From assembly GCF_009176645.1 (NCBI RefSeq), contig NZ_AP019007.1:372001-436000 (forward strand): a stretch of 64,000 nt of DNA, written 5' to 3'. The translations under genes were made by a program, and so were the position numbers. The notes beneath the pieces are model-generated. The model was not told the DNA's origin, ran no database searches, and saw nothing but the letters and a program-made list of their open reading frames with translations. This DNA comes from Enterobacter oligotrophicus (lineage in GTDB: Bacteria; Pseudomonadota; Gammaproteobacteria; Enterobacterales; Enterobacteriaceae). This document shows positions 1 through 64,000 of the stretch, piece after piece. Every line of letters begins with the position of its first letter. Position 1 is the first letter of the stretch.

Positions 1-159
1 CAGGGAACCACCAATCATCGCGCAGTTGGCCTGTCCTGAACTGGACATCGCCGCTTTCATACCTGGCGTAACGTGTGCAGCAGTCGCCTGCTGAACAGGT
101 TCATTGCTGCAGGCCGATAACAATAACGCGGCACATCCTACCCAAAACGCTGAACGCAT
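1..159 (-). CDS. ydbJ: DUF333-type lipoprotein YdbJ (5' part only)
   Basis: Partial gene: the N-terminal 53 residues are in the window and the rest lies off the left edge. Translation from the ATG at 159 begins MRSAFWVGCAALLLSACSN, a lipoprotein signal peptide with the lipobox LSAC (lipidated Cys at residue 17). The segment ending in CAMIGGSL matches the start of the DUF333 repeat, a small cysteine-containing motif of unknown function. In E. coli ydbJ lies next to hslJ and ydbK, and ydbK follows here too, which supports the name. Function is unknown; it is expected to be membrane-anchored in the periplasm. Confidence 0.8.
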   Translation of the reverse strand, partial: MRSAFWVGCAALLLSACSNEPVQQATAAHVTPGMKAAMSSSGQANCAMIGGSL

Positions 160-477
160 GCTTTAACCCCCCTAATGAATACGAAACCTATGCATAATAG
201 GCATCACCTCCCGTGTCGTCGAGAGCGGAAGTGCGTATTTATGCGCTCCGGAAACAATTTCTCGCAATTTTTCCACTCAAAGTTTGATCTACTCATTGAT
301 GGCGAGAATACCCAGGAGACAAAAGCGAACATTGAAGTTAACCCGCAGCAGGTCACGAAGTGGATTAACGATGAATGGATCGTAGCCGGACACATACCTT
401 ACAGCCCGCGCCGTTCAGTTCCGGAGAATGGTGCCTGACATTCCCCTACCCTCAAATTATCATCACTGCAAATGATC

Positions 478-492
478 ACTTAATCATTATCA
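478..492. promoter_or_regulatory. candidate Fur-like operator
   Basis: The 15 bases read ACTTAAT-C-ATTATCA, matching the 7-1-7 Fur consensus TGATAAT-N-ATTATCA at 11 of 14 positions, with a perfect right half. A second ATTATCA half-site lies at 456-462. The position, about 105 bases upstream of the amidase start, would suit a promoter-proximal operator. I see no clear -10/-35 pair to anchor it, and AT-rich DNA gives such matches by chance. Confidence 0.3.
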
Positions 493-561
493 ATCATACA
501 GATAGTGGTTAATCCCAGGTCACTATTCATTACAAAAACGCGTACCTAATCGGCGTAATGT

Positions 562-590
562 TTCCCTTACTAATCATATTTATAAGGGAA
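562..590 (+). promoter_or_regulatory. inverted repeat masking the Shine-Dalgarno of the amidase gene
   Basis: TTCCCTTA (562-569) and TAAGGGAA (583-590) are perfect 8-base inverse complements separated by 13 bases. The right arm contains the AAGGGA ribosome binding site of the gene starting at 596. In the mRNA this hairpin would hide the Shine-Dalgarno, which suggests translational control of the toxin-like product. The fold is inferred; no stability was computed. Confidence 0.55.
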
Positions 591-595
591 GCATC

Positions 596-955
596 ATGTG
601 GAGTGCTCATAAAGCTGTTGTGTTCGCCAGACATCACGCTGGCCAGCATAGTCAGAAAAGATGTGCTGAGTTTGTATCTAATGCCATTCGCGCTGGCGGT
701 GCGAATTTACATAACACGCATTACGCGAAAGACATGGAAAGTAATTTGATTCTGGCTGGCTTTCACCAGGCTTACGGCGAACCTATCGAAGGTGACGTGG
801 CAGTTATTCAGGCCACCGCCCATCATCCCTATGGGCACGCTTGCATATATGGTGGAAACGGTGTCTGGTACTCTGATTTTGTTCAGCGGACAATGTATCC
901 GGGGCCGGAGTACAGAGCAGTTAAACCGGCATATGCGATATACAGGCACAACTGA
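596..955 (+). CDS. papain-like peptidoglycan amidase, Tae-like T6SS effector candidate
   Basis: 119 residues. A single small CHAP/NlpC-P60 fold is suggested by Cys23 in the segment KRCAEFVSNAI, followed by GDVAVIQ and then His81 in YGHACIYGG and a W-Y-S-D-F strand. This is the usual Cys-His order of cell-wall amidases. There is no signal peptide, so the enzyme would need another route to the periplasm, as the Tae amidases of type VI secretion do. The next gene starts one base after this stop and encodes a secreted protein, the typical layout of an effector and its periplasmic immunity protein. Assignment to a particular Tae family (Tae2 or Tae3 seem closest by size) is not possible by eye. 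The start is set by a strong AAGGGA six bases before the ATG. The T6SS is about 17 kb further on, so this would be an orphan cargo pair. Confidence 0.7.
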   Translation: MWSAHKAVVFARHHAGQHSQKRCAEFVSNAIRAGGANLHNTHYAKDMESNLILAGFHQAYGEPIEGDVAVIQATAHHPYGHACIYGGNGVWYSDFVQRTMYPGPEYRAVKPAYAIYRHN

Positions 956-956
956 C

Positions 957-1409
957 ATGAAAAAAATACTCCTGACAGCCCTGCTCCTGCCATCACTTGC
1001 CTCTGCAGCGCAGAAATTCCCCCCAGAAGCAACCGCCGCATTGAAGTTCAACCGGTGGTACATTTCGCAGATAATGAGCGGTAAAGAACCCCTCACAGAT
1101 TATGCCGCGTTAAGCCGTTATGTAACCCGCGGGACAATCAGCAAGCTAAGAGCCATGGATAAACTTGACCCTAATGAATATGACGCACCCGACGCCGATA
1201 TGTTCATAAAGTCCCAGGGCTATGAAGATGACTGGGGCACCGTCAGTGCCCGTGCGCTCGATTACGATGCCGCGTGCGTGCAGGTGTATATCTCTTTTGG
1301 CAAGAAACGAGATCACACCGTGATTGACTGCATGGTTAAAGAAGATGAGGTCTGGAAAATACAATCCGTTGCGGGAGCGGAAATAATGGACAACCTGAGC
1401 ACCGAATGA
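957..1409 (+). CDS. secreted DUF3828-like protein, probable immunity partner
   Basis: 150 residues from the ATG at 957; the open frame extends further upstream, but that part overlaps the amidase gene and lacks a signal peptide. The N-terminus MKKILLTALLLPSLASAAQK is a clear Sec signal peptide with cleavage after ALASA-type residues near 17. The mature part (F-x-x-W-Y near residue 30, the segment YDAACVQVYISFGKKRDH, then DEVWKIQSV) resembles DUF3828, the fold of YbjP/YqhG-like proteins and of some Tai immunity proteins. It starts one base after the amidase stop, so the two are translationally coupled. Inferred role: binds and blocks the amidase in the periplasm. The family match is from pattern recognition only. 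Confidence 0.6.
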   Translation: MKKILLTALLLPSLASAAQKFPPEATAALKFNRWYISQIMSGKEPLTDYAALSRYVTRGTISKLRAMDKLDPNEYDAPDADMFIKSQGYEDDWGTVSARALDYDAACVQVYISFGKKRDHTVIDCMVKEDEVWKIQSVAGAEIMDNLSTE

Positions 1410-1543
1410 AAACAGTGATATGACAGGGATACTGATGCAATAATCTCCCTGCCGAATCGGGCACCCTTAAGTGCGGCTATAAATCGCTCCAGCACGTCAT
1501 CAACCTTTTTGAATCGCCAGCATGCCTGTGCGCGGTTTACTGA

Positions 1544-1744
1544 TCGCTCACTGCCGGGGCGAACCCATCGTTTATTGCAGGTCAGATGGGCCATGCAACC
1601 GCGAAAATGATTTATGCGGTCTACAGCAAGTGGATCGGAGAAATGGGTAAAAATCAGGTGGATATCATCAACCAAAACTTGCCTGCGGCTCTGCCCCCTG
1701 GATCAATTTGTGCACTCGAAAGCCTTATAACTTCAATGGAATAG
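1544..1744 (+). pseudogene. remnant of a phage-type tyrosine recombinase (C-terminal end)
   Basis: The frame ending with TAG at 1742-1744 translates to SLTAGANPSFIAGQMGHAT and continues KMIYAVYSKWIGEM with a tail containing NQVDIINQNL. This is the conserved C-terminal box of lambdoid-type integrases (AGANP-xFIA-QMGH, then the catalytic Tyr in the VY motif). The frame is closed by a stop at 1541-1543, and no start or N-terminal catalytic residues precede it in frame; the frame just upstream (R-x-H-A-C-A) looks like the preceding R-H-T box in another phase. The gene is a decayed stub. It marks an old integration event between ydbJ and ydbK, beside the amidase/immunity pair. Confidence 0.8.
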
Positions 1745-1760
1745 GGGCGCGTCCTATAAT
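1732..1760 (+). promoter_or_regulatory. candidate ydbK promoter
   Basis: A perfect TATAAT (1755-1760) lies 74 bases before the ydbK ATG, with TTCAAT (1732-1737) 17 bases upstream as a weak -35. It sits directly at the end of the integrase remnant. The -10 is convincing; the -35 is not, so an activator (SoxS is known for E. coli ydbK) may be needed. Confidence 0.4.
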
Positions 1761-1833
1761 AAGGGAATAATTATCAGGGCTCGTCGCCGTTTCACGGGTC
1801 CCTCTTTTTTGCGCAATGTAAGGGTGTTGTCCT

Positions 1834-4800
1834 ATGCAAACTATTGACGGTAATGGTGCGGTCGCGTCTGTCGCGTTTCGTACCAGCGAAGTTATCGCCA
1901 TCTACCCGATCACGCCAAGTTCCACGATGGCTGAACAGGCAGATGCCTGGGCCGGGAACGGGCTTAAAAACGTCTGGGGCGATGTCCCCCGCGTCGTTGA
2001 AATGCAGTCGGAGGCCGGGGCGATCGCCGCTGTGCATGGCGCGCTGCAGACTGGCGCATTATCAACGTCGTTTACCTCTTCTCAGGGATTACTGTTGATG
2101 ATCCCGACGCTCTACAAACTGGCAGGTCAGTTAACGCCCTTTGTTTTGCACGTTGCTGCCCGTACCGTAGCCACGCACGCCCTCTCCATTTTTGGCGATC
2201 ATTCCGACGTGATGGCCGTGCGCCAGACCGGTTGCGCCATGCTCTGCGCCAGCAGCGTACAGGAAGCACAAGACTTCGCGCTGATTTCGCACATCGCAAC
2301 CCTTAAGAGTCGCGTACCGTTTATTCATTTCTTTGATGGTTTCCGCACCTCTCACGAGATCAATAAAATCGTTCCGCTGGCAGACGACACCCTTCTGAAC
2401 TTGCTGCCACAGGCGGACATCGATGCCCATCGCGCCCGCGCGCTGAATCCGGAGCACCCGGTGATCCGCGGGACCTCAGCTAACCCTGACACCTACTTCC
2501 AGTCCCGCGAGGCGACAAACCCGTGGTATAACGCGGTTTATGACCACGTCGAACAGGCGATGAACGATTTTGCGGCGGCGACGGGCCGGGAATATAAGCC
2601 GTTTGAATATTACGGTCATCCGCAGGCGGAGCGCGTCATCGTGCTGATGGGCTCCGCGATCGGCACCTGTGAGGAAGTCGTGGATGCACTTCTGACGCGC
2701 GGGGAAAAAGTAGGCGTGCTTAAAGTCCGTCTCTACCGCCCCTTCTCCGCAAAGCACTTACTCTCTGCCCTGCCGGAAAGCGCGCGCACCGTGGCGGTAC
2801 TCGATCGTACCAAAGAGCCAGGCGCTCACGCCGAGCCGCTCTATCTGGACGTGATGACCGCCCTGGCGGAAGCGTTCAATAACGGCGAGCGCGAAACGCT
2901 GCCGCGTGTCATTGGCGGGCGCTATGGTTTGTCCTCTAAAGAATTCGGCCCGGACTGCGTGCTGGCCGTATTTAACGAGCTGAGTGCAGCAAAACCGAAG
3001 CCGCGTTTTACGGTCGGCATTTATGATGACGTCACCCATCTTTCCCTGGCCCTGCCGGAAAATACCCTGCCATCGAACGCAAAACTAGAAGCGCTCTTCT
3101 ATGGTTTAGGCAGCGACGGCAGCGTCTCGGCAACCAAGAACAATATCAAGATCATCGGGAACTCAACGCCGTGGTATGCGCAGGGTTACTTCGTCTATGA
3201 CTCCAAAAAAGCAGGCGGACTGACCGTTTCCCATCTGCGCGTCAGCGAGCAGCCTATCCGCTCAGCCTATCTTATTTCACAGGCGGATTTCGTTGGCTGT
3301 CACCAGCTGCAGTTTATCGATAAATACCAGATGGCAGAGCGCCTGAAGCCTGGTGGTATTTTCCTGCTTAACACACCATACAGTGCAGATGAAGTGTGGG
3401 CGCGGCTACCGCAGGAAGTACAGGCGGTGCTGAACCAGAAACAAGCACGGTTCTTTGTGATCAATGCCGCGAAGATTGCCCGTGAATGTGGCCTGGCGGC
3501 GCGTATCAATACCGTTATGCAGATGGCTTTCTTCCATCTGACCAATATTCTGCCGGGCGACAGCGCGCAAATGGAATTGCAGGGTGCCATTGCAAAAAGC
3601 TACAGCAGCAAAGGCCAGGAGTTGGTCGAGCGTAACTGGCAGGCGCTGGCGCTGGCTCGCGAATCCCTGTTCAACGTTCCGCTGCAGCCGGTTAACGCCG
3701 CCAGCCCGAACCGTCCTCCTGTCGTTTCTGATGCGGCACCTGATTTCGTTAAAACCGTTACAGCAGCCATGCTCGCCGGACTGGGTGACGCCCTGCCCGT
3801 CTCTGCGCTGCCGCCGGACGGCACCTGGCCAATGGGCACGACCCGTTGGGAAAAACGCAACATCGCCGAAGCGATCCCCATCTGGAAAGAAGAGCTGTGT
3901 ACCCAGTGCAACCACTGCGTGGCGGCCTGTCCGCACTCGGCTATTCGTGCCAAAGTGGTTTCGCCGGAAGAGATGGAAGCGGCACCGGCCAGCCTGCACT
4001 CACTGGATGTGAAATCCCGCGATATGCGCGGCCAGAAATATGTTCTGCAGGTCGCGCCAGAGGACTGTACCGGCTGTAATCTGTGTGTTGAAGTCTGCCC
4101 GGCGAAGGATCGCCAGAACCCGGAAATCAAAGCCATCAATATGATGTCGCGTCTGGAGCATGTCGAAGAAGAGAAAGTGAATTATGACTTTTTCCTGAAC
4201 CTGCCGGAAATCGACCGCAGCAAGCTGGAGCGTATTGATATTCGTACATCACAGTTGATTACGCCGCTGTTTGAATACTCTGGTGCCTGCTCCGGCTGTG
4301 GCGAAACGCCGTATATTAAACTGCTGACGCAGCTTTACGGCGACCGTATGCTGATTGCGAACGCGACCGGTTGTTCGTCTATTTACGGCGGTAATCTTCC
4401 TTCAACCCCTTATACGACGGACGCCAACGGGCGCGGTCCGGCGTGGGCTAATTCGCTGTTTGAAGATAATGCCGAGTTTGGCCTGGGCTTCCGCCTGACC
4501 GTCGATCAGCATCGCGCGCGCGTGATGCGCCTTCTTGAACAGTTTGTCGATAAGATCCCGGCTGAACTGAATGACGCGCTGCATGCAGAGGCAACACCGG
4601 ATGTTCGCCGTGAGCAAGTGGCTGAACTGCGCAATGCCCTTCAGGGCGTTGACGGTGCAGAACAGTTGCTGAGAGACGCCGACGCGCTGGTCGAGAAATC
4701 CATCTGGCTGATTGGGGGTGATGGCTGGGCCTACGATATTGGTTTCGGCGGGCTGGATCACGTACTGAGCCTGACCGAAAACGTCAATATTCTGGTGCTG

Positions 4801-5358
4801 GATACGCAGTGTTATTCCAATACGGGCGGCCAGGCATCGAAAGCGACACCTTTAGGTGCTGTCACCAAATTTGGTGAACACGGTAAACGCAAGGCACGTA
4901 AAGATCTCGGTGTCAGCATGATGATGTATGGACACGTGTATGTCGCTCAGATTTCACTGGGGGCACAGCTCAACCAGACGGTGAAAGCGATTCAGGAAGC
5001 AGAGGCGTATCCTGGCCCGTCGCTGATCATCGCCTACAGCCCTTGCGAGGAGCACGGCTATGACCTGGCCCTCAGCCACGATCAGATGCGTCAGTTGACC
5101 GCCACCGGCTTCTGGCCTCTCTACCGGTTCGATCCACGTCGTGCGGATGAAGGAAAATTGCCGCTTGCGCTGGATTCACGTCCGCCGTCAGATGCGCTTG
5201 CCGAGACGTTGATGCAGGAGCAACGCTTCCGTCGTCTCAACGCTCAGCAGCCTGAGGTGGCAGAACAGTTGTGGAAAGATGCGGCAGCCGACCTGCAAAA
5301 GCGTTATGACTTTCTGGCGCAGCTGGCCGGTAAAGCGGAAAAATCGACCAGCGAATGA
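1834..5358 (+). CDS. ydbK: pyruvate:flavodoxin (ferredoxin) oxidoreductase
   Basis: 1174 residues, the normal length for a homodimeric PFOR (NifJ/YdbK). It oxidises pyruvate with CoA to acetyl-CoA and CO2 and passes electrons through three [4Fe-4S] clusters to flavodoxin or ferredoxin. Visible signatures: pyruvate-binding YPITPSS at 24-30; two ferredoxin motifs, C689-xx-C692-xx-C695-xxx-C699-P and C745-xx-C748-xx-C751-xxx-C755-P; the proximal-cluster CSGC at 819-822; and the thiamine-diphosphate site GDGWAYDIG around 962-970 with the later SNTGG. The start has AAGGGTG upstream. The order ydbK then ompN matches E. coli, where the gene is linked to oxidative stress and low-potential electron supply. 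The gene is intact, and a clear terminator follows. Confidence 0.97.
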   Translation: MQTIDGNGAVASVAFRTSEVIAIYPITPSSTMAEQADAWAGNGLKNVWGDVPRVVEMQSEAGAIAAVHGALQTGALSTSFTSSQGLLLMIPTLYKLAGQLTPFVLHVAARTVATHALSIFGDHSDVMAVRQTGCAMLCASSVQEAQDFALISHIATLKSRVPFIHFFDGFRTSHEINKIVPLADDTLLNLLPQADIDAHRARALNPEHPVIRGTSANPDTYFQSREATNPWYNAVYDHVEQAMNDFAAATGREYKPFEYYGHPQAERVIVLMGSAIGTCEEVVDALLTRGEKVGVLKVRLYRPFSAKHLLSALPESARTVAVLDRTKEPGAHAEPLYLDVMTALAEAFNNGERETLPRVIGGRYGLSSKEFGPDCVLAVFNELSAAKPKPRFTVGIYDDVTHLSLALPENTLPSNAKLEALFYGLGSDGSVSATKNNIKIIGNSTPWYAQGYFVYDSKKAGGLTVSHLRVSEQPIRSAYLISQADFVGCHQLQFIDKYQMAERLKPGGIFLLNTPYSADEVWARLPQEVQAVLNQKQARFFVINAAKIARECGLAARINTVMQMAFFHLTNILPGDSAQMELQGAIAKSYSSKGQELVERNWQALALARESLFNVPLQPVNAASPNRPPVVSDAAPDFVKTVTAAMLAGLGDALPVSALPPDGTWPMGTTRWEKRNIAEAIPIWKEELCTQCNHCVAACPHSAIRAKVVSPEEMEAAPASLHSLDVKSRDMRGQKYVLQVAPEDCTGCNLCVEVCPAKDRQNPEIKAINMMSRLEHVEEEKVNYDFFLNLPEIDRSKLERIDIRTSQLITPLFEYSGACSGCGETPYIKLLTQLYGDRMLIANATGCSSIYGGNLPSTPYTTDANGRGPAWANSLFEDNAEFGLGFRLTVDQHRARVMRLLEQFVDKIPAELNDALHAEATPDVRREQVAELRNALQGVDGAEQLLRDADALVEKSIWLIGGDGWAYDIGFGGLDHVLSLTENVNILVLDTQCYSNTGGQASKATPLGAVTKFGEHGKRKARKDLGVSMMMYGHVYVAQISLGAQLNQTVKAIQEAEAYPGPSLIIAYSPCEEHGYDLALSHDQMRQLTATGFWPLYRFDPRRADEGKLPLALDSRPPSDALAETLMQEQRFRRLNAQQPEVAEQLWKDAAADLQKRYDFLAQLAGKAEKSTSE

Positions 5359-5365
5359 TATCCAC

Positions 5366-5389
5366 TGCCCGGCTTGTCCGGGCATTTTT
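5366..5389 (+). terminator. rho-independent terminator of ydbK
   Basis: TGCCCGG (5366-5372), loop CTTGT, CCGGGCA (5378-5384), then TTTTT (5385-5389). The perfect 7-base GC-rich stem starts 8 bases after the ydbK stop. Confidence 0.9.
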
Positions 5390-5394
5390 GCCAT

Positions 5395-5510
5395 AAAAAA
5401 AAGCCCGATGTATTCACATCGGGCTAATCCAGATTATCAATGAATATCAATTAACAAAGTAAATCATATTCACGCGAATTATGGATGAAGAAATCTTAAA
5501 GGCATATAAC
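5395..5510 (-). ncRNA. micC: small RNA MicC
   Basis: On the minus strand the sequence from 5510 begins GTTATATGCCTTTA, identical to the 5' end of E. coli MicC. It ends in a perfect 10-base stem (5402-5411 with 5416-5425, loop ATTC) followed by eight U residues (5402 back to 5395). Location between ydbK and ompN and orientation opposite to both are also as in E. coli. MicC is a Hfq-dependent regulator that pairs with the ompC leader to block translation. After the first 14 bases the body differs from E. coli, so the pairing region may be partly changed. The ends are placed by similarity and by the terminator. Confidence 0.8.
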
Positions 5511-5747
5511 AGCGCAAAGGTTACCTGTTTTGGCGCGGAATTAATAATTTTTATTTCATATAATTCTCAATAAAACATTCACCCTATCAATCATCATTTC
5601 CTGCGTATAATCCGGTTTAGATTTTACTTAATTCGTAACAATTATATTTTATTACTCTTTAGCGGGAGTGATTTAGCATGGGACATCTTTCCACACTGGA
5701 AAGTTCACGTAGTTAATAAATAAAAACAATTGCAAAGGAATAAACAA

Positions 5748-6857
5748 ATGCAAAGAAAAGTACTGGCAATGGTTATCCCCGCTCTGTTAATGGCTGGCGC
5801 AGCACATGCAGCTGAAATTTATAACAAGGATGGCAACAAACTGGATCTGTACGGAAAAGTAGATGGTCTGCACTACTTCTCTGATGATAAAGGTGCCGAT
5901 GGCGATCAAACTTATATGCGTCTGGGCTTCAAAGGTGAAACCCAGATCAATGACATGATGACCGGTTACGCACAGTGGGAATACAACATTCAGGCCAACA
6001 ACACCGAAGGCTCTGAAAACCAGTCCTGGACGCGTCTGGCGTTTGCCGGGGTGAAAGTAGGCGACTACGGTTCATTTGATTACGGTCGTAACTACGGCGT
6101 ACTGTACGACGTTGAAGGCTGGACCGATATGCTGCCTGAGTTCGGTGGCGACTCCTACAGCAAAGCCGATAACTTTATGACCAACCGTGCAAACGGCGTG
6201 GCAACCTACCGCAATACTGATTTTTATGGTCTGGTGCAGGGTCTGAACTTTGCGCTGCAGTACCAGGGTAATAACGAAGAGGCGAACAACAACCAGGAAG
6301 GGACGAACAACGGTCGTGACACTCGCCACGAGAACGGTGACGGCTTCGGTATCTCTACCACCTACGATTTCGGTATGGGCTTCAGCGCGGGTGCCGCGTA
6401 TGCCTCTTCTGACCGTACCAATGACCAGGTCACCAACACTACCGCAGGCGGCGACAAAGCGGATGCCTGGACTGCTGGTCTGAAATACGACGCCAATAAT
6501 ATTTATCTGGCAGCAATGTATTCAGAAACCCGCAATATGACGCCATACGGTAATAATGAGAATGCCGTTGCAAACAAAACCCAGAACTTTGAAGTTACCG
6601 CGCAATACCAGTTCGATTTCGGTCTGCGTCCGGCGATTTCTTACCTGCAGTCAAAAGGTAAAGACCTGGGCAAAGGCCAGGACGATCAGGATCTGGTTAA
6701 ATATGCTGATGTTGGCGCAACTTACTATTTCAACAAAAACATGTCCACCTATGTTGATTATAAAATCAACCTGCTGGACGAAGACGACCAGTTCTACAAA
6801 AACAATGGCATCGGTACTGATGATATTGTAGCGTTAGGTCTGGTTTATCAGTTCTGA
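5748..6857 (+). CDS. ompN: general outer-membrane porin OmpN
   Basis: 369 residues. A 21-residue signal peptide ([21 protein letters not shown]) precedes the mature N-terminus [16 protein letters not shown], the hallmark of OmpC/OmpF/OmpN trimeric porins. The constriction-loop sequence PEFGGDS is present (about residue 131), and the protein ends in an aromatic YQF, the outer-membrane assembly signal. I chose the ATG at 5748, preceded by AAGGAA, over an upstream in-frame TTG at 5730 that would spoil the signal peptide. It forms a weakly selective channel for small hydrophilic solutes. The name rests on position after ydbK and micC, as in E. coli, because porin paralogues are hard to tell apart. 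The 237-base leader between MicC and this gene is very AT-rich and contains a short inverted repeat, CTTTCC/GGAAAG (5687-5703). Confidence 0.9.
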
Positions 6858-6864
6858 TTTGCAT

Positions 6865-6896
6865 AGCCCGCATATTTTTGCGGGCTAACTCTTTTT
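6865..6896 (+). terminator. rho-independent terminator of ompN
   Basis: AGCCCGCA (6865-6872) and TGCGGGCT (6879-6886) form an 8-base stem with a 6-base loop; TTTTT follows at 6892-6896. Confidence 0.85.
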
Positions 6897-6994
6897 ATAC
6901 TTTACACTGCACACGTCATAATACTTTCAACTTGCACAATTGAACCCTCCTGTAAGATGATTACCTTCTGTCACAAGCGGTAAGGGGCATCGCC

Positions 6995-7207
6995 ATGGTT
7001 CATCATCCTGTCAAATCTTCACGTATTGCCTCCATCGCCTATGATGAACAAAGCGCCACGCTTGAGGTTCGCTTTCGCGACCGTACCACGTTGCAGTATC
7101 AGCGCGTTCCGGCCCGCATATTTTCTGATTTTTTGAGTGTCGTCTCAAAAGGCCGCTTCTATGATGGTGTCGTGAAGGGCAAGTTTAAGGAGATCAGGGT
7201 GCGGTGA
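6995..7207 (+). CDS. KTSC domain protein
   Basis: 70 residues, fully covered by one KTSC domain: SSRIASIAYDEQSATLEVRF at the start, a YQRVPARIFSDF middle part, and a C-terminal KGRFYDGVVKGKF. The family is named after a C-terminal KTSC-like motif; its molecular role is unknown, though some members are fused to lysyl-tRNA synthetase-like or RNA-related domains. AAGGGG precedes the ATG. It converges with the GFA-type gene, with only nine bases between the stops and no terminator. Confidence 0.8.
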   Translation: MVHHPVKSSRIASIAYDEQSATLEVRFRDRTTLQYQRVPARIFSDFLSVVSKGRFYDGVVKGKFKEIRVR

Positions 7208-7216
7208 CGTCATCCG

Positions 7217-7633
7217 TTAATCCCCCTTTTCTTTACGAAATGAAAGATAGCCCAACACGCCACTGTCCCCGTCCATGGGGTGGTTAACGCCATCCATCAC
7301 CACCACGTCAGCAAAATCGAAGGGTGAGACATTTTCGAAACACGCGACGTTGACACCATACTGATTTGGGTTGGAACGTCTCTGATGAAATGTATAAATA
7401 CCGCAGACCGAGCAGAAAAAGTGCCGCGCAGTACCCGTGTTAAAACGATACTCGGTGAGTTTATCTTCGCCTTTCGTGACGATGATCCCCGACAACGGTG
7501 CGGAGACCGCAATGGCTCCGCGCATCCGACAATAAGAACAGCTACAGCGACGCGCGGTATTAAAACCGTCCGTCAGCTCCACGGTGAACGTCACCGCCCC
7601 ACAATGACATTGCGCATTACGTTTTTCTGCCAT
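7217..7633 (-). CDS. GFA-family (CENP-V/GFA) zinc-binding protein
   Basis: 138 residues. The cysteine pattern C9-x-C11, C30-x-C32-xx-C35 and C74-xx-C77-G is that of the glutathione-dependent formaldehyde-activating (Gfa/CENP-V) fold, which binds two zinc ions. The founding member Gfa was proposed to accelerate the formaldehyde-glutathione adduct, but most bacterial relatives have no proven activity, so the substrate is unknown. The start lies 3 bases after the stop of the upstream 65-residue gene, which suggests an operon of the two. Confidence 0.85.
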   Translation of the reverse strand: MAEKRNAQCHCGAVTFTVELTDGFNTARRCSCSYCRMRGAIAVSAPLSGIIVTKGEDKLTEYRFNTGTARHFFCSVCGIYTFHQRRSNPNQYGVNVACFENVSPFDFADVVVMDGVNHPMDGDSGVLGYLSFRKEKGD

Positions 7634-7636
7634 CGT

Positions 7637-7834
7637 TCATACCCCTTTTCTCACCAGTTCAGCCGCTTTAACAAAAACCTCATCCTCGATGCCATCGCCT
7701 TTCTGCCTCCCGAGTCTGACCAGTTCAGCAACAATACTTTCACGACTGATGTGCTTCTGTGCAGAGACCAGCCCGATGACCGCAGCACCAATCGCCAGCC
7801 CCACTAATCCTGTTTGTTCGTCTTTATTCTTCAT
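7637..7834 (-). CDS. small conserved-looking protein, unknown function
   Basis: 65 residues starting MKNKDEQTGLVGLAIGAAVIGL. A glycine/alanine-rich hydrophobic stretch (9-25) could be one membrane helix or a soluble hydrophobic helix. It is followed by a charged helical part ending AAELVRKGV. The ATG has GGGAGCATT upstream (AGGGAGC in the minus-strand leader), a good Shine-Dalgarno. It probably shares a transcript with the GFA gene 3 bases downstream. I do not recognise the family. Confidence 0.55.
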   Translation of the reverse strand: MKNKDEQTGLVGLAIGAAVIGLVSAQKHISRESIVAELVRLGRQKGDGIEDEVFVKAAELVRKGV

Positions 7835-7988
7835 GTTAATGCTCCCTCATACCCCTAAAAAGATTAGCAGGAGTACTGTAAAACGTGCTGGTATTCGCCG
7901 CCGCAATCCGTACCATAATGCGAAGTTGGTGCCTTGATGGTCATTCTTGCCCTGCCGGTGCCCCATTTGAGATTTGAGTAAATTATAA

Positions 7989-8924
7989 ATGTCGCAAAAT
8001 CAAGAGATTAACAAGAAAGAACAATACAACCTGAATAAACTGCAAAAGCGACTTCGCCGTAACGTGGGTGAAGCCATTGCAGATTTTAATATGATTGAAG
8101 AAGGCGATCGCATCATGGTTTGCCTGTCAGGTGGTAAAGACAGCTATACCATGCTGGAGATCCTGCGCAATCTTCAGCAAAGCGCACCGGTGAATTTTTC
8201 TCTGGTGGCGGTCAACCTTGACCAGAAACAACCGGGTTTCCCTGAGCATATTCTGCCGGAGTACCTGGAAAATCTGGGCGTCGAGTACAAAATCGTAGAA
8301 GAGAATACCTACGGTATCGTGAAAGAGAAGATCCCGGAGGGGAAAACCACCTGCTCACTCTGCTCTCGCCTGCGCCGTGGCATTCTGTATCGTACCGCAA
8401 CTGAACTGGGTGCAACCAAAATTGCACTCGGTCACCACCGTGACGACATCCTGCAAACGCTGTTTCTGAATATGTTCTACGGCGGAAAAATGAAGGGAAT
8501 GCCACCGAAGCTCATGAGCGACGATGGCAAACATATCGTCATCCGCCCACTGGCCTACTGCCGCGAAAAAGACATTGAGCGTTTTTCTCAGGCCAAAGCA
8601 TTCCCGATCATCCCATGTAACCTGTGTGGCTCACAGCCAAACCTGCAACGTCAGGTGATCGGCGACATGCTGCGTGACTGGGATAAACGCTATCCGGGCC
8701 GGATCGAAACAATGTTCAGCGCGATGCAGAACGTTGTACCTTCACATCTGGCGGATGTTGAGCTGTTCGACTTTAAAGGCATCAACCACGATTCTGAAGT
8801 GGTGAATGGCGGCGATCTGGCATTTGACCGTGAAGAGATCCCAATGCAGCCAGCAGGCTGGCAGCCGGAAGAAGAAGACGCACAATTCGATGAGCTGCGT
8901 CTGAATGTCGTCGAAGTGAAGTAA
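7989..8924 (+). CDS. ttcA: tRNA 2-thiocytidine biosynthesis protein TtcA
   Basis: 311 residues, the usual length. TtcA inserts sulfur at C32 of certain tRNAs, using ATP and a [4Fe-4S] cluster. The PP-loop ATP-binding motif SGGKDS is at 47-52. The cluster-binding cysteines are the CSLC pair at C122/C125 and a cysteine of the later IPCNLCG segment (210-213). The order ttcA-dbpA matches E. coli. A terminator follows directly. Confidence 0.97.
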
Positions 8925-8930
8925 ATTTTA

Positions 8931-8963
8931 GCGTCTCAGAACCTGTTTCTGAGACGCGTTTTT
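8931..8963 (+). terminator. rho-independent terminator of ttcA
   Basis: GCGTCTCAGA (8931-8940) and TCTGAGACGC (8948-8957) form a perfect 10-base stem with a 7-base loop, followed by GTTTTTA. dbpA ends just beyond in convergent orientation. Confidence 0.9.
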
Positions 8964-8967
8964 ATGC

Positions 8968-10341
8968 CTACTTCAGAAGCCGAACCCGGCAGGTCTTCCC
9001 TTTAATTTTACCATTCTGCAGTTGCTTCCAGGCTTTATGCGCAACCGACTGGCGGACCGCCACATAGACATGTGAAGGGTGAACCGCAATTTTTCCGATA
9101 TCGGCTCCATCCAGACCAATATCCCCGGTCAACGCCCCCAGTACATCGCCCGGACGCATTTTGGCTTTTTTACCACCGTCGATACAAAGCGTGACCATCT
9201 CAGCGTCCAGCGGAACGATGCTGACATTGCCGGGTGCATTCACCCAGTTCAGCTTGAGTTGCAGCATCTCAGAGAGAATATTGGCACGCTGCGCCTCTTC
9301 CGGCGCACAGAAGCTGATCGCGAGGCCGCTGTTGCCGGCGCGTGCGGTACGCCCAATACGGTGGACGTGTACTTCCGGGTCCCAGGCCAGCTCGAAGTTA
9401 ACCACAAGCTCCAGCGATTTGATGTCCAGACCACGCGCAGCGACATCGGTCGCCACCAGCACCCGCGCACTACCGTTGGCAAAACGCACCAGCGTCTGAT
9501 CGCGATCGCGCTGTTCCAGGTCGCCATGAAGGGATAACGCACTCTGTCCGGCAGCGTTAAGGGCATCGCACACGGACTGACAATCTTTTTTAGTATTGCA
9601 GAACACCACACAGGAAGCGGGCTGGTGCTGGCTTAATAATTTTTGCAGCAACGGGATTTTGCCCTGCTGCGACGTTTCAAAAAACTGTTGTTCAATAGCG
9701 GGCAACGCGTCTACGGTGTCAATTTCAATCGTCAGCGGATTGCGCTGAACGCGACCGCTGATAGCCGCAATCGTTTCAGGCCAGGTTGCAGAGAACAGCA
9801 GCGTCTGGCGATTAGCCGGAGCGAAGCGGATAACCTCATCAATGGCGTCGCTAAAGCCCATATCGAGCATGCGGTCGGCTTCGTCCATCACCAGCGTTTG
9901 CAGAGCATCGAGTGAAACCGTGCCTTTTTGCAGGTGATCAAGCAAACGGCCAGGCGTTGCCACGAGAATGTGCGGTGCATGCTGCAAAGAGTCGCGCTGC
10001 GCGCCGAACGGTTGCCCACCACACAGAGTTAAAATTTTCGTGTTTGGTAGAAAACGCGCCAGTCGACGCAATTCGCCCGCAACCTGATCGGCCAGTTCGC
10101 GCGTCGGACACAGGATCAGAGACTGCGTCTGAAACAGTGTGGCATCGATATGCTGCAACAAACCAAGACCAAATGCGGCCGTTTTCCCACTGCCGGTTTT
10201 TGCCTGCACGCGCACATCACGGCCTTCAAGAATAGCGGGCAGCGCTGCCGCCTGGACAGGTGTCATGGTGAGGTAACCCAGCTCATTAAGGTTATCGAGC
10301 TGGGCGGCGGGCAGAACGTTCAGGGTAGAAAAAGCGGTCAC
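8968..10341 (-). CDS. dbpA: ATP-dependent DEAD-box RNA helicase DbpA
   Basis: 457 residues. DbpA is a 23S-rRNA-specific helicase acting late in 50S ribosome assembly; its C-terminal domain binds hairpin 92. Helicase motifs seen: Q motif region near 25-30, Walker A AKTGSGKT (47-54), PTRELA (79-84), DEAD (153-156), SAT (184-186) and the motif VI HRIGRTARAG. The C-terminal RNA-binding extension (from about 385) contains the DbpA-type DIGKIAVHPSHVYVAV segment. It lies beside fnrS and zntB as in E. coli. No anomalies. Confidence 0.97.
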   Translation of the reverse strand: MTAFSTLNVLPAAQLDNLNELGYLTMTPVQAAALPAILEGRDVRVQAKTGSGKTAAFGLGLLQHIDATLFQTQSLILCPTRELADQVAGELRRLARFLPNTKILTLCGGQPFGAQRDSLQHAPHILVATPGRLLDHLQKGTVSLDALQTLVMDEADRMLDMGFSDAIDEVIRFAPANRQTLLFSATWPETIAAISGRVQRNPLTIEIDTVDALPAIEQQFFETSQQGKIPLLQKLLSQHQPASCVVFCNTKKDCQSVCDALNAAGQSALSLHGDLEQRDRDQTLVRFANGSARVLVATDVAARGLDIKSLELVVNFELAWDPEVHVHRIGRTARAGNSGLAISFCAPEEAQRANILSEMLQLKLNWVNAPGNVSIVPLDAEMVTLCIDGGKKAKMRPGDVLGALTGDIGLDGADIGKIAVHPSHVYVAVRQSVAHKAWKQLQNGKIKGKTCRVRLLK

Positions 10342-10398
10342 AATATACTCTCGTGGTCATTAACGCAGTCAGATGGCGCGTATCCTCGCAGATCTCCG

Positions 10399-10551
10399 CT
10401 AACGATGCGACAATTTAATCGGCTCTTCATCTGGCGGCGGGTCCGGCATCGGCTGCGGACGGGGGATTGGGTCTGGCACCGGTGTCGGATCGGTTGGCAC
10501 CGGGTCGGACTGGCGTGTGTTAAGGTATTGCAGCGTCAGTAGCAGGCTCAT
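10399..10551 (-). CDS. 50-residue proline-rich small protein
   Basis: ATG at 10551 and TAG at 10399-10401. The product begins MSLLLTLQYLNTRQSDPVP and continues as Pro-x-Pro/Asp-Pro repeats (DPTPVPDPIPRPQPMPDPPP), then DEEPIKLSHR. Fourteen of 50 residues are proline. A very strong Shine-Dalgarno (GGAGGAG, 4 bases before the ATG) and the clean coding frame support translation. Its transcript must start between the FnrS terminator (10611) and the ATG; TTGCCT and TACCCT with 16-base spacing are weak promoter candidates. Function unknown. A disordered extended peptide is likely. Confidence 0.6.
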   Translation of the reverse strand: MSLLLTLQYLNTRQSDPVPTDPTPVPDPIPRPQPMPDPPPDEEPIKLSHR

Positions 10552-10610
10552 CTTCTCCTCCAGGTTTTTTGTGTGGACTCTTTTAGGGTAGACGCTGAGA
10601 AACCGGAGGC

Positions 10611-10730
10611 AAAAAAAAGCCGACTATTTAGTCGGCGTCGTACGAATCAATTGTGCTATGCAGTAATTCAAAAAAGGAAGTAAGACAATATGGAGCGCAA
10701 CGCCCATCGCTTGACGTTGCATTCACCTGC
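10611..10730 (-). ncRNA. fnrS: anaerobically induced small RNA FnrS
   Basis: The minus strand from 10730 starts GCAGGTGAATGCAACGTC and is nearly identical to E. coli FnrS throughout. It ends in the stem GCCGACTA/TAGTCGGC (10619-10636) and eight U residues (10618 back to 10611). FnrS is a Hfq-binding sRNA made under anoxia; it represses aerobic-metabolism and oxidative-stress mRNAs such as sodB, sodA, maeA and gpmA. Position between dbpA and zntB is as in E. coli. Only the terminator loop differs noticeably. Confidence 0.95.
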
Positions 10731-10765
10731 GGGAGTAATATTGCACCTTACGGGGTAGATGTTTA

Positions 10766-10779
10766 TTGACTTCGCTCAA
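10766..10779. promoter_or_regulatory. FNR-binding site of the fnrS promoter
   Basis: TTGAC-TTCG-CTCAA matches the FNR consensus TTGAT-N4-ATCAA with one symmetrical mismatch per half. Its centre (10772.5) lies about 42 bases upstream of the FnrS start at 10730, the standard class II activator position. Confidence 0.8.
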
Positions 10780-10825
10780 TTAAAATCACGTTTTGATGCA
10801 CAGAATGCGTCAAAAAAACGTAAAT

Positions 10826-11809
10826 TTACAGCCATTTACTACGATGCAACCACCACGCAACACCCCCAATCAAAACCACTAACATGACGCAAAAAGCGGT
10901 GAAACCATAATGGTATTCCCCACCAGGTATTCCCCCCAGATTTACGCCAAACAGACCGGTTAAAAATGTACTGGGTAAAAATACCATTGCCATCAGCGAC
11001 ATCGTATACGTTCTTCTGGCCAGCGACTCCTGCATCACCTGCGCGATTTCATCCGCCATTACTGCCGTTCTGGCAATACAGGAATCTATCTCATCAAGGC
11101 CACGTCCGAGCCTGTCGGCAATATCCTGCATTCTGCGGCGCTGGTCATCGTTCATCCAGCTCAGGCGTTCGCTGGCCAGCCGCGCATACACATCCCGCTG
11201 TGGAGTCATATAACGACGCATCACAATTAACTGTTTACGCAACAACGCCAGAAAACCTCGAGGCGGGATCTGCTGATCGAGCAAATTATCTTCGAGATCA
11301 ATAATTTTATCGTGCAACTCTTCAATAAACTCACTGGCGTGATCGGTCAGAGCATCACAAACATCCACCAGCCAGCTTCCGCAATCCGTCGGGCCGGTGC
11401 CCTCTTTCAAATCATTCACCACGTCATCAAGCGCCAGCACCTTACGCTGACGTGTGGAGACAATCATGCGTTCATCCATATAGAGACGCATCGCAACCAA
11501 CTGGTCCGGGCGTTCATCCGTGCTGCCGTTAATGCAGCGCAGCGTAATCAGCGTACCCTCACCCATTCTGCTGACTCTTGGCCGCAGGCTTTCACCCGCC
11601 AGCGCATCACGAATGTTGTTAGGCAATAGCGGGGTCGTTGCCAGCCACTGGGCGCTATCCGGATGCGTATAGTTCAGATGCAGCCAGCAGGGATGTTCAC
11701 GGTCAATGTCATCATTATCTTCCAGCGGCCGTGCGCCACCCCGGCCGTCAAAAACCCACGCAAAAACCGCGTCAGGAACGTTAATTTCAGACCCTTTAAT
11801 GCTTTCCAC
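10826..11809 (-). CDS. zntB: zinc transporter ZntB (CorA family)
   Basis: 327 residues, identical in length to E. coli ZntB. It is a homopentameric inner-membrane Zn2+ transporter with a large N-terminal cytoplasmic funnel (to about residue 265) and two C-terminal membrane helices. The pore-entrance signature is [17 protein letters not shown] near 285-300, the ZntB variant (GVN) of the CorA GMN motif. It ends in WWLHRSKWL. It lies next to fnrS/dbpA as in E. coli. No nearby metal-responsive operator was recognised. Confidence 0.95.
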
Positions 11810-11917
11810 AACGCCTCCACCTTTTTATTGCTTTCGCTGTCAGTCTAGCTTTCGTCCAGGGTTAAGCAATAAATATGTAGGGCATCACGCTGAATTAGCT
11901 CAGGAATTGTACACAGG

Positions 11918-13072
11918 TTAATGTGAATGTCCTGGCCGCGGTGAAAACAGCGGTGGCCGGTGTGTCTGCGGTGAGGCATCGCCAGGCTGGTAGCCGTTAT
12001 CCAGCCGGAAATTTCGGGTTCGGGTTTGCAATTCAATCACCTGATTGCGCAGAACGTCGGAGGAGCCGTTAAGTTCTTCCGCCATGGCAACATTGCTCTG
12101 CGTCACACGTTCCAGCTCAGATAACGCCTGCGTGATTTGCGAAATCCCTTTTTCCTGCTCTGACGTCGATGCGGAAATATCGTCCATCAGTCTGCTGACA
12201 TTGCTTGATCCTGCCACTATCTCATGCATGTTTTTTTCGGCTTCCGAGACGACAGTCACGCCCTGTGTCACGTTGTTACTGGTTACATCAATCAGCGCCT
12301 TAATGTTTTTTGCCGCCTCAGCGCTGCGGTGCGCAAGGCTCCGGACTTCCCCCGCCACCACTGAAAACCCTTTACCGTGATCTCCGGCTCTGGCCGCTTC
12401 GACAGCCGCATTCAGGGCCAGAATATTGGTCTGGAATGCGATGCCATCAATAAGAGTGATAATCTCCGTCATTTGCTGGGCGCATTCGGTAATGGATTGC
12501 ATATTGTTGGCAACCTGTCCCATCAGCTCGCCCCCTTTACGCGCCTGCAGTGTCGCGGCGTTCGCCTGTTCGCTGGCGAGACGCGTATTATCTGCATTAT
12601 TTCTCGTGCTCGCCGCCATCTGTTCCATGCTGGCAGCCGTCTGGATCAACGAAGCAGACTGCTGCTCTGTTTTCACGGAAAGCTGCGCGCTGCGAGAAGA
12701 AAGTTGCTCAGATAAGGTCATAGCGGTTTGTGACGAAGCCCGGATTTCACGCACCAGCGTTGCGATATTACTTGATAAACTATTAATTCCAGGAATTAAG
12801 CGCCCTGCACAGTTATTGCCAAACTCAGGGATCGATACGGCAAGATTACCCGATGTCACTTCTTCAATACTTTTTTTCACAGTATTGATCGGCGTCACAA
12901 GATATTTTGTCATGTAGACCCAAAGCAAAAATAATGCAACGAATTGTATGATATTCACAGTGATAAAAAGTGACATACTCCCTGCGAATAACGTCATGGC
13001 CCCATCGTTTATCAAAAAAACACATACAAGAAAATAGAAAATGAAAGTTCTGACACTCATATTTCTTAGCAT
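11918..13072 (-). CDS. methyl-accepting chemotaxis protein without a periplasmic domain
   Basis: 384 residues from the ATG at 13072; a longer frame to 13150 lacks a ribosome binding site and adds a charged stretch before the first helix. Two membrane helices (about 8-29 and 32-56) are separated by only a few residues, so there is no ligand-binding domain outside the membrane. A HAMP region follows (LVTPINTVKKSIEEV), then the methylation/coiled-coil helices and the invariant hairpin tip DGIAFQTNILALNAAVEAAR, which contacts CheA/CheW, and SVVAGEVRSLA. The C-terminus is a Pro/His-rich tail (QTHRPPLFSPRPGHSH) without the NWETF-type CheR tether. The receptor must sense through its membrane segments, internal pH or energy state, or a partner. 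E. coli has no such gene beside zntB. Confidence 0.85.
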   Translation of the reverse strand: MLRNMSVRTFIFYFLVCVFLINDGAMTLFAGSMSLFITVNIIQFVALFLLWVYMTKYLVTPINTVKKSIEEVTSGNLAVSIPEFGNNCAGRLIPGINSLSSNIATLVREIRASSQTAMTLSEQLSSRSAQLSVKTEQQSASLIQTAASMEQMAASTRNNADNTRLASEQANAATLQARKGGELMGQVANNMQSITECAQQMTEIITLIDGIAFQTNILALNAAVEAARAGDHGKGFSVVAGEVRSLAHRSAEAAKNIKALIDVTSNNVTQGVTVVSEAEKNMHEIVAGSSNVSRLMDDISASTSEQEKGISQITQALSELERVTQSNVAMAEELNGSSDVLRNQVIELQTRTRNFRLDNGYQPGDASPQTHRPPLFSPRPGHSH

Positions 13073-13530
13073 GATTATTCCCACAACTTTATATTTTAGT
13101 CGGCATGATCGTTTATAGCACCCACCACGAATTTTGTCCTCACGATCCACGCAGCTTTCTCGCTTTGCAGTTAGATTGTGATGATTTAGCTTAGGATGAG
13201 ATAAAGCATGGTATTACAGGAAATGTTGAAGCCACCATGCTGCCGGACTGGTTTATACCCTCCTGAAGCGATAACATTTGCTGTGGTAGTACAATATGCT
13301 CTCTCTCATATTTAAGGAGTATTGCTGCAAATTCATTTCTTTGTTTAGCGATGCTTAATCATTTTTCAAAGAGGATATATTTTATACTCTCTGTTAAACG
13401 ATTATTTTTAATATGAGTGCTCATTTTTCACGATCAATTACTAATATTGCCTGAGCGAGCATGTCACAGACAGATACAAGACCTATCCGGAAGACACACT
13501 CCGTAACCTTTATTGGCGTGGGATTGCATA
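13073..13530. other. divergent intergenic region, no gene seen
   Basis: 458 bases between the leftward chemoreceptor gene and the rightward MHYT-EAL gene. It is AT-rich with no credible open frame. On the minus strand GCCGACTAA (13097-13105) resembles the -10 of flagellar sigma-28 promoters, but has one extra base and no proper TAAA at the right distance. The plus-strand gene has only a weak GTGGGA ribosome site. Confidence 0.5.
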
Positions 13531-15660
13531 ATGCTTAACGTATCGTGGGACCCAGTTTTAATAGCCATCTCTTATCTGGTGGCGTTTATCGCCTCATTTG
13601 TAGCATTAGACAGTGCGGGTAAAATCCCGCTATCCAGCCGTAAAACGGCGACATTCTGGCGAATTACGGGTGGCGTAACGCTGGGAATCGGGATCTGGGC
13701 GATGCATTTTATTGGCATGCTGTCGATGAAAATGCCGATGATCATGAGTTATCACCTCTGGCTCACCCTCGCCTCGTTGGGTGTCGCGGTGCTTGCCGCA
13801 ACGCTGGCGATTAATATCGCCGTCCACGGCAAATCGCTCTCTCCCTTTCGCCTGATCTTTTCTACGCTGATCCTCAGCGCTGGCGTGCTCTCCATGCATT
13901 ATGTGGGCATGGCCGCGTTGATGCCTGAAGGCAGCATCATCTGGGATCGGCAAAAGGTGATACTGTCAGTGCTCATTGCCATTATCGCCTCTGGCGTCGC
14001 ACTCTGGCTGGCATTCCACCTGCGGGATAAACGTAAAGGCGTGTTTATCAACCGCATCGCGGCGGCTCTTGTAATGGGAGCAGCCATTTGCGCAATGCAT
14101 TATACCGGCATGAGTGCCGCTCATTTCCACGAAATGGAATACACCTTATCGGGCGGCATCAGCGAGCAGGGATTATCGATCTGGGTATCCGTCACGACGT
14201 TATCTCTGCTTGGTATCATGCTTATCATTTCGCTGGTGGACTCTCACTGGCGCACCAGTCGGTTAACCGATAATTTGCATCAACTCAACCGACAGCTTGA
14301 ACTGCAGGCGCGCTTCGATGCGCTTACCGGCCTCGCCAATCGTCATCAGATGGATCTTCGCCTGCAGGATTGTCTGCACAGTGCGTTGCTTAATAAAAAG
14401 CAATTTGCGGTTATTTTTCTCGATGTTGATCATTTTAAACGCGTTAATGACACCTGGGGTCACCACGTTGGTGATGAACTGTTGATACACATTGCACAGC
14501 GCATTACATCAAGATTAACCCATGAGATGACCCTCGCGCGATTGGGTGCCGATGCGTTTATTCTGCTGGCTCCGGAATGCGATGACGAGAAGCTGAATAT
14601 TCTTCTTTCTGGATTGCTGGATGATTTACGCCGACCGCTCTCAATTTGTGGGCACGCGTTGAACATCACATGCAGTGCGGGCGTTAGCCTCTTCCCCCTT
14701 CATGGTGAAACGCTGCATGAGCTCAAACTTAAAGCAGATGCGGCCATGCATCATGTTAAGCTGGAAGGCCGTAACGGCTGGGCTGTTTATCGCCCTGAAA
14801 TGTCCACCGCAGTGCCTGCTGAGCCAGCCTTTTTACAGGAGCTTTCTCAGGCACTTGAGCGCGATCAATTTGAACTGTGGTATCAGCCAACCTATCTTGC
14901 TGAACAGAATACCATTCATGGGTTTGAAGCACTGCTGCGCTGGCGTCATCCCGTACAGGGCGTCTTGCTTCCTGGTCTGTTTTTACCTTCACTGGAGCAA
15001 ACCGGTTTAATCATTTCGGTCGGAAACTGGGCCATAGAGGCTGCATGCCGACAATTAAACTTCTGGACGGAACAAGGTTTCAGCCAGTGGACACTGTCAT
15101 TCAACCTGTCTCCCGTACAGTTCGAGCAACAGGATATATTCCAGGTCGTCTCTTCGATGCTGCAAAAATATAATCTGGCACCATCCCGGCTGATCCTGGA
15201 GGTGACTGAAAGTACGGCTCTTAAGAATCTCGATCGAAGCATCGAATTGCTCAATGCCTTCAACCAGGCTGGGATCACCGTCTCAATAGATGATTTTGGA
15301 ACCGGCTATTCCAACCTGCTGATGCTGAGCGTCCTTCCTGCCAGAGAACTTAAAATCGACAAAAGTTTTGTATGCTCAATGCTGGAAAATGAAAAAAGCA
15401 GAAAATTGGTAGAAACAATAATAAATATCGCCCGAACAATGGAGATGAGTGTCGTCGCAGAAGGTATTGAAACTGAGGAGCAGCAGGCTATGCTGGTGAA
15501 TCTGGGGTGTGATTATTTACAGGGATTTTTATTCTCTCGTCCGTTGCCTGCCGAACAGGTTCCCTGGCTGTTATTACAAAAGCACTCTGATAAGCAGATT
15601 ATACCAATCGGTAAAATTCACACGGAACCCACCATTATTTCACAAAAAAATCATGCCTGA
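13531..15660 (+). CDS. MHYT-GGDEF-EAL membrane protein, predicted c-di-GMP phosphodiesterase
   Basis: 709 residues from the ATG at 13531 (an in-frame TTG lies 18 bases upstream; the MLNVSWDPVL start matches MHYT proteins). The N-terminal seven-helix MHYT sensor shows its repeated MHFIGM, MHYVGM and MHYTGM motifs (about 55-195), thought to bind metal and sense a diatomic gas. The GGDEF domain is degenerate: GADAF at 339-343, so it probably does not make c-di-GMP. The EAL domain looks active: EAL at 466-468, the EVTES glutamate, IDDFGTGYS at 586-594, LKIDKSF and the VAEGIET motif. Predicted to hydrolyse c-di-GMP at the inner membrane. The cyclase gene dgcM begins 91 bases downstream in the same direction. 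Confidence 0.9.
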   Translation: MLNVSWDPVLIAISYLVAFIASFVALDSAGKIPLSSRKTATFWRITGGVTLGIGIWAMHFIGMLSMKMPMIMSYHLWLTLASLGVAVLAATLAINIAVHGKSLSPFRLIFSTLILSAGVLSMHYVGMAALMPEGSIIWDRQKVILSVLIAIIASGVALWLAFHLRDKRKGVFINRIAAALVMGAAICAMHYTGMSAAHFHEMEYTLSGGISEQGLSIWVSVTTLSLLGIMLIISLVDSHWRTSRLTDNLHQLNRQLELQARFDALTGLANRHQMDLRLQDCLHSALLNKKQFAVIFLDVDHFKRVNDTWGHHVGDELLIHIAQRITSRLTHEMTLARLGADAFILLAPECDDEKLNILLSGLLDDLRRPLSICGHALNITCSAGVSLFPLHGETLHELKLKADAAMHHVKLEGRNGWAVYRPEMSTAVPAEPAFLQELSQALERDQFELWYQPTYLAEQNTIHGFEALLRWRHPVQGVLLPGLFLPSLEQTGLIISVGNWAIEAACRQLNFWTEQGFSQWTLSFNLSPVQFEQQDIFQVVSSMLQKYNLAPSRLILEVTESTALKNLDRSIELLNAFNQAGITVSIDDFGTGYSNLLMLSVLPARELKIDKSFVCSMLENEKSRKLVETIINIARTMEMSVVAEGIETEEQQAMLVNLGCDYLQGFLFSRPLPAEQVPWLLLQKHSDKQIIPIGKIHTEPTIISQKNHA

Positions 15661-15751
15661 AGTGATTAAGTAAGGTATGTTTCAAAGGAGTCCACGCGAG
15701 TCTATTCCGTCGTGATCGCAAGTACACCGTGCTGATGTACAGGAATTCCCT

Positions 15752-16984
15752 ATGCCGCAATATTGCTTTGATGCGCTTAACTTCATTAAAACGCCCGTGT
15801 GGCTGGTATCTCCGGTTTCGGAAAATATTATATTTGCCAATGCAGCCGCAACAGAGGTGATGCGCGATAAAACACTGGACGATATGCGCAGTGGTATGTA
15901 TTCCGCAAAAGCACAAACCCTGCTCACTATGTACGTTCCCGATCTTAAAGCTACTCAGGAAATCATTGAAATCTGGACGGTATGGCGTGATAAACAGGAA
16001 ACCACGCTAAGTTGCCGCCTGACGCTTACCTGTGCAGAACCGCATGGAGAAGTGATTGTTTTTGAAGGCCTCTCACCGCAGGTCAACGCAGGGCTTAAGG
16101 CCAGTCGTTCAGCTACCTACCAGCGTAAAAAACAGGGATTCTACGCACGCTTTTTCCTTACTAACAGCGCCCCCATGCTGTTGATCGATCCCGCCAGGGA
16201 CGGTCAAATCGTTGATGCAAATCTTGCCGCGCTTCATTTTTACGGCTACGCCCACGAGGAGATGTGCCGCAAACATACCTGGGAAATTAATACGCTGGGC
16301 CGCGATATCCTGCCCGTCATGACTGAAATCGCCAGCCTTCCGGGAGGTCATAAACCGCTTAACTTTGTGCATCGACTTGCCGACGGCACAACGCGTCACG
16401 TCCAGACCTATGCCGGACCGATTGAGATCTACGGCGATAAGCTAATGCTGTGCATCATTCATGATATTACGGAACAGAAGCGGCTGGAGCAGGAACTGGA
16501 ACACGCTGCCTTGCGCGATTCCATGACTGGCCTGTTGAATCGCCGCCAGTTTTACAGTATCACTGAACAAATCACCCCCTCGCATCTTCCCGCACAACAG
16601 CAATTTAGCCTGCTGCTGGTAGATACCGATCATTTCAAAGAGATTAATGACGTCTTTGGGCACCTCAAGGGTGATGAAGTGCTTATCTCCCTTTCCCGTA
16701 CTCTGGAAGCCTGCAGCCGCAAAGATGATTTTGTGTTCCGCTGGGGCGGTGAAGAATTTGTGCTCCTGCTGCCACGCACCACGCTTGAGAACGCAATGCA
16801 GATTGCGGAAACCATTCGCGTTGCCGTGGCGCATATTACGATCCCCGGCCTGCCTCGTTTCACTGTCAGCATCGGCGTTGCGCGGCATAATCAGGGGGAA
16901 AGCATTGATGACCTGTTTAAACGCGTGGATGATGCGCTTTATCGCGCCAAAAATGATGGCCGAAACAAAGTGCTGGCAGCATGA
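15752..16984 (+). CDS. dgcM: diguanylate cyclase DgcM (YdaM)
   Basis: 410 residues, the same length as E. coli DgcM. It has two N-terminal PAS-like regions (about 8-100 and 135-240, the latter ending CIIHDITEQKRLEQELEHAA) and a GGDEF domain with the active-site motif GGEEF at 332-336. An RxxD product-inhibition site (RKDD, 323-326) lies five residues before it. It synthesises c-di-GMP; in E. coli it acts locally with the phosphodiesterase PdeR and the regulator MlrA to switch on csgD and curli. The E. coli neighbour zntB is also here, separated by two inserted signalling genes. Its new neighbour is an EAL phosphodiesterase. Confidence 0.9.
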   Translation: MPQYCFDALNFIKTPVWLVSPVSENIIFANAAATEVMRDKTLDDMRSGMYSAKAQTLLTMYVPDLKATQEIIEIWTVWRDKQETTLSCRLTLTCAEPHGEVIVFEGLSPQVNAGLKASRSATYQRKKQGFYARFFLTNSAPMLLIDPARDGQIVDANLAALHFYGYAHEEMCRKHTWEINTLGRDILPVMTEIASLPGGHKPLNFVHRLADGTTRHVQTYAGPIEIYGDKLMLCIIHDITEQKRLEQELEHAALRDSMTGLLNRRQFYSITEQITPSHLPAQQQFSLLLVDTDHFKEINDVFGHLKGDEVLISLSRTLEACSRKDDFVFRWGGEEFVLLLPRTTLENAMQIAETIRVAVAHITIPGLPRFTVSIGVARHNQGESIDDLFKRVDDALYRAKNDGRNKVLAA

Positions 16985-17017
16985 AACTGGAGTAATAAGT
17001 GAAGCCTCGCTACAATG

Positions 17018-17047
17018 CCCACCTAAATGAGACAAACTTCAGGTGGG
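17018..17047. repeat. inverted repeat downstream of dgcM
   Basis: CCCACCT (17018-17024) and AGGTGGG (17041-17047) are perfect inverse complements around a 16-base loop. There is no T-run, so it is not a standard terminator; it may stabilise the dgcM 3' end or control the small ORF just beyond. Confidence 0.4.
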
Positions 17048-17058
17048 TAGAGTCTGCG

Positions 17059-17199
17059 ATGGGAAAAACAGAAATAATACTCATCTTAATTATTTTGAGC
17101 CTTATCATATTTGGCTTGTGGTTTATCTTCAGTGGCGAAATATGGCTCGTCGTGGAGTATTTTGAAAATAGTCTCTACCCCACAATCGAGGTTCCATAA
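17059..17199 (+). CDS. putative small membrane protein
   Basis: 46 residues: MGKTEIILILIILSLIIFGL and onward, one strongly hydrophobic helix (5-24), then an amphipathic tail EIWLVVEYFENSLYPTIEVP. An alternative GTG start at 16999 would add 20 residues but span the inverted repeat at 17018-17047. The ribosome site before 17059 is weak (GGGTAGAG). The membrane-helix composition argues for a real gene, but no family is recognised. Confidence 0.35.
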   Translation: MGKTEIILILIILSLIIFGLWFIFSGEIWLVVEYFENSLYPTIEVP

Positions 17200-17287
17200 C
17201 GTACGTTTATGGCGGTTAGCGAATCAAAAAAATTTATTTCGCCCGTACTCTTTTGGGATTTTTATTTCTGACGAAGGCGGTATACAT

Positions 17288-17767
17288 TCAGGCCAGCCTG
17301 TCGACAGCCTGGAAGAAGAGATTTTCCGTCATGAGAATATTCTCTTTTGTGTCCTGATGCTCACGACGGATAAACCAACCCTTTTCCGGTGCCATGCTCA
17401 GATAAAACACCTGGCAGATACCGCAGGCCTCAACGCACATCTTCACATAACCCACCTCTCCGTCACGGCAGAGCTGTTCAGGAATAATGCTGACGCTCCG
17501 CTCACCATTCTGTAAGCGGATAGTGGTGATGTTATAGCGACATATACCGCTACTGAGGCTGAAGCCGATCGTGCTCAGATCATGGATATGTTTAGTGGCT
17601 AAAACTACCTCAATACCCGAATGGGCAAACCACTCGGTAATTTGCTGAGCCAGATCATCCATCCGCTGGCAAAATGCCCTTATTTCGGCTTCAGCTGTTT
17701 TTTTACCGGGCGGTATGATCTCAGTGTTTTGCTGTACTTTTTTAAAAAATCGTTCTCTGGCTGACAT
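17288..17767 (-). CDS. unknown protein at the distal end of the T6SS operon
   Basis: 159 residues from the ATG at 17767, which has CAGGGA upstream; a TTG at 17791 is the alternative. Predicted soluble, mixed alpha/beta: a helical N-terminal half (MSARERFFKKVQQNTEIIPP, then KTAEAEIRAFCQRMDDLAQQIT), then strands around DLSTIGFSLSSGICRYNITTI and a cysteine-containing segment VKMCVEACGICQVFYL. It lies 58 bases after the VasL-like gene on the same strand, so it may be the last gene of the T6SS transcript. I recognise no family. It could be an accessory or regulatory protein. Confidence 0.6.
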   Translation of the reverse strand: MSARERFFKKVQQNTEIIPPGKKTAEAEIRAFCQRMDDLAQQITEWFAHSGIEVVLATKHIHDLSTIGFSLSSGICRYNITTIRLQNGERSVSIIPEQLCRDGEVGYVKMCVEACGICQVFYLSMAPEKGWFIRREHQDTKENILMTENLFFQAVDRLA

Positions 17768-17825
17768 GTCGTCGTCCCTGTTTTCTCTCAAATCGACGTT
17801 TATGGCGCGATATTTCCTAAACTGA

Positions 17826-19154
17826 TTACTCTTGTTCCGGCATTTTTTGTTTCAGGAGCGCATAGCGGGCAATCAGTTGCTGCAGATGCTGTTCTGCCTG
17901 CTTTTGCTGGACTGCGCTCTTAATCTGCTCTTCCGGGATAGCGGATAACTGGCGCAACTGTTCTTCCAGCGGAACGGTACTGTTAAATGACTGCGTCATG
18001 GCAAAAACCGCTGATTTCAGTTCGCTCACGGTTATGTACTTGCCCTTCTGCTCATCCAGCGCATTAAGCCGGTTCGTCAACTGCTGCAGTTGCTGCATCC
18101 CCTGATACCAGCCATTCAGACTTTCAGGCGAAAGCGCGGTGGCCGTCATCTGCTGTTGCCAACGCTGCGCCAGCGGTTTTGCCTGCTCCGGCCACAGTAT
18201 CAGTGCCTGCTGTACCAGACTGTCGCCATAGCTGACTGCCCAGTCCGGTTTTAGCTGAGAAAGCTGTGCTAACTGCTGCTGTGTGTGTTTAATGCCCTCC
18301 TCAGGGGAAGGAGACTTCTGTCGAAGCGACTGTAACTGTTCATTTGAAAGTACAGTGGGTAACGGAGTGAGCGAAGCAGTAAATTGCACCTGCGCGGGAT
18401 CAGGTTGATGCACCGCCTGCCATCCCCATACTGCCGCTCCGGCCAGGACCAGCATAGTCATCATTCCGGCAGAAAAGGGTTTCACGGATACCGTGGTTCC
18501 AGTCATCTCGGTCGCATCGGATTGCGGCTCTGACTGCACGACATAAACCCGTTTAACGGGTTCTGCCAGCGCGGTCAGACTGGTATTCGCAGAGGGAGTC
18601 TCTTTGCACGACAAAGTAACGCCCGTGTTGTCGCTATTTTCCAGCCGCACCGCTGCGTTGTGCATCTGAGTACGCAGGGCATCAAGCTGGCTGGCGTGTT
18701 TTAGCTCCAGACGCTGTAATACCTCCCCCAGCGCGTTCAGATGTGCTTCCGCCTGGTACAGCTGGCTGAGGTCGGCATACGTCAGCGCCAGGGTGCGCAT
18801 CACCTGCTGTAGCCGTTTGCTCAGCGCGCTGAGGATTTCTATGCGCGCATGAACCGGCTGCGGCCAGAGATTCCCCCACTGTCTGGAGATCAGCACCTCC
18901 AGTATCGCCAGCCCCTCATTCATACCGTACAGCCCGGCCAGATGCGTGCGAGCCAGCGTGTACCAGGCGGCGGTCTGTAGCTCAACGCCGTTGTGCTCAA
19001 ACAGGGTCAGGCAGAGCGTTTCCGCATGATGCCAGTCCACATCCGGGCGTGCCGGATGCGTCAGTTTGTTCATTTCATCGCGGAGAGCGGCATAATCCGC
19101 AAGCGTGCGCGGGTCGCCGCCGGTGTTAAGGTGACGTTCAGTCTGTGTCGTCAT
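17826..19154 (-). CDS. VasL/TagA-like T6SS protein with ImpA N-terminal domain
   Basis: 442 residues from the ATG at 19154 (a TTG at 19169 is possible). The ImpA_N domain is recognised by TGGDPRTLADYAALRDEMNKL at the start and by ISRQWGNLWPQPVHARIEIL (about 90-110). A single membrane helix (about 235-252, FSAGMMTMLVLAGAAVWGW) follows, then a Gln-rich helical C-terminal part. Proteins of this kind are TssA relatives; the EAEC member TagA sits in the membrane and stops or holds the growing sheath at its distal end. That role is inferred by architecture. A second TssA-type gene lies at 22991-24568. Confidence 0.8.
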   Translation of the reverse strand: MTTQTERHLNTGGDPRTLADYAALRDEMNKLTHPARPDVDWHHAETLCLTLFEHNGVELQTAAWYTLARTHLAGLYGMNEGLAILEVLISRQWGNLWPQPVHARIEILSALSKRLQQVMRTLALTYADLSQLYQAEAHLNALGEVLQRLELKHASQLDALRTQMHNAAVRLENSDNTGVTLSCKETPSANTSLTALAEPVKRVYVVQSEPQSDATEMTGTTVSVKPFSAGMMTMLVLAGAAVWGWQAVHQPDPAQVQFTASLTPLPTVLSNEQLQSLRQKSPSPEEGIKHTQQQLAQLSQLKPDWAVSYGDSLVQQALILWPEQAKPLAQRWQQQMTATALSPESLNGWYQGMQQLQQLTNRLNALDEQKGKYITVSELKSAVFAMTQSFNSTVPLEEQLRQLSAIPEEQIKSAVQQKQAEQHLQQLIARYALLKQKMPEQE

Positions 19155-19179
19155 GATGGTTTCAGCCAAAAGTTAATCA

Positions 19180-19623
19180 CTAGATTGCGGCGCGTGCGTC
19201 CAGGTACTGCTGCTGTTTCAGATGGCGGATAAGCACCCGGCCTTCAGGCATAAACTCGGTGCCATAGCGCACCAGTCCGATGCCCTTGAGTTCCGCGTCG
19301 ATGGCGTAGCGCAGTTCACCTGGTTGCGTCTGCTCCAGCATTACCACCATGATTTTGCTCAGCCGCGGTTCGTACTTTAGCAGCACCGCTGAAAGCGTGG
19401 TGATAAGCTGGTGCGCAGTGCCGGGCATCCCCTGAAGAATTTTGGTCATATCCGGCAGACCGTAGTCCGGCAGATGCGCCAGCGTACCAGCGCGGCAGTT
19501 GAGAATGCGCTGCATGTTATCCAGCACCGATAAAATCACCTGGTTTTCTTCGCTGACATGATGCAGTTCGAGCCCGCCGGAGAAGTTTCCATACAGCGTT
19601 TCATACAGAGAAGGACGCGGCAT
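19180..19623 (-). CDS. tssE: T6SS baseplate protein TssE
   Basis: 147 residues, a gp25-like wedge protein: MPRPSLYETLYGNFSGG at the start, NMQRILNCRAGTLAHLPDYGLPD in the middle, and RYAIDAELKG towards the end. TssE joins the baseplate wedge (TssEFGK) and primes sheath polymerisation. It starts 2 bases after the tssJ stop and is followed closely by the VasL-like gene. Confidence 0.93.
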   Translation of the reverse strand: MPRPSLYETLYGNFSGGLELHHVSEENQVILSVLDNMQRILNCRAGTLAHLPDYGLPDMTKILQGMPGTAHQLITTLSAVLLKYEPRLSKIMVVMLEQTQPGELRYAIDAELKGIGLVRYGTEFMPEGRVLIRHLKQQQYLDARAAI

Positions 19624-19625
19624 TA

Positions 19626-20168
19626 TCAGTTCTCCTTCAGCGGTAGCAACACCAGGCGGTTATTACTGGCTTCGATGACACGCGCTGTATCCGGGTCGAG
19701 GTCGTCTCGGGACAGGACAATACGCCAGGTGTCATTGGCCTGGTCCGGTGCCATAAACATGCCCGCCACCGCCACGTACTGCGCTGCTTCTTCCAGCGGT
19801 ATATCCAGCGTCACTGATTCTCCAGGCCGCAGCCGGATATCCCTTTCTGCGACAAGATCCGCTTTAATGGCCTGGCTGTCGTCAGCAAATAACGACGGGT
19901 AATCGGTGCTGTCGAATGCCTTACGGTCCTTAAGCTGGTAAATACGTACTACTGTCGACAGCGATGCCCCTTTCGCGTTGTTATTGATGCCCTCGCGTGC
20001 CCGGATGTCCAGATGTAGGGTTTTCACCTGTTTATAAAAGATGGACTTTGTCACTGAGATGGTCCCATCTTTTACAGTCTGCGTCAGGCCACAACCGGTT
20101 AAGGCCGTGGCGAGGGTTAATGCCAGCAGTGTGGCGGAAGTGTTACCAGCGGTAATCGCCATCTTCAT
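19626..20168 (-). CDS. tssJ: T6SS outer-membrane lipoprotein TssJ
   Basis: 180 residues from the ATG at 20168 (MKMAITAG; a second ATG is two codons on). The open frame goes further upstream but overlaps tssG and lacks a signal. The signal peptide ends in the lipobox LTGC with the lipidated Cys at 26. The mature protein shows the TssJ beta-sandwich pattern, including VVRIYQLKDRKAFD, SLFADD and the ARVIEASNNRLVLLPL tail. TssJ binds TssM in the periplasm to build the trans-envelope channel. The gene overlaps the end of tssG by 26 bases. Confidence 0.92.
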   Translation of the reverse strand: MKMAITAGNTSATLLALTLATALTGCGLTQTVKDGTISVTKSIFYKQVKTLHLDIRAREGINNNAKGASLSTVVRIYQLKDRKAFDSTDYPSLFADDSQAIKADLVAERDIRLRPGESVTLDIPLEEAAQYVAVAGMFMAPDQANDTWRIVLSRDDLDPDTARVIEASNNRLVLLPLKEN

Positions 20169-21243
20169 CGCTCTCCCTTCGGTGAATATTTTCCTGAACG
20201 CGCTGAAAACGGCCCAGATGAATGGTGATAATGTCATTTCTGTTTTGTTGCGGGTTAAGTGGTCGCAGCACCGCCGTGCGCCCGAGTTGCACGGCAAGGT
20301 TTTCACTGCACACAAGCTGAGCATCGGGCAGCAAGTATCTCGCCACGCACAATTGCAACCGCACGTCCAGATTTGATCCCAGGTAAACATGCAGCAGCGC
20401 CATCAGATCACCGTGTAGTTCACCGCCAGGCAGCCAGCCACGAACGTCGTCTGGATTATCGGTCGTCAGTTTCAACAGCACCTGGCCGTTGACATCTGTA
20501 CCGTGTGTTCCCATGACGGGACGGTGTTTCAGGCTAACCGATCGCTGTGAGTTCATGGCTACCTGGTTTTTCAACGGAATACGACAGCGGTCATGATGGT
20601 ACACGTCAGCACTCGTATCCGGTGCCAATAATTGTACCAGTGCATGCATCCCTTCCGCCGTGCGCCCCGGCAGCAGCATTACTGGCAACAGCGCCAGGAA
20701 ACGGGACAATGGCGTACCCGCCGTGGCTGCACATCCCGGAATCCCCAGCCCTGCCAGTCCAAGCAGATACTGAGAGGTGTTATCCGTTCCACCAGCCTGA
20801 AATGTCGCCGGGTACGAATATTTGCGCCAGATACGATAATACTGGGCTATCAGCCTATGGTTGAAGATATCGAGAAAATCGCGAGTGGCCTCAACCCCCT
20901 CCCGCTGTTGTGCGATATCGTCGATATAGTGCGTCGGCAGCGGCGATTCAACGCCGTACAACCCCATAAAAGTGATATCAACCGACGGCGGCAGATGCGC
21001 ATGTTCCGGTTCCGGGTCCGTCAGCCCCCGGATTTCACTGGCCGGGAATCCCATACCAGGATGAGGACGAAAACGCACAGGCTCCTGACGCACCCGCCAG
21101 TCGCTACCAGGAACCGGCGAATCCAGCTGGCTTTGCTCCAGCAGCCAGCAAAAACGATAAAAGTTCATATACGGCAACTGATGCCGTAGTCGCATCATCA
21201 GCCCGGCAGGCGCTGACTGTGATTCTCTTTCCACCGGATACAC
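20143..21243 (-). CDS. tssG: T6SS baseplate protein TssG
   Basis: 366 residues with a GTG start at 21243, inside the end of tssF (46-base overlap), so coupling is likely. Family signatures: YMNFYRFCWLLEQ near the start, VRFRPHPGMGFPASEI, YGVESPLPTHY and the QYLLGLAGLG segment. TssG forms the TssE-F2-G wedge of the baseplate, binding TssF and TssK. Normal length, no anomalies. Confidence 0.93.
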   Translation of the reverse strand: MYPVERESQSAPAGLMMRLRHQLPYMNFYRFCWLLEQSQLDSPVPGSDWRVRQEPVRFRPHPGMGFPASEIRGLTDPEPEHAHLPPSVDITFMGLYGVESPLPTHYIDDIAQQREGVEATRDFLDIFNHRLIAQYYRIWRKYSYPATFQAGGTDNTSQYLLGLAGLGIPGCAATAGTPLSRFLALLPVMLLPGRTAEGMHALVQLLAPDTSADVYHHDRCRIPLKNQVAMNSQRSVSLKHRPVMGTHGTDVNGQVLLKLTTDNPDDVRGWLPGGELHGDLMALLHVYLGSNLDVRLQLCVARYLLPDAQLVCSENLAVQLGRTAVLRPLNPQQNRNDIITIHLGRFQRVQENIHRRESDEDGDYRW

Positions 21244-22961
21244 TTTCCTTCTGGCTGAACAATCAGCGTGAGCTGGTTAAACTGGTTCATATCGGCATAC
21301 AGCGCAAAAAATCGGTTAAGCATTTCTCCAAACAGATGGATATCGCCTTCGCCGGTAAAACCACTGCTGTCGAGCGTCACCTCAACATCAAGCCCGCGCA
21401 ACAGAAAACCATCTTCAAAACGCTGGACGCGGTGGTGTCTTACGTCCAGGATGGCGTCCAGACGACGATTATTCATTTCGTCCTCCCGCCAGTTATAAAG
21501 TGACAGCGTTCCGCGCAGTACCTCCGCACTACTCATCATATTCAGAAAGCGGGTGCCGAGATGGCTCATGACCCGCCAGTGAAAACGGTCTTCCGCCGGC
21601 GGATACGCTGGCAGAGTCGGCTTGCACAGATTGCGGACGGTGAGTGGGGTTTCGGATATCTGTTCACAGCGGTCCAGCAGCGTGCTCTGCAGCGCCCGGC
21701 GCGGCAATTGTCCATTGGTGCCAGTGATACGTAACGAGACGGTTTCCCGCGCAATTTCCCGGTCAGCTTCCCACCGCTCACCGCCGAGAATCAGCCAGGT
21801 GTCGTGCATACCGGTAACGCCCCGCTTCACACGGGTGTGGTAATAGCGCTCTGGCGCGTGGCGGCGCATCATGCCACCCTGATGGCGGAAACTGGTGAAT
21901 GGTACGTAGCGCGCATCCCCGGTTCGCCCGGAGCCGGTGACACTGTCTACGGAATAAATCTCGGTATGCCCATCTTGTAGTCGCTTCGGGCGCAGCAGGT
22001 ATTCACTCTCCAGCCCGCTGATGGTCAGTGGATCAGCTTCCAGAGTAAACAGGTTAATGACTGGCACGCAGTGCAGTCGCAGGGCGTCGCTGGTTACCGG
22101 CAAATCGCTCTGCCACACCCGGCTGAACACCACCTCAATATCGAAATGCATCGTCCCCGCCGGCAGCGTGATGTTTTCCAGACCATTAAGATTCACAAAC
22201 ATAAATTTTTCACGGAAGGTGAAATACTCCAGCAACAACTGGTAACCACTGAAGGCACTGTCGCCTTTCGGCCACAGGCGGTCCTCCTCACCAAAGCCGC
22301 CCGGCGAAAAGTAACCGTCGAGCCTTATCCGCTCACTCTGCCCCGGCAGACGCAAGTACAGAGCGGTCTGGCGTTTTGTCAGCCACAGGTGCAGGGCGCA
22401 GCCTGTGACGGTGTCCTCCCCGAGGTACAGTGGCAAATGACTAAGGTCAGACTGGGTCCAGTCAGCCTGAGGGCTGCAGGTAAACCGTATCCGCAGGGCC
22501 GAACGCCCGTCTGGCTCTGTCGCCATCACCACCTCCGTCACCGCCAGGGGGTTCAGCATCACGTCACAGGTGGTGCGGTAGCGACAGACAGTATTTTTTG
22601 ATCCCACCGGACGGGACATCACTTCCAGCCCGGCAGACACCACTTCACCCATTTTCATCGCTGGCACGTCCGGGCTGAACGCCACCACCGACAGCGACGG
22701 AATGGTGCGCAGGTAGTGCGGCCACAGCATACTGACCAGCCCTTCAGTCAGTTCCGGCAGGTCGTCATCAATCTTTTCGCGCAGGCGGCCCATAGAAAAG
22801 GCAAAACCTTCAAACAGGCGTTCAACATACGGGTCCGGTGTACCAGCCTTGTCCAGATCCAGCATTGCCGCCCGGTCGGGGTGCGTCTGTGCGAATTCCT
22901 TTGCCGCCTCGCGCAGGTAGCGCATTTCAGCGTCAAAATAACGCAGGGTTAAATCGTCCAT
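21198..22961 (-). CDS. tssF: T6SS baseplate protein TssF
   Basis: 587 residues, the standard size. The N-terminus MDDLTLRYFDAEMRYLREAA and the segment HPDRAAMLDLDKAGTPDPYVERLFEGFAF are diagnostic of TssF. DLPELTEGLVSMLWPHYLRTIPSL follows. TssF is the largest wedge protein of the baseplate and pairs with TssG. It lies 29 bases after the tssA stop. Confidence 0.95.
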   Translation of the reverse strand: MDDLTLRYFDAEMRYLREAAKEFAQTHPDRAAMLDLDKAGTPDPYVERLFEGFAFSMGRLREKIDDDLPELTEGLVSMLWPHYLRTIPSLSVVAFSPDVPAMKMGEVVSAGLEVMSRPVGSKNTVCRYRTTCDVMLNPLAVTEVVMATEPDGRSALRIRFTCSPQADWTQSDLSHLPLYLGEDTVTGCALHLWLTKRQTALYLRLPGQSERIRLDGYFSPGGFGEEDRLWPKGDSAFSGYQLLLEYFTFREKFMFVNLNGLENITLPAGTMHFDIEVVFSRVWQSDLPVTSDALRLHCVPVINLFTLEADPLTISGLESEYLLRPKRLQDGHTEIYSVDSVTGSGRTGDARYVPFTSFRHQGGMMRRHAPERYYHTRVKRGVTGMHDTWLILGGERWEADREIARETVSLRITGTNGQLPRRALQSTLLDRCEQISETPLTVRNLCKPTLPAYPPAEDRFHWRVMSHLGTRFLNMMSSAEVLRGTLSLYNWREDEMNNRRLDAILDVRHHRVQRFEDGFLLRGLDVEVTLDSSGFTGEGDIHLFGEMLNRFFALYADMNQFNQLTLIVQPEGKCIRWKENHSQRLPG

Positions 22962-22990
22962 TTATTTTCTCAGCATTCAGAGAGTATGAG

Positions 22991-24568
22991 TCAGCCGCAC
23001 AGCACAGCGGCTTTTACCGGGTCAATCGCAACCAGCCCCGCCAGCAGCTGTTCCATTTCTGGATTCAGCCGCGCTTTGTCAGCCTCACTGCGCCCGGCTT
23101 TCATGCGCAGCAGTTTCAGTCGTCTGGCCTTCACTTCAAACAGCAATGTTGGCTCCCACTGCGTGAGCATGATGTTTGTCGCGTGGCTGTCCAGCTCACC
23201 CAGCAAATGCAGTGCCAGTTCGTTTTTCCCCGTCTGTTCGGCAATACGCGCCATCAGCAGACGCAACAGCCAGCAGTGTCGTGCGGTGGTAATACCTGGC
23301 CGCCCCTGCAGCCAGGCCATCGCCGCCTCAAGTCCACCGCTGTCGGCAATCGCAAGTGCATCAGACTCCAGTTGCAGAATGTCGTTATCACCTGGGACAG
23401 CAGCGGAACTGGCTGTGGGTTCGTGCAGCCAGCCAGTCGGATCGCCCGTCACCTGCTGTTGTATCCAGCCCAGGGTTACCTCATCAGCAAACGGCGTGCC
23501 GTCATTAAAGGTGAGGGTCTCCAGGCCCGGCAGGCGCACGAGCAAACCTTTCAGATCGGCCTGAATAATGGCGGCTTCAGCGTCCAGCCCGGACTTCACC
23601 AGCGACTGGTGCAGATACCACTGCACGTCCAGCCACAGATGATTCGCGCCGCGCGACAGCACGCTGTCCGCCTCTTCCATCAGCTCACGCCAGCTCTGCT
23701 GCAGATAAAGGCGCTTCAGTTGCGCCCGCAGGTCCGGTTTCGGCGGTTCGATGCGGGTTTTACCATCCGCCTGAAGCGGCGGTAACTGATGCAGGGTGTC
23801 ATGACGGAGATTCTTTATCAGCCGATGGGCGGACAACCAGCCGTCCGGCTGGTTTCTCAGGTATTCCGCCAGTAAGCGCGCCTGCGCTAACAGTTCCTGG
23901 CCTGAAGCGATGCCTGTCAGCGATGGTACGTTAGTGCGTGAAGCTATGGTGTGACCAGTATCGCTGACATTCTGCGGCACCATCGCATCCGGGCCGCCGG
24001 ATTTTTGTAACCGGGTTTCCAGCGCGGCATAAAGCGCTGCTGGTAAAGCACTCCCCGCCTCCTGCTCCAATAGCCAAAGCGCACCCGCAATACGCGCGGT
24101 GTCAGCATTGTTGACCTCCGGGTACAGTGACAGACTGTCAAGCATACGGTTGCTTCCTAGCCATTCCAGTGCCCCCTTGCGACTGCGCTCCCGCTGTGGG
24201 TGCAACTGCACACTGAAACGTTGCATTAACCCGGCCAACAGTTCCAGTCCGTCCGCCAGACCCGCTTCGCCGTCACGATGTAACCGTGCCCAGGCATAAT
24301 ATGTCGCGACGCGAATGTCTTTTGTTATGGTGGTCAGCAATTTTTCAGCCAGTTGGCATACAAGCTCTGTATCCGCGCCGGAGAGTTTATTCACCTCCTC
24401 GCGCATCTGCTGAAAATCATCATCGTAACCTGGGTCATCACCCGTCGGTTTATCAGGTGATACCGGTTGTAACCAGTTAGCCCACATCTGCAGGCGCAGC
24501 GCCGCCTGCTTCGCTAGTGCGTCTGGGGCCACCTGACAGGCGTTAATCAGTGTATTAACAGATGCCAT
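22991..24568 (-). CDS. tssA: T6SS cap protein TssA
   Basis: 525 residues. The N-terminal ImpA_N domain is seen in ATYYAWARLHRDGEAGLADGL followed by FSVQLHPQRERSRKGALEWL (about 95-145). A middle helical region and a C-terminal TssA-type domain follow (ending EMEQLLAGLVAIDPVKAAVL). TssA caps the tube-sheath, docks on the baseplate and then guides tail growth. Its start at 24568 coincides with the last base of the tssM stop codon (24568-24570). Confidence 0.9.
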   Translation of the reverse strand: MASVNTLINACQVAPDALAKQAALRLQMWANWLQPVSPDKPTGDDPGYDDDFQQMREEVNKLSGADTELVCQLAEKLLTTITKDIRVATYYAWARLHRDGEAGLADGLELLAGLMQRFSVQLHPQRERSRKGALEWLGSNRMLDSLSLYPEVNNADTARIAGALWLLEQEAGSALPAALYAALETRLQKSGGPDAMVPQNVSDTGHTIASRTNVPSLTGIASGQELLAQARLLAEYLRNQPDGWLSAHRLIKNLRHDTLHQLPPLQADGKTRIEPPKPDLRAQLKRLYLQQSWRELMEEADSVLSRGANHLWLDVQWYLHQSLVKSGLDAEAAIIQADLKGLLVRLPGLETLTFNDGTPFADEVTLGWIQQQVTGDPTGWLHEPTASSAAVPGDNDILQLESDALAIADSGGLEAAMAWLQGRPGITTARHCWLLRLLMARIAEQTGKNELALHLLGELDSHATNIMLTQWEPTLLFEVKARRLKLLRMKAGRSEADKARLNPEMEQLLAGLVAIDPVKAAVLCG

Positions 24569-27500
24569 CAGTACGTCTCCTCTGCGTAGTCATCTTCTGC
24601 GGCCCTGGGATCAGTGGCTGGCACGCTGATACTGAAAATTGTCTCCGGAAGCGTGAAATCACGTAATTTCAACAACGCCAGCGGCCCTTCACCTGCCTCG
24701 GTGCGCAGGGTATAGTTCAGAGGCCTGCCGTCTGGTGCTTGCCAACGCAGGCTCCAGCTGCTGCCTGTACCGGGGTAAGCGTTGACAGACGCTTTATCCA
24801 GCAGACGTATCCAGCCCCAGGCTCCGGACATATCGGCATACTGGCGAGTGCCTGCCTGCGTGCTTATCCAGCTCAAGGCCGCCCCCGGCGCTTCAGTATC
24901 CGCGGGCCAGCTAAACCGCTTCCAGGCAGGCATCTGGTTCATATAGGTCAGTTTCTGACTGTCAATCACCAGTGTGGTCTGCATGATGTCATCGGCCGTA
25001 CCAGGACGGAGTTCGAAGGACAGACCAGCTTCCCCGCGGGTGAACACCACATCGGAGATATGGCTCAGGGTGTCCACCGCCTGTAAAAACGACGGATTAA
25101 AGGTCAGTCCCTGGGCATTGATGCTATCCGGTACCCAGTGGCTTCCCTCCCTGTGCAACACACCGTTAAGACGGGTCTGTAAAAAATGAGTAATTCTCCC
25201 GGAATCTGCATTGAGGTATTTCGCCAGCAACGGCAGGGAAACCTCACTGCTCGTATCCCTGAACGGATACCGGCCGCCAAAAGCTGCGTTCCAGTCGTCC
25301 ACCACCGCGCTTTGCCACTGAGTATTGAGACTTTCTGCCGCCGGGGTCAGAACCTGCTGCCAGGCCTGCTCCATCGGGCGGACAAACACGGTCTGTCCGA
25401 AACCGCTCCACTCCTGCCCCAGCCCGGCCGCCACCAGGCTTCCGTAATCGCGGGTTTCAGTTAAATCCACCGCCTTCCCCTGGAATACCGTCTGCGCCAG
25501 CGCCTGGGTCATCGCCTGTGGGTCAGTGGCATTGGTCACCTGCTGTAAGCGCAGGCGCACCTGGGTGACGCGAGTGAGGAAGGTCTGAAGGCTCATATCG
25601 GTACTGCCAGTGCCTTTCTGCGAATTATCCATCAGCGCCAGCACCGGACCAAAGGTCTCATCCAGTGGACCGTGAGAGCCCGCATTCTGGTCAATGACAG
25701 GATGTTTATCGCCGCCGAGCAGATTTTTAGCGGATTTCACCAGCGAATCGGATATCGCCTCACCGCTCTGCCCGGTTCTCCCCTGAATACTTAGTGTGTT
25801 CATCAATGCCACCAGAGGGGACTGGCGCACATCCGCCATCAGCGTAAGCTGGTCAATCGCATCAGACAGCGTGGCAACCCGCCGAAGCCGCAGACTGTTA
25901 AGAAAATCGAGCCACGTGCCGCTGAAGTCGGCAAAGTAACGCTCAGTCAGGCGTTGTTTCAGGACTTCCGGTGGGGTTTGCTGTGAGGCTGGTTGCTTAC
26001 TGTCGCTCAGCACCCAGTCCATTTCGTCGCGGCGCTCCGTAACCACTTTTTCTATGGCTGGCTGCACCGCCTCTTCCCAGGCCTGGCGGGTGAACATCCC
26101 CGGCACCACTTCATCCGTGGTAAACAGTTGCGATGCCTCGGTGTCCCCGGTCATATCGGCCAGGCGCATATCCGCATACTGATTTGCCACCTGTGCAAGC
26201 AGCTTCTGATAGAGAGTGGATTCACTGTTGCGCATGCCCAACTGACGGATTAAAAGCGTGCGGGCCTGACTGACCAGTCCTGTGTTGGGGGACAGACGCC
26301 ACTGCGGATGTGATATCAGGCTGGCACCATAAAACGCCAGCAGCGACAGTCCGCTCCCCTGCCAGACACCATTTGTCACACCAGCACGTTGTGGCCAGTC
26401 CCGCATCAGTGTGGTGGCAAACCAGCCAGCATTCATTTTTTCGGGACGCGAAAGCATCAGGTACAGTTTTAACTGGTCGTAGGCTGTTTTTGCCATTCGC
26501 TCACGCAGTGGACTGTCCGGCGGCAGCTGTATGAACGCGTTCAGTTGCTGCTGAAGATGTTTCGCCGCCGCATCGCGCAGCAGCGGCAGTGCCATTTCAC
26601 CATAGCGCGGGAAGAGCGCCGCCAGCAGTTCATCGTTCTGGCTGAGACCGCTGCGGGTGTACCACGGCACACCGTGCTGTGCACGGTATTCCAGTTGAGA
26701 AAGCGTTTTTTGCAGTTCAGAGAGGGCGTGCAGACGGACCGCCAGCGGCTTCTTCTCCATCGAGGCCTGCCGGAGCTGCTCCTGCGTAGTCGCCACCAGA
26801 CTGCGGTTAGCGATAAAAGAGGCTGCCATGGATACGCCCCACAGCAGCATCATGATGGAGGTGGCCATACCCACCCCCTGTCGCCAGCTGAGGCCCGGTT
26901 TACGGGGCCGCAGGCCCGTCGGTAACGACAGCACTGAGTCCGCGATGACATCCCAGCGGTTATCCCTGCCCCAGTGATGCTTCACGCTACGTACCGCCCC
27001 CGGTGAAGGTGTGCTGAACACCACTCCGGCCAACGGTAAGGGACGGTAAGGATTAAGCAATACCGATAACGGCTCAGCCACCGTTTCGGGTTTACGGGTA
27101 AGCTGGTCGGCAAGAGCGAGCAAGAAATTATACTGCGGGTCTGTACAGACTTGTTGCACGCCCTGCGCAGTCAGTTGCGGTATCAACCCGTTAAGCTGAG
27201 CGGCAAGCGCTTTCGGCTGACAATGTGCAGACAACAGGCACCCGATCGGCTGAGTAACACGCCCGACCTGCTCTCCGGTGTGCGAATGCAGCGACCAGGC
27301 GTAAAGGGGAAGTTTCCAGCCCAGGGCTTCATAACGTTTGTTCAGGGCATGGGCCAGCATGTCCATGGCATCCGGTGAAAGCGTGGACGTCAGTCCTGCC
27401 TCTTCCACACCCGCGCGAGCGTCCAGGGCAGATGTCACCCATACCATGCCGTCTGCCGGGCGATGGCGCAGTTTACGCAGGGCGGCCAGCCAGTCGATAT

Positions 27501-28023
27501 CGACTGACGACGCCGGATCGCCGCCCCATAGCAACAGCGTACCCTGGTCTTCCTGCCAGAGCTCCTGTGTGAGTTTTGGGGTAAGCCGTTCAACATCTGC
27601 AATGCTCCCGGTGACGAGCAGGATGCGGATTTTGCTGGACCAGGCGCGTCCGTAAGCATTGCCGAGAGCTAACCGGAGCTCATCAACCAAAGAACGATGA
27701 TTGACCTGAATACCCGAGTCCTCTGTTACTGAAGAGGCAAGATTAAACAATGAATTTAGTTGCTGTCTTTTTTTCCCCCGAAGTGAAGAAAGAAACTGAT
27801 AAGACGGTAACGAGCGAAGCAGGGATTGCCGGGAGCTTAATCGAATAATTTTAAGACAAACCAGAATAATCAACATGGTAATACACCATGCTCCAGCCTG
27901 CATTTTATATCCAGTCAGGTTGAAATAACCCCGCCCTGAATAGATAGCTAACGCAACAACTACCCCCAGGAAACAAATTATTACCGCCGCCCCACCGAGT
28001 CTCATTAACCGACTATTGCTCAC
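24568..28023 (-). CDS. tssM: T6SS inner-membrane channel protein TssM (IcmF)
   Basis: 1151 residues. Membrane helices at about 10-29, 43-60 and 380-402 separate a cytoplasmic GTPase-like domain from a long periplasmic part, the TssM topology. The periplasmic region carries the family segments (WYTRSGLSQNDELLAALFPRYG, the YFADFSGTWLDFLNSL box, and a beta-rich C-terminus that binds TssJ). The cytoplasmic domain reads RILLVTGSIADVERL where many TssM proteins have a Walker A; the GxxxxGK(T/S) loop is missing, so it probably does not bind nucleotide. It forms the membrane complex with TssL and TssJ. It overlaps the upstream unknown gene by 4 bases. Confidence 0.93.
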   Translation of the reverse strand: MSNSRLMRLGGAAVIICFLGVVVALAIYSGRGYFNLTGYKMQAGAWCITMLIILVCLKIIRLSSRQSLLRSLPSYQFLSSLRGKKRQQLNSLFNLASSVTEDSGIQVNHRSLVDELRLALGNAYGRAWSSKIRILLVTGSIADVERLTPKLTQELWQEDQGTLLLWGGDPASSVDIDWLAALRKLRHRPADGMVWVTSALDARAGVEEAGLTSTLSPDAMDMLAHALNKRYEALGWKLPLYAWSLHSHTGEQVGRVTQPIGCLLSAHCQPKALAAQLNGLIPQLTAQGVQQVCTDPQYNFLLALADQLTRKPETVAEPLSVLLNPYRPLPLAGVVFSTPSPGAVRSVKHHWGRDNRWDVIADSVLSLPTGLRPRKPGLSWRQGVGMATSIMMLLWGVSMAASFIANRSLVATTQEQLRQASMEKKPLAVRLHALSELQKTLSQLEYRAQHGVPWYTRSGLSQNDELLAALFPRYGEMALPLLRDAAAKHLQQQLNAFIQLPPDSPLRERMAKTAYDQLKLYLMLSRPEKMNAGWFATTLMRDWPQRAGVTNGVWQGSGLSLLAFYGASLISHPQWRLSPNTGLVSQARTLLIRQLGMRNSESTLYQKLLAQVANQYADMRLADMTGDTEASQLFTTDEVVPGMFTRQAWEEAVQPAIEKVVTERRDEMDWVLSDSKQPASQQTPPEVLKQRLTERYFADFSGTWLDFLNSLRLRRVATLSDAIDQLTLMADVRQSPLVALMNTLSIQGRTGQSGEAISDSLVKSAKNLLGGDKHPVIDQNAGSHGPLDETFGPVLALMDNSQKGTGSTDMSLQTFLTRVTQVRLRLQQVTNATDPQAMTQALAQTVFQGKAVDLTETRDYGSLVAAGLGQEWSGFGQTVFVRPMEQAWQQVLTPAAESLNTQWQSAVVDDWNAAFGGRYPFRDTSSEVSLPLLAKYLNADSGRITHFLQTRLNGVLHREGSHWVPDSINAQGLTFNPSFLQAVDTLSHISDVVFTRGEAGLSFELRPGTADDIMQTTLVIDSQKLTYMNQMPAWKRFSWPADTEAPGAALSWISTQAGTRQYADMSGAWGWIRLLDKASVNAYPGTGSSWSLRWQAPDGRPLNYTLRTEAGEGPLALLKLRDFTLPETIFSISVPATDPRAAEDDYAEETY

Positions 28024-29174
28024 AGCGTCTCCTTCTGAAAGAATGTACTTTTTATCTGCACAAGTAACGTTTGTGCTTTGTGCTGGGAAACAATCAAATT
28101 AACTGCATTTTTACTTTTACCGTTCAGCAGAGCCAATGCTATTGTCATCCATATCCCACTATCGCCTTGCTTACCCAAAATAAATTCAGTGAAATATTGC
28201 GATAATGCCCCTGGGTTTTTCTCATTGCATTTCTGAATGACTTCATTAATAATGCTTTTATCATCTATATTATCAAACCACAAATTTTCTATTCCCATGG
28301 TTCCTTCCTGGTATTTAAGGAAATTTGACAAATCAGAATCAAGCGCAGCACTATCGGTATCCAGAGCCCGATATAAACGCCCCTTTTGTGGAAGGTGTTC
28401 TGTGATATCTGCCGGTGCCAACAACCAGGCACAGGCACCATCACTTGTTAAATGTCGGACATCATCAGAAAGCAGTGGATTACAGACTACAACCAGACGA
28501 CACTTATCACCTGGGTTCTGAAGCCACTCATCAATTTGCACTGTAAAACTGTTAACAAGAAACACCGGGGTTGCTACTGTATCGTCTGGCAGATTAAGAT
28601 TTTTCCAGGCAAGAGAAAATGACCGCCACAGAGAAAGAGATAATACCTCTGGGCCATACAAACTAACTTCAAGTTTTCCTGCTTGAGAAAATGCCAGCAA
28701 TTTATAACGTAAAGATGAAAGTAATTCCTGAAAAACAGCAATATAATCCACTTCGTCAGAAAATTTTATTGCCTTATTTCCGATAATATTGCATTCATCT
28801 CCCCGGCTGAATTTATCAATCTCAACTCCACATGGGAAGGCAGAAGCAAAATCAATAATGGATATGTATTCAGACGCCCACTTACAACATATACTCTCTG
28901 CATTCTTATTGCTAAGCTCTATAATTTCATTATTCTTCACCAGCATCCCCGCACAGAACAATTTCCATCCAGCAGCAAAACCAGATAAAATAAATACGAT
29001 TAAACTCAAACACAAAAAATACAAAAATGCTTTTTTATCATGCGTTAAATAGTAATAAGCGAGGCTTGCAAATATAATAACCAGCAGGCATGAAACAGTC
29101 CTCATGAATAAACGATTTAACTCCAGCGGTGGTACTTTTTCTGGTTCCGTTAAAACAGGCATATTCCATGACAT
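28020..29174 (-). CDS. unknown membrane protein between PAAR and tssM
   Basis: 384 residues from the ATG at 29174 (MSWNMPVLTEPEK), four bases after the PAAR stop; a longer frame upstream overlaps the PAAR gene. Two neighbouring membrane helices (about 25-45 and 48-73: VSCLLVIIFASLAYYYL and FLYFLCLSLIVFILSGF) precede a soluble region of about 310 residues with no recognised domain. It includes SLWRSFSLAWKNLNLPDDTVATP and CRLVVVCNPLLSDDVRHL, which looks like a Rossmann-type strand-helix pattern. It shares a 4-base overlap with tssM, so it is co-expressed with the membrane complex. A T6SS accessory or TssM partner is plausible but unproven. AT content is higher than in the core genes. Confidence 0.7.
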   Translation of the reverse strand: MSWNMPVLTEPEKVPPLELNRLFMRTVSCLLVIIFASLAYYYLTHDKKAFLYFLCLSLIVFILSGFAAGWKLFCAGMLVKNNEIIELSNKNAESICCKWASEYISIIDFASAFPCGVEIDKFSRGDECNIIGNKAIKFSDEVDYIAVFQELLSSLRYKLLAFSQAGKLEVSLYGPEVLSLSLWRSFSLAWKNLNLPDDTVATPVFLVNSFTVQIDEWLQNPGDKCRLVVVCNPLLSDDVRHLTSDGACAWLLAPADITEHLPQKGRLYRALDTDSAALDSDLSNFLKYQEGTMGIENLWFDNIDDKSIINEVIQKCNEKNPGALSQYFTEFILGKQGDSGIWMTIALALLNGKSKNAVNLIVSQHKAQTLLVQIKSTFFQKETL

Positions 29175-29178
29175 AGTT

Positions 29179-29445
29179 TCATCCAATACCAGTGCCCGGA
29201 AGGCTTGAAATAACATAACATCCGCACATGCATTTACACTGGTGGAATGCCACAAGTATCCCATCAGAAATCCACTCGCTGGAACCTTCTATTATTTTAT
29301 TTTTACCATGAAAAGGGATTGGACATATGACATCATCACCCACAAGTGCAGCATTTATTCCATCAATTACCATTGTTGAAGATGCAGAGATCACCATTCC
29401 ACCGCTACTGAGTTTATCATTTAACCTGACAATTCCTGAAAACAC
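29179..29445 (-). CDS. PAAR-domain spike-tip protein
   Basis: 88 residues, GTG start at 29445 with a perfect AAGGAGA eight bases upstream. The PAAR fold pattern is visible: LNDKLSSGGMVISASSTMVIDG, ALVGDDVICPIPFHGKNKIIEGS, and conserved Cys/His (C41, H45, then HQCKCMCGC near 69-76) that bind the tip zinc. PAAR proteins sharpen the VgrG trimer and can dock effectors. It has no toxin extension. It sits downstream of the MIX effector and immunity genes. Confidence 0.88.
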   Translation of the reverse strand: MFSGIVRLNDKLSSGGMVISASSTMVIDGINAALVGDDVICPIPFHGKNKIIEGSSEWISDGILVAFHQCKCMCGCYVISSLPGTGIG

Positions 29446-29594
29446 AATTATCTCCTTATAAATTTCAAAGTTGTTATCTGGAAGACATACTCGTAATATT
29501 TCAATCTGCTTATGGTTAGTTACTTTGCCTGTTTAAGGCCAGTGCAAACGCCACATATACACTGCGGTATATAATCCTAATTATTCAGCTATTA

Positions 29595-30629
29595 CTAATA
29601 GAAATAAAACTCACGTCCCAGGCCGGTATAAAGAAACGGCGTCTGGTCCCTGAAGGGATTTTCCGGTTTGCCGGTTCGTTTCCACTGCCGTTTCCGTTTT
29701 CGGTTCAGCCGGCTCAGGTTAATATCCGTGACGTTCTTCAGTCCCATCACGGTAAATATCTCTTCAGCCAGATCTTCCTCAGGGAAAGGATGTCGTCGCC
29801 AGACGCTGTACAGTGCTGGACAGATGATGATTGCCCCCCCTGTGGTAGCACAAGGAAGCAGTAGCTCTCCTAATTCCGGCGGGAATAGCTCCTCCATGCC
29901 ATATCTGACTACCCAGCCAATAATGACAGCCAGCAAACCAACCCCATGCATCCCCATCCAGAACCTGGTTCCTCCCCAGCGGGCCTGCCGTTTCCCCCGG
30001 TAACAGCCCGGCGTCATGCTCACGGAACGCTCCTGTGGCTTGACCAGCGCATAGACCAGATATTCATCGCCGACAGGCGCCGCTATAAGCTCCACTTCCT
30101 CACCCACTTTGCAGAAACAGCGACCCAGCCAGCCGGAAAAACGTTTCCCGTTAATCCTTCCGGTGATATGCCAGGAACAGGTCATCAGTCTGTCCCCGTC
30201 CAGCAGCATCCCCTGAGCCGTGGCAGCCGAATCGCTGACCGTCATCACCACAGCGGCCCTTGCCACACGCTCCTTCTGTCGCGCAAAGTATTCATGGGTC
30301 TGCGGATAGGCCTGTGGGTCAAAATAGTGCAGCACCCGCCGCCAGCTAAACTCTTCCAGTACACCGGTCACTTTTATCAGCGGCGCAGGCGGCGGCAGAA
30401 CTGGGTCCGGCGGCGCATCTTCAAGCTGTTCTTCCAGTTTCTGCGCCTGTTTACGAAGCAGGGGTAACTGATCCCGCCTTCCTCTGGTAGATTCGATATC
30501 GGCGATCTTCTCCTGTAATGCCGCCAGTTCACTACGGATTTTCAGGAAGTTATCAGCCGGGTACTTCTCTTTTAATACTGCGCGGGAGGGACGTGGGGCA
30601 TCTGAAAACTTCAGTGCTTCATTCGGCAT
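29595..30629 (-). CDS. putative membrane immunity protein, copy A (tandem duplicate)
   Basis: 344 residues from the ATG at 30629 (MPNEALKFSD). The ATG is chosen because the same CAGGGAAATACA leader precedes the matching start of copy B. Layout: an N-terminal coiled coil (about 30-70, KIRSELAALQEKIADIE), a proline-rich linker, a soluble beta-rich region (85-220), a membrane hairpin (225-277) and a basic C-terminus ending LGREFYFY. It is nearly identical to copy B except in the membrane hairpin. It lies downstream of a membrane-active MIX effector, so protection of the inner membrane from that effector is a reasonable inference. I do not recognise a named family. Confidence 0.65.
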   Translation of the reverse strand: MPNEALKFSDAPRPSRAVLKEKYPADNFLKIRSELAALQEKIADIESTRGRRDQLPLLRKQAQKLEEQLEDAPPDPVLPPPAPLIKVTGVLEEFSWRRVLHYFDPQAYPQTHEYFARQKERVARAAVVMTVSDSAATAQGMLLDGDRLMTCSWHITGRINGKRFSGWLGRCFCKVGEEVELIAAPVGDEYLVYALVKPQERSVSMTPGCYRGKRQARWGGTRFWMGMHGVGLLAVIIGWVVRYGMEELFPPELGELLLPCATTGGAIIICPALYSVWRRHPFPEEDLAEEIFTVMGLKNVTDINLSRLNRKRKRQWKRTGKPENPFRDQTPFLYTGLGREFYFY

Positions 30630-30659
30630 TGTATTTCCCTGAATTAAGGCCTCCATCGG

Positions 30660-31694
30660 CTAGTAGTAATAAAACTCACGTCCCAGGCCGGTATAAAGAA
30701 ATGGCGTCTGGTCCCTGAAGGGATTTTTCGGTTTCCCGGTCCGTTTCCACTGCTGTTTTCGTTTACGGTTCAGTCGGCTCAGGTTTATATCTGTAACGTT
30801 CTTCAGCCCCATCACGGTGAATATCTCTTCTGCCAGATCCTCCTCGGGAAAAGGGTGCCGTCGCCAGACGCTGTAAATGGCAGGACCCACGACAAATAAA
30901 CCACCTGACACAATACCAATAATCAGAGACTCACCAAGATCTGCTGAGATAAAGGCAGCAAGTCCATCAGTTATAAGCCACGTAACAACTACCGACGCAA
31001 GAGCAAAACCATGTATCCCCAACCAGAACCGGGTACCTCCCCAGCGGGCCTGCCGTTTCCCCCGGTAACAGCCCGGCGTCATGCTCACTGAGCGCTCCTG
31101 TGGCTTGACCAGCGCATAGACCAGATATTCATCGCCGACAGGCGCCGCTATAAGCTCCACTTCCTCACCCACTTTGCAGAAACAGCGACCCAGCCAGCCG
31201 GAAAAACGTTTCCCGTTAATCCTTCCGGTGATATGCCAGGAACAGGTCATCAGTCTGTCCCCGTCCAGCAGCATCCCCTGAGCCGTGGCAGCCGAATCGC
31301 TGACCGTCATCACCACAGCGGCCCTTGCCACACGCTCCTTCTGTCGCGCAAAGTATTCATGGGTCTGCGGATAGGCCTGTGGGTCAAAATAGTGCAGCAC
31401 CCGCCGCCAGCTAAACTCTTCCAGTACACCGGTCACTTTTATCAGCGGCGCAGGCGGCGGCAGAACCGGGTCCGGCGGCGCATCTTCAAGCTGTTCTTCC
31501 AGTTTCTGCGCCTGTTTACGAAGCAGGGGTAACTGATCCCGCCTTCCTCTGGTAGATTCGATATCGGCGATCTTCTCCTGTAATGCCGCCAGTTCACTAC
31601 GGATTTTCAGGAAGTTATCAGCCGGGTACTTCTCTTTTAATACTGCGCGGGTGGGGCGTGGGGCATCTGAAAACTTCAGTGCTTCATTCGTCAT
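30660..31694 (-). CDS. putative membrane immunity protein, copy B (tandem duplicate)
   Basis: 344 residues (MTNEALKFSD start), the same length as copy A and 30 bases upstream of it. It lies just after the MIX effector gene (43 bases), as expected for the cognate immunity protein. The membrane hairpin (225-277, from LGIHGFALASVVV to VVGPAIYSVW) shares only about 19 of 53 residues with copy A. The remaining 291 residues differ at about five positions. Same domain layout as copy A. Function is inferred from position and topology only. Confidence 0.65.
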   Translation of the reverse strand: MTNEALKFSDAPRPTRAVLKEKYPADNFLKIRSELAALQEKIADIESTRGRRDQLPLLRKQAQKLEEQLEDAPPDPVLPPPAPLIKVTGVLEEFSWRRVLHYFDPQAYPQTHEYFARQKERVARAAVVMTVSDSAATAQGMLLDGDRLMTCSWHITGRINGKRFSGWLGRCFCKVGEEVELIAAPVGDEYLVYALVKPQERSVSMTPGCYRGKRQARWGGTRFWLGIHGFALASVVVTWLITDGLAAFISADLGESLIIGIVSGGLFVVGPAIYSVWRRHPFPEEDLAEEIFTVMGLKNVTDINLSRLNRKRKQQWKRTGKPKNPFRDQTPFLYTGLGREFYYY

Positions 31695-31737
31695 TGTATT
31701 TCCCTGAATAAGGTCTCCATCGGTACTCGGTCACTGG

Positions 31738-34518
31738 TTACACCATTAAATCGTCTGATTCAATGCGAACAAAAAATGGCCAGAACATTATCTGTCGCGG
31801 CTTTTCTTTTTTATGCTGAGGAGAGGACATCGTTCGCAGACAGGCCATTAAATCATTTCGGCTTTTTTCGATCAAATGGGTTATTTTTTCAGGCTTTAAT
31901 CCGTCACTACTTAAAGTATTTTCATTACCAAATATTCCCTGTTCAAACCAGTTCTGTAAGTCATCACGAGAAAAATACTCCGTGATAATATATTCAGATA
32001 TCATTATAACCAGAGCAAACCACCAGGAAGATAGAACACCAACCCATTCGACCCCAAGTAATAAAAATCTCGGTGCAGCCGCTCTGCCCAACCAAACCCC
32101 TAATGTTCCTTCTTCAGTTGCCCAACCAAAGCGAGAGATTAAGGCACTCATTAATTTCCCTTCGGCATTAGCTAAAGTAGCCACATCATTCAATATTTTC
32201 ATAAAATACAGGCCTTTATATAACCGTTTTTTTTGCACATTCATATCGTCTAATTTATTTCTAAAAGAATATAAATCCAACCCAAAAGATATACCCGCTG
32301 CAATAAGCGAACATCCAGCCCCCACCATTTTCAAATACTGAAAATTATTTCCAGCCTTAACGCCATATTCAAAAACTGGTGTAGCAATATCAGCCACACC
32401 ACCCGTTGTTGCTAACAGTGCGCTTGAAATTTTCGCATAATTGACTGGGTCATCTTTAAAATGTTCTAACTGATTATACAGCTCAACTGCATTAAATATC
32501 AGCACCAGAATTTTAATGCTGGACGCTTTGTAAGCAAACTGATTAGAACCTGTTTCATAATATTTTATGAATGCTGCTTCCATTTCAGCAAACTTTTTAC
32601 TGGCAATACGCAGACTCTCCTGTGCCCTGACTCTTGCCGGGTTGAAAAATCCTACACCATCAAGATAAGCACGCCGCTGACTCACCCAACCGAAGTATTT
32701 CGAGAGAAAGGCACTTGTCTCAGCCTGAGTTTTCCCTGCGGCCAGTGAGAAAAGCGTCCGGTTAATCGCATCACTGGTCGTGTCCAGTACAGCCCCCAGT
32801 CGTGTTGAAGAAAAAACCCTTGAGCCCGCTGTTGCCATATACTGGTCCATTAGATATAAGACCCGTGCGGACAATAACGCATTTTCAGCCGGCGGTTTTG
32901 CAAGTGCAGCAGTCGCTTTTTCAAAACCTTTGAAAATTTTATTTAACTTAGCACCATTAGTTTCGAAAAAATAAAGTAGCCCACCCGGAGACATAGGCTC
33001 CCCGTTGCATTCCCGGCATTTTACTAACAGAGACTCACCCTCAGCCATCAGTTCAGGGTTATTAAAAAAATGAGTTCGCCAGACAAGATTTTTTTCACTG
33101 GTCGTCGTGTACGCATTAATCCACTCATCCAGTAACACTTTACCTGCATCGAAAATATTCAGGCCTGAAATTGCAAAGGCTATTATTTCACGATAATAAA
33201 GATTATCGTCTGGTTCTACAGAATAAAAATCCTGGCTCGTGGAAATAAAGTCTGCATTCTGTAGCCATTTAATCCGAAAATCGATCAGCGTCTGGACCTG
33301 TTCATTAACCTGATCAGTCAGGGTATCGCAACAGTGATTAAATGAGTCCAGTTTTTTCTGATTCAGCATACGCTTATATTTTGCCAGGTCATCTGCTACC
33401 TGGATTCTTTGCATGACGCCCTGCTGTCGTTCCCGGCCTTGCCTTGCATACTCGTCACGGGTCATGATTTCTGATTCGGGAGTATGCTTGCGCCGTTCGT
33501 TCTCAACATACATCTGATATGCCATCTCGATACCGATGGGGTTTTCATCAAATGTGATTTCTAGTTGAGCGGCAACGTTCTGTTCTGCGCTTTTAGCGAT
33601 AATTTGCTCGACACCCTTTATGAGATTCAGAGTGGAAAACTCCAGCGCCCGCTCTTCGCCAAATACCTGTGGCAACGCAAGAATGTCATTTGTCCAGCCG
33701 GTTAGTTCATGAGCAACACCGACCGCATCATGTAAGGCAAAAATGAGCGGAGTGACGGGAGTGCCATCCGCTTTAACTCCCCGGTGCTTCATCTGCTGTA
33801 GCGTGCTGGCAGCAAGTCCAGGAGGTATATTCTTCCAGGGATAGAGCGTCTCTTGTGGCTGCACTTTAGTGACCAGACTAAAACTGTCGTCACCTGTCAT
33901 ATGACTTACCCGAAAATCGCCATGTGTACCCCATGGGAGCAAGGCCGCGGCAGGAAGCCCGCCATTTGCCGCTGGCATATAATCGAGAATGGCTGAGATA
34001 TTCCCCTCCGACGCCTCGCCCGCACAGGGTGCTGATGCAGGCGTCAGCCATTGCGACGCCTTAAGACATTGCATCCTTTTACTCCGCTCATCCTCTTTCT
34101 GGTAACGCTCAAGCGTCGCTGCCGACCAAGGGGATTGCGAAAAGGCTATCCAGATATCATTATCCATAACTTCCACTGGAAGCGTAATAAAGTCTTTGCC
34201 TCCCTGGCTGTAAGTACCCTGCCTGCAGTCTGGTTCAGATTTTTTTATTGCGTTATCAGGAGAAAACTGCTTCCACAAGCTGCCATCATCGCTAATAGAC
34301 CACGCGTCCCATTTAGTCATAAATGGATAATAAATATATAAAAAACCTCGGCGCACTACCCTTAATGCATAATGATAATTGTCATGATCAGGGTATTGTT
34401 TTGCACCAGAAGCGGCCCAACCAGGCAGCGAACCTGACAGATGATCCGGGACAACAGCATATCTGACCGGCAACAGAGCAGGGCCTTGAGTTTTACAATC
34501 ACAATGATGATCTGCCAT
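31738..34518 (-). CDS. MIX-type T6SS effector, predicted membrane-active (VasX-like)
   Basis: 926 residues. The N-terminus (CDCKTQGPALLPVRYAVVP, then LRVVRRGFLYIYY) carries the MIX marker pattern hRxGhhYhh at 55-63, followed by WDAWSISDDGSLWKQF, as in VasX-like effectors. The middle is helical, with an Arg/Gln-rich coiled coil near 345-420. The C-terminal third has hydrophobic segments (about 715-760, and RFLLLGVEWVGVLSSWWFALVIMISEY near 835-865), so a pore-forming or depolarising action is likely. A DUF4123 adaptor gene and vgrG precede it, and two membrane immunity candidates follow, a standard delivery cassette. The toxic domain itself is not a family I can name. Confidence 0.82.
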   Translation of the reverse strand: MADHHCDCKTQGPALLPVRYAVVPDHLSGSLPGWAASGAKQYPDHDNYHYALRVVRRGFLYIYYPFMTKWDAWSISDDGSLWKQFSPDNAIKKSEPDCRQGTYSQGGKDFITLPVEVMDNDIWIAFSQSPWSAATLERYQKEDERSKRMQCLKASQWLTPASAPCAGEASEGNISAILDYMPAANGGLPAAALLPWGTHGDFRVSHMTGDDSFSLVTKVQPQETLYPWKNIPPGLAASTLQQMKHRGVKADGTPVTPLIFALHDAVGVAHELTGWTNDILALPQVFGEERALEFSTLNLIKGVEQIIAKSAEQNVAAQLEITFDENPIGIEMAYQMYVENERRKHTPESEIMTRDEYARQGRERQQGVMQRIQVADDLAKYKRMLNQKKLDSFNHCCDTLTDQVNEQVQTLIDFRIKWLQNADFISTSQDFYSVEPDDNLYYREIIAFAISGLNIFDAGKVLLDEWINAYTTTSEKNLVWRTHFFNNPELMAEGESLLVKCRECNGEPMSPGGLLYFFETNGAKLNKIFKGFEKATAALAKPPAENALLSARVLYLMDQYMATAGSRVFSSTRLGAVLDTTSDAINRTLFSLAAGKTQAETSAFLSKYFGWVSQRRAYLDGVGFFNPARVRAQESLRIASKKFAEMEAAFIKYYETGSNQFAYKASSIKILVLIFNAVELYNQLEHFKDDPVNYAKISSALLATTGGVADIATPVFEYGVKAGNNFQYLKMVGAGCSLIAAGISFGLDLYSFRNKLDDMNVQKKRLYKGLYFMKILNDVATLANAEGKLMSALISRFGWATEEGTLGVWLGRAAAPRFLLLGVEWVGVLSSWWFALVIMISEYIITEYFSRDDLQNWFEQGIFGNENTLSSDGLKPEKITHLIEKSRNDLMACLRTMSSPQHKKEKPRQIMFWPFFVRIESDDLMV

Positions 34519-34562
34519 AACGTTAATCCTTAATGTTATCGCTTTCGAAAAGCAAATGACTT

Positions 34563-35531
34563 TTAATTGCTACCCGACCGAATATTTTCCCAATCAATCT
34601 CGCTGAGAGAGGCAATCGCACTCAGATAACTTGTATTTTGCTTTGAACGCTGAGATGCCAGGATCCTCGATATATACGGGTGACGATCAAATTCCGGTGA
34701 AACCGTCAGCGCATGCATACCGTAGGCAACAAGATCATCTTTAGACTGGAATGAATAATCTCTTGCACGCCTGAGTGCAGGTAATACCGTTGTCATTATC
34801 GTTAATTCACTAACGCGAGATGAGTCAGTATAAGCAAGGCGATATTCACAGAGGATGGCATTGACTATTGCAATCAGTTTAATATCCTGCCAGTTTTGAG
34901 GGCTTAACGAAACAGTGTGCGACAACCGAATTACTTGCTGCTCAAGTCCGGCTCTTTTGATGATTTGCCCATCCCCATCAATAGAATACCAATTTGTAAC
35001 AGGTCCCAGTAACCGCCGTTGCTGCCAGCTATCCAGTATATTCCAGAGCAATGGTGCTACTGCAGGATCGTAATAACGCAACAGAATATTTTTTCCGTCA
35101 TTATCCTGTAATGCACTTTTACCAAGATGCAGCGCCATTTTTTCTAAAGAAGTATTACTTGCTAACCAGCCACTGATTAATCTTCCCTCACCACGCTTTA
35201 TTTTTTGTGGTTTTATTTCATGAAACGCCAGGTTTAAACTTTCCTCCAGAATTTGAACATCACTACGCAGAGACAAATCAAGAGGGATCAGCCAGGGGAA
35301 AAAATCATCGGTAAGATATTCTGGCGCTACGGGAACTTTTATCACATCCCGGCTTTCCAGAACATCAATAATCTCAGGTTTCATATTACGACGACGAAGT
35401 ATTGCTGCATCAATCATCAATATACAATGTGTATTTAACCGTAAAAATTGCTGAATAAGATACGTTTTAATTAATCGATACTGTTCCCGTCGATCCTGGG
35501 TTGAATAGTTATATGAAATAGCGGTTGTCAT
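34563..35531 (-). CDS. DUF4123 T6SS effector adaptor (Tap/TEC chaperone)
   Basis: 322 residues. The N-terminal half matches DUF4123 (HCILMIDAAILRRRNMKPEI, the WLIPLDLSL segment, then GWLASNTSLEKMALHLGK and LLRYYDPAVAPLLW). These adaptors bind a specific effector and load it on the C-terminal end of its VgrG without being secreted. Location between vgrG (12 bases upstream) and the MIX effector (44 bases downstream) fits exactly. The C-terminal 120 residues vary among relatives. Confidence 0.9.
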   Translation of the reverse strand: MTTAISYNYSTQDRREQYRLIKTYLIQQFLRLNTHCILMIDAAILRRRNMKPEIIDVLESRDVIKVPVAPEYLTDDFFPWLIPLDLSLRSDVQILEESLNLAFHEIKPQKIKRGEGRLISGWLASNTSLEKMALHLGKSALQDNDGKNILLRYYDPAVAPLLWNILDSWQQRRLLGPVTNWYSIDGDGQIIKRAGLEQQVIRLSHTVSLSPQNWQDIKLIAIVNAILCEYRLAYTDSSRVSELTIMTTVLPALRRARDYSFQSKDDLVAYGMHALTVSPEFDRHPYISRILASQRSKQNTSYLSAIASLSEIDWENIRSGSN

Positions 35532-35543
35532 TCGTGGTGTTCC

Positions 35544-37928
35544 TTAATGCATCGTCACATCAGGACTTTGATCTGATCCAGCACTATCCATTGCTGTTGC
35601 ACACGGTTCAGCCAGTTCGATTGTTTTAGTGACGGATGCCGGCCCCATTTTTTGTAAATAACAGCATTTCATTCTGATGTTACCTGTTGTACCAATTTCG
35701 ACATCTCCCTCCTTCAGTCGAATATAGGCCCCTCCACAACTCAGGGTCAGTTCTGTTTTTGCCGTAACTAAAACCTGATTATCTTTACTGGCTACTGTCA
35801 GCGTGTCTTTTGCTAAAAGATCCATTGCATCACCCTGTGCCTGAATTTCAACCTTGCCCTGACTAGCAAAAATTTTAATTCCCATTTTTTGGGCAAACAG
35901 GCTAATCGTCTCTTTCACACCCAGTCGAAATTTTTTCGCTACGCTGATATCTACATCAGCACCTGTAGTCGCAATCAAATTTTCACCTGATGAAAGCTGT
36001 ATACTTGCGGGTGTGATATGAGCAATCCCCGCAGGCGCAGATAAAAGTAAAGCCTGTTGCTTCAATTCGGTGAGTACATCAGCCATCAGTGTCTTCTGAC
36101 GTGCAATATCAGCTAATTCTGCTTTCGCTTTCTCTGCTGCAAAACGTATCCCTTCGGCATCCTGTAACGCTGCCTTGAGACCATCAAGCGCTGCCTGCAT
36201 CTCAAGTTGTAAACCTGTAGCTTCTTCCTGGCGATCGGCGGTAATAAATACCCCTTTCCCGCCACGAATGCTCACCCACTTATCCGTTCGCAGTTCCGCA
36301 CCTTCACCGCGCAGCGCCCTAGATGCGTCCACATTGTGCCCCAGGTTCAGCTGCGTCTTGCCGCCGTACTCAGTACTGAGCTTAATATGCTCCTCGCCGC
36401 GCCTGTCCTCCATCCGCAGCTTGTTGTTCGTCGGTGTGCGGATCACATTACGGGTGCTGTTCTTCTCCGTAACATGGTCAACATGCCGCGAATCATGCAA
36501 CGCATGGGCGATATACGGGCGGTCAGGATCACCTTCATGGAACGCGATCGCCACTTCCGTGCCCTGGATCAGCGGGAAGTGAAACCCATATACATCCCCG
36601 CCGTAGGGTTTAGCGAGACGCACTGGCATACTCTCCTGCCCCTGCGACTTGTCATCCCGATCGGCATCAAACTTCACCCGGTACAGGCCGGATGCATCCT
36701 GCCAAGCGTAGATATCGTTGGTTTTCGCACTGGTGACGCGGGCTGTCATTGTTCCCGTAACTTTTGGACGTGGCAGCGGCTCAGGACGCCAGCACACCGT
36801 TTCACTGTAAGGAACAGCAAGTAAAGTCACCTTCATGGCATCCCTGCGGCTGGCAGTGAACCCGGTTCCGGTAATTAATACCGGGTTCTGCAAGGGAGCA
36901 GGCAACGTCGGCGGCAGACTGTCTGTGATCGTCAGCACCTGAGCGGGTGCCAGCGTGGCGTCCGTGCTGTTGCCGGTAATCAGCGTCTGGTTTGCCAGAA
37001 AACGTTCGTGATCGAGGCGGGCAAAAAAGTTGGCGGTCTCCGCCTCTGGGTCCGTTTTGTCGCCGCGCGCCAGATGACGCAGACGGTAATGATAAGCATC
37101 CCCATAAGTCACCCCTTCACCGTCTCCCAGAGTCATATCTGCAGGCGCAGACTGCAGTATGCTCTGTGCGTCACGGTGGTTATAATCACGGGCAGTCACG
37201 CTCGCTTCAACCACATTGTGCGTAACATTCAGCCCCCACACCGATTCAGTACCGCTGTCGCTCATTCCTGACGGGCTGTTTATGGGCAGGGTTTTTCCAA
37301 ATATCAAAGCACGCTGCGCATCGGCAAAGTGCACCACTTCCGTCTGCGAATCTTGCTGCAGGGTGAACCAGTAAAATATTCCCACCTCCGCCAGCAGGCG
37401 CTGGATAAACGCCAGATCGCTTTCCTGATACTGGTTTATCTGCTCGCGCTTTGGATAACTCTGTTTAAGATTGAATTCATATTCCCAGCCTTTCAGGCCG
37501 TGTTCCGTCAGGATTTGCCCCACCACTTCCGGAACCGATTTGTTGACAAAAAAGCGGTGGGTGCGGAACTGTTTGTCCAGCAGGGAGAGGAAAGGTTTAA
37601 GCGTGATCCGGTATAGCGTTTGGTCAGCAGAGCCGGAGAGACGTCTGAAATCAGTAATAACGCCATGTACTTTTTTCTGCTCAATCAGACTGTCCAGTAA
37701 GCCGGAACACATCGTCAGGTTTGCCGATTTACGCAAGAACCAGGCTACATCAAGATGTTTGTCCGTACTGGTAAAAATAATGTCATACCTGTAAATCTTG
37801 CTTATGCCTTCAATACCGCTGAAATCTTCAACATCCAGAGGTGAGGGACATGTGGGAATATCCAGCCTGTAGCGGTTCAAGCTCTCCCTCCCAGATAAAA
37901 TGCTCTTTAGTGAATCAGTCAGATTCAT
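35544..37928 (-). CDS. vgrG: T6SS spike protein VgrG (TssI)
   Basis: 794 residues. A gp27-like base (1-380, with RYRLDIPTCPSPLDVEDFSG and QYQESDLAFIQRLLAEVGIFYWF), a gp5-like OB fold around the VRLAKPYGGDVYGFHFPLIQGTEVAIAF segment, and a needle followed by a DUF2345-type C-terminal part (about 570-770: repeated VEIQAQGDAMDLLAKDTLTV and related strands). No toxic extension is apparent; the C-terminal tail TAMDSAGSDQSPDVTMH may be the docking point for the adaptor. It overlaps the upstream lipoprotein gene by 14 bases. Confidence 0.95.
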   Translation of the reverse strand: MNLTDSLKSILSGRESLNRYRLDIPTCPSPLDVEDFSGIEGISKIYRYDIIFTSTDKHLDVAWFLRKSANLTMCSGLLDSLIEQKKVHGVITDFRRLSGSADQTLYRITLKPFLSLLDKQFRTHRFFVNKSVPEVVGQILTEHGLKGWEYEFNLKQSYPKREQINQYQESDLAFIQRLLAEVGIFYWFTLQQDSQTEVVHFADAQRALIFGKTLPINSPSGMSDSGTESVWGLNVTHNVVEASVTARDYNHRDAQSILQSAPADMTLGDGEGVTYGDAYHYRLRHLARGDKTDPEAETANFFARLDHERFLANQTLITGNSTDATLAPAQVLTITDSLPPTLPAPLQNPVLITGTGFTASRRDAMKVTLLAVPYSETVCWRPEPLPRPKVTGTMTARVTSAKTNDIYAWQDASGLYRVKFDADRDDKSQGQESMPVRLAKPYGGDVYGFHFPLIQGTEVAIAFHEGDPDRPYIAHALHDSRHVDHVTEKNSTRNVIRTPTNNKLRMEDRRGEEHIKLSTEYGGKTQLNLGHNVDASRALRGEGAELRTDKWVSIRGGKGVFITADRQEEATGLQLEMQAALDGLKAALQDAEGIRFAAEKAKAELADIARQKTLMADVLTELKQQALLLSAPAGIAHITPASIQLSSGENLIATTGADVDISVAKKFRLGVKETISLFAQKMGIKIFASQGKVEIQAQGDAMDLLAKDTLTVASKDNQVLVTAKTELTLSCGGAYIRLKEGDVEIGTTGNIRMKCCYLQKMGPASVTKTIELAEPCATAMDSAGSDQSPDVTMH

Positions 37929-38457
37929 TATTTTTCACTCCATGAAAAGATTTAAAAGGGTGTTTGCAGGAACCCTTACTTTCACTTGGGTCAGGCTGGA
38001 TCTTACTGTTTTCCAACTCGCCGTAGGGTCTCACTGCCTCCGTGTCAGTAAGCGAAATATCAAAAATACACTCGCCAGACACCTCTATCCCGGCAACCAT
38101 TCTGCGTGGCATATCCTTATAGCGCTCAGAGTGCAGGACGTATCTGACAATGAACTGGCCTTTATCAGGAAAATGATGGAATGAAGGTGAGATACATAGC
38201 TGGCCGTTTACGACACGAAGTGCGGGAGCAAATGTAATTTGTCGCTCCCTGAAGCGGGTTCCTCTTGGATCGATGGAAATACTGACTGGCTGGTAGTCCT
38301 CAGGCTCCGGGATGCTGAAACACACGTTGTCGCCTCTCGTGCTGACCAATGCTATTTCTTCAGGCCGAAGGGAATCACCGTGTCCGGGGCATCCGGACAG
38401 TAGCGTCAAGCTGAGTAAAAAAGCACACCGGGAGCAAAAGGTTATTTTTTTCACCAT
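37915..38457 (-). CDS. periplasmic lipoprotein, probable immunity to the metallopeptidase effector
   Basis: 180 residues. The signal peptide ends in the lipobox LLSGC with the lipidated Cys at 23. The mature part is beta-rich (SISIDPRGTRFRERQITFAP and RYVLHSERYKDMPRRMVAGIEVSGECIFDISL). It overlaps the effector gene by 7 bases and vgrG by 14, so all three are translated together. A lipoprotein encoded directly after a candidate toxin inside a T6SS cluster is the usual form of a periplasmic immunity protein. The target is inferred from position. Confidence 0.7.
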   Translation of the reverse strand: MVKKITFCSRCAFLLSLTLLSGCPGHGDSLRPEEIALVSTRGDNVCFSIPEPEDYQPVSISIDPRGTRFRERQITFAPALRVVNGQLCISPSFHHFPDKGQFIVRYVLHSERYKDMPRRMVAGIEVSGECIFDISLTDTEAVRPYGELENSKIQPDPSESKGSCKHPFKSFHGVKNNESD

Positions 38458-39008
38458 GGGAATCCCCGCAACGTGCTGCTATACAGTTTGCGGATAACAG
38501 GCTCAGAAATATTTCCGTCAAGCGTAATATCACCCGAGTTTCTCATATCGCACCATGTTTCGTATCCTTCCACCTGTAAAGAGAAATGGTCGGCAATAAT
38601 CTGTGCCTGCTGCTCCATGGGATATTCACTTAGTAAACGGCCATCCAGGACATAACGGTAACTTACCGCCCAGCTCACCAGACCCCGTCCGATAACATTC
38701 ATTCCCTTTTCACGTTGCCAGACATGACTCATTTCGTGAATGAAAAGATGTTGCAGAAAAGGCACGGCTGATGCGTAATCATCTCTATACCAGTGGCGAA
38801 AATAAATCTCGCCATTTGGGGTCATCGCCGTCTTTTTGTCCTGCAGTCCAAAGGGAAGGTAACTGTCATAATGGATCCAGACCTCATGGTATGGGATCGT
38901 AAACCTAAAAACCGACTTTGCCAGCGCAATCTCCCCTAAAGTCAGCAACCGCAGTTTACCCTCTTTCTTTCCCTTCTTTTCATTGCCTTTATCATGGATG
39001 GTCATCAC
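38451..39008 (-). CDS. zinc-metallopeptidase T6SS effector candidate
   Basis: 185 residues, no signal peptide. The zinc motif HEMSH is at 91-95 (HExxH), in LFIHEMSHVWQREKGMNVIG. A downstream EQQAQIIADHF (132-142) offers the third ligand (E132 or D140/H141). The region before it (YHEVWIHYDSYLPFG, then MTPNGEIYF) resembles the small metallopeptidase family annotated as vgr-related proteins. It overlaps clpV by 4 bases and the lipoprotein gene by 7. A periplasmic immunity partner suggests it acts in the periplasm, on peptidoglycan or an envelope protein. The substrate cannot be read from sequence. Confidence 0.75.
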   Translation of the reverse strand: MMTIHDKGNEKKGKKEGKLRLLTLGEIALAKSVFRFTIPYHEVWIHYDSYLPFGLQDKKTAMTPNGEIYFRHWYRDDYASAVPFLQHLFIHEMSHVWQREKGMNVIGRGLVSWAVSYRYVLDGRLLSEYPMEQQAQIIADHFSLQVEGYETWCDMRNSGDITLDGNISEPVIRKLYSSTLRGFPW

Positions 39009-41644
39009 TCACCATCCTGCTGTAACTCAATGACAACCCCCAGTTCCTCACTCCAGCCCATCGTCAGGCACTGCGGTTTCTGCCCCGCCGCCATATGACT
39101 TAACAGTTGCTGGCTCAGCACCGGCAATATCTGCTGGTTCAGAAGGCTGTCGACGTTTCGCGCCCCGGTATCCGGCAGCAGACAAGCGCTGGTCAGCGCA
39201 TCAGAAAGGCTGTCAGCTATAACGGTTTTCATGCCATAGTGGCGCGCCAGGCGTTTACTCACCTGATTCAGCTTCATCCCCACAATCGTGCGCATCGCAG
39301 CCTGTGCCAGCGGACGGTAAATCACCGTCTGGAAACGGGCCAGCAGCGCAGGCTGGAAGTGATCGCGCAGCAGCGGGCGCAGCAGCTCCTGCAGGTCCGG
39401 TTCGGTCGCCTCCGGCTGTCCGTCCAGCATCTGCATGATATGGTCGCTGCCGAGATTGGAGGTCATCAGAATGACCGTGTTGCGAAAATCAATTTCCCGC
39501 CCCTCGCCGTCGCGCATAAAGCCCCGGTCAAACACCTGGTAGAACAGGTTCATCACGTCCCGGTGCGCCTTTTCCACTTCATCCAGCAACACCACGCTGT
39601 ACGGGCGTTTGCGCACGGCTTCGGTGAGGATACCGCCCTGCCCGTAGCCGACGTAGCCCGGAGGGGAACCCTTGAGCTGGGAGACGGTATGCGGCTCCTG
39701 GTACTCAGAAAGATTGATGGTGATCAGGGATTTCTCGCCGCCAAACAGCTCATCCGCCAGCGCCAGTGCCGTTTCGGTCTTGCCGGTTCCGCTCGGACCA
39801 ACCAGCAGGAACACCCCCTGCGGACCGTTCTCCGGCGCAAGCCCGGTTTTGGATGCACGAAGCCGTTGAGCGATGGCGTTCAGTGCGGCGTCCTGGCCCA
39901 CCACGCGTCTGCCGAGGTTGTCTTCCAGGCTCAGCAGTTCGGTCTGCTCGTCTTTCATCAGGGAAGAGAGCGGCACGCCGGTCCAGTCGGCGATAACCGT
40001 GGCGACGGTGCGCGCATCCACATCCAGCCCCAGCAGCGGGTTGTTTTGCTGAACTGCACTGAGCTGACTTTGCAAATCAGCGGTTTCCGCCTGGCGGGAG
40101 ATATCACTGCGGCAGGCAAGAAGTTCTTCCGTCAGTTTCAGCTCCTGGCCGTACTGCGTTTCCCGTTCGTCGAGCTGCAGGATAATGCGGATTTCGTCCT
40201 GTTCGATGGCGGCCAGCCGTTCGCCGTGAGCGCTGTTACCCACCGCGATATCCTCCAGCAGCGCCTGCTTTTCCATCGCCAGGGCCGTGAGCTGCGCCTT
40301 CATCCGGGTCAGTGGCTCCGGCACGGTGTCCAGGCTCATGCGCACGCGGGCCGAAGCCGTGTCCAGAAGGTCCACCGCCTTGTCCGGCAGCTGGCGACCG
40401 GTCAGGTAACGTCTGGACAGGTTGACCGCCGCCCTGACAGCCTCATCGGTAATGTGCACCCCGTGGTGCTGTGCGTAGCGTGATTTCAGACCACGCAGCA
40501 TCAGGCAGGCGGTGTCGTCGTCCGGCTCGTCCACTTTCACCATCTGGAAGCGACGTTCCAGCGCCGCATCACGCTCAAAATACTGCTTGTATTCAGACCA
40601 GGTCGTCGCGGCGATGGTTCTGAGTTCGCCACGCGCGAGCGCGGGTTTCAGCAGGTTGGCCGCATCCGCGCCGCCCGCCTGGTTGCCTGCGCCAATAATG
40701 GTGTGGGCTTCGTCGATAAACAGCAGAACGGGAGCGGGTGACTGCTGCACCGCTTCAATGATGTTTTTCAGGCGCTGCTCGAATTCGCCCTTCACACCCG
40801 CCCCTGCCTGCAGCAGACCGAGGTCGAGGGTACGAACTGAGACCGGCTTCAGCGCGTCCGGCACGTTGCCCTCATGAATGCGCAGCGCCAGTCCTTCCAC
40901 GAGGGCAGTCTTGCCGACGCCGGGCTCGCCCACCAGAATCGGGTTGTTCTTGCGGCGACGCGACAGGATATCCACCATCTGACGGATTTCGTTGTCGCGG
41001 CCAAACACCGGGTCGATTTTACCGTCGCGGGCGCGTGCAGTGACGTCGAGGGTGAACTTGTCCAGCGCGTTCTGCAGCGCAGGGGTCAGTTCCCCATCCT
41101 TTATACCGGCATTCACCGGACGGCCAACGAACTCCACCTCACCGCCCTGCGCCAGCTCCGCTTCCTGCTGCACCTCCGGGCGCTCGTCCGACTGCGCATC
41201 CAGCAGCGGGCGCAGGCGTTCAAGCTGGCTCTGCGCCAGCGTCAGCAGCGGCCACAGACCATCGCAGCGCACCCGTTTCGGTTTATCCACCAGGGCCATC
41301 AGCAGATGAATGCTGCGGATCTGTTCTTCACCTGCCAGCGAGGCGCACAGCCAGGCGTCCTGCATCAGCGCCTGAAGGCTGTCCGACAGCTGCGGACGGC
41401 TGCGCACCGAACGGGGCAGCGAATCCATAAAGGTAAGCAAATCCTGCCAGATGGCGTCCATATCCCATTCATAGCGGCGGGCCAGCACCGTCAGGTCACC
41501 CTCACCCTGCTCCAGCAGTTTCAGCAACCAGTGTTCGGGCAGGATTTCCGCATGGGCGCGGGTCTGGCACAGGGAGGCAGCGCCTTCCATCGCGCGGGCA
41601 CAGTAAGGGTTAAGACGGCGTAACAGGATGGCTGGATTTTCCAT
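39005..41644 (-). CDS. clpV: T6SS sheath-recycling AAA+ ATPase ClpV (TssH)
   Basis: 879 residues. An N-terminal Clp-N region (1-160) binds the contracted sheath. The first AAA+ module has Walker A GEPGVGKT (239-246) and Walker B LLFIDEAH (307-314). A middle coiled coil (about 440-530) follows. The second module has GPSGTGKT (616-623) and [11 protein letters not shown]. It unfolds TssB/TssC after firing so that the sheath can be reused. The order hcp then clpV, with the effector genes after it, resembles the EAEC sci-1 layout. Confidence 0.96.
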
Positions 41645-41777
41645 GAGACTCTCTCTTTATCAGTTCCGGACACGCTACCGCCCGTCGCTTTTCCTTCTTC
41701 AGGAACCCTAAGCGCATAAGGTCAGGCAGGCAGATTGTGTTTTTCTTTGCTGAACGCCCGCAGTCACAGGCGCTCAG

Positions 41778-41805
41778 CAAAAAAAGCAGACGGAAAACCG
41801 TCTGC
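41778..41805 (-). terminator. rho-independent terminator after hcp
   Basis: GCAGACGG (41786-41793), loop AAAA, CCGTCTGC (41798-41805). On the minus strand a run of seven or eight U follows (41785 back to 41778). It lies 9 bases after the hcp stop, so it will hold hcp levels high relative to clpV and beyond. Confidence 0.85.
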
Positions 41806-41813
41806 TCGGGCTG

Positions 41814-42305
41814 TCAGGCAGTGGTACGTTCGTTCCAGGAGTCGGAATGAATAATGTTGCCGTCCTTGTAGGTCCAGGTGATTTTTTCGTAACGCAGTTC
41901 GATCTGCTCAAGGTGGTTATGCTTCTCGAAAGCCGGGTCCTTGATGTCGTGCATCTTCGGATTCACTTTCACCAGCTTCACGTTTTCCAGTTTGGTGTTG
42001 AAATATTCCACTTCCTGGCCCGCGTCGTTGATTTTGTACCACTTGAATTCAGCAGATTTCAGGGTCTGGCCAGTGGTCACCGCCTTGTACAGATACGGGC
42101 TGGAGGAGTCGATCTCCTTGGTGAACAGGAACGGCGTGTGGATACGCGTGCCGGTCAGCTTGCCGGTGTTGTTATCGGTCGGGATGTACAGATTATGTTC
42201 CTGCGCCACCACTTCGATGCTGCCTTCACGGTCCTTCACGTCCACGGAACCTTTGATGTCCGCGCCGCCGTCGTCCTTCAGCCACAGATAAACAGGAATT
42301 GCCAT
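41814..42305 (-). CDS. hcp: T6SS tube protein Hcp (TssD)
   Basis: 163 residues, the common length. MAIPVYLWLKDDGGADIKGSV at the start and EVVAQEHNLYIPTDNNTGKLTGTRIHTPFLFTKEID are typical; KITWTYKDGNIIHSDSWNE closes the protein. Hexameric rings stack into the inner tube fired by the sheath and can carry small effectors. It follows tagL with 5 bases between. A strong terminator after it suggests separate high expression of the upstream genes. Confidence 0.97.
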   Translation of the reverse strand: MAIPVYLWLKDDGGADIKGSVDVKDREGSIEVVAQEHNLYIPTDNNTGKLTGTRIHTPFLFTKEIDSSSPYLYKAVTTGQTLKSAEFKWYKINDAGQEVEYFNTKLENVKLVKVNPKMHDIKDPAFEKHNHLEQIELRYEKITWTYKDGNIIHSDSWNERTTA

Positions 42306-42310
42306 GTTAA

Positions 42311-44026
42311 TTACTCCATTTCATTTTTTGATACGCCATCATCCGATGACGCGGGTGTGTTGCCCGGTAACTGGCAGGCATTTGCCTGCGGTACCAGACT
42401 GATTTCGACACGGCGGTTAAGCGCACGGCCTTCCGGTGTGTCATTGGTGGCAACAGGGCGACTTTCTCCATAGCCCTGCACCGCAAAACAGCTCTCCGGC
42501 ACATCACCGGTGTCACGCATCCAGTCACGGACAGACTCAGCGCGTTTAAGGGAGAGCACCTGGTTGGATTTGTCATCGCCCGTGCTGTCGGTATGGCCCG
42601 CCACCACAATTAGCCAGCCGGGTTTCGCTTTAATGCCGACCAGCGAGTTCACCAGCAGCTTTGTTGAGCCGGGCTTCAGCACCCATTTTCCGGTGTCGAA
42701 CAGAGACATGCTGTCGAGGCGGATAGTCTGCGGCCCCTGCACAATCTTCTTTATTACCGGACGGGGCGGTGGAGGAGGTGCCCAGTCAGTCAGCGCTGCT
42801 TCCACGGGTGGTATCAGTCGCATTCCCTGGTACAACCCCAGCCCATAGCGCAATGGCTCACCACGGCGTTTCCAGTCATCCAACTGATGGCTGTCGGCGC
42901 GAAGACGTTGCTGGGCCTGCTGTTTCGGTGCCGGAGGCGTGCCGTTGAGACGGTGGTATACAGCAAGATGGTCTCCCACACTGCGCACCAGACGCTGGTT
43001 GTTGATAAAGGACGCCAGCATCGCCAGCGCAAGAAAGAGAAAACCAATACCACCGGCCAGACGTACATCCTGCATTCGACGACTGATCCCGTGGCGGCGT
43101 GGCAGATATGCCAGCAGAACCTCTGGCAGAGGCAGCATCCCGGTTATAGATGTGCATACAGGGGAAAGTGTGGTGATACCCGTTATCTGCTGTTGCCAGA
43201 GATTATCCTCAACCGCAGTGACGGGTGTCAGGCAAACACCAGTGGCACAAATTTTTAGGGGAAGAAGCTCTCCCTGCCGGATACTGAGCGGGCGGGTAAC
43301 ATGACGTTCAGTCAGCGCCAGCACGCTGTCCAGCCACAACGTCTGATAAAGGCGTGAGGCATAGCTTCCGGACTCCCGCTGCCAGTCAGCAACCGGTAGA
43401 GCCACATGACCATTCTGCCGGACCCTCAAGCCAGGCAAATCCGGCGTCACGGTAAACCAGCAAGTATCTTCCTGAATTTCACTCGCAGGAGGGGACACCC
43501 AGACCACGCTCCAGACGGGCGGCAGGCCGTTCAGCCATGTACGGCACTGCGCAATGCTGCGTCGCCATCCACGCAGAGACTGCGCCAGTGTTTCGTCCTG
43601 AGTGTGCTGCTCCGGTAATATCGCCAACAATACAGAAGCCTGCGACACCAGCGCCGGGCACCGGGCTGCCAGATGCTGCGCCAGCAACGGCAACTGTTCC
43701 GCGTTCTCTGCCCGCATATACCAGCCCTGGCGGGTTTCACGATAAGCCGCCCCCGCAGGGAACAGGGAGGCGGTATCGCCACAAACCAGCACCACTGCAC
43801 CCTGAAAATCTTCAGGCGGCAAACAGTTCTCTGTTATCTGTGTGCTAACGACCTGACGGTATTGACGCAGTTGCCACTGACGCCACAGCAGCGCACCACT
43901 GACCAGTACAATGCAGAGGCTGAGCACCGCCCTGCTCCAGACAGACAGCGGCCAGAATCCCAGCACCAGCCACAGAGCCAGAACAGTGGCGAGAACGGTC
44001 ATCACCGTACGCGAAAGTTCACGCAT
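42311..44026 (-). CDS. tagL: T6SS peptidoglycan-anchoring protein TagL (OmpA-type C-terminus)
   Basis: 571 residues. Three membrane helices (about 8-25, 31-48 and 325-345), with a cytoplasmic region between helices 2 and 3, and a C-terminal periplasmic OmpA/MotB peptidoglycan-binding domain (about 435-560). Its marks are AGHTDSTGDDKSNQVLSLKRAESV and GYGESRPVATNDTPEGRALNRRVEI. EAEC TagL has the same size and topology and ties the membrane complex to the cell wall. The N-terminal half resembles the membrane-cytoplasm layout of TssM. It lies between tssL and hcp, 3 bases from tssL. Confidence 0.88.
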   Translation of the reverse strand: MRELSRTVMTVLATVLALWLVLGFWPLSVWSRAVLSLCIVLVSGALLWRQWQLRQYRQVVSTQITENCLPPEDFQGAVVLVCGDTASLFPAGAAYRETRQGWYMRAENAEQLPLLAQHLAARCPALVSQASVLLAILPEQHTQDETLAQSLRGWRRSIAQCRTWLNGLPPVWSVVWVSPPASEIQEDTCWFTVTPDLPGLRVRQNGHVALPVADWQRESGSYASRLYQTLWLDSVLALTERHVTRPLSIRQGELLPLKICATGVCLTPVTAVEDNLWQQQITGITTLSPVCTSITGMLPLPEVLLAYLPRRHGISRRMQDVRLAGGIGFLFLALAMLASFINNQRLVRSVGDHLAVYHRLNGTPPAPKQQAQQRLRADSHQLDDWKRRGEPLRYGLGLYQGMRLIPPVEAALTDWAPPPPPRPVIKKIVQGPQTIRLDSMSLFDTGKWVLKPGSTKLLVNSLVGIKAKPGWLIVVAGHTDSTGDDKSNQVLSLKRAESVRDWMRDTGDVPESCFAVQGYGESRPVATNDTPEGRALNRRVEISLVPQANACQLPGNTPASSDDGVSKNEME

Positions 44027-44029
44027 GCC

Positions 44030-44683
44030 TTATCCCTGCCCTGCGATCTGCGCTACCATCTGCGACAGGACAGAAGAGAACGTGAACCACAGCCCCGCCA
44101 ACACCGCAAAACCGGTCATCCAACCCAGCCAGTACATTCGGCGTCCACTACTTAAACGGGATGCTCTGACCACCACTGGAGCCTCCTGCGCCAGAGTGAA
44201 TGACGGAACCTGTTCGCCAAGCGCCCGAATCACATCCTCCCGACGTTCGTCGTCCTGTTCGCGGTACTGCCCGACAAAACCCAGTTGCAAGGTTCTGTAC
44301 AGGCATGTCAGCACTGCCACATCCGGTGCCGGTTCGCGCAGAATTGTACGGATACGCTCCCACAGTTCTTCCCCGGCATTCAGGGTGCTGAAAAAACGGG
44401 CCTGTAGCGGGTCTTTACGCCATCTGCGGTACCCGTCATCCTGTTTGTCACGGTTCATTACGCTCTCATCCAGTAGCGCACAGTAGGCATACAGCATCCG
44501 TTCGCAGCTAGTTTCACTGAATCCGGCCTGCGTCAGCGATTCTCGGGCGTCATTTACCCAGCGACAGGCCCGGCGGTAGAGCGCATCTCCGTCTTTGATC
44601 TCCTGTCCACTGCGCAACTGGCTGACCATCAGCCAGCCCGGATAAAAGGTTTTATTTATCAGGTCAATATCAGGCGTATTCAT
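44030..44683 (-). CDS. tssL: T6SS membrane-complex protein TssL (DotU)
   Basis: 217 residues. The cytoplasmic hook domain has the DotU segments CERMLYAYCALLDESVM, ARFFSTLNAGEELWERIRTIL and TCLYRTLQLGFVGQYR. One C-terminal membrane helix (about 187-208) anchors it. This is the short form without a fused peptidoglycan-binding domain, which fits the separate TagL next door. It overlaps tssK by 4 bases. Confidence 0.95.
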   Translation of the reverse strand: MNTPDIDLINKTFYPGWLMVSQLRSGQEIKDGDALYRRACRWVNDARESLTQAGFSETSCERMLYAYCALLDESVMNRDKQDDGYRRWRKDPLQARFFSTLNAGEELWERIRTILREPAPDVAVLTCLYRTLQLGFVGQYREQDDERREDVIRALGEQVPSFTLAQEAPVVVRASRLSSGRRMYWLGWMTGFAVLAGLWFTFSSVLSQMVAQIAGQG

Positions 44684-46020
44684 GAGCGCAGTACCGCAAA
44701 CAGTTCAAGTTTCACTTCGCCAAGAGATTCCGGGGTATAGAAGGTACAGTTTCCGGCTTCCAGCATGGTCCTGGCCGCATCAGAGGACAGATCCAGAGCA
44801 AAATACTGATTCTCGAGACGCAACGGTATGGCGGCTGGAACATGGCTCAGCGGTTTAATCACCATTCCGCTCAGGGCGATATTCACCACTTCAGAGACCT
44901 CATCATGGCTGCCTGCTTTACACAACTGCGGAAAACGAGTCTGCAGTTCGTGGTTTGGCATAGAGGAACGCACGGACAGATAAAAATCAGCCCCCTCGCG
45001 GAGCCGCGCATCGTGCAATTTGCCGCGCCAAATCTCCCGGTCATCGCCCTGCTCAAGGGTAATTGCGATAACCCGTGACGGCAGGCTGGCTTCCAGAAGC
45101 TGGTCCAGCAGGGTAAACAATGGCGGGAACACCGTTTCTGGCATGCCATGCCTGTAACAAGGGATATCGTCGACATTATGATCGAGGGAGAAGGTCAGGA
45201 GGCTACCGGCAAGTCGTGACAGTTCCCGGTATAGCAACTCGGGATGGCGGGACGGCGACTGGTACAACTCCGTCAGAACCGGCTCTGCGCTGTTCAGGGC
45301 ATTAAGCAACCAGAAGAGGGAAACATCCGCCACGGCAAAATCCGCCATCCGTTCGTTACTTTCGCGACGCATCGCCATCAGACGCTTACGACGCGCCTGA
45401 AGGCGATGCAACAGATCGCCCAGTTCACTGACCAGTGTCGGACTTGCGGACAGAGCCAACAACGGAGGAATAAAACTCCGTTCGAAAATCCACTGGCCCT
45501 GTGCGTTACGGATTAGCTTCGCCACCGGACAGGTCAGCCAGGCGCTGTTTTCCTGAGTCGATAAACGTAACGTCAGCGCATAGCGCAACACCGCCAACTC
45601 GCTGCGCTCATGTCCGGCCAGTTCCTGAACCGTTACCCGCTCGGACTGCCAGCGACGCGGGCGGACACTGTCCCGCCCGTCATCAAGATTACCGCCGTTA
45701 GCACTGAGGAGAGGCAGACACGCCAGCACCTCCACGCTCTCCTGCGTCACCGCTGATAAATCACAGACCGGCGGCAGGTTGTCAGCCAACTCAGTATCCA
45801 CCAGTGTTCCATCGGCAAAGCGCACTGCCAGACGTGTGGCATTGAGTCGGGCGAGCGTAAGCGCGCCATCATCAAACTCAGCGCACAGCACACCCCATGA
45901 GTGTGCCAGCACCATCCGGGAAACGGTATCAGCAACGTGAGCATCCCAGCGGGCCTGCTGCTGGAATTGCTGCGGGGCCAGGAACGCCCCGTCATTCCAT
46001 AACGGACGATAAATTTTCAT
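44680..46020 (-). CDS. tssK: T6SS baseplate-membrane connector TssK
   Basis: 446 residues. The N-terminus MKIYRPLWNDGAFLAPQQFQ is diagnostic, with SRMVLAHSWGVLCAEFDDGAL and later FSLDHNVDDIPCYRHG and SHVPAAIPLRLENQYFALD. TssK trimers join the TssEFG wedge to the TssL/TssM complex. It starts 13 bases after the tssC stop. Confidence 0.95.
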   Translation of the reverse strand: MKIYRPLWNDGAFLAPQQFQQQARWDAHVADTVSRMVLAHSWGVLCAEFDDGALTLARLNATRLAVRFADGTLVDTELADNLPPVCDLSAVTQESVEVLACLPLLSANGGNLDDGRDSVRPRRWQSERVTVQELAGHERSELAVLRYALTLRLSTQENSAWLTCPVAKLIRNAQGQWIFERSFIPPLLALSASPTLVSELGDLLHRLQARRKRLMAMRRESNERMADFAVADVSLFWLLNALNSAEPVLTELYQSPSRHPELLYRELSRLAGSLLTFSLDHNVDDIPCYRHGMPETVFPPLFTLLDQLLEASLPSRVIAITLEQGDDREIWRGKLHDARLREGADFYLSVRSSMPNHELQTRFPQLCKAGSHDEVSEVVNIALSGMVIKPLSHVPAAIPLRLENQYFALDLSSDAARTMLEAGNCTFYTPESLGEVKLELFAVLRS

Positions 46021-46033
46021 CCCCGCTCCCGCC

Positions 46034-47569
46034 TTACGCTTTCGCTTTCGGCATCTGGGAAACCAGAGACAGGTTCACGTCCATGCCTTCCACCTGGAAG
46101 TGCGGCACCGCGAACAGTTTCACGCGGAAGAAGCCAGGGTTATCCTCGATATCTTCCACCACCACCTTCGCGTCACGCAGCGGATGGGATGCCTGCAGTT
46201 CGTCGCCCGGATCGGTCATTTCGGTAACCAGACCGCGCACCCAGGTATTCAACTCCAGTTCCAGCAGGCGGCGATCCTTCGTCGTACCGATGTTTTCACG
46301 CTGGATCAGCTTCAGGTAGTGCGCGATACGCGACAGCAGGAAGATGTACGGCAGGCGCGCGTTGATACGGCTGTTGGCCGTGGCGTCCGCGGTGTCATAC
46401 AGCGCTGGTTTCTGGGCGGAGTTCGCCGAGAAGAAGCAGGCGTAGTCGCGGTTTTTGTAGTACGACAGCGGGATAAAGCCGAGGTTGGCGAATTCAAATT
46501 CGCGGGTTTCCGGGATCATCACCTCAGACGGGATTTTCACCTGGTTGCCGGTACCGAGGTCATACAGATGGATCGGCAGATCTTTCACTGCACCACCCGC
46601 CTGCGGCCCGCGGATCTGCACACACCAGCCGTTATTGATAAAGCTGCGTACCATGTTGGAGGCAAAGGCAAACGACGCGCTGGTCCACAGGTATTTCTCG
46701 TGATCCGGGCCTTTCACCTGCTCAACATAGTTGAAGCTGCGTACCGGTACGGTGTCCGGACCATATGGCAGACGGCCCAGCACACGTGGCATCACCAGCC
46801 CGATATAGCGGGAGTCGTCAGTATCGCGGAACGATTTCCACTTGATGTATTCCGCACGGTCGAAGTAGTTGCCGATATCCTTGATGGCGGCGACGTCTTC
46901 CATCGACTCTTTCAGGAAGAATTTCGGGCCAACGGAGCCGATAAATGGCATATGTGCGGCAGCGGAGACTTTGGAGATATTGCGTAACAGCGCAATGTCC
47001 TGCGGGCTGGCGTCAAATTCATACGAGGAGATGACCGAACCAATCGGCTCGCCGCCAGGGGTGTCATATTCGGCGGTGTAGGTATGCCAGTACAGGCCGC
47101 TCTGGATCAGTTCCGGCGCGTCTTCAAAATCCTGGCGTAGATCGTCTTTGGAGACGTCCAGGATTTCAGTTTTGACATTCTGGCGGTAATCGGTATTGTC
47201 AACCAGTTGTTTCAGGCCACGCCACAGGGATTCCACTTTCTGGAACGCTTCGTGGTGCATTACCGCATCCAGTTGGCGGCTAATCTGGAAATCCAGTTCC
47301 GCGATATGGTGGTCAATCAGCGTTTTGTCGAGCTTATCTACCTGCTGGCCGGATTTGCGGATACAGTCCATAAAGACCTGCATCGCTGCCGTCAGACGTT
47401 CACCCGCAGGCGCATCGGACAGTGCGGCATCATCAAGGAAGTCATTAATATCGCCCAAGCTGGAGGCCGGAGTCAGGTTAATTTTCTCAAACAGAGAGGC
47501 GTAAACGCTCTCTTTTTCCAGTACGGTATTTTGCCCCTGAGCGGAGGCGTTTTCAGTTTTCACAGACAT
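46034..47569 (-). CDS. tssC: T6SS sheath large subunit TssC
   Basis: 511 residues from the ATG at 47569 (MSVKTENASAQ). Another ATG at 47575 is equally in frame; the longer frame to 47629 overlaps tssB. Conserved segments: LDFQISRQLDAVMHHEAFQKVESLWRGL, FFLKESMEDVAAIKDIGNYFDRAEY, FRDTDDSRYIGLVMPRVLGRLPYG and the C-terminal FFRVKLFAVPHFQVEGMDV. With TssB it forms the contractile sheath. Confidence 0.96.
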   Translation of the reverse strand: MSVKTENASAQGQNTVLEKESVYASLFEKINLTPASSLGDINDFLDDAALSDAPAGERLTAAMQVFMDCIRKSGQQVDKLDKTLIDHHIAELDFQISRQLDAVMHHEAFQKVESLWRGLKQLVDNTDYRQNVKTEILDVSKDDLRQDFEDAPELIQSGLYWHTYTAEYDTPGGEPIGSVISSYEFDASPQDIALLRNISKVSAAAHMPFIGSVGPKFFLKESMEDVAAIKDIGNYFDRAEYIKWKSFRDTDDSRYIGLVMPRVLGRLPYGPDTVPVRSFNYVEQVKGPDHEKYLWTSASFAFASNMVRSFINNGWCVQIRGPQAGGAVKDLPIHLYDLGTGNQVKIPSEVMIPETREFEFANLGFIPLSYYKNRDYACFFSANSAQKPALYDTADATANSRINARLPYIFLLSRIAHYLKLIQRENIGTTKDRRLLELELNTWVRGLVTEMTDPGDELQASHPLRDAKVVVEDIEDNPGFFRVKLFAVPHFQVEGMDVNLSLVSQMPKAKA

Positions 47570-47609
47570 AAGCATATTCCCGGTTAATCCATTAAAAAAC
47601 GCGCACCGC

Positions 47610-48101
47610 TTATTTCGGGGCCAGCGCACTCATTTCGTCGCGTAATTCCTGAGACAGCGCCGGGTCCTTAAGAATTTTCTCAAGTTCTTTTCTGAAAGTG
47701 GCGTTATCCAGCAGGTTGGATTTCAGATCGCGTAATAAATTACGCATGGCCAGCATGGCGCGGAGTTGGGGAATTTGACGGGCGACCTGCTCAGGCTCGA
47801 AATCTTTCATATCGGAAAAATGTAACTTAACGCTCTCTTCCGAACCGTCACCCGCCAGGGTATTCTGAACGGTGAGATTCACTTCCGGGTTAAATTCTGA
47901 AAGTACGCTGTTGAAGTTATTTTTATTGACGTTGATTTTTTCTCTTTCAGATAATGGGCGGTTTTCTTTGCCATTACTGAAATCACCCACGGTAAGGAGT
48001 TTAAGCGGCAGCTCGACTTTTTTCTGTGCGCCCCCCGTGTGCAGACTTAATTTTAAATTGATGCGTGCCTTAGGCACTTCATTCTGGAACGTATCGGCCA
48101 T
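47610..48101 (-). CDS. tssB: T6SS sheath small subunit TssB
   Basis: 163 residues: KARINLKLSLHTGGAQKKVELPLKLLTVGDFS at the start, then RPLSEREKINVNKNNFNSVL and QLRAMLAMRNLLRDLKSNL, all typical. It is the first gene of the T6SS transcript. The ATG has AAAGGGA upstream. The promoter region lies to the right (48161 and beyond). Confidence 0.96.
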   Translation of the reverse strand: MADTFQNEVPKARINLKLSLHTGGAQKKVELPLKLLTVGDFSNGKENRPLSEREKINVNKNNFNSVLSEFNPEVNLTVQNTLAGDGSEESVKLHFSDMKDFEPEQVARQIPQLRAMLAMRNLLRDLKSNLLDNATFRKELEKILKDPALSQELRDEMSALAPK

Positions 48102-48781
48102 AGCTGTCCCTTTCCATTTAAGAAATAATTGTTGAGTGAACGACGCTTCTTTACAAACCCATAGTAGAACAAAAGACCGCTATAGATCAACTTACCAGAT
48201 CAAAGATCTGCTATAGGAAATTTCTTAAGAATTTTCCACTAAATGTAAACAACGAAGAATGCCAGATAAGCACTCAGGTTACGAAATTTTGACTATTTAT
48301 TCACAAAAAAGTGGAGCGAATAGCTGTTATCAAGAAAATAAACAGACTTATTGTTTACGTTTGATCATTACCTGATCCAAATCAATATAATCCGCAAACA
48401 GCGATAGCCACTAACGCTAAAATACGGAACGGAATCACGTTGTGCTATCGACTCATTTTGTTACAGGTGACAACAGGGAAATAGTCCAAAACTGGACTTC
48501 AGAATGGGTGTTAGGCTTTACGTTAATACAGATAAAACGTCCAGAGGCGTCTCTGGTTAAACAAAATGCGTGTCTGTAATTCTGATACAAATGTATTTTT
48601 GAAGGATATTCCTCGTATCAATACTATTCTGCCTGTTGTTTTTTACGAGCAGCATATTAAGGACAATGAATACATCAGAAAATTACAGTTTGCTTTGGCG
48701 GGAGGGTGTAAGAAAGATCGGGTGCTTGCCTGCTCTGGATTTAGTGGTGGTTGCCTGGCGTCAGCAGGCAACCGGTATTCA
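48102..48781. other. 680-base intergenic region upstream of the T6SS, GATC-rich
   Basis: AT-rich DNA between tssB and the 3' end of mppA. GATC occurs at 48185-48188, 48198-48201 and 48205-48208 (three in 24 bases), and at 48364-48367 and 48375-48378. A hairpin GGTTGCCT/AGGCAACC (48749-48773) lies just beyond the mppA stop without a U-run. Plus-strand frames around 48566-49042 run into mppA backwards and are not convincing genes. Confidence 0.6.
48161..48190 (-). promoter_or_regulatory. candidate T6SS promoter with an overlapping GATC site
   Basis: On the minus strand TTGATC (48190-48185) and TACTAT (48166-48161) are 18 bases apart, and about 60 bases upstream of the tssB ATG. The -35 contains a GATC that begins a cluster of three. 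Match quality is moderate. Confidence 0.4.
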
Positions 48782-50398
48782 TCAGTGCTTCTCAATATAC
48801 ATTGTACGACTATACGCCACATCTTCCGGATTATTAATCGGATACCCTTTCACCCACGGTTTGATCAAACGACCATTGGTGTACTGGTAAATGGGCGCTA
48901 TCGGTGCTTTTTCAGCAAGGAGCTTCTCAGCCTTGTTATAGTCTGCATTTCGCGCCTTCTCGGTGGTTTCAAGTGTTGCCTGGTTGATTATCTTATCGTA
49001 CACAGGATCGTTGAACCGGGAGATATTGCCGCTGTGGGTTGACGTCAGCAGTGACAGGAACGTTGATGGCTCATTGTAATCTCCAACCCATGAGGCGCGG
49101 ATCACGTCAAAATTCCCGGTATTGCGGCTATCAATGTACGTTTTCCACTCCTGGTTCTGCAGTTTGACGTCAACGCCCAGATTTTTCTTCCACATGGATG
49201 CCACGGCAATGGCAATTTTCTGATGGTTTTCAGAGGTGTTATAAAGCAACGTCAGCTTCAGCGGACGCTGTGGGCCATAGCCTGCAGCCTGCAATAATGT
49301 TTTTGCCTGCGCATTGAGTTCCTGCTGTGACATCTGTTCAAAAGGCGAAGTTTCCGGCGTAAAACCGGCCGTGACGTCCGGCGTAAAATGCCATGCCGGT
49401 TTTTCACCGGTTCCTAACACTTTTTCCGCCATAATCCGGCGATCGATGGTCATACTCAGCGCCAGACGTACCCGCGCATCGGCGGTTGGGCCTTTCTGTG
49501 TGTTGAATGCGTAGTAATAAGTGCCCAGTTGCGGCGGCGTATACACCTGCCCCGGAATATCTTTTTTCAGCTTCTGGTACAGATTTTTCGGGAATGATTC
49601 GGTGATATCAATATCACCCGCAAGATAACGTTTGGTTGCTGAAGACTCCTGATTGATTGGGACAAAAGTCACTTTTTTTAGAACCGTTCTGGCGTTATCC
49701 CAGTAATACTCGTTCGGTTCAACAACCAGCTTTTCATTGACCACGCGATCTTTCAGGACATAAGCGCCGTTACCCACCAGGGCACCAGGGCGCGTCCACG
49801 CTTTGCCGCTTTCAACGTTGGCCTTCTGTACCGGATAGAATGCAAAGCTAGCCGTCAGGTTACTGAACCACGGTAGCGGCTTATCTAGTTGAACGCGCAA
49901 TGTTTTAGCATCCACCGCCGTTACGCCAAGCGTATCCGGAGCTGCTTTACCATCGATTATCGCCTGTGCATTCTTAATGCCCGCCAGTGCAGCAAACCAG
50001 GCAAAGGGAGAGGTCGTTTTTGGGTCCACCAGACGCTGCCAGCTATAGACAAAATCCTGCGCCGTTACCGGAGTACCATCAGACCATTTGGCATTATCAC
50101 GCAGGGAGAACGTCCAGACGCGGTTATCACTACTTTGCCAGCGAGTCGCGACACCGGGGATCAACTCCCCTTTTTCGTTTTGGTTCACCAGCCCTTCATA
50201 AAGGTCACGGATCACCTGAATTTCCGGTAATCCCACGGCTTTTGCCGGATCAAGCGATGCGGGTTCATCTTTGATATGCCGAACCAGTTCCTGTTTTTGC
50301 GCCAGTACCGTTCCCTGTGGCACGTCAGCAGCATAAGAGAATGAAGAGAGTCCGCACAACCACAGCGCAGAGCAAAGCAGCGAAACAGGATGCTTCAT
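48782..50398 (-). CDS. mppA: murein tripeptide-binding protein MppA
   Basis: 538 residues. The signal peptide (MKHPVSLLCSALWLCGLSSFSYA, cleaved after residue 23) leads to an SBP_bac_5 fold: ASLDPAKAVGLPEIQVIRDLYEGL, WSDGTPVTAQDFVYSWQRLVDP and the later FDVIRASWVGDYNEPSTFL. MppA binds L-Ala-gamma-D-Glu-meso-diaminopimelate and delivers it to the Opp permease for cell-wall recycling. The name is favoured over OppA because of synteny with mpaA-ycjG-tpx. Confidence 0.93.
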   Translation of the reverse strand: MKHPVSLLCSALWLCGLSSFSYAADVPQGTVLAQKQELVRHIKDEPASLDPAKAVGLPEIQVIRDLYEGLVNQNEKGELIPGVATRWQSSDNRVWTFSLRDNAKWSDGTPVTAQDFVYSWQRLVDPKTTSPFAWFAALAGIKNAQAIIDGKAAPDTLGVTAVDAKTLRVQLDKPLPWFSNLTASFAFYPVQKANVESGKAWTRPGALVGNGAYVLKDRVVNEKLVVEPNEYYWDNARTVLKKVTFVPINQESSATKRYLAGDIDITESFPKNLYQKLKKDIPGQVYTPPQLGTYYYAFNTQKGPTADARVRLALSMTIDRRIMAEKVLGTGEKPAWHFTPDVTAGFTPETSPFEQMSQQELNAQAKTLLQAAGYGPQRPLKLTLLYNTSENHQKIAIAVASMWKKNLGVDVKLQNQEWKTYIDSRNTGNFDVIRASWVGDYNEPSTFLSLLTSTHSGNISRFNDPVYDKIINQATLETTEKARNADYNKAEKLLAEKAPIAPIYQYTNGRLIKPWVKGYPINNPEDVAYSRTMYIEKH

Positions 50399-50582
50399 GA
50401 GATTTCCTTTTAGACGTCAGGTAACGGGCAGATGCGTAATTATTTGTTTCGACAGAGAGAAATGCAAATATCTTCATCCGGAAAGTTGATATCCGGCAAT
50501 TTTCCGCGCGCACGGAAACTATTTGATTAACCGTGAGTTTTGCACAACACTGCCAGAAGAGATTTCATTATCAGGATCACCT

Positions 50583-51290
50583 ATGACCCTCACCAGACCA
50601 AGAACAGAACGTGGCGCTTTTCCACCTGGAACCGAGCATTATGGCCGCTCATTTTTAGGCGCGCCGCTAATATGGTTTCCGGCACCTGAGGCCGATCGTA
50701 ACAGTGGTTTAATCATTGCAGGCACACACGGCGACGAGAACGCCTCCATCGTGACGCTGTCGTGTGCACTGCGCACCCTCGCTCCCGAGCTACGCCGTCA
50801 TCACGTTATATTGACCGTCAACCCGGATGGCTGCCAGCTTGGGCTACGCGCTAATGCACGTGGTATCGACTTAAACCGGAATTTCCCGGCGGCAAACTGG
50901 CGTGCCGGTGAAACGGTGTATCGCTGGAACAGTTCAGCCGAGGAGCGTGACGTTGTCTTATTAACGGGTGAAAAACCAGGCTCAGAACCGGAGACACAGG
51001 CGTTGTGCCAGCTTATTCATAAGATCCACCCCGCCTGGGTTGTCTCTTTCCACGATCCACTGGCCTGTATTGAAGATCCCCGCCATACGGCGCTTGGTCA
51101 GTGGCTGGCAGAGGCGTTTGCCCTTCCCCTCGTCACCAGCGTTGGCTATGAAACGCCCGGCTCGTTTGGTAGCTGGTGCGCCGACCTGGGTTTACACTGC
51201 ATCACCGCAGAATTCCCGCCAATATCCTCCGATGAGGCAAGCGAAAAATACCTCAAGGCAATGACAGGGCTCCTGCGGTGGCAGCCTTAA
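50583..51290 (+). CDS. mpaA: murein tripeptide amidase MpaA
   Basis: 235 residues from the ATG at 50583 (AGGATC ribosome site); a TTG at 50523 is unlikely. It is a cytoplasmic M14-type zinc carboxypeptidase. Zinc ligands: GTHGDEN (HxxE, about 47-52) and the histidine of SFHDPL; the asparagine/arginine box DLNRNFP and the catalytic glutamate of TAEFPP are present. It cuts diaminopimelate from L-Ala-D-Glu-DAP in murein recycling. Divergent from mppA; its stop codon overlaps the convergent ycjG stop. Confidence 0.93.
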   Translation: MTLTRPRTERGAFPPGTEHYGRSFLGAPLIWFPAPEADRNSGLIIAGTHGDENASIVTLSCALRTLAPELRRHHVILTVNPDGCQLGLRANARGIDLNRNFPAANWRAGETVYRWNSSAEERDVVLLTGEKPGSEPETQALCQLIHKIHPAWVVSFHDPLACIEDPRHTALGQWLAEAFALPLVTSVGYETPGSFGSWCADLGLHCITAEFPPISSDEASEKYLKAMTGLLRWQP

Positions 51291-52252
51291 AGGTGAAGCA
51301 CGCCGGTAGTAAACTTCAGGGCTGGCGAAACGTCTACTGCCAGCCAGGTTGGGCCATCCAGATCGGCAAAACGCACCTTATTCACCAGCGGTAACGCCGC
51401 ACCGATCGCCCTGGATGTACACAACATACAGCCCAGCATTAAGGCAAATCCCTGCGCCTGCGCTTCCTCAGCCAGGGCCAGGGCTTCAGTTAAGCCACCG
51501 GTTTTATCGAGCTTAATATTCACCATCTCATAGCGACCTTTCAGCGCGGGAAGGCTCTCACGCGTGTGGCAACTTTCATCCGCACAGATGGGCAAAGGAT
51601 GAATAAAATTCGCCAGTGCAGCATCTTCATTTGCCGGCAACGGCTGTTCCAGCATGGCTACACCCAGATCGGCCAGTAGCTGGCATCGCGCTGCCAGTCC
51701 TTCGCTATGCCACGACTCGTTGGCATCGACAATCAGAGTAGCCTCCGGCACCGCCGCACGAATGGCGACCATCCGTTCACTGATTAAACGATCGTCAAGT
51801 TTTACCTTCAGCAGCGTCGCACCAGAATCGGCCAGCGCTTTCGCACTCGCCGCCATCTGTTCAGGCTCGCCAATCACCACCGTTTGCGCCGTGACTACCG
51901 AATCCGGAAGCGTAACACCCTGCACAGACGGAATGGATTGCTGGTGCTGAACGGCTTCCAGGCTCCAGAGTGCACAGTCGATAGCATTACGGGCTGCACC
52001 GGCAGGTAATCGCCGCTGAAGCGACTCACGCGTGAGGCCAGTTTGCAGATCTGGCACCAGCGTCATGATTTGCGCCATCACTGAGGCAAGGCTCTCACCG
52101 TAACGGGGATAGGGCGTACATTCCCCCACGCCCTTCACGCCGTCTTCTTCTATTTCGACCACCACCACGCAGGCTTCGCTTCGGCTGCCGCGGGAGATCA
52201 CAAACGGGGTATGCAATGGCCAGGCTTCTTCATAGACCTTAACACTTCTCAT
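51287..52252 (-). CDS. ycjG: L-Ala-D/L-Glu epimerase YcjG
   Basis: 321 residues from the ATG at 52252, the E. coli length; the frame upstream to 52315 has no supporting site. Enolase superfamily, muconate-lactonizing type: the KxK motif in LLKVKLDD, metal ligands in LIVDANES, MLEQPL and ICADESC, and the second catalytic lysine in VNIKLDKTGG. It turns L-Ala-D-Glu from MpaA into L-Ala-L-Glu for degradation. Convergent overlap with mpaA leaves no terminator between them. Confidence 0.95.
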   Translation of the reverse strand: MRSVKVYEEAWPLHTPFVISRGSRSEACVVVVEIEEDGVKGVGECTPYPRYGESLASVMAQIMTLVPDLQTGLTRESLQRRLPAGAARNAIDCALWSLEAVQHQQSIPSVQGVTLPDSVVTAQTVVIGEPEQMAASAKALADSGATLLKVKLDDRLISERMVAIRAAVPEATLIVDANESWHSEGLAARCQLLADLGVAMLEQPLPANEDAALANFIHPLPICADESCHTRESLPALKGRYEMVNIKLDKTGGLTEALALAEEAQAQGFALMLGCMLCTSRAIGAALPLVNKVRFADLDGPTWLAVDVSPALKFTTGVLHL

Positions 52253-52358
52253 CACTGACTCCTTGCGGCCCGGTAAGGCGAAAAATTGGTTTGCCGTGTT
52301 ATCTGCTGTTGGCATACACTAGCCACGACGTTAACTATTTGTAAACAGGAAGATATCT

Positions 52359-52865
52359 ATGTCACAACTCGTTCATTTCCAGGGCAACCCGGTTGCTGTT
52401 GCAGGTTCCATTCCGCAGTCTGGTAGCAAAGCACAGCCTTTTACTCTGGTGGCTAAAGATCTGTCTGACGTCACGTTGAGCCAGTTTGCTGGCAAACGCA
52501 AAGTCCTGAACATTTTCCCAAGCATCGATACCGGCGTTTGCGCCGCGTCCGTGCGCAAATTCAACCAGCTGGCGACTGAAATGGACAACACCGTTGTATT
52601 GTGCATTTCTGCTGACCTGCCGTTTGCCCAGTCTCGTTTCTGCGGTGCAGAAGGTCTGAGCAATGTCATCACCCTTTCCACGTTGCGCAGCCCGGATTTC
52701 CTTGAGAAATACGGTGTTAGCATTGCAGAAGGCCCTCTGAAAGGCCTGGCGGCGCGTGCAGTTCTGGTCATCGATGAAAACGACAACGTCGTGTTCAGCG
52801 AACTGGTAAACGAAATTACCACCGAGCCGGATTACACCGCGGCGCTCAGCGTGCTGAAAGCGTAA
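52359..52865 (+). CDS. tpx: thiol peroxidase Tpx
   Basis: 168 residues. An atypical two-cysteine peroxiredoxin with peroxidatic Cys61 (PSIDTGVC) and resolving Cys95 (QSRFC). It reduces lipid and alkyl hydroperoxides in the periplasm/cytoplasm using thioredoxin. The AGGAAG ribosome site is clear. It sits between ycjG and tyrR as in E. coli and shares a bidirectional terminator with tyrR. Confidence 0.97.
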
Positions 52866-52871
52866 ACATAA

Positions 52872-52899
52872 AAAAGCCTCTTTGCAGAGGCTTTTTTTT
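52872..52899. terminator. bidirectional terminator between tpx and tyrR
   Basis: AAGCCTCT (52874-52881), loop TTGC, AGAGGCTT (52886-52893), with A residues on the left and T residues on the right. It serves tpx on the plus strand and tyrR on the minus strand. Confidence 0.9.
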
Positions 52900-54439
52900 A
52901 CTCATCACTTTTTTTCTGGTTCAGTCCATACTCGCGCAGCTTATTCGCAATTGCGGTATGCGATACGCCAAGACGCTTGGCCAGCTTACGGGTACTCGGA
53001 TAGCTGCGATAAAGCTGTGTTAACACCGAGCGCTCGAATCGGCTGGTGATATCATCCAGCGAGCCTTCCATCGCCTCTTCGCCCACCGACACCGTGCCCG
53101 CATCGTAATCCGGCAGCAGGATATCCTGTGGACGCAATTCGTACCCTTCAAGCTGCGTCAACGCGCGATAGACCGCATTTTTCAACTGGCGAATGTTGCC
53201 CGGCCAGGCGTAGCGCGTCAGCACCGTCCCCAAATCAGCGGAGAGTTTCGGACGCGGCACGCCCTGCTCGTCGGCGAAACGCGCCACAAACAGCTCCGTC
53301 AGCGGCATGATATCCTGAGGACAATCGCGCAGTGGCGGGATAGTAAGCGTCAGTACATTCAGACGATAATAGAGATCTTCGCGGAACACGCCTTTCTGAA
53401 CCAGTTCAACCAGGTTTTTCTGAGTCGCGCAAATCACGCGCACATCAACATGCACCTCATGATCCTCCCCGACACGGCGAAACGTCCCGTCATTCAGGAA
53501 GCGCAGCAGTTTGGCCTGCATGCGAGGAGACATTTCACCGATCTCATCCAGCAGTACCGAGCCACCGTTCGCCTGTTCGAAGAACCCTTTTTTCCCTTCC
53601 GGCGCATGGCCGAACAGTTCGCTTTCCACGGCATCTTCAGGGATCGACGCACAGTTCAGCGCCAGATAAGGTTTTGACGCACGCGGACTGGCCTGATGCA
53701 CTGCATGAGCCAGTAAATCCTTACCGGTGCCGGTATCACCTGTAATCAGCAGCGGCGCGGTAAGATTCGCGAGTTTACGCGCCTGATCAACCACATGGCG
53801 CATCTTTGGACTCACCGCAATGATCTGGCTGAACGCTCCCACATCCTGGCTGGAGAGATTCTGCAGCTGACGTCCCATGCGAACGGTGGAGCGTAGCATA
53901 ATCACCGCACCGGTCAGTACGCGGGTGTCGTTTTCTCCTTTCAGATACACCGGCGTAATCTCCATCAGGAAATTCTGCCCGTTGATCACGACATGCTCGC
54001 TGTGGGTGTTCTGCGGGTTACTGTCCAGCCAGCGCTGGAAATTAAAGCCGGAAATAAGCTGCGTGGCGTGGTGGTTGCTGAGCTTTTCCTGGCTCTGCGC
54101 GAACAGCTGGCAGCTCGCCAGATTGACACGCTCAACCTTACTTTTCAGATCCAGCGACAAGAACGGTTCCGGCATCGCTTCCAGCAATGCACTCAACGCC
54201 AGGTGCTCACGCTCTGACGGCATCCAGGGGATCGTGCGGACATCCGTAACGCCAGCGATACGGCGGATTTCCGCCATCAGGCTACTGAAGGTGTTAAATT
54301 CAATTTCGGCAAAATTGAGGTAAATTCGCCCGACAGGGTCGATCTCAATGCCACGTAAATCAATGCTACGTAAAACAAGAAGATCGAGTAACTCACGGGT
54401 CAGACCGAGACGGTCTTCACAAAAGACTTCCAGACGCAT
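52898..54439 (-). CDS. tyrR: aromatic amino acid regulator TyrR
   Basis: 513 residues. An N-terminal ACT domain (1-70), a PAS domain (about 80-190), a sigma-54-type AAA+ domain with Walker A TGDTGTGK (233-240), and a Fis-type helix-turn-helix at the C-terminus (RKLAKRLGVSHTAIANKLREY). The GAFTGA loop expected near 280 is replaced by HAPEGKKGFFEQA, consistent with TyrR acting on sigma-70 promoters. With Tyr, Phe or Trp it regulates aroF, tyrP, mtr and others. Confidence 0.97.
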   Translation of the reverse strand: MRLEVFCEDRLGLTRELLDLLVLRSIDLRGIEIDPVGRIYLNFAEIEFNTFSSLMAEIRRIAGVTDVRTIPWMPSEREHLALSALLEAMPEPFLSLDLKSKVERVNLASCQLFAQSQEKLSNHHATQLISGFNFQRWLDSNPQNTHSEHVVINGQNFLMEITPVYLKGENDTRVLTGAVIMLRSTVRMGRQLQNLSSQDVGAFSQIIAVSPKMRHVVDQARKLANLTAPLLITGDTGTGKDLLAHAVHQASPRASKPYLALNCASIPEDAVESELFGHAPEGKKGFFEQANGGSVLLDEIGEMSPRMQAKLLRFLNDGTFRRVGEDHEVHVDVRVICATQKNLVELVQKGVFREDLYYRLNVLTLTIPPLRDCPQDIMPLTELFVARFADEQGVPRPKLSADLGTVLTRYAWPGNIRQLKNAVYRALTQLEGYELRPQDILLPDYDAGTVSVGEEAMEGSLDDITSRFERSVLTQLYRSYPSTRKLAKRLGVSHTAIANKLREYGLNQKKSDE

Positions 54440-54551
54440 GGGAAATTCACCGTTTAAGCCAATAACATTAAAATAATATGTCAGATCACGGTGATCGGGA
54501 AGATGGCTGTCAACAAATATTGACAGCCAGCACGATTAGTATACAAAACAG

Positions 54552-55604
54552 TCACTGATCCGGTTTTTTATTGAGCGTCTCTTTAAGCTGCCCAATCAAT
54601 TCACGACGAAAATCGCCCAGTCGCGGTTTATCGCCGTCAATCCACGGTAGCGGACGGCACACTTCCATCGCTTTAATGCCTAAGCGGGCGGTCAGCAGAC
54701 CCGCACCTATCCCCTGCGCCGCACGCGCTGACAGGCGCGCAGCCAGGTCCTGCGACATCCAGTCCATTCCTACTTCGCGCACCAGCTCGCTGGCACCCGC
54801 AAAGGCGATATTCAGTAGGACCAGTTTGAACAGTCGCAGGCGGCTGTAGTAGCCAAGCTCAATGCCATAAAGCCTGGCGATACGATTAATCAGGCGCAGG
54901 TTACGCCAGGCGATAAACGCCATATCCACCAGCGCCAGCGGGCTGACGGCAATCATCAGCGTGGATTCAGCGGCTGACCGGCTGATCTCACGGCGCGCCT
55001 GAGCATCCAGTACCGGCTGCACCATGTGGGAATAGAGCGTAACCACTTCCCGATCGTTCTGGGTTTCATGGATGGCGGCATACCAGCGTTGAAGCGCCGG
55101 ATGCGACTGGTCGATCCCTGCCTGACTCGCCAGTTTTTCACAGAATGCACGCCCTTTACCGGTTCCGTGGCTGTGTAATAAATCCCGCGCTTCGTCACGC
55201 TCGTGCGCGCGCTGTCGCAAACGCCACAGGCGTCGCCACTCGGTCGCAACCGACCCGACACCCGCGCCAACAATCAATGCCCCGGCAGCGCAGCCGCCCA
55301 GTGCAACCCAATCCTGGGTTTGCCACGCGTTGATTCCCCACTGCACACCCTGGCCGATGACGCTCACACCGAAAAGTGTCAGTCCGGCGGTGACCATTTT
55401 GCGCCACAGGCTGCGTTTCGGGCGCAATGCAGCGTCAACGACGGCTTCTGCTGGTCCTTCTTCAACAAATGGCTCTTCCATGAGTGCTGGCGCAAAATTG
55501 TCTGCCTGCGTGCCGTTGAAGGTCTGCGCCGTTTTAAACGCCTCCGGCTGCGTTTGCTCAAGCGGCCCGGAAAAATCAATGCGCGGTTTTAACGGTTCCG
55601 TCAT
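54552..55604 (-). CDS. ycjF: membrane protein YcjF (DUF697)
   Basis: 350 residues. An acidic N-terminal cytoplasmic part (to about 65), two membrane helices (about 70-90 and 100-120: [18 protein letters not shown] and [19 protein letters not shown]), then a DUF697 domain ending near [19 protein letters not shown]. Its function is unknown; its pairing with the GTPase-like YcjX is conserved. The start overlaps the ycjX stop by 4 bases, and both belong to a heat-shock operon in E. coli. Confidence 0.92.
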
Positions 55605-56998
55605 CGCAATTTATCTCCAATCAAAAATTCCAGCGCCGCATCCAGACGAATATGCGGCAATGGCTGGTCAACATTCATGGCCTGCGGGCGAAATGCTTCA
55701 AACTGGAAGCCCTGCCCCTGCCAGAAAGCCTGCCCAGGCAAACGGGCAGGCACTTCGCCGGGGTAGACGGTAAGCGGTTTACCATCACTGAGGCGATTAC
55801 CACGCAGTGCCGGGATTTTCTCGCCGTTAACGTCAATCAGTCCGCTCTGGGTCGCCTGTACCGACGCCAACCCCAGGCAATCCATGCTGATCCCTTCAAA
55901 AGCGGCGTTTTGCCAGGCATCCTGCACCAGTTGCTGCAGCAGTGACACCATATTGACATGCTGATCGACCGTAACATGATCGGCCTTGGTAGCCGCAAAC
56001 AGCAGCTTGTCGATGACCGGAGAAAAAAGGCGACGGAACAGCGTGCGCTGCCCGTAGTGGAAACTTTGCATTAACTGCGTCAGTGCAAGACGCATATCGT
56101 TAAACGCCTGCGGCCCGCTGTTGAGCGGCTGCAAACAGTCCACCAGCACAATCTGGCGGTCAAAGCGTAAAAAGTGGTTCTTATAGAACCCCTTCACCAC
56201 TTTTTCGCAGTAGTAGTGGTAACGCTCGCGGAGCATGCCGGCATTGGTATGTTTGCCTGCCTGGGCCAGCGTTGACTCCCCTGCGCCGTCTACATCCGGC
56301 CACGGGAAAAACTGAAGTGCAGGCGCTCCGGCCAGATCGCCCGGCAGGACAAAACGCCCCGGCTGAATGAAATGTAAACCTTCCTGCTTACACTGGTGCA
56401 GATACGCTGTCCAGGCTTCTGCAATTTGTGCCAGACGATTTTCATCTGCCGGAGCCAGAGGATCTAAATCCGCGCAAAGCTGTCGCCATTTCGCCGACCA
56501 CTCCGCACGTTGTCCCTGTAACAGGCCCGTCATCTGCCGGGACCAGCTCAGATAATCCTGCGCCAGCATAGGCAAATCAAGTAGCCATTCGCCAGGGTAA
56601 TCCACTATTTCAAGATAGAGCGTGGAGGTATCTTTAAAGTGGCGCATCAGTGATTCATTGGACCGATAACGCAGCGCAAGACGGATTTCGCTAACGCCTC
56701 GTGTCGGCGTTGGCCAGGCCGGTGGCTCACCATACAACTGCGCCAGACCTTCATCATAGGTAAACCGAGGAATACCAAAATCACGCTGCGGGACACGCTT
56801 AACGCCAAGCAGGCGCTCTTCCCGCACCGCGCTGAGCAACGGCAAACGTGCCCCCGAGTGCAGGTTCAATAGCTGGTTCACCATCGCCGTGATAAATGCC
56901 GTCTTACCGCTACGGCTTAGCCCGGTCACCGCGAGACGTAAATGACGATCAACGCCACGGTTCACCAGAGAATTGAGTTCGTTTTTAAGTCGCTTCAT
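55601..56998 (-). CDS. ycjX: YcjX family P-loop protein
   Basis: 465 residues. Walker A GLSRSGKT at 26-33, then [13 protein letters not shown] as a G3-like motif and [10 protein letters not shown] as the G4-like motif. YcjX is a stress-induced nucleotide-binding protein of unknown target that acts with YcjF. In E. coli it is under sigma-32/phage-shock-related control; I saw no certain sigma-32 promoter here. Confidence 0.93.
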
Positions 56999-57153
56999 CG
57001 CCGTCCTTCATTGCCTGGAAGCCTGGAATGACTTGCTTCAGAATACAATAAATTGGGGCAGATCGTTGATTATCAATTCATAATTATTGCTATTGCCGTT
57101 TTCTCTCCAGTAAGATGAACGCAATTGCTGTCTGTCAGGAGTGAGTAAGGTGT

Positions 57154-58164
57154 ATGTCACCCACCATCTATGATATTGCGCGCGTTGCTGGCGTTTCGAA
57201 ATCAACCGTGTCCAGAGTTCTGAATAAACAAACGAATATTTCTCCGGAAGCCCGCGAAAAAGTGCTGAAGGCGATTGAAGAATTAAATTATCAACCCAAT
57301 AAACTTGCCCGCGCACTAACCTCTTCTGGCTTTGATGCCATTATGGTTATCTCGACCCGCTCAACAAAAACAACTGCCGGAAATCCCTTTTTCTCCGATG
57401 TTCTTCACGCCATTACCGCGAAAGCGGAACAGGAAGGTTTTGACGTTATTTTACAAACGTCAAAAAGCAGTGAAGACGATCTCCTGAAATGTGAAAACAA
57501 AATAAAACAGAAAATGATTAAAGGGATTATCATGCTTAGCTCACCAGCAAATGAGTCCTTTTTCTCAAGGCTGGATGCATATGGCGTCCCGGTTGTCGTT
57601 ATTGGCAAAGTGGAGGGGGATTATCAGAACATCTACTCCGTCGATACCGATAATTTCCATGACAGCTTCACGCTGACGGACACATTTATCACACACGGCC
57701 GCCGTAAAATTGCCTGCCTGCATGCTCCCCTTAATTACCACGTGTCGATTGATCGTCTAGCAGGTTATAAGGCCAGCCTGGAAAAGCATAACATCGCGAT
57801 TAACCCGGAGTGGATCATCGACGGCGGATATACTCACGAAAATGCTCTCTCCGCGGCCTGCCAGTTGTTGTCGTCTGCCAACCCACCGGATGCGGTATTT
57901 GCTACGGACAGTATGAAACTGCTCGGCCTCTATCGGGCCGCGGATGAGTTAAATCTGATGATCCCTGAACAGATTGCAGTTGCAGGATACAGCGATCCCA
58001 TGCTGTCGCTGATCCTGACACCAACCCCTGGTGGTTTTGATATCCCGACACGTAAGCTAGGGGAAGAGAGTTGTGATCTGCTGTTCAAGCGCATCGCGGG
58101 AAAACCAGCGCCCCAGAGTGTACTGGTGGATACGCATTTTACGATTGCCGCCTCTCTTTGCTAA
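57154..58164 (+). CDS. ycjW: LacI-family transcriptional regulator YcjW
   Basis: 336 residues. Helix-turn-helix [21 protein letters not shown] (4-24) with the hinge region KLARALTSS, then a periplasmic-binding-protein-like sensor domain (60-330). Its E. coli orthologue represses the ycj glucoside cluster. It lies divergent in orientation to ycjX and convergent to the ompG-ycjV-U-T-S block, which it most likely controls. AAGG precedes the ATG. Confidence 0.93.
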
Positions 58165-58166
58165 AA

Positions 58167-58187
58167 CCAGGGGCCGATAGCCCCTGG
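58167..58187. terminator. hairpin between ycjW and ompG
   Basis: CCAGGGGC (58167-58174), loop CGATA, GCCCCTGG (58180-58187). On the minus side TTTT follows, so it can end the ompG-side transcript; on the plus side there is no T-run. Confidence 0.6.
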
Positions 58188-58198
58188 TGGATTGCCCG

Positions 58199-58991
58199 TC
58201 AGAATGCGTAATTTACGCCAACCCCCGCATAATGGAAGCGATCGCTATCGCCTTCGTCATGGTTTTCCCATTCATAAGCGTATTCCAGCGTCATGGATAA
58301 ACCATTGCTGAAATCATAGGCATACAGTAAACCCAGACGGTTAAAGTCATGCCCTTCGCGCTCAGGATCGTCCTGCCAGTCCCAGTTTGACCAGCGGTCA
58401 AGCCCCAGTCGGGTGTAAGGAGTAAGCGTGGTATTGCCTAACGCAATCGGCAGATAGGCACGTTTCGACACGGCTGTCAGAATAACCGGTTTTTTCCAGA
58501 TCATTCGCAAACTGGTACATTGCAAACCAACCACCAAAACGCCAGTCATCGGTTAACTTAATATCCCAGTCTGGCTGAATTTTGTAGCGCTGCATATTCG
58601 CGCTGCCGTCTTTAGCACCGTGTTCATCTTTAAAGTGATAACCATAATTACGAAAACCACCGGTCAGACCAAACGTAAAGTCATCTGTGCCAATAAAGCG
58701 ATAACGTAATTCAAACTCAGGGCGATCGAAATAGGTCCCGCGGGTCATACTGCTGTAATCAACAGGGCCTTCCTGATACATGGCCAGTGAAATTGTCCAT
58801 GCATCCCAGGTAGCGTTAAACCACACGGAAGGTTCATATAATCCATCTTTATCGTCGCCCTGACCTTCGACGTTTTCAATTTCATACATGGCACCAATAT
58901 TAAAATCCCAGTGTTTTGCCGTTTCTGTCGCCTGGGCGCAACTTACCCCTGCGCACATAACGAACGCAGCACTTCTTAGTAGAGTACTCAT
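58199..58991 (-). pseudogene. ompG: ompG pseudogene (internal deletion with frameshift)
   Basis: OmpG is a monomeric 14-strand outer-membrane porin of about 300 residues. The frame from 58991 gives the signal peptide and strands up to GYSDSRVET (about 177 residues, close to E. coli OmpG), then shifts and ends in unrelated residues. The frame ending at 58199 resumes with RAYLPIALGN, TPYTRLGLDRWSNWDW and the normal C-terminus GVGVNYAF. The junction is at about 58455-58465. Relative to the family, about 40 residues are missing at the junction and the frame is broken, so a working barrel cannot be made. A deletion of this size is not a sequencing slip. Confidence 0.85.
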
Positions 58992-59017
58992 TAAGATATT
59001 CCTTTATAATTAAACAA

Positions 59018-59045
59018 CAAAAAAACCGGAAATAATTATTTCCGG
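59018..59045 (-). terminator. rho-independent terminator after ycjV
   Basis: CCGGAAATAATTATTTCCGG (59026-59045) is a perfect palindrome, followed on the minus strand by seven U residues (59025 back to 59019). It lies 13 bases after the ycjV stop. Confidence 0.8.
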
Positions 59046-59058
59046 CAAACATCTTTTT

Positions 59059-60141
59059 TTATTTAATAGCAGCTTCAGTATCAGCATCGAAGAAATGGCA
59101 TTTACTCATATCGAACTGAATGCCAATATTATCGCCTGCGGCATAATCATTCGCTGCAGCGGCACGAACAACCAGTTCATGCCCGCCGACGGTGGCATAA
59201 AGCATGAATTCAGCACCCGTTAACTCAGCAACACTGACCTTCGCGGCAATGCCCTTACCGTGTTGTGGTTCCGTAAGAATATCTTCAGGTCTGATCCCAA
59301 ATACGATCGCTTTACGCTGATATCCCCTGGCATTAAGCATTGCAAGGGTCGATTCCGGGATCTCAATGTGCAGCGTTTCCGTGACAAAATAACGGCCATC
59401 AATCGCGCCACGGATAAAGTTCATCGCAGGTGAACCAATAAAGCCCGCCACAAACATGTTCGCAGGCTCGTTGTAAACCTGTTTTGGCGCGCCCACCTGC
59501 TGAATGATGCCATCCTTGAGGATCACAATGCGGGTCGCCATGGTCATGGCTTCCGTCTGATCGTGAGTCACGTAGATCATGGTGGTATTCAGCTTCTGGT
59601 GCAGCTTGCTGATCTCCGCCCGCATCTGAACACGGAGCTTTGCGTCAAGGTTAGACAACGGTTCATCCATCAGGAATACACCGGCTTCACGCACGATCGC
59701 CCTGCCCAGCGCCACGCGTTGACGTTGACCACCGGACAACGCCCCTGGCTTACGCTTAAGATAGTCACGTAAACCCAGAATTTGCGCCGCCCAGGTCACA
59801 CGCTCTTCGATCACCGCAGGCGCAATTTTTTGCATTTTCAGGCCGAACGCCATGTTGTCATAGACGGTCATGTGGGGATAAAGCGCGTAATTCTGGAAAA
59901 CCATGGCGATATCACGCGACTTGGCGGGTACATCATTCATGCGCACGCCATCAATCACCAGTTCCCCGGCGCTGATCTCCTCCAGCCCGGCAATCATTCG
60001 CAGTGTTGTCGATTTGCCGCAACCTGACGGACCCACAAAGACAATAAACTCCTTGTCTTCGATTTCGAGGTTAAAATCCTTAACCACGTGAACCTGGTTA
60101 TCATAGATTTTTTGAATATGTTTCAGTGAAAGTTGAGCCAT
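59059..60141 (-). CDS. ycjV: sugar ABC transporter ATPase YcjV (MsmX/MalK type), intact
   Basis: 360 residues from the ATG at 60141 (a longer frame to 60192 overlaps ycjU). Walker A GPSGCGKST (37-45), the Q-loop MVFQNYALYPHMTV, the signature LSGGQRQRVALGRA, Walker B VFLMDEPLSNLDA and the H-loop IYVTHDQTEAMT. The C-terminal OB-fold (TOBE) region carries IVFGIRPEDIL. It energises the glucoside uptake system of the ycj cluster. In E. coli K-12 this gene is reported as truncated; here it is whole. Confidence 0.93.
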   Translation of the reverse strand: MAQLSLKHIQKIYDNQVHVVKDFNLEIEDKEFIVFVGPSGCGKSTTLRMIAGLEEISAGELVIDGVRMNDVPAKSRDIAMVFQNYALYPHMTVYDNMAFGLKMQKIAPAVIEERVTWAAQILGLRDYLKRKPGALSGGQRQRVALGRAIVREAGVFLMDEPLSNLDAKLRVQMRAEISKLHQKLNTTMIYVTHDQTEAMTMATRIVILKDGIIQQVGAPKQVYNEPANMFVAGFIGSPAMNFIRGAIDGRYFVTETLHIEIPESTLAMLNARGYQRKAIVFGIRPEDILTEPQHGKGIAAKVSVAELTGAEFMLYATVGGHELVVRAAAANDYAAGDNIGIQFDMSKCHFFDADTEAAIK

Positions 60142-60143
60142 TG

Positions 60144-60821
60144 TTAGTTCCTTTTCAATACGGTCCGGGATGTCCAGAAATCCGTCAGGCATTCCCAGGT
60201 CAGTTCCCGCGTTGAGTGAAGTTGTAGCCCCGCATGACCCAGACCAGGCCCTATCCCTACGGACAACATACCCGCAGCGTTGATAGCTTCGACACCCGCG
60301 GAAGCATCTTCAATGCCGATCGCCTCATCGGGACGGACATGCAGCCCCGCACAGGCGGCGAGAAAAATCTCCGGGTCCGGCTTTGAGCGGGCAATGCGGG
60401 AAGCGTCAGCGCAGAAATCAAAGGCCGCGTGAATGCCCAGCGCGTGCAGAATACGAGGCGCATTGAGGGAAACCGATGCTAAGCCAATTTTGACGTTCGC
60501 CCTGCGGATCTCCATGAGTACCTCACGAATTCCCGGCAGCAGTGATGCCTGCGTCAGCGATGCCAGCGACTGGACGTACAGTTCATTTTTTTTAACCGCG
60601 AGCGCCATACGTTGTTTATCGTCAAACGCTCCCTCTTTGCCCCCATGCCGCAAGATGCGCTGCAGGGAATCCATGCGGCTTATCCCTTTCAGTTGTTCGT
60701 TAAAGGCCTCGTCGAAGGTGATTCCAATTTCCATTGCCACTTCACGCCAGGCCAGAAAATGGAGGTGGGCAGTATCGGTAATTACCCCGTCAAGATCGAA
60801 AATCACAGCGTTAAGCGTCAT
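60144..60821 (-). CDS. ycjU: beta-phosphoglucomutase YcjU
   Basis: 225 residues from the ATG at 60821 (GGAGGGAAG ribosome site); the frame upstream overlaps ycjT. HAD superfamily: DLDGV at 9-13 with nucleophile Asp9 and acid/base Asp11, the conserved GLASVSLN segment, a lysine in [11 protein letters not shown] and GIEDASAG. It interconverts beta-glucose 1-phosphate and glucose 6-phosphate, the product of YcjT. It overlaps ycjT by 11 bases and ends 2 bases before ycjV. Confidence 0.94.
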
Positions 60822-63090
60822 GGCTTCCCTCCGTGGTAGCGGTCCCATTATCGGATATAAGAAAATCCTTGTAAGACCAGACGTGATGCCCGCAGGCACG
60901 AAGGGTTGTTCCCCACAGCGAAAACGAGACGGGGGCAGACGTTTCGACCGTCACTGCATCCTGTTCAAAGATGAAGCGCATCCGCGCGTTACGCCAGCGC
61001 AGCGGAAAAGCGAGTTTCTGCCAGTGTGCCGGGAGCTTGGGCGCAAGGTGCAGCTCTCCTTCCATAATCTGAATACCTGCAAAGCCCTGAATCACCCCGG
61101 ACCAGATGGCACCCGTAGCAGCGGCGTGTATGCCGTCATCACTGCTGTGAGGATCGTCGCCTAAATCAATGGCAATGCCGTCTCGCCAGAAGGCATATGC
61201 CCTTTCGGTATCACCACCGCGTGCGGAAACAATCCCGTGAATGGCTTTGCTCAGTGACGAGTCATGGATCGTGCGCGGCTCGTAGAATGCCAGATTGGCC
61301 GCACACTGCTGAACGGTAAACCGCTCCGGCAACAGATAATTAAGCATTACCACATCCGCCTGCTTGAGGATCTGCATCTCGTTAACTTCTGCACGCGAAT
61401 AATCAAGCAGGATGGTCTGCTTGCCCGCTTTCTCTTTATACCGGCTTAGATCGATTGCCGGTTTTGACAGGAAGGTGTCATCCTGCGGGATAACCCCATC
61501 GTCATTGGCTTCCGGCAGCCACAGGCGTTCAAGGAAACGCGCGGCGTTTTCCGTAAAGCGCCGATCCTGACGCTCAAACATCGCCATAAACCGCACTGCG
61601 CTGGCGACGTTGTGCCAGGCCAGGTAGTTGGTATAGGCGTTGTTATTGACATGCTCCGTGTATTCATCCGGCCCGATGACGTCATGGATTTCCAGCCGCC
61701 CATTCGCTTCCGTGGCTCGCCCCATCCAGAACGCTGCGGTTTCCATCAGCAGCGTTAGCCCTTCATTGCGCATGAAGGCATCATCATGAGTCGCCTGCCA
61801 GTAAGCGACAATGGCCCATGCGATATCCGCCACAATATGGTGTTCAGCCAGTGCGGACGCCACTTTCTGACGTATACCGGTTCGGATATTAATTGCCGCA
61901 AATTCCGGCGTCTCTTCCTGCCCACTCGCGGCACTTTCCCACGGGAAAAGCGCGCCGGGCCATCCATTGCGTCGGGCTTTCTCTCTTGCTCCACTCAGAT
62001 TAAGCCAGCGGTAACGAAGAAGACTGCGGGCGATCTGCGGTCGGGTAAAAAGATGGAAAGGCAGAAGGAAAATTTCGGTATCCCAGAAGACATGCCCTTT
62101 ATACCCTTCCCCCGTTAGTCCTTTGGCGGCAATACTGCTTCGTTCGTCATGCGCAGGCGTCATGGCCGTTAAATGCCAGACAGCATAATCCAGCGCGACC
62201 TGATCCTGAGGTTCCGAAGACATCACGTCGACCCGGCTGTCACGCCAGACACTCTCCCAGGCGCAGGAGGAGCTTTCCAGCAACGACGCATAGCCGCGTG
62301 CCGCGCAAACTTTTAATTCAGACAGCGCATTTCGGGCGAAGGAGTCTTGCGAAAGCGCCTTATCACTGCGGTGCGTAATCCACACCAGCTTGTCTAACGT
62401 GACGGTGTCACCCTGGGCGATATTGACAGAATGGTGCGACGTAACACGCCGGTTTTTAGCGGTGAAACAGCTATCAGCATCTGGCGATACACTGCAGTAC
62501 GCCGAAATCACGACATCTGAAGCGCGATCCTGCGTTTCGTATATGCCCTGCATAAAATGCTGATCGAACACTCTGACCGAGATTTCATCCAGGTGCTGCC
62601 TGCCGCTGTTGGTTTGTGTCGCATCGATGCCGGTCTTCAATACAATCTGCGCAGGGCCGTCCACAGGTGTGATGGAGAACTGCATCGCCACTAATGGCAG
62701 TTGATCCAGCGAAACAAAACGGCGGCTCTCCAGACGGTAGCTTTTCCCCGTTGACGAACGCCAGAGTACGCTGCGACGCAGTTCTCCGTTGGAAAATGCC
62801 AGCTCACGTTGCCAGTTGAGGATCTCTCCTGCCAGCAGGGTAAAGTTTTCACCATCCAGCTCAACATCGATGCCGATGATATCCGGCAGGTTGACCAGCT
62901 CATTGGTCTCGTTACGACCAGCCTGATGATAAAGCCCGGCAAGATACATTCCCCGCGTCTGGCGGGTATAATCTTCCTCGTGCGTGGCGCGAATCCCCAT
63001 ATAGCCATTACCACATGCCATAACCGAGGCGTATTTATTCAGGCTGTGAGGGCAGAAGGCGGGTTCAGTTAATACAGTCAGGTTCAGCAT
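60811..63090 (-). CDS. ycjT: kojibiose phosphorylase YcjT (GH65)
   Basis: 759 residues. The GH65 core has [20 protein letters not shown], the [22 protein letters not shown] box, and the general acid in [20 protein letters not shown] (Glu after GPD). It phosphorolyses kojibiose to beta-glucose 1-phosphate and glucose, as shown for the E. coli protein. It overlaps ycjS by 7 bases and ycjU by 11. Confidence 0.94.
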
Positions 63091-64000
63091 AACGTCACGC
63101 TCTCTCCTTTTTCCGCAGATTCATACAACGCAGCGACAATCTGCTGGATAACCAGCCCCTGCTCCGCGTCAGCGATCATCACCGGCTCTCCCAGAACGTG
63201 GCGGATGAACGCATCCATACTGCGTAAATGCCGCTGGTCATCGGCTTCCTCACGCTGCATCAGGGTCTGTAAAACACCCGCTTCATCGTGGTAAATATGC
63301 GCCGGGAACAAGGTCGCCCCGGCTTTTTCGCCACAAAATGCGACATTCATGATGGACTGCTCGCGGATATTGAGCGCGAACGAGGTATCCAGCCGCAGTA
63401 TGCCGCCATTGCAAAACTCGATCGTACCGAACAGCGCGTCTTCCACGGTGAACTGAGAAGGGTCCCACTCACCGAACTGGCCGCTGCTTTTACTGTTGCC
63501 GAGCTTCTGGAAACTGTGCGCTGATACGCGCTTCACGGCAGGGAAACCCAGCACGTACATCGCGGTATCAAGCATATGAATGCCAATATCAATAAGCGGC
63601 CCGCCTCCCTGCAGCGTTTTATTGGTAAAAACACCCCATCCGGGTACACCACAGCGACGTAACGCCTGCGCTGTGGTGAAATAAATCTCGCCAAAGGTGC
63701 CATTCATGACGGCGTCGCGCAGCAGCTGGGTATCGAGCGCAAAGCGATGGTGAAAATCATAGGCCAGCACTTTTCCCGCTTTGCGGGCAGCAATTCGCAT
63801 GCTATCGGCCTGTTCCGGCGTCATGGCCGGTGGTTTTTCACACATGACATGGCAACCGGCTTCCAGCGCCGCCATGACATGCTCAAAATGAAAACGGTTA
63901 GGCGAACAAACGCTCACCACATCAGGTTTGACCGCCTGCAGCATTTCGCCTGCATCCTGCCATGCCGAAGGAATGGCATGACGCTCCGCAAACGCCTGTG
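63084..64000 (-). CDS. ycjS: D-glucoside 3-dehydrogenase YcjS (5' end missing)
   Basis: Partial: the frame is open to the right edge of the window (QAFAERHAIPSAW before the first Met at 63944), so the N-terminal Rossmann start is outside. Gfo/Idh/MocA family: VSVCSPNRFHFEHVMAALEAGCHVMCEKPPAM carries the conserved EKP lysine, and GGGPLIDIGIHMLDTAMYVLG supplies the catalytic Asp/His. It oxidises glucosides at C3 with NAD. It is the first gene shown of the ycjS-T-U-V block. Confidence 0.93.
   Translation of the reverse strand, partial: QAFAERHAIPSAWQDAGEMLQAVKPDVVSVCSPNRFHFEHVMAALEAGCHVMCEKPPAMTPEQADSMRIAARKAGKVLAYDFHHRFALDTQLLRDAVMNGTFGEIYFTTAQALRRCGVPGWGVFTNKTLQGGGPLIDIGIHMLDTAMYVLGFPAVKRVSAHSFQKLGNSKSSGQFGEWDPSQFTVEDALFGTIEFCNGGILRLDTSFALNIREQSIMNVAFCGEKAGATLFPAHIYHDEAGVLQTLMQREEADDQRHLRSMDAFIRHVLGEPVMIADAEQGLVIQQIVAALYESAEKGESVTLC

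What the first reader, a model, noticed from the sequence alone, without database searches (positions are those of the whole stretch)
29595..31694. Tandem immunity candidates that differ only in the membrane hairpin
Two 344-residue genes repeat with a 1065-base period. Outside residues 225-277 they differ at about five positions; inside, only about 19 of 53 residues agree. This is what one expects if the hairpin decides which toxin is neutralised and a second allele was pasted into a duplicated frame, giving immunity to a foreign effector variant.
Basis: partly seen in the sequence, partly recalled or inferred. Interest (0 to 1): 0.75.

Follow-up and report, generated by a model that had tools for sequence, protein, structure and literature searches.

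The report
Paired antitoxin genes with exchanged hairpins
Next to a bacterial weapon gene for a membrane-piercing toxin sit two almost identical protection genes that differ in one membrane-spanning hairpin, and the same pattern recurs in many relatives, suggesting that this hairpin decides which rival toxin variant a cell can survive.

Summary
They follow a type VI effector of the pore-forming BTH_I2691/VasX family (NF041559) and belong to NF041560. At DNA level they are mosaics: codons 16-200 have one silent change; the hairpin and 3' end come from two old alleles. The two hairpins' nearest relatives lie in different other lineages. The pattern recurs: the hairpin is the most divergent of three segments in 24 of 33 tandem arrays. 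The toxin has a hotspot at the tip of a predicted transmembrane hairpin (residues 749-768). In several natural pairs a trailing copy carries the hairpin of a relative's lead copy while the toxins differ in their transmembrane region (L056/L057, L097/L101, plasmid/Scandinavium). One counter-example exists (L047/L049), statistical covariation does not single out the hairpin, and protection is untested. The kind of arrangement is known (PefE/PefE2, T7SS EsaG, Vibrio arrays); its membrane-hairpin form in this family is the new part.

The parts
31738..34518 (-). Effector, 926 aa: MIX/VasX_N domain plus pore-forming helical region, BTH_I2691 family
   Evidence: VasX_N 2.9e-28; NF041559 4.6e-168; profile of relatives matches 9r8g chain A (996 aa, VasX N-terminal domain protein) at 1.6e-9 over profile positions 14-65
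32002..32391 (-). Effector transmembrane region (residues 710-839), called T in the report
   Evidence: hydropathy peaks 731-749 and 820-838; region definition used
32215..32274 (-). Effector hypervariable tip (residues 749-768) between predicted helices 733-754 and 761-797
   Evidence: 10% identity to P0089 there against 86% overall; helices from a low-confidence part of the model
30660..31694 (-). Immunity copy A (344 aa), next to the effector
   Evidence: NF041560 2.8e-31; model pLDDT 85.1, pTM 0.82
30861..31031 (-). Hairpin allele of copy A (residues 222-278)
   Evidence: nearest relative Buttiauxella P0008 0.70, against 0.40 to copy B
29595..30629 (-). Immunity copy B (344 aa)
   Evidence: NF041560 5.5e-30; 89% identical to A
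29796..29966 (-). Hairpin allele of copy B (residues 222-278)
   Evidence: nearest relative P0007 0.75, against 0.40 to copy A
31095..31649 (-). Near-identical 5' block of copy A (codons 16-200)
   Evidence: 1 silent difference to B
30030..30584 (-). Near-identical 5' block of copy B (codons 16-200)
   Evidence: 1 silent difference to A
30630..30659 (-). 30-bp spacer A to B, near-repeat of the stretch just before copy A; no room for an effector remnant
   Evidence: direct reading
34563..35531 (-). DUF4123 adaptor/chaperone
   Evidence: PF13503 3.2e-10
35544..37928 (-). VgrG
   Evidence: TIGR01646 6.5e-101
29179..29445 (-). PAAR protein
   Evidence: PF05488 8.7e-20

Best explanation
A and B are two alleles of the membrane immunity protein for the upstream BTH_I2691-family pore-forming type VI effector. 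Each has a helical N-terminal hairpin, a beta domain, a transmembrane helical hairpin and a C-terminal helical part. The transmembrane hairpin is the main allele-specific recognition element and meets the toxin's own transmembrane hairpin, whose tip is also polymorphic, in or at the inner membrane. A, next to the effector, is taken to be the cognate copy; B, set into a recently duplicated or homogenised frame, carries a hairpin allele from another lineage and would protect against rivals with a different toxin variant. Shown: linkage, mosaic DNA, recurrence, hotspots in both partners, natural co-segregation in some cases. Inferred: direct binding, which copy is cognate, protection.
For: Effector family. 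Same gene order as P. putida vgrG3-tap3-tke5-tki5-tsp5, where Tki5 neutralises the helical region of the BTH_I2691 member Tke5 (PMC12909789, passages). Linkage: 40 of 42. Mosaic with p = 1e-9. In 33 arrays mean identity is 0.84 for residues 71-218, 0.46 for the hairpin, 0.71 for the C part; hairpin lowest in 24, below N in 32 (Wilcoxon 4e-7). Hairpins are old alleles, not fast drift: window hairpin pS 0.53 against 0.03 in residues 71-218; in L087 copies 2/4 and 3/8 have identical hairpin DNA in diverged flanks. Toxin hotspot: lowest 20-residue window falls in T in 15 of 29 close pairs, 4.2 expected. L056/L057: toxins 0.93 outside T, 0.74 in T; lead copies N 0.97, hairpin 0.26, C 0.92; L056's second copy has L057's hairpin at 0.89. 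L097/L101: toxins 0.99 outside T, change concentrated in codons 721-841; L097's second copy is nearly identical to L101's only copy. Examined afterwards: L051 has T 0.96 to L097 and hairpin 0.94 to L097 copy 1, but T 0.69 and hairpin 0.09 to L101; L043 has T 1.00 and hairpin 1.00 to L095.
Against: L047/L049: toxins differ in T (0.73 against 0.94) but lead hairpins are 0.98 identical. Over all 61 related pairs hairpin identity does not track T minus rest (rho -0.10, p 0.46); among pairs with rest at least 0.80 it does (rho 0.46, p 0.012, n 29), but N (0.56) and C (0.44) do too; pairs are not independent. In L097/L101/L051 the whole immunity gene goes with T, not the hairpin alone. Reverse mosaics exist. 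Averaged over 720 pairs the toxin's C-terminal tail is more variable than 751-770, and in 14 of 29 close pairs the lowest window lies outside T. The toxin model is below pLDDT 50 over much of T. NCBIfam names the family 'putative T6SS effector'.
Confidence: 0.6

Rival explanations
1. Displacement without hairpin recognition: a new effector 3' end with its whole immunity gene came in and the old immunity gene was kept; specificity is spread over the whole protein and the conserved parts were later homogenised by gene conversion.
For: L097/L101 and L041 fit whole-gene or 3'-module replacement; effector 3' pieces lie between copies in L040, L041, L044 and L050; N and C parts track T as well as the hairpin does; the V. 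cholerae model is in print (PMC5361080, passages).
Against: No room for a remnant in the 30-bp A-B spacer; L056/L057 and plasmid/V105_16 lead copies, Scandinavium H11S7 P0019/P0021 and L090 copies differ mainly in the hairpin.
Confidence: 0.23
2. Relaxed constraint: the hairpin is only an anchor, any hydrophobic sequence serves, and it drifts fast; the second copy adds dose or is redundant.
For: Hydrophobic segments tolerate change (general knowledge); L084 has two identical copies.
Against: In the window the hairpin's silent sites are far more diverged than those of the 5' block (0.53 against 0.03), so the alleles are older than the frame; identical hairpin DNA is found inside diverged flanks (L087); hairpins match across genomes at 0.94-1.00 where T matches at 0.95-1.00 (L051/L097, L043/L095, L042/L096).
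Confidence: 0.1
3. The 344-aa proteins are secreted effectors or effector accessories, as the NCBIfam name says, and not immunity proteins.
For: Name of NF041560; a 360-aa metagenome protein (P0085) joins a VasX_N start to this family's C-terminal part.
Against: No Pfam match above cut-off and no MIX, PAAR or VgrG match; up to 8 copies behind one effector; position, and two predicted transmembrane helices, as expected of immunity to a pore former; Tki5 precedent.
Confidence: 0.07

Closest known systems
Tke5-Tki5 of Pseudomonas putida (K3-T6SS; PMC12909789, passages)
   Same: Effector family BTH_I2691, gene order vgrG-tap-effector-immunity-PAAR, immunity acting on the pore-forming helical region
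   Different: One immunity gene in the gene order given; homology of Tki5 to NF041560 not tested (no sequence at hand)
PefE/PefE2 of Proteus mirabilis (PMC5714391, passages)
   Same: Two immunity alleles in one strain, each specific for a different strain's operon, specificity mapped to a short variable segment by chimeras
   Different: 320 aa with a predicted beta-propeller fold; relation not tested; the segment is not described as a membrane hairpin in the passages seen
Tandem esaG and tipC immunity genes of type VII secretion (PMC9484751, abstract and discussion)
   Same: Tandem paralogues recombining between conserved blocks around variable parts
   Different: Other secretion system; for the membrane immunity family tsaI the authors found little recombination, whereas here a membrane family shows it
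Immunity arrays of Vibrio cholerae T6SS (PMC5361080, passages)
   Same: One effector followed by several immunity genes attributed to earlier effectors
   Different: There duplication was argued against and displacement proposed; the window pair looks duplicated or homogenised
VasX-TsiV2 (PMC9558359, passages)
   Same: Colicin-like type VI toxin of the VasX class with a cognate immunity protein
   Different: Homology of TsiV2 to this family not tested

Membership tests
NF041559 BTH_I2691 effector family (upstream gene) | score above curated cut-off, near full-length profile match | tested here: met
   561 bits against 150, residues 6-892
NF041560 T6SS_Burk_ExIF (copies A and B) | score above curated cut-off 90 bits | tested here: met
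   109 and 104.8 bits
Immunity protein of a BTH_I2691 effector (Tki5-like role) | gene directly after the effector | tested here: met
   43-bp gap in the window; within 100 bp for 40 of 42 full effector genes in loci holding both
Immunity protein of a BTH_I2691 effector (Tki5-like role) | protects against the effector | not testable with these tools
   needs co-expression
Immunity protein of a BTH_I2691 effector (Tki5-like role) | sequence homology to Tki5 | not tested
   Tki5 sequence not fetched
Pore-forming toxin of the VasX type (effector) | MIX/VasX_N domain plus hydrophobic C-terminal helices | tested here: met
Pore-forming toxin of the VasX type (effector) | fold of a solved pore former | tested here: inconclusive
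   no Foldseek match at E 0.001 or better; model weak in this region
Displacement-type immunity array (V. cholerae model) | effector 3' remnants between immunity genes | tested here: not met
   30-bp spacer only in the window; effector pieces are seen in L040, L041, L044, L050
Recombining tandem immunity paralogues (esaG type) | conserved block next to a divergent block, mosaic at silent sites | tested here: met

The most novel reading that the evidence does not exclude
An allele-recognition code inside the membrane: the transmembrane hairpin of the immunity protein reads the polymorphic tip of the toxin's own inserting hairpin, and bacteria keep and shuffle hairpin cassettes in tandem arrays (up to eight behind one toxin) as a repertoire against rivals' variants.
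Probability: 0.4. Interest if true: 0.75.

Novelty: new variant of a known kind. Interest (0 to 1): 0.57.

Why it matters
How immunity to pore-forming type VI toxins is made specific is, as far as I know, open; for Tke5 the passages seen name only the target region (PMC12909789). Here two natural proteins that differ by 39 residues, 34 in one hairpin, together with natural toxin variants that differ most sharply in one loop, make the question testable with single exchanges. If right, immunity arrays can be read as lists of toxin variants met by a lineage, and the occurrence of such an effector-immunity array on a conjugative IncFII plasmid shows a possible route for spread.

Tried and rejected

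Rows dropped: of 60 fetched loci annotated, 19 had no full effector (820 aa or more) or no copy of 250 aa or more, and L094 had no such copy near its effector (its nearest piece is 202 aa); none of these entered, which use 40 loci plus the window and Scandinavium V105_16. L043, L048, L051 and L100 were looked at afterwards; L048 and L100 had no close match in T there, so they test little. The trailing-copy listing left out L074, L075, L076, L079, L080, L088 and L089 by script and showed only matches of 0.75 or more.

Full report
What is there. The window holds a type VI secretion cluster on the minus strand. In transcription order: VgrG (35544-37928), a DUF4123 adaptor (34563-35531), a 926-aa effector (31738-34518), two 344-aa genes A (30660-31694) and B (29595-30629), and a PAAR protein (29179-29445). 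The effector is a strong member of NF041559, the BTH_I2691 family (4.6e-168), with a VasX_N domain (2.9e-28). A and B pass the cut-off of NF041560, which NCBI calls 'putative type VI secretion system effector'; Pfam has no model above cut-off for them.

At DNA level more is seen. Codons 16-200 have one silent difference, and the longest identical run is 374 bases. From codon 201 silent differences rise; in 222-278 pS is 0.53 and pN 0.37; in 279-335 pS is 0.42 but pN 0.02. So A and B carry 3' ends of two old alleles in a recently shared 5' frame. The short spacer before B nearly repeats the stretch before A.

Where the alleles come from. In residues 71-218 A and B are each other's nearest relatives (1.00). 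In the hairpin, A is nearest to Buttiauxella A2-C1_F copies (0.70 and 0.63) and B to the metagenome protein P0007 (0.75), against 0.40 between them. These are relatives of the donor alleles, not the donors.

What A is like. An AlphaFold2 model (pLDDT 85.1, pTM 0.82, 57 sequences) has helices 28-46 and 49-70, a beta domain 85-205 with two helices, two long helices 213-243 and 251-278, and further short helices. The two most hydrophobic stretches of A (231-249, 258-276) and of B (223-241, 256-274) overlap the two long helices.

Linkage. NF041560 was found at E 0.001 in 5 of 61 genomes of the window's genus (3 over the cut-off), 25 of 392 of a family sample (15 over), 31 of 35 of one genus of another family in the order (23 over; 2-3 Mb genomes, Gilliamella-like by size and place, my inference), and 10 of 12 of a genus whose effectors resemble Photorhabdus proteins (9 over). 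In 60 fetched loci, 42 full effector genes lie in loci that also hold a full copy; for 40 of the 42 a copy starts within 100 bp of the effector's end. One effector is followed by up to eight copies (L087). The Enterobacter plasmid pRHB15-C17_2 (conjugative, IncFII) carries a related effector with two full copies, a shortened one and a fragment, between vgrG and PAAR genes.

Recurrence. In 33 arrays with at least two copies (window included), mean identity between copies was 0.84 in residues 71-218, 0.46 in the hairpin and 0.71 in the C part; the hairpin was the lowest of the three in 24 and below the N part in 32. Clear cases (N/hairpin/C): L056 0.94/0.32/0.97, L058 0.86/0.30/1.00, L090 (six copies) 0.95/0.40/0.92, L087 (eight copies) 0.94/0.56/0.90, window 1.00/0.40/0.96. 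Less clear: in L074-L080, L088, L089 and L093 the hairpin is not or hardly lower than the C part, and L084 has two identical copies. In L087 two pairs of copies have identical hairpin DNA inside diverged flanks: hairpins can move as cassettes. The reverse also exists: Buttiauxella P0003/P0008, Rahnella P0002/P0010 and P0005/P0014 share the hairpin (0.90-0.98) but differ in the N-terminal part (0.79-0.82 in 71-218, 0.53-0.58 in 1-70).

The toxin's side. Compared with P0089 (86% identical), the window effector has one sharp hotspot, residues 749-768, at 10% identity; P0090 (85%) has a version similar to the window's (0.76 in 751-775). The hotspot lies at the turn between predicted helices 733-754 and 761-797, in a part of the model with low confidence. 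Other pairs show hotspots in the C-terminal transmembrane region too: P0095/P0096 and P0096/P0097 of the same clade, and L056/L057, L074/L075 and L077/L092 of others. In 29 close pairs the lowest window fell in this region (T) in 15, 4.2 expected; in the other 14 it lay near residues 320-350 (6), near the N-terminus (3), near 213 (3) or near 630 (2). Averaged over 720 pairs, the C-terminal tail 891-920 is more variable than 751-770. The hotspot is real but not alone.

Natural experiments. (1) L056 and L057, two species of one genus: toxins 0.93 outside T, 0.74 in T; lead copies N 0.97, hairpin 0.26, C 0.92; the second copy in L056 has L057's hairpin (0.89). (2) L097 and L101: toxins 0.99 outside T; by 40-codon blocks pS is 0.00-0.12 (0.19 in the first block) but 0.33, 0.72 and 0.42 in codons 721-841, and 0.04 again after that; L097's second copy is nearly identical to L101's only copy (pS 0.01-0.05, pN 0.00-0.01). 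L051, examined afterwards, has L097's T (0.96) and L097's lead hairpin (0.94), not L101's (0.69, 0.09), although the rest of its toxin piece is slightly closer to L101 (0.89 against 0.86); its N part goes the same way (0.98 against 0.79). (3) The plasmid's second copy has the hairpin of Scandinavium V105_16 P0020 (0.89), and the two toxins differ more in T (0.73) than elsewhere (0.84); P0020 and toxin P0096 were paired by organism name and contig length, not by seeing the locus. (4) L105's second copy has L104's lead hairpin (0.79; toxins 0.74 in T, 0.89 elsewhere). (5) L043 and L095 share T (1.00) and hairpin (1.00). In all, a trailing copy unlike its own lead copy (hairpin below 0.5) matched another locus's lead copy at 0.75 or more in 7 of the 26 arrays examined in that listing. 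Of the remaining three of these seven, L104/L099 toxins do not differ more in T than elsewhere (0.71, 0.72), L082/L081 differ slightly more (0.63, 0.69), and L077's match belongs to a different effector type.

Against. L047 and L049 have the same lead hairpin (0.98) but different T (0.73 against 0.94). Over 61 pairs there is no rank correlation of hairpin identity with T minus rest (rho -0.10); among 29 pairs with rest at least 0.80 there is (0.46), and a split by hairpin identity (0.75 or more, n 13; below 0.5, n 9) differs with p = 0.006, but the N and C parts correlate as well. Pairs share genomes, so p-values are only indicative. The claim that the hairpin in particular reads the toxin rests on the cases where mainly the hairpin differs.

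Mechanism. Tki5 neutralises the helical pore-forming region of Tke5 (PMC12909789, passages), so an immunity protein acting on T is expected for this effector family. I propose that the immunity hairpin meets the toxin's inserting hairpin in the inner membrane and blocks pore assembly; allele pairs that fit protect, others do not. A is probably cognate by position. B would be a spare allele against another variant, kept in frame by recombination through the conserved parts.

Known or new. Tandem immunity alleles whose short segment sets specificity for different strains' toxins were shown for PefE/PefE2 (PMC5714391, passages). Recombination between tandem immunity paralogues was shown for EsaG and TipC, while the membrane family TsaI showed little (PMC9484751, abstract and discussion). 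Arrays by displacement are in print for V. cholerae (PMC5361080, passages). A bee-gut type VI paper deals with Rhs toxins in the passages seen (PMC5727410). Searches for BTH_I2691 (9 papers), VasX/TsiV2, Tke5/Tki5, tandem immunity recombination, pore-forming colicin immunity, pore-forming effectors, Gilliamella type VI and orphan immunity (one search was too broad to use) showed in the rows listed no title or abstract start that reports a hypervariable hairpin in this family; most papers were seen as listings only, lists were cut at 10-20 rows, and subscription papers are not held. I rate it a new variant of a known kind.

Noticed in passing
window 37915-39008: A second possible effector-immunity pair: a 185-aa protein with an HEMSH stretch (metalloprotease-like, motif read by eye) followed by a 180-aa putative T6SS immunity lipoprotein (NF045617, 1.3e-24).
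   Followed up: no
window 28020-29264: A 414-aa gene with no family match above cut-off, just after PAAR; a gene of similar size sits just after PAAR on the Enterobacter plasmid.
   Followed up: no
L070 6127-13563 (plasmid CP057783.1): An effector-immunity array of this kind, with T6SS genes, lies on a conjugative IncFII plasmid; the third immunity copy is cut short and a fragment follows before PAAR.
   Followed up: partly
protein P0085 (33,399-base metagenome contig): A 360-aa protein joins a VasX_N start to the C-terminal part of this immunity family, like an in-frame deletion between effector and immunity gene; could be an assembly error.
   Followed up: no
L040, L041, L044, L050: Pieces of effector 3' ends lie between immunity copies, like fossils of displaced effectors.
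   Followed up: partly
G616 genus, L087, L090, L106, L107: Large arrays of the family: up to 21 matches (fragments included) in one genome and eight copies behind one effector.
   Followed up: partly
L077 6818-7828: A trailing copy whose hairpin equals the lead copy of a different effector type's locus (L075), i.e. an orphan from another effector type.
   Followed up: no
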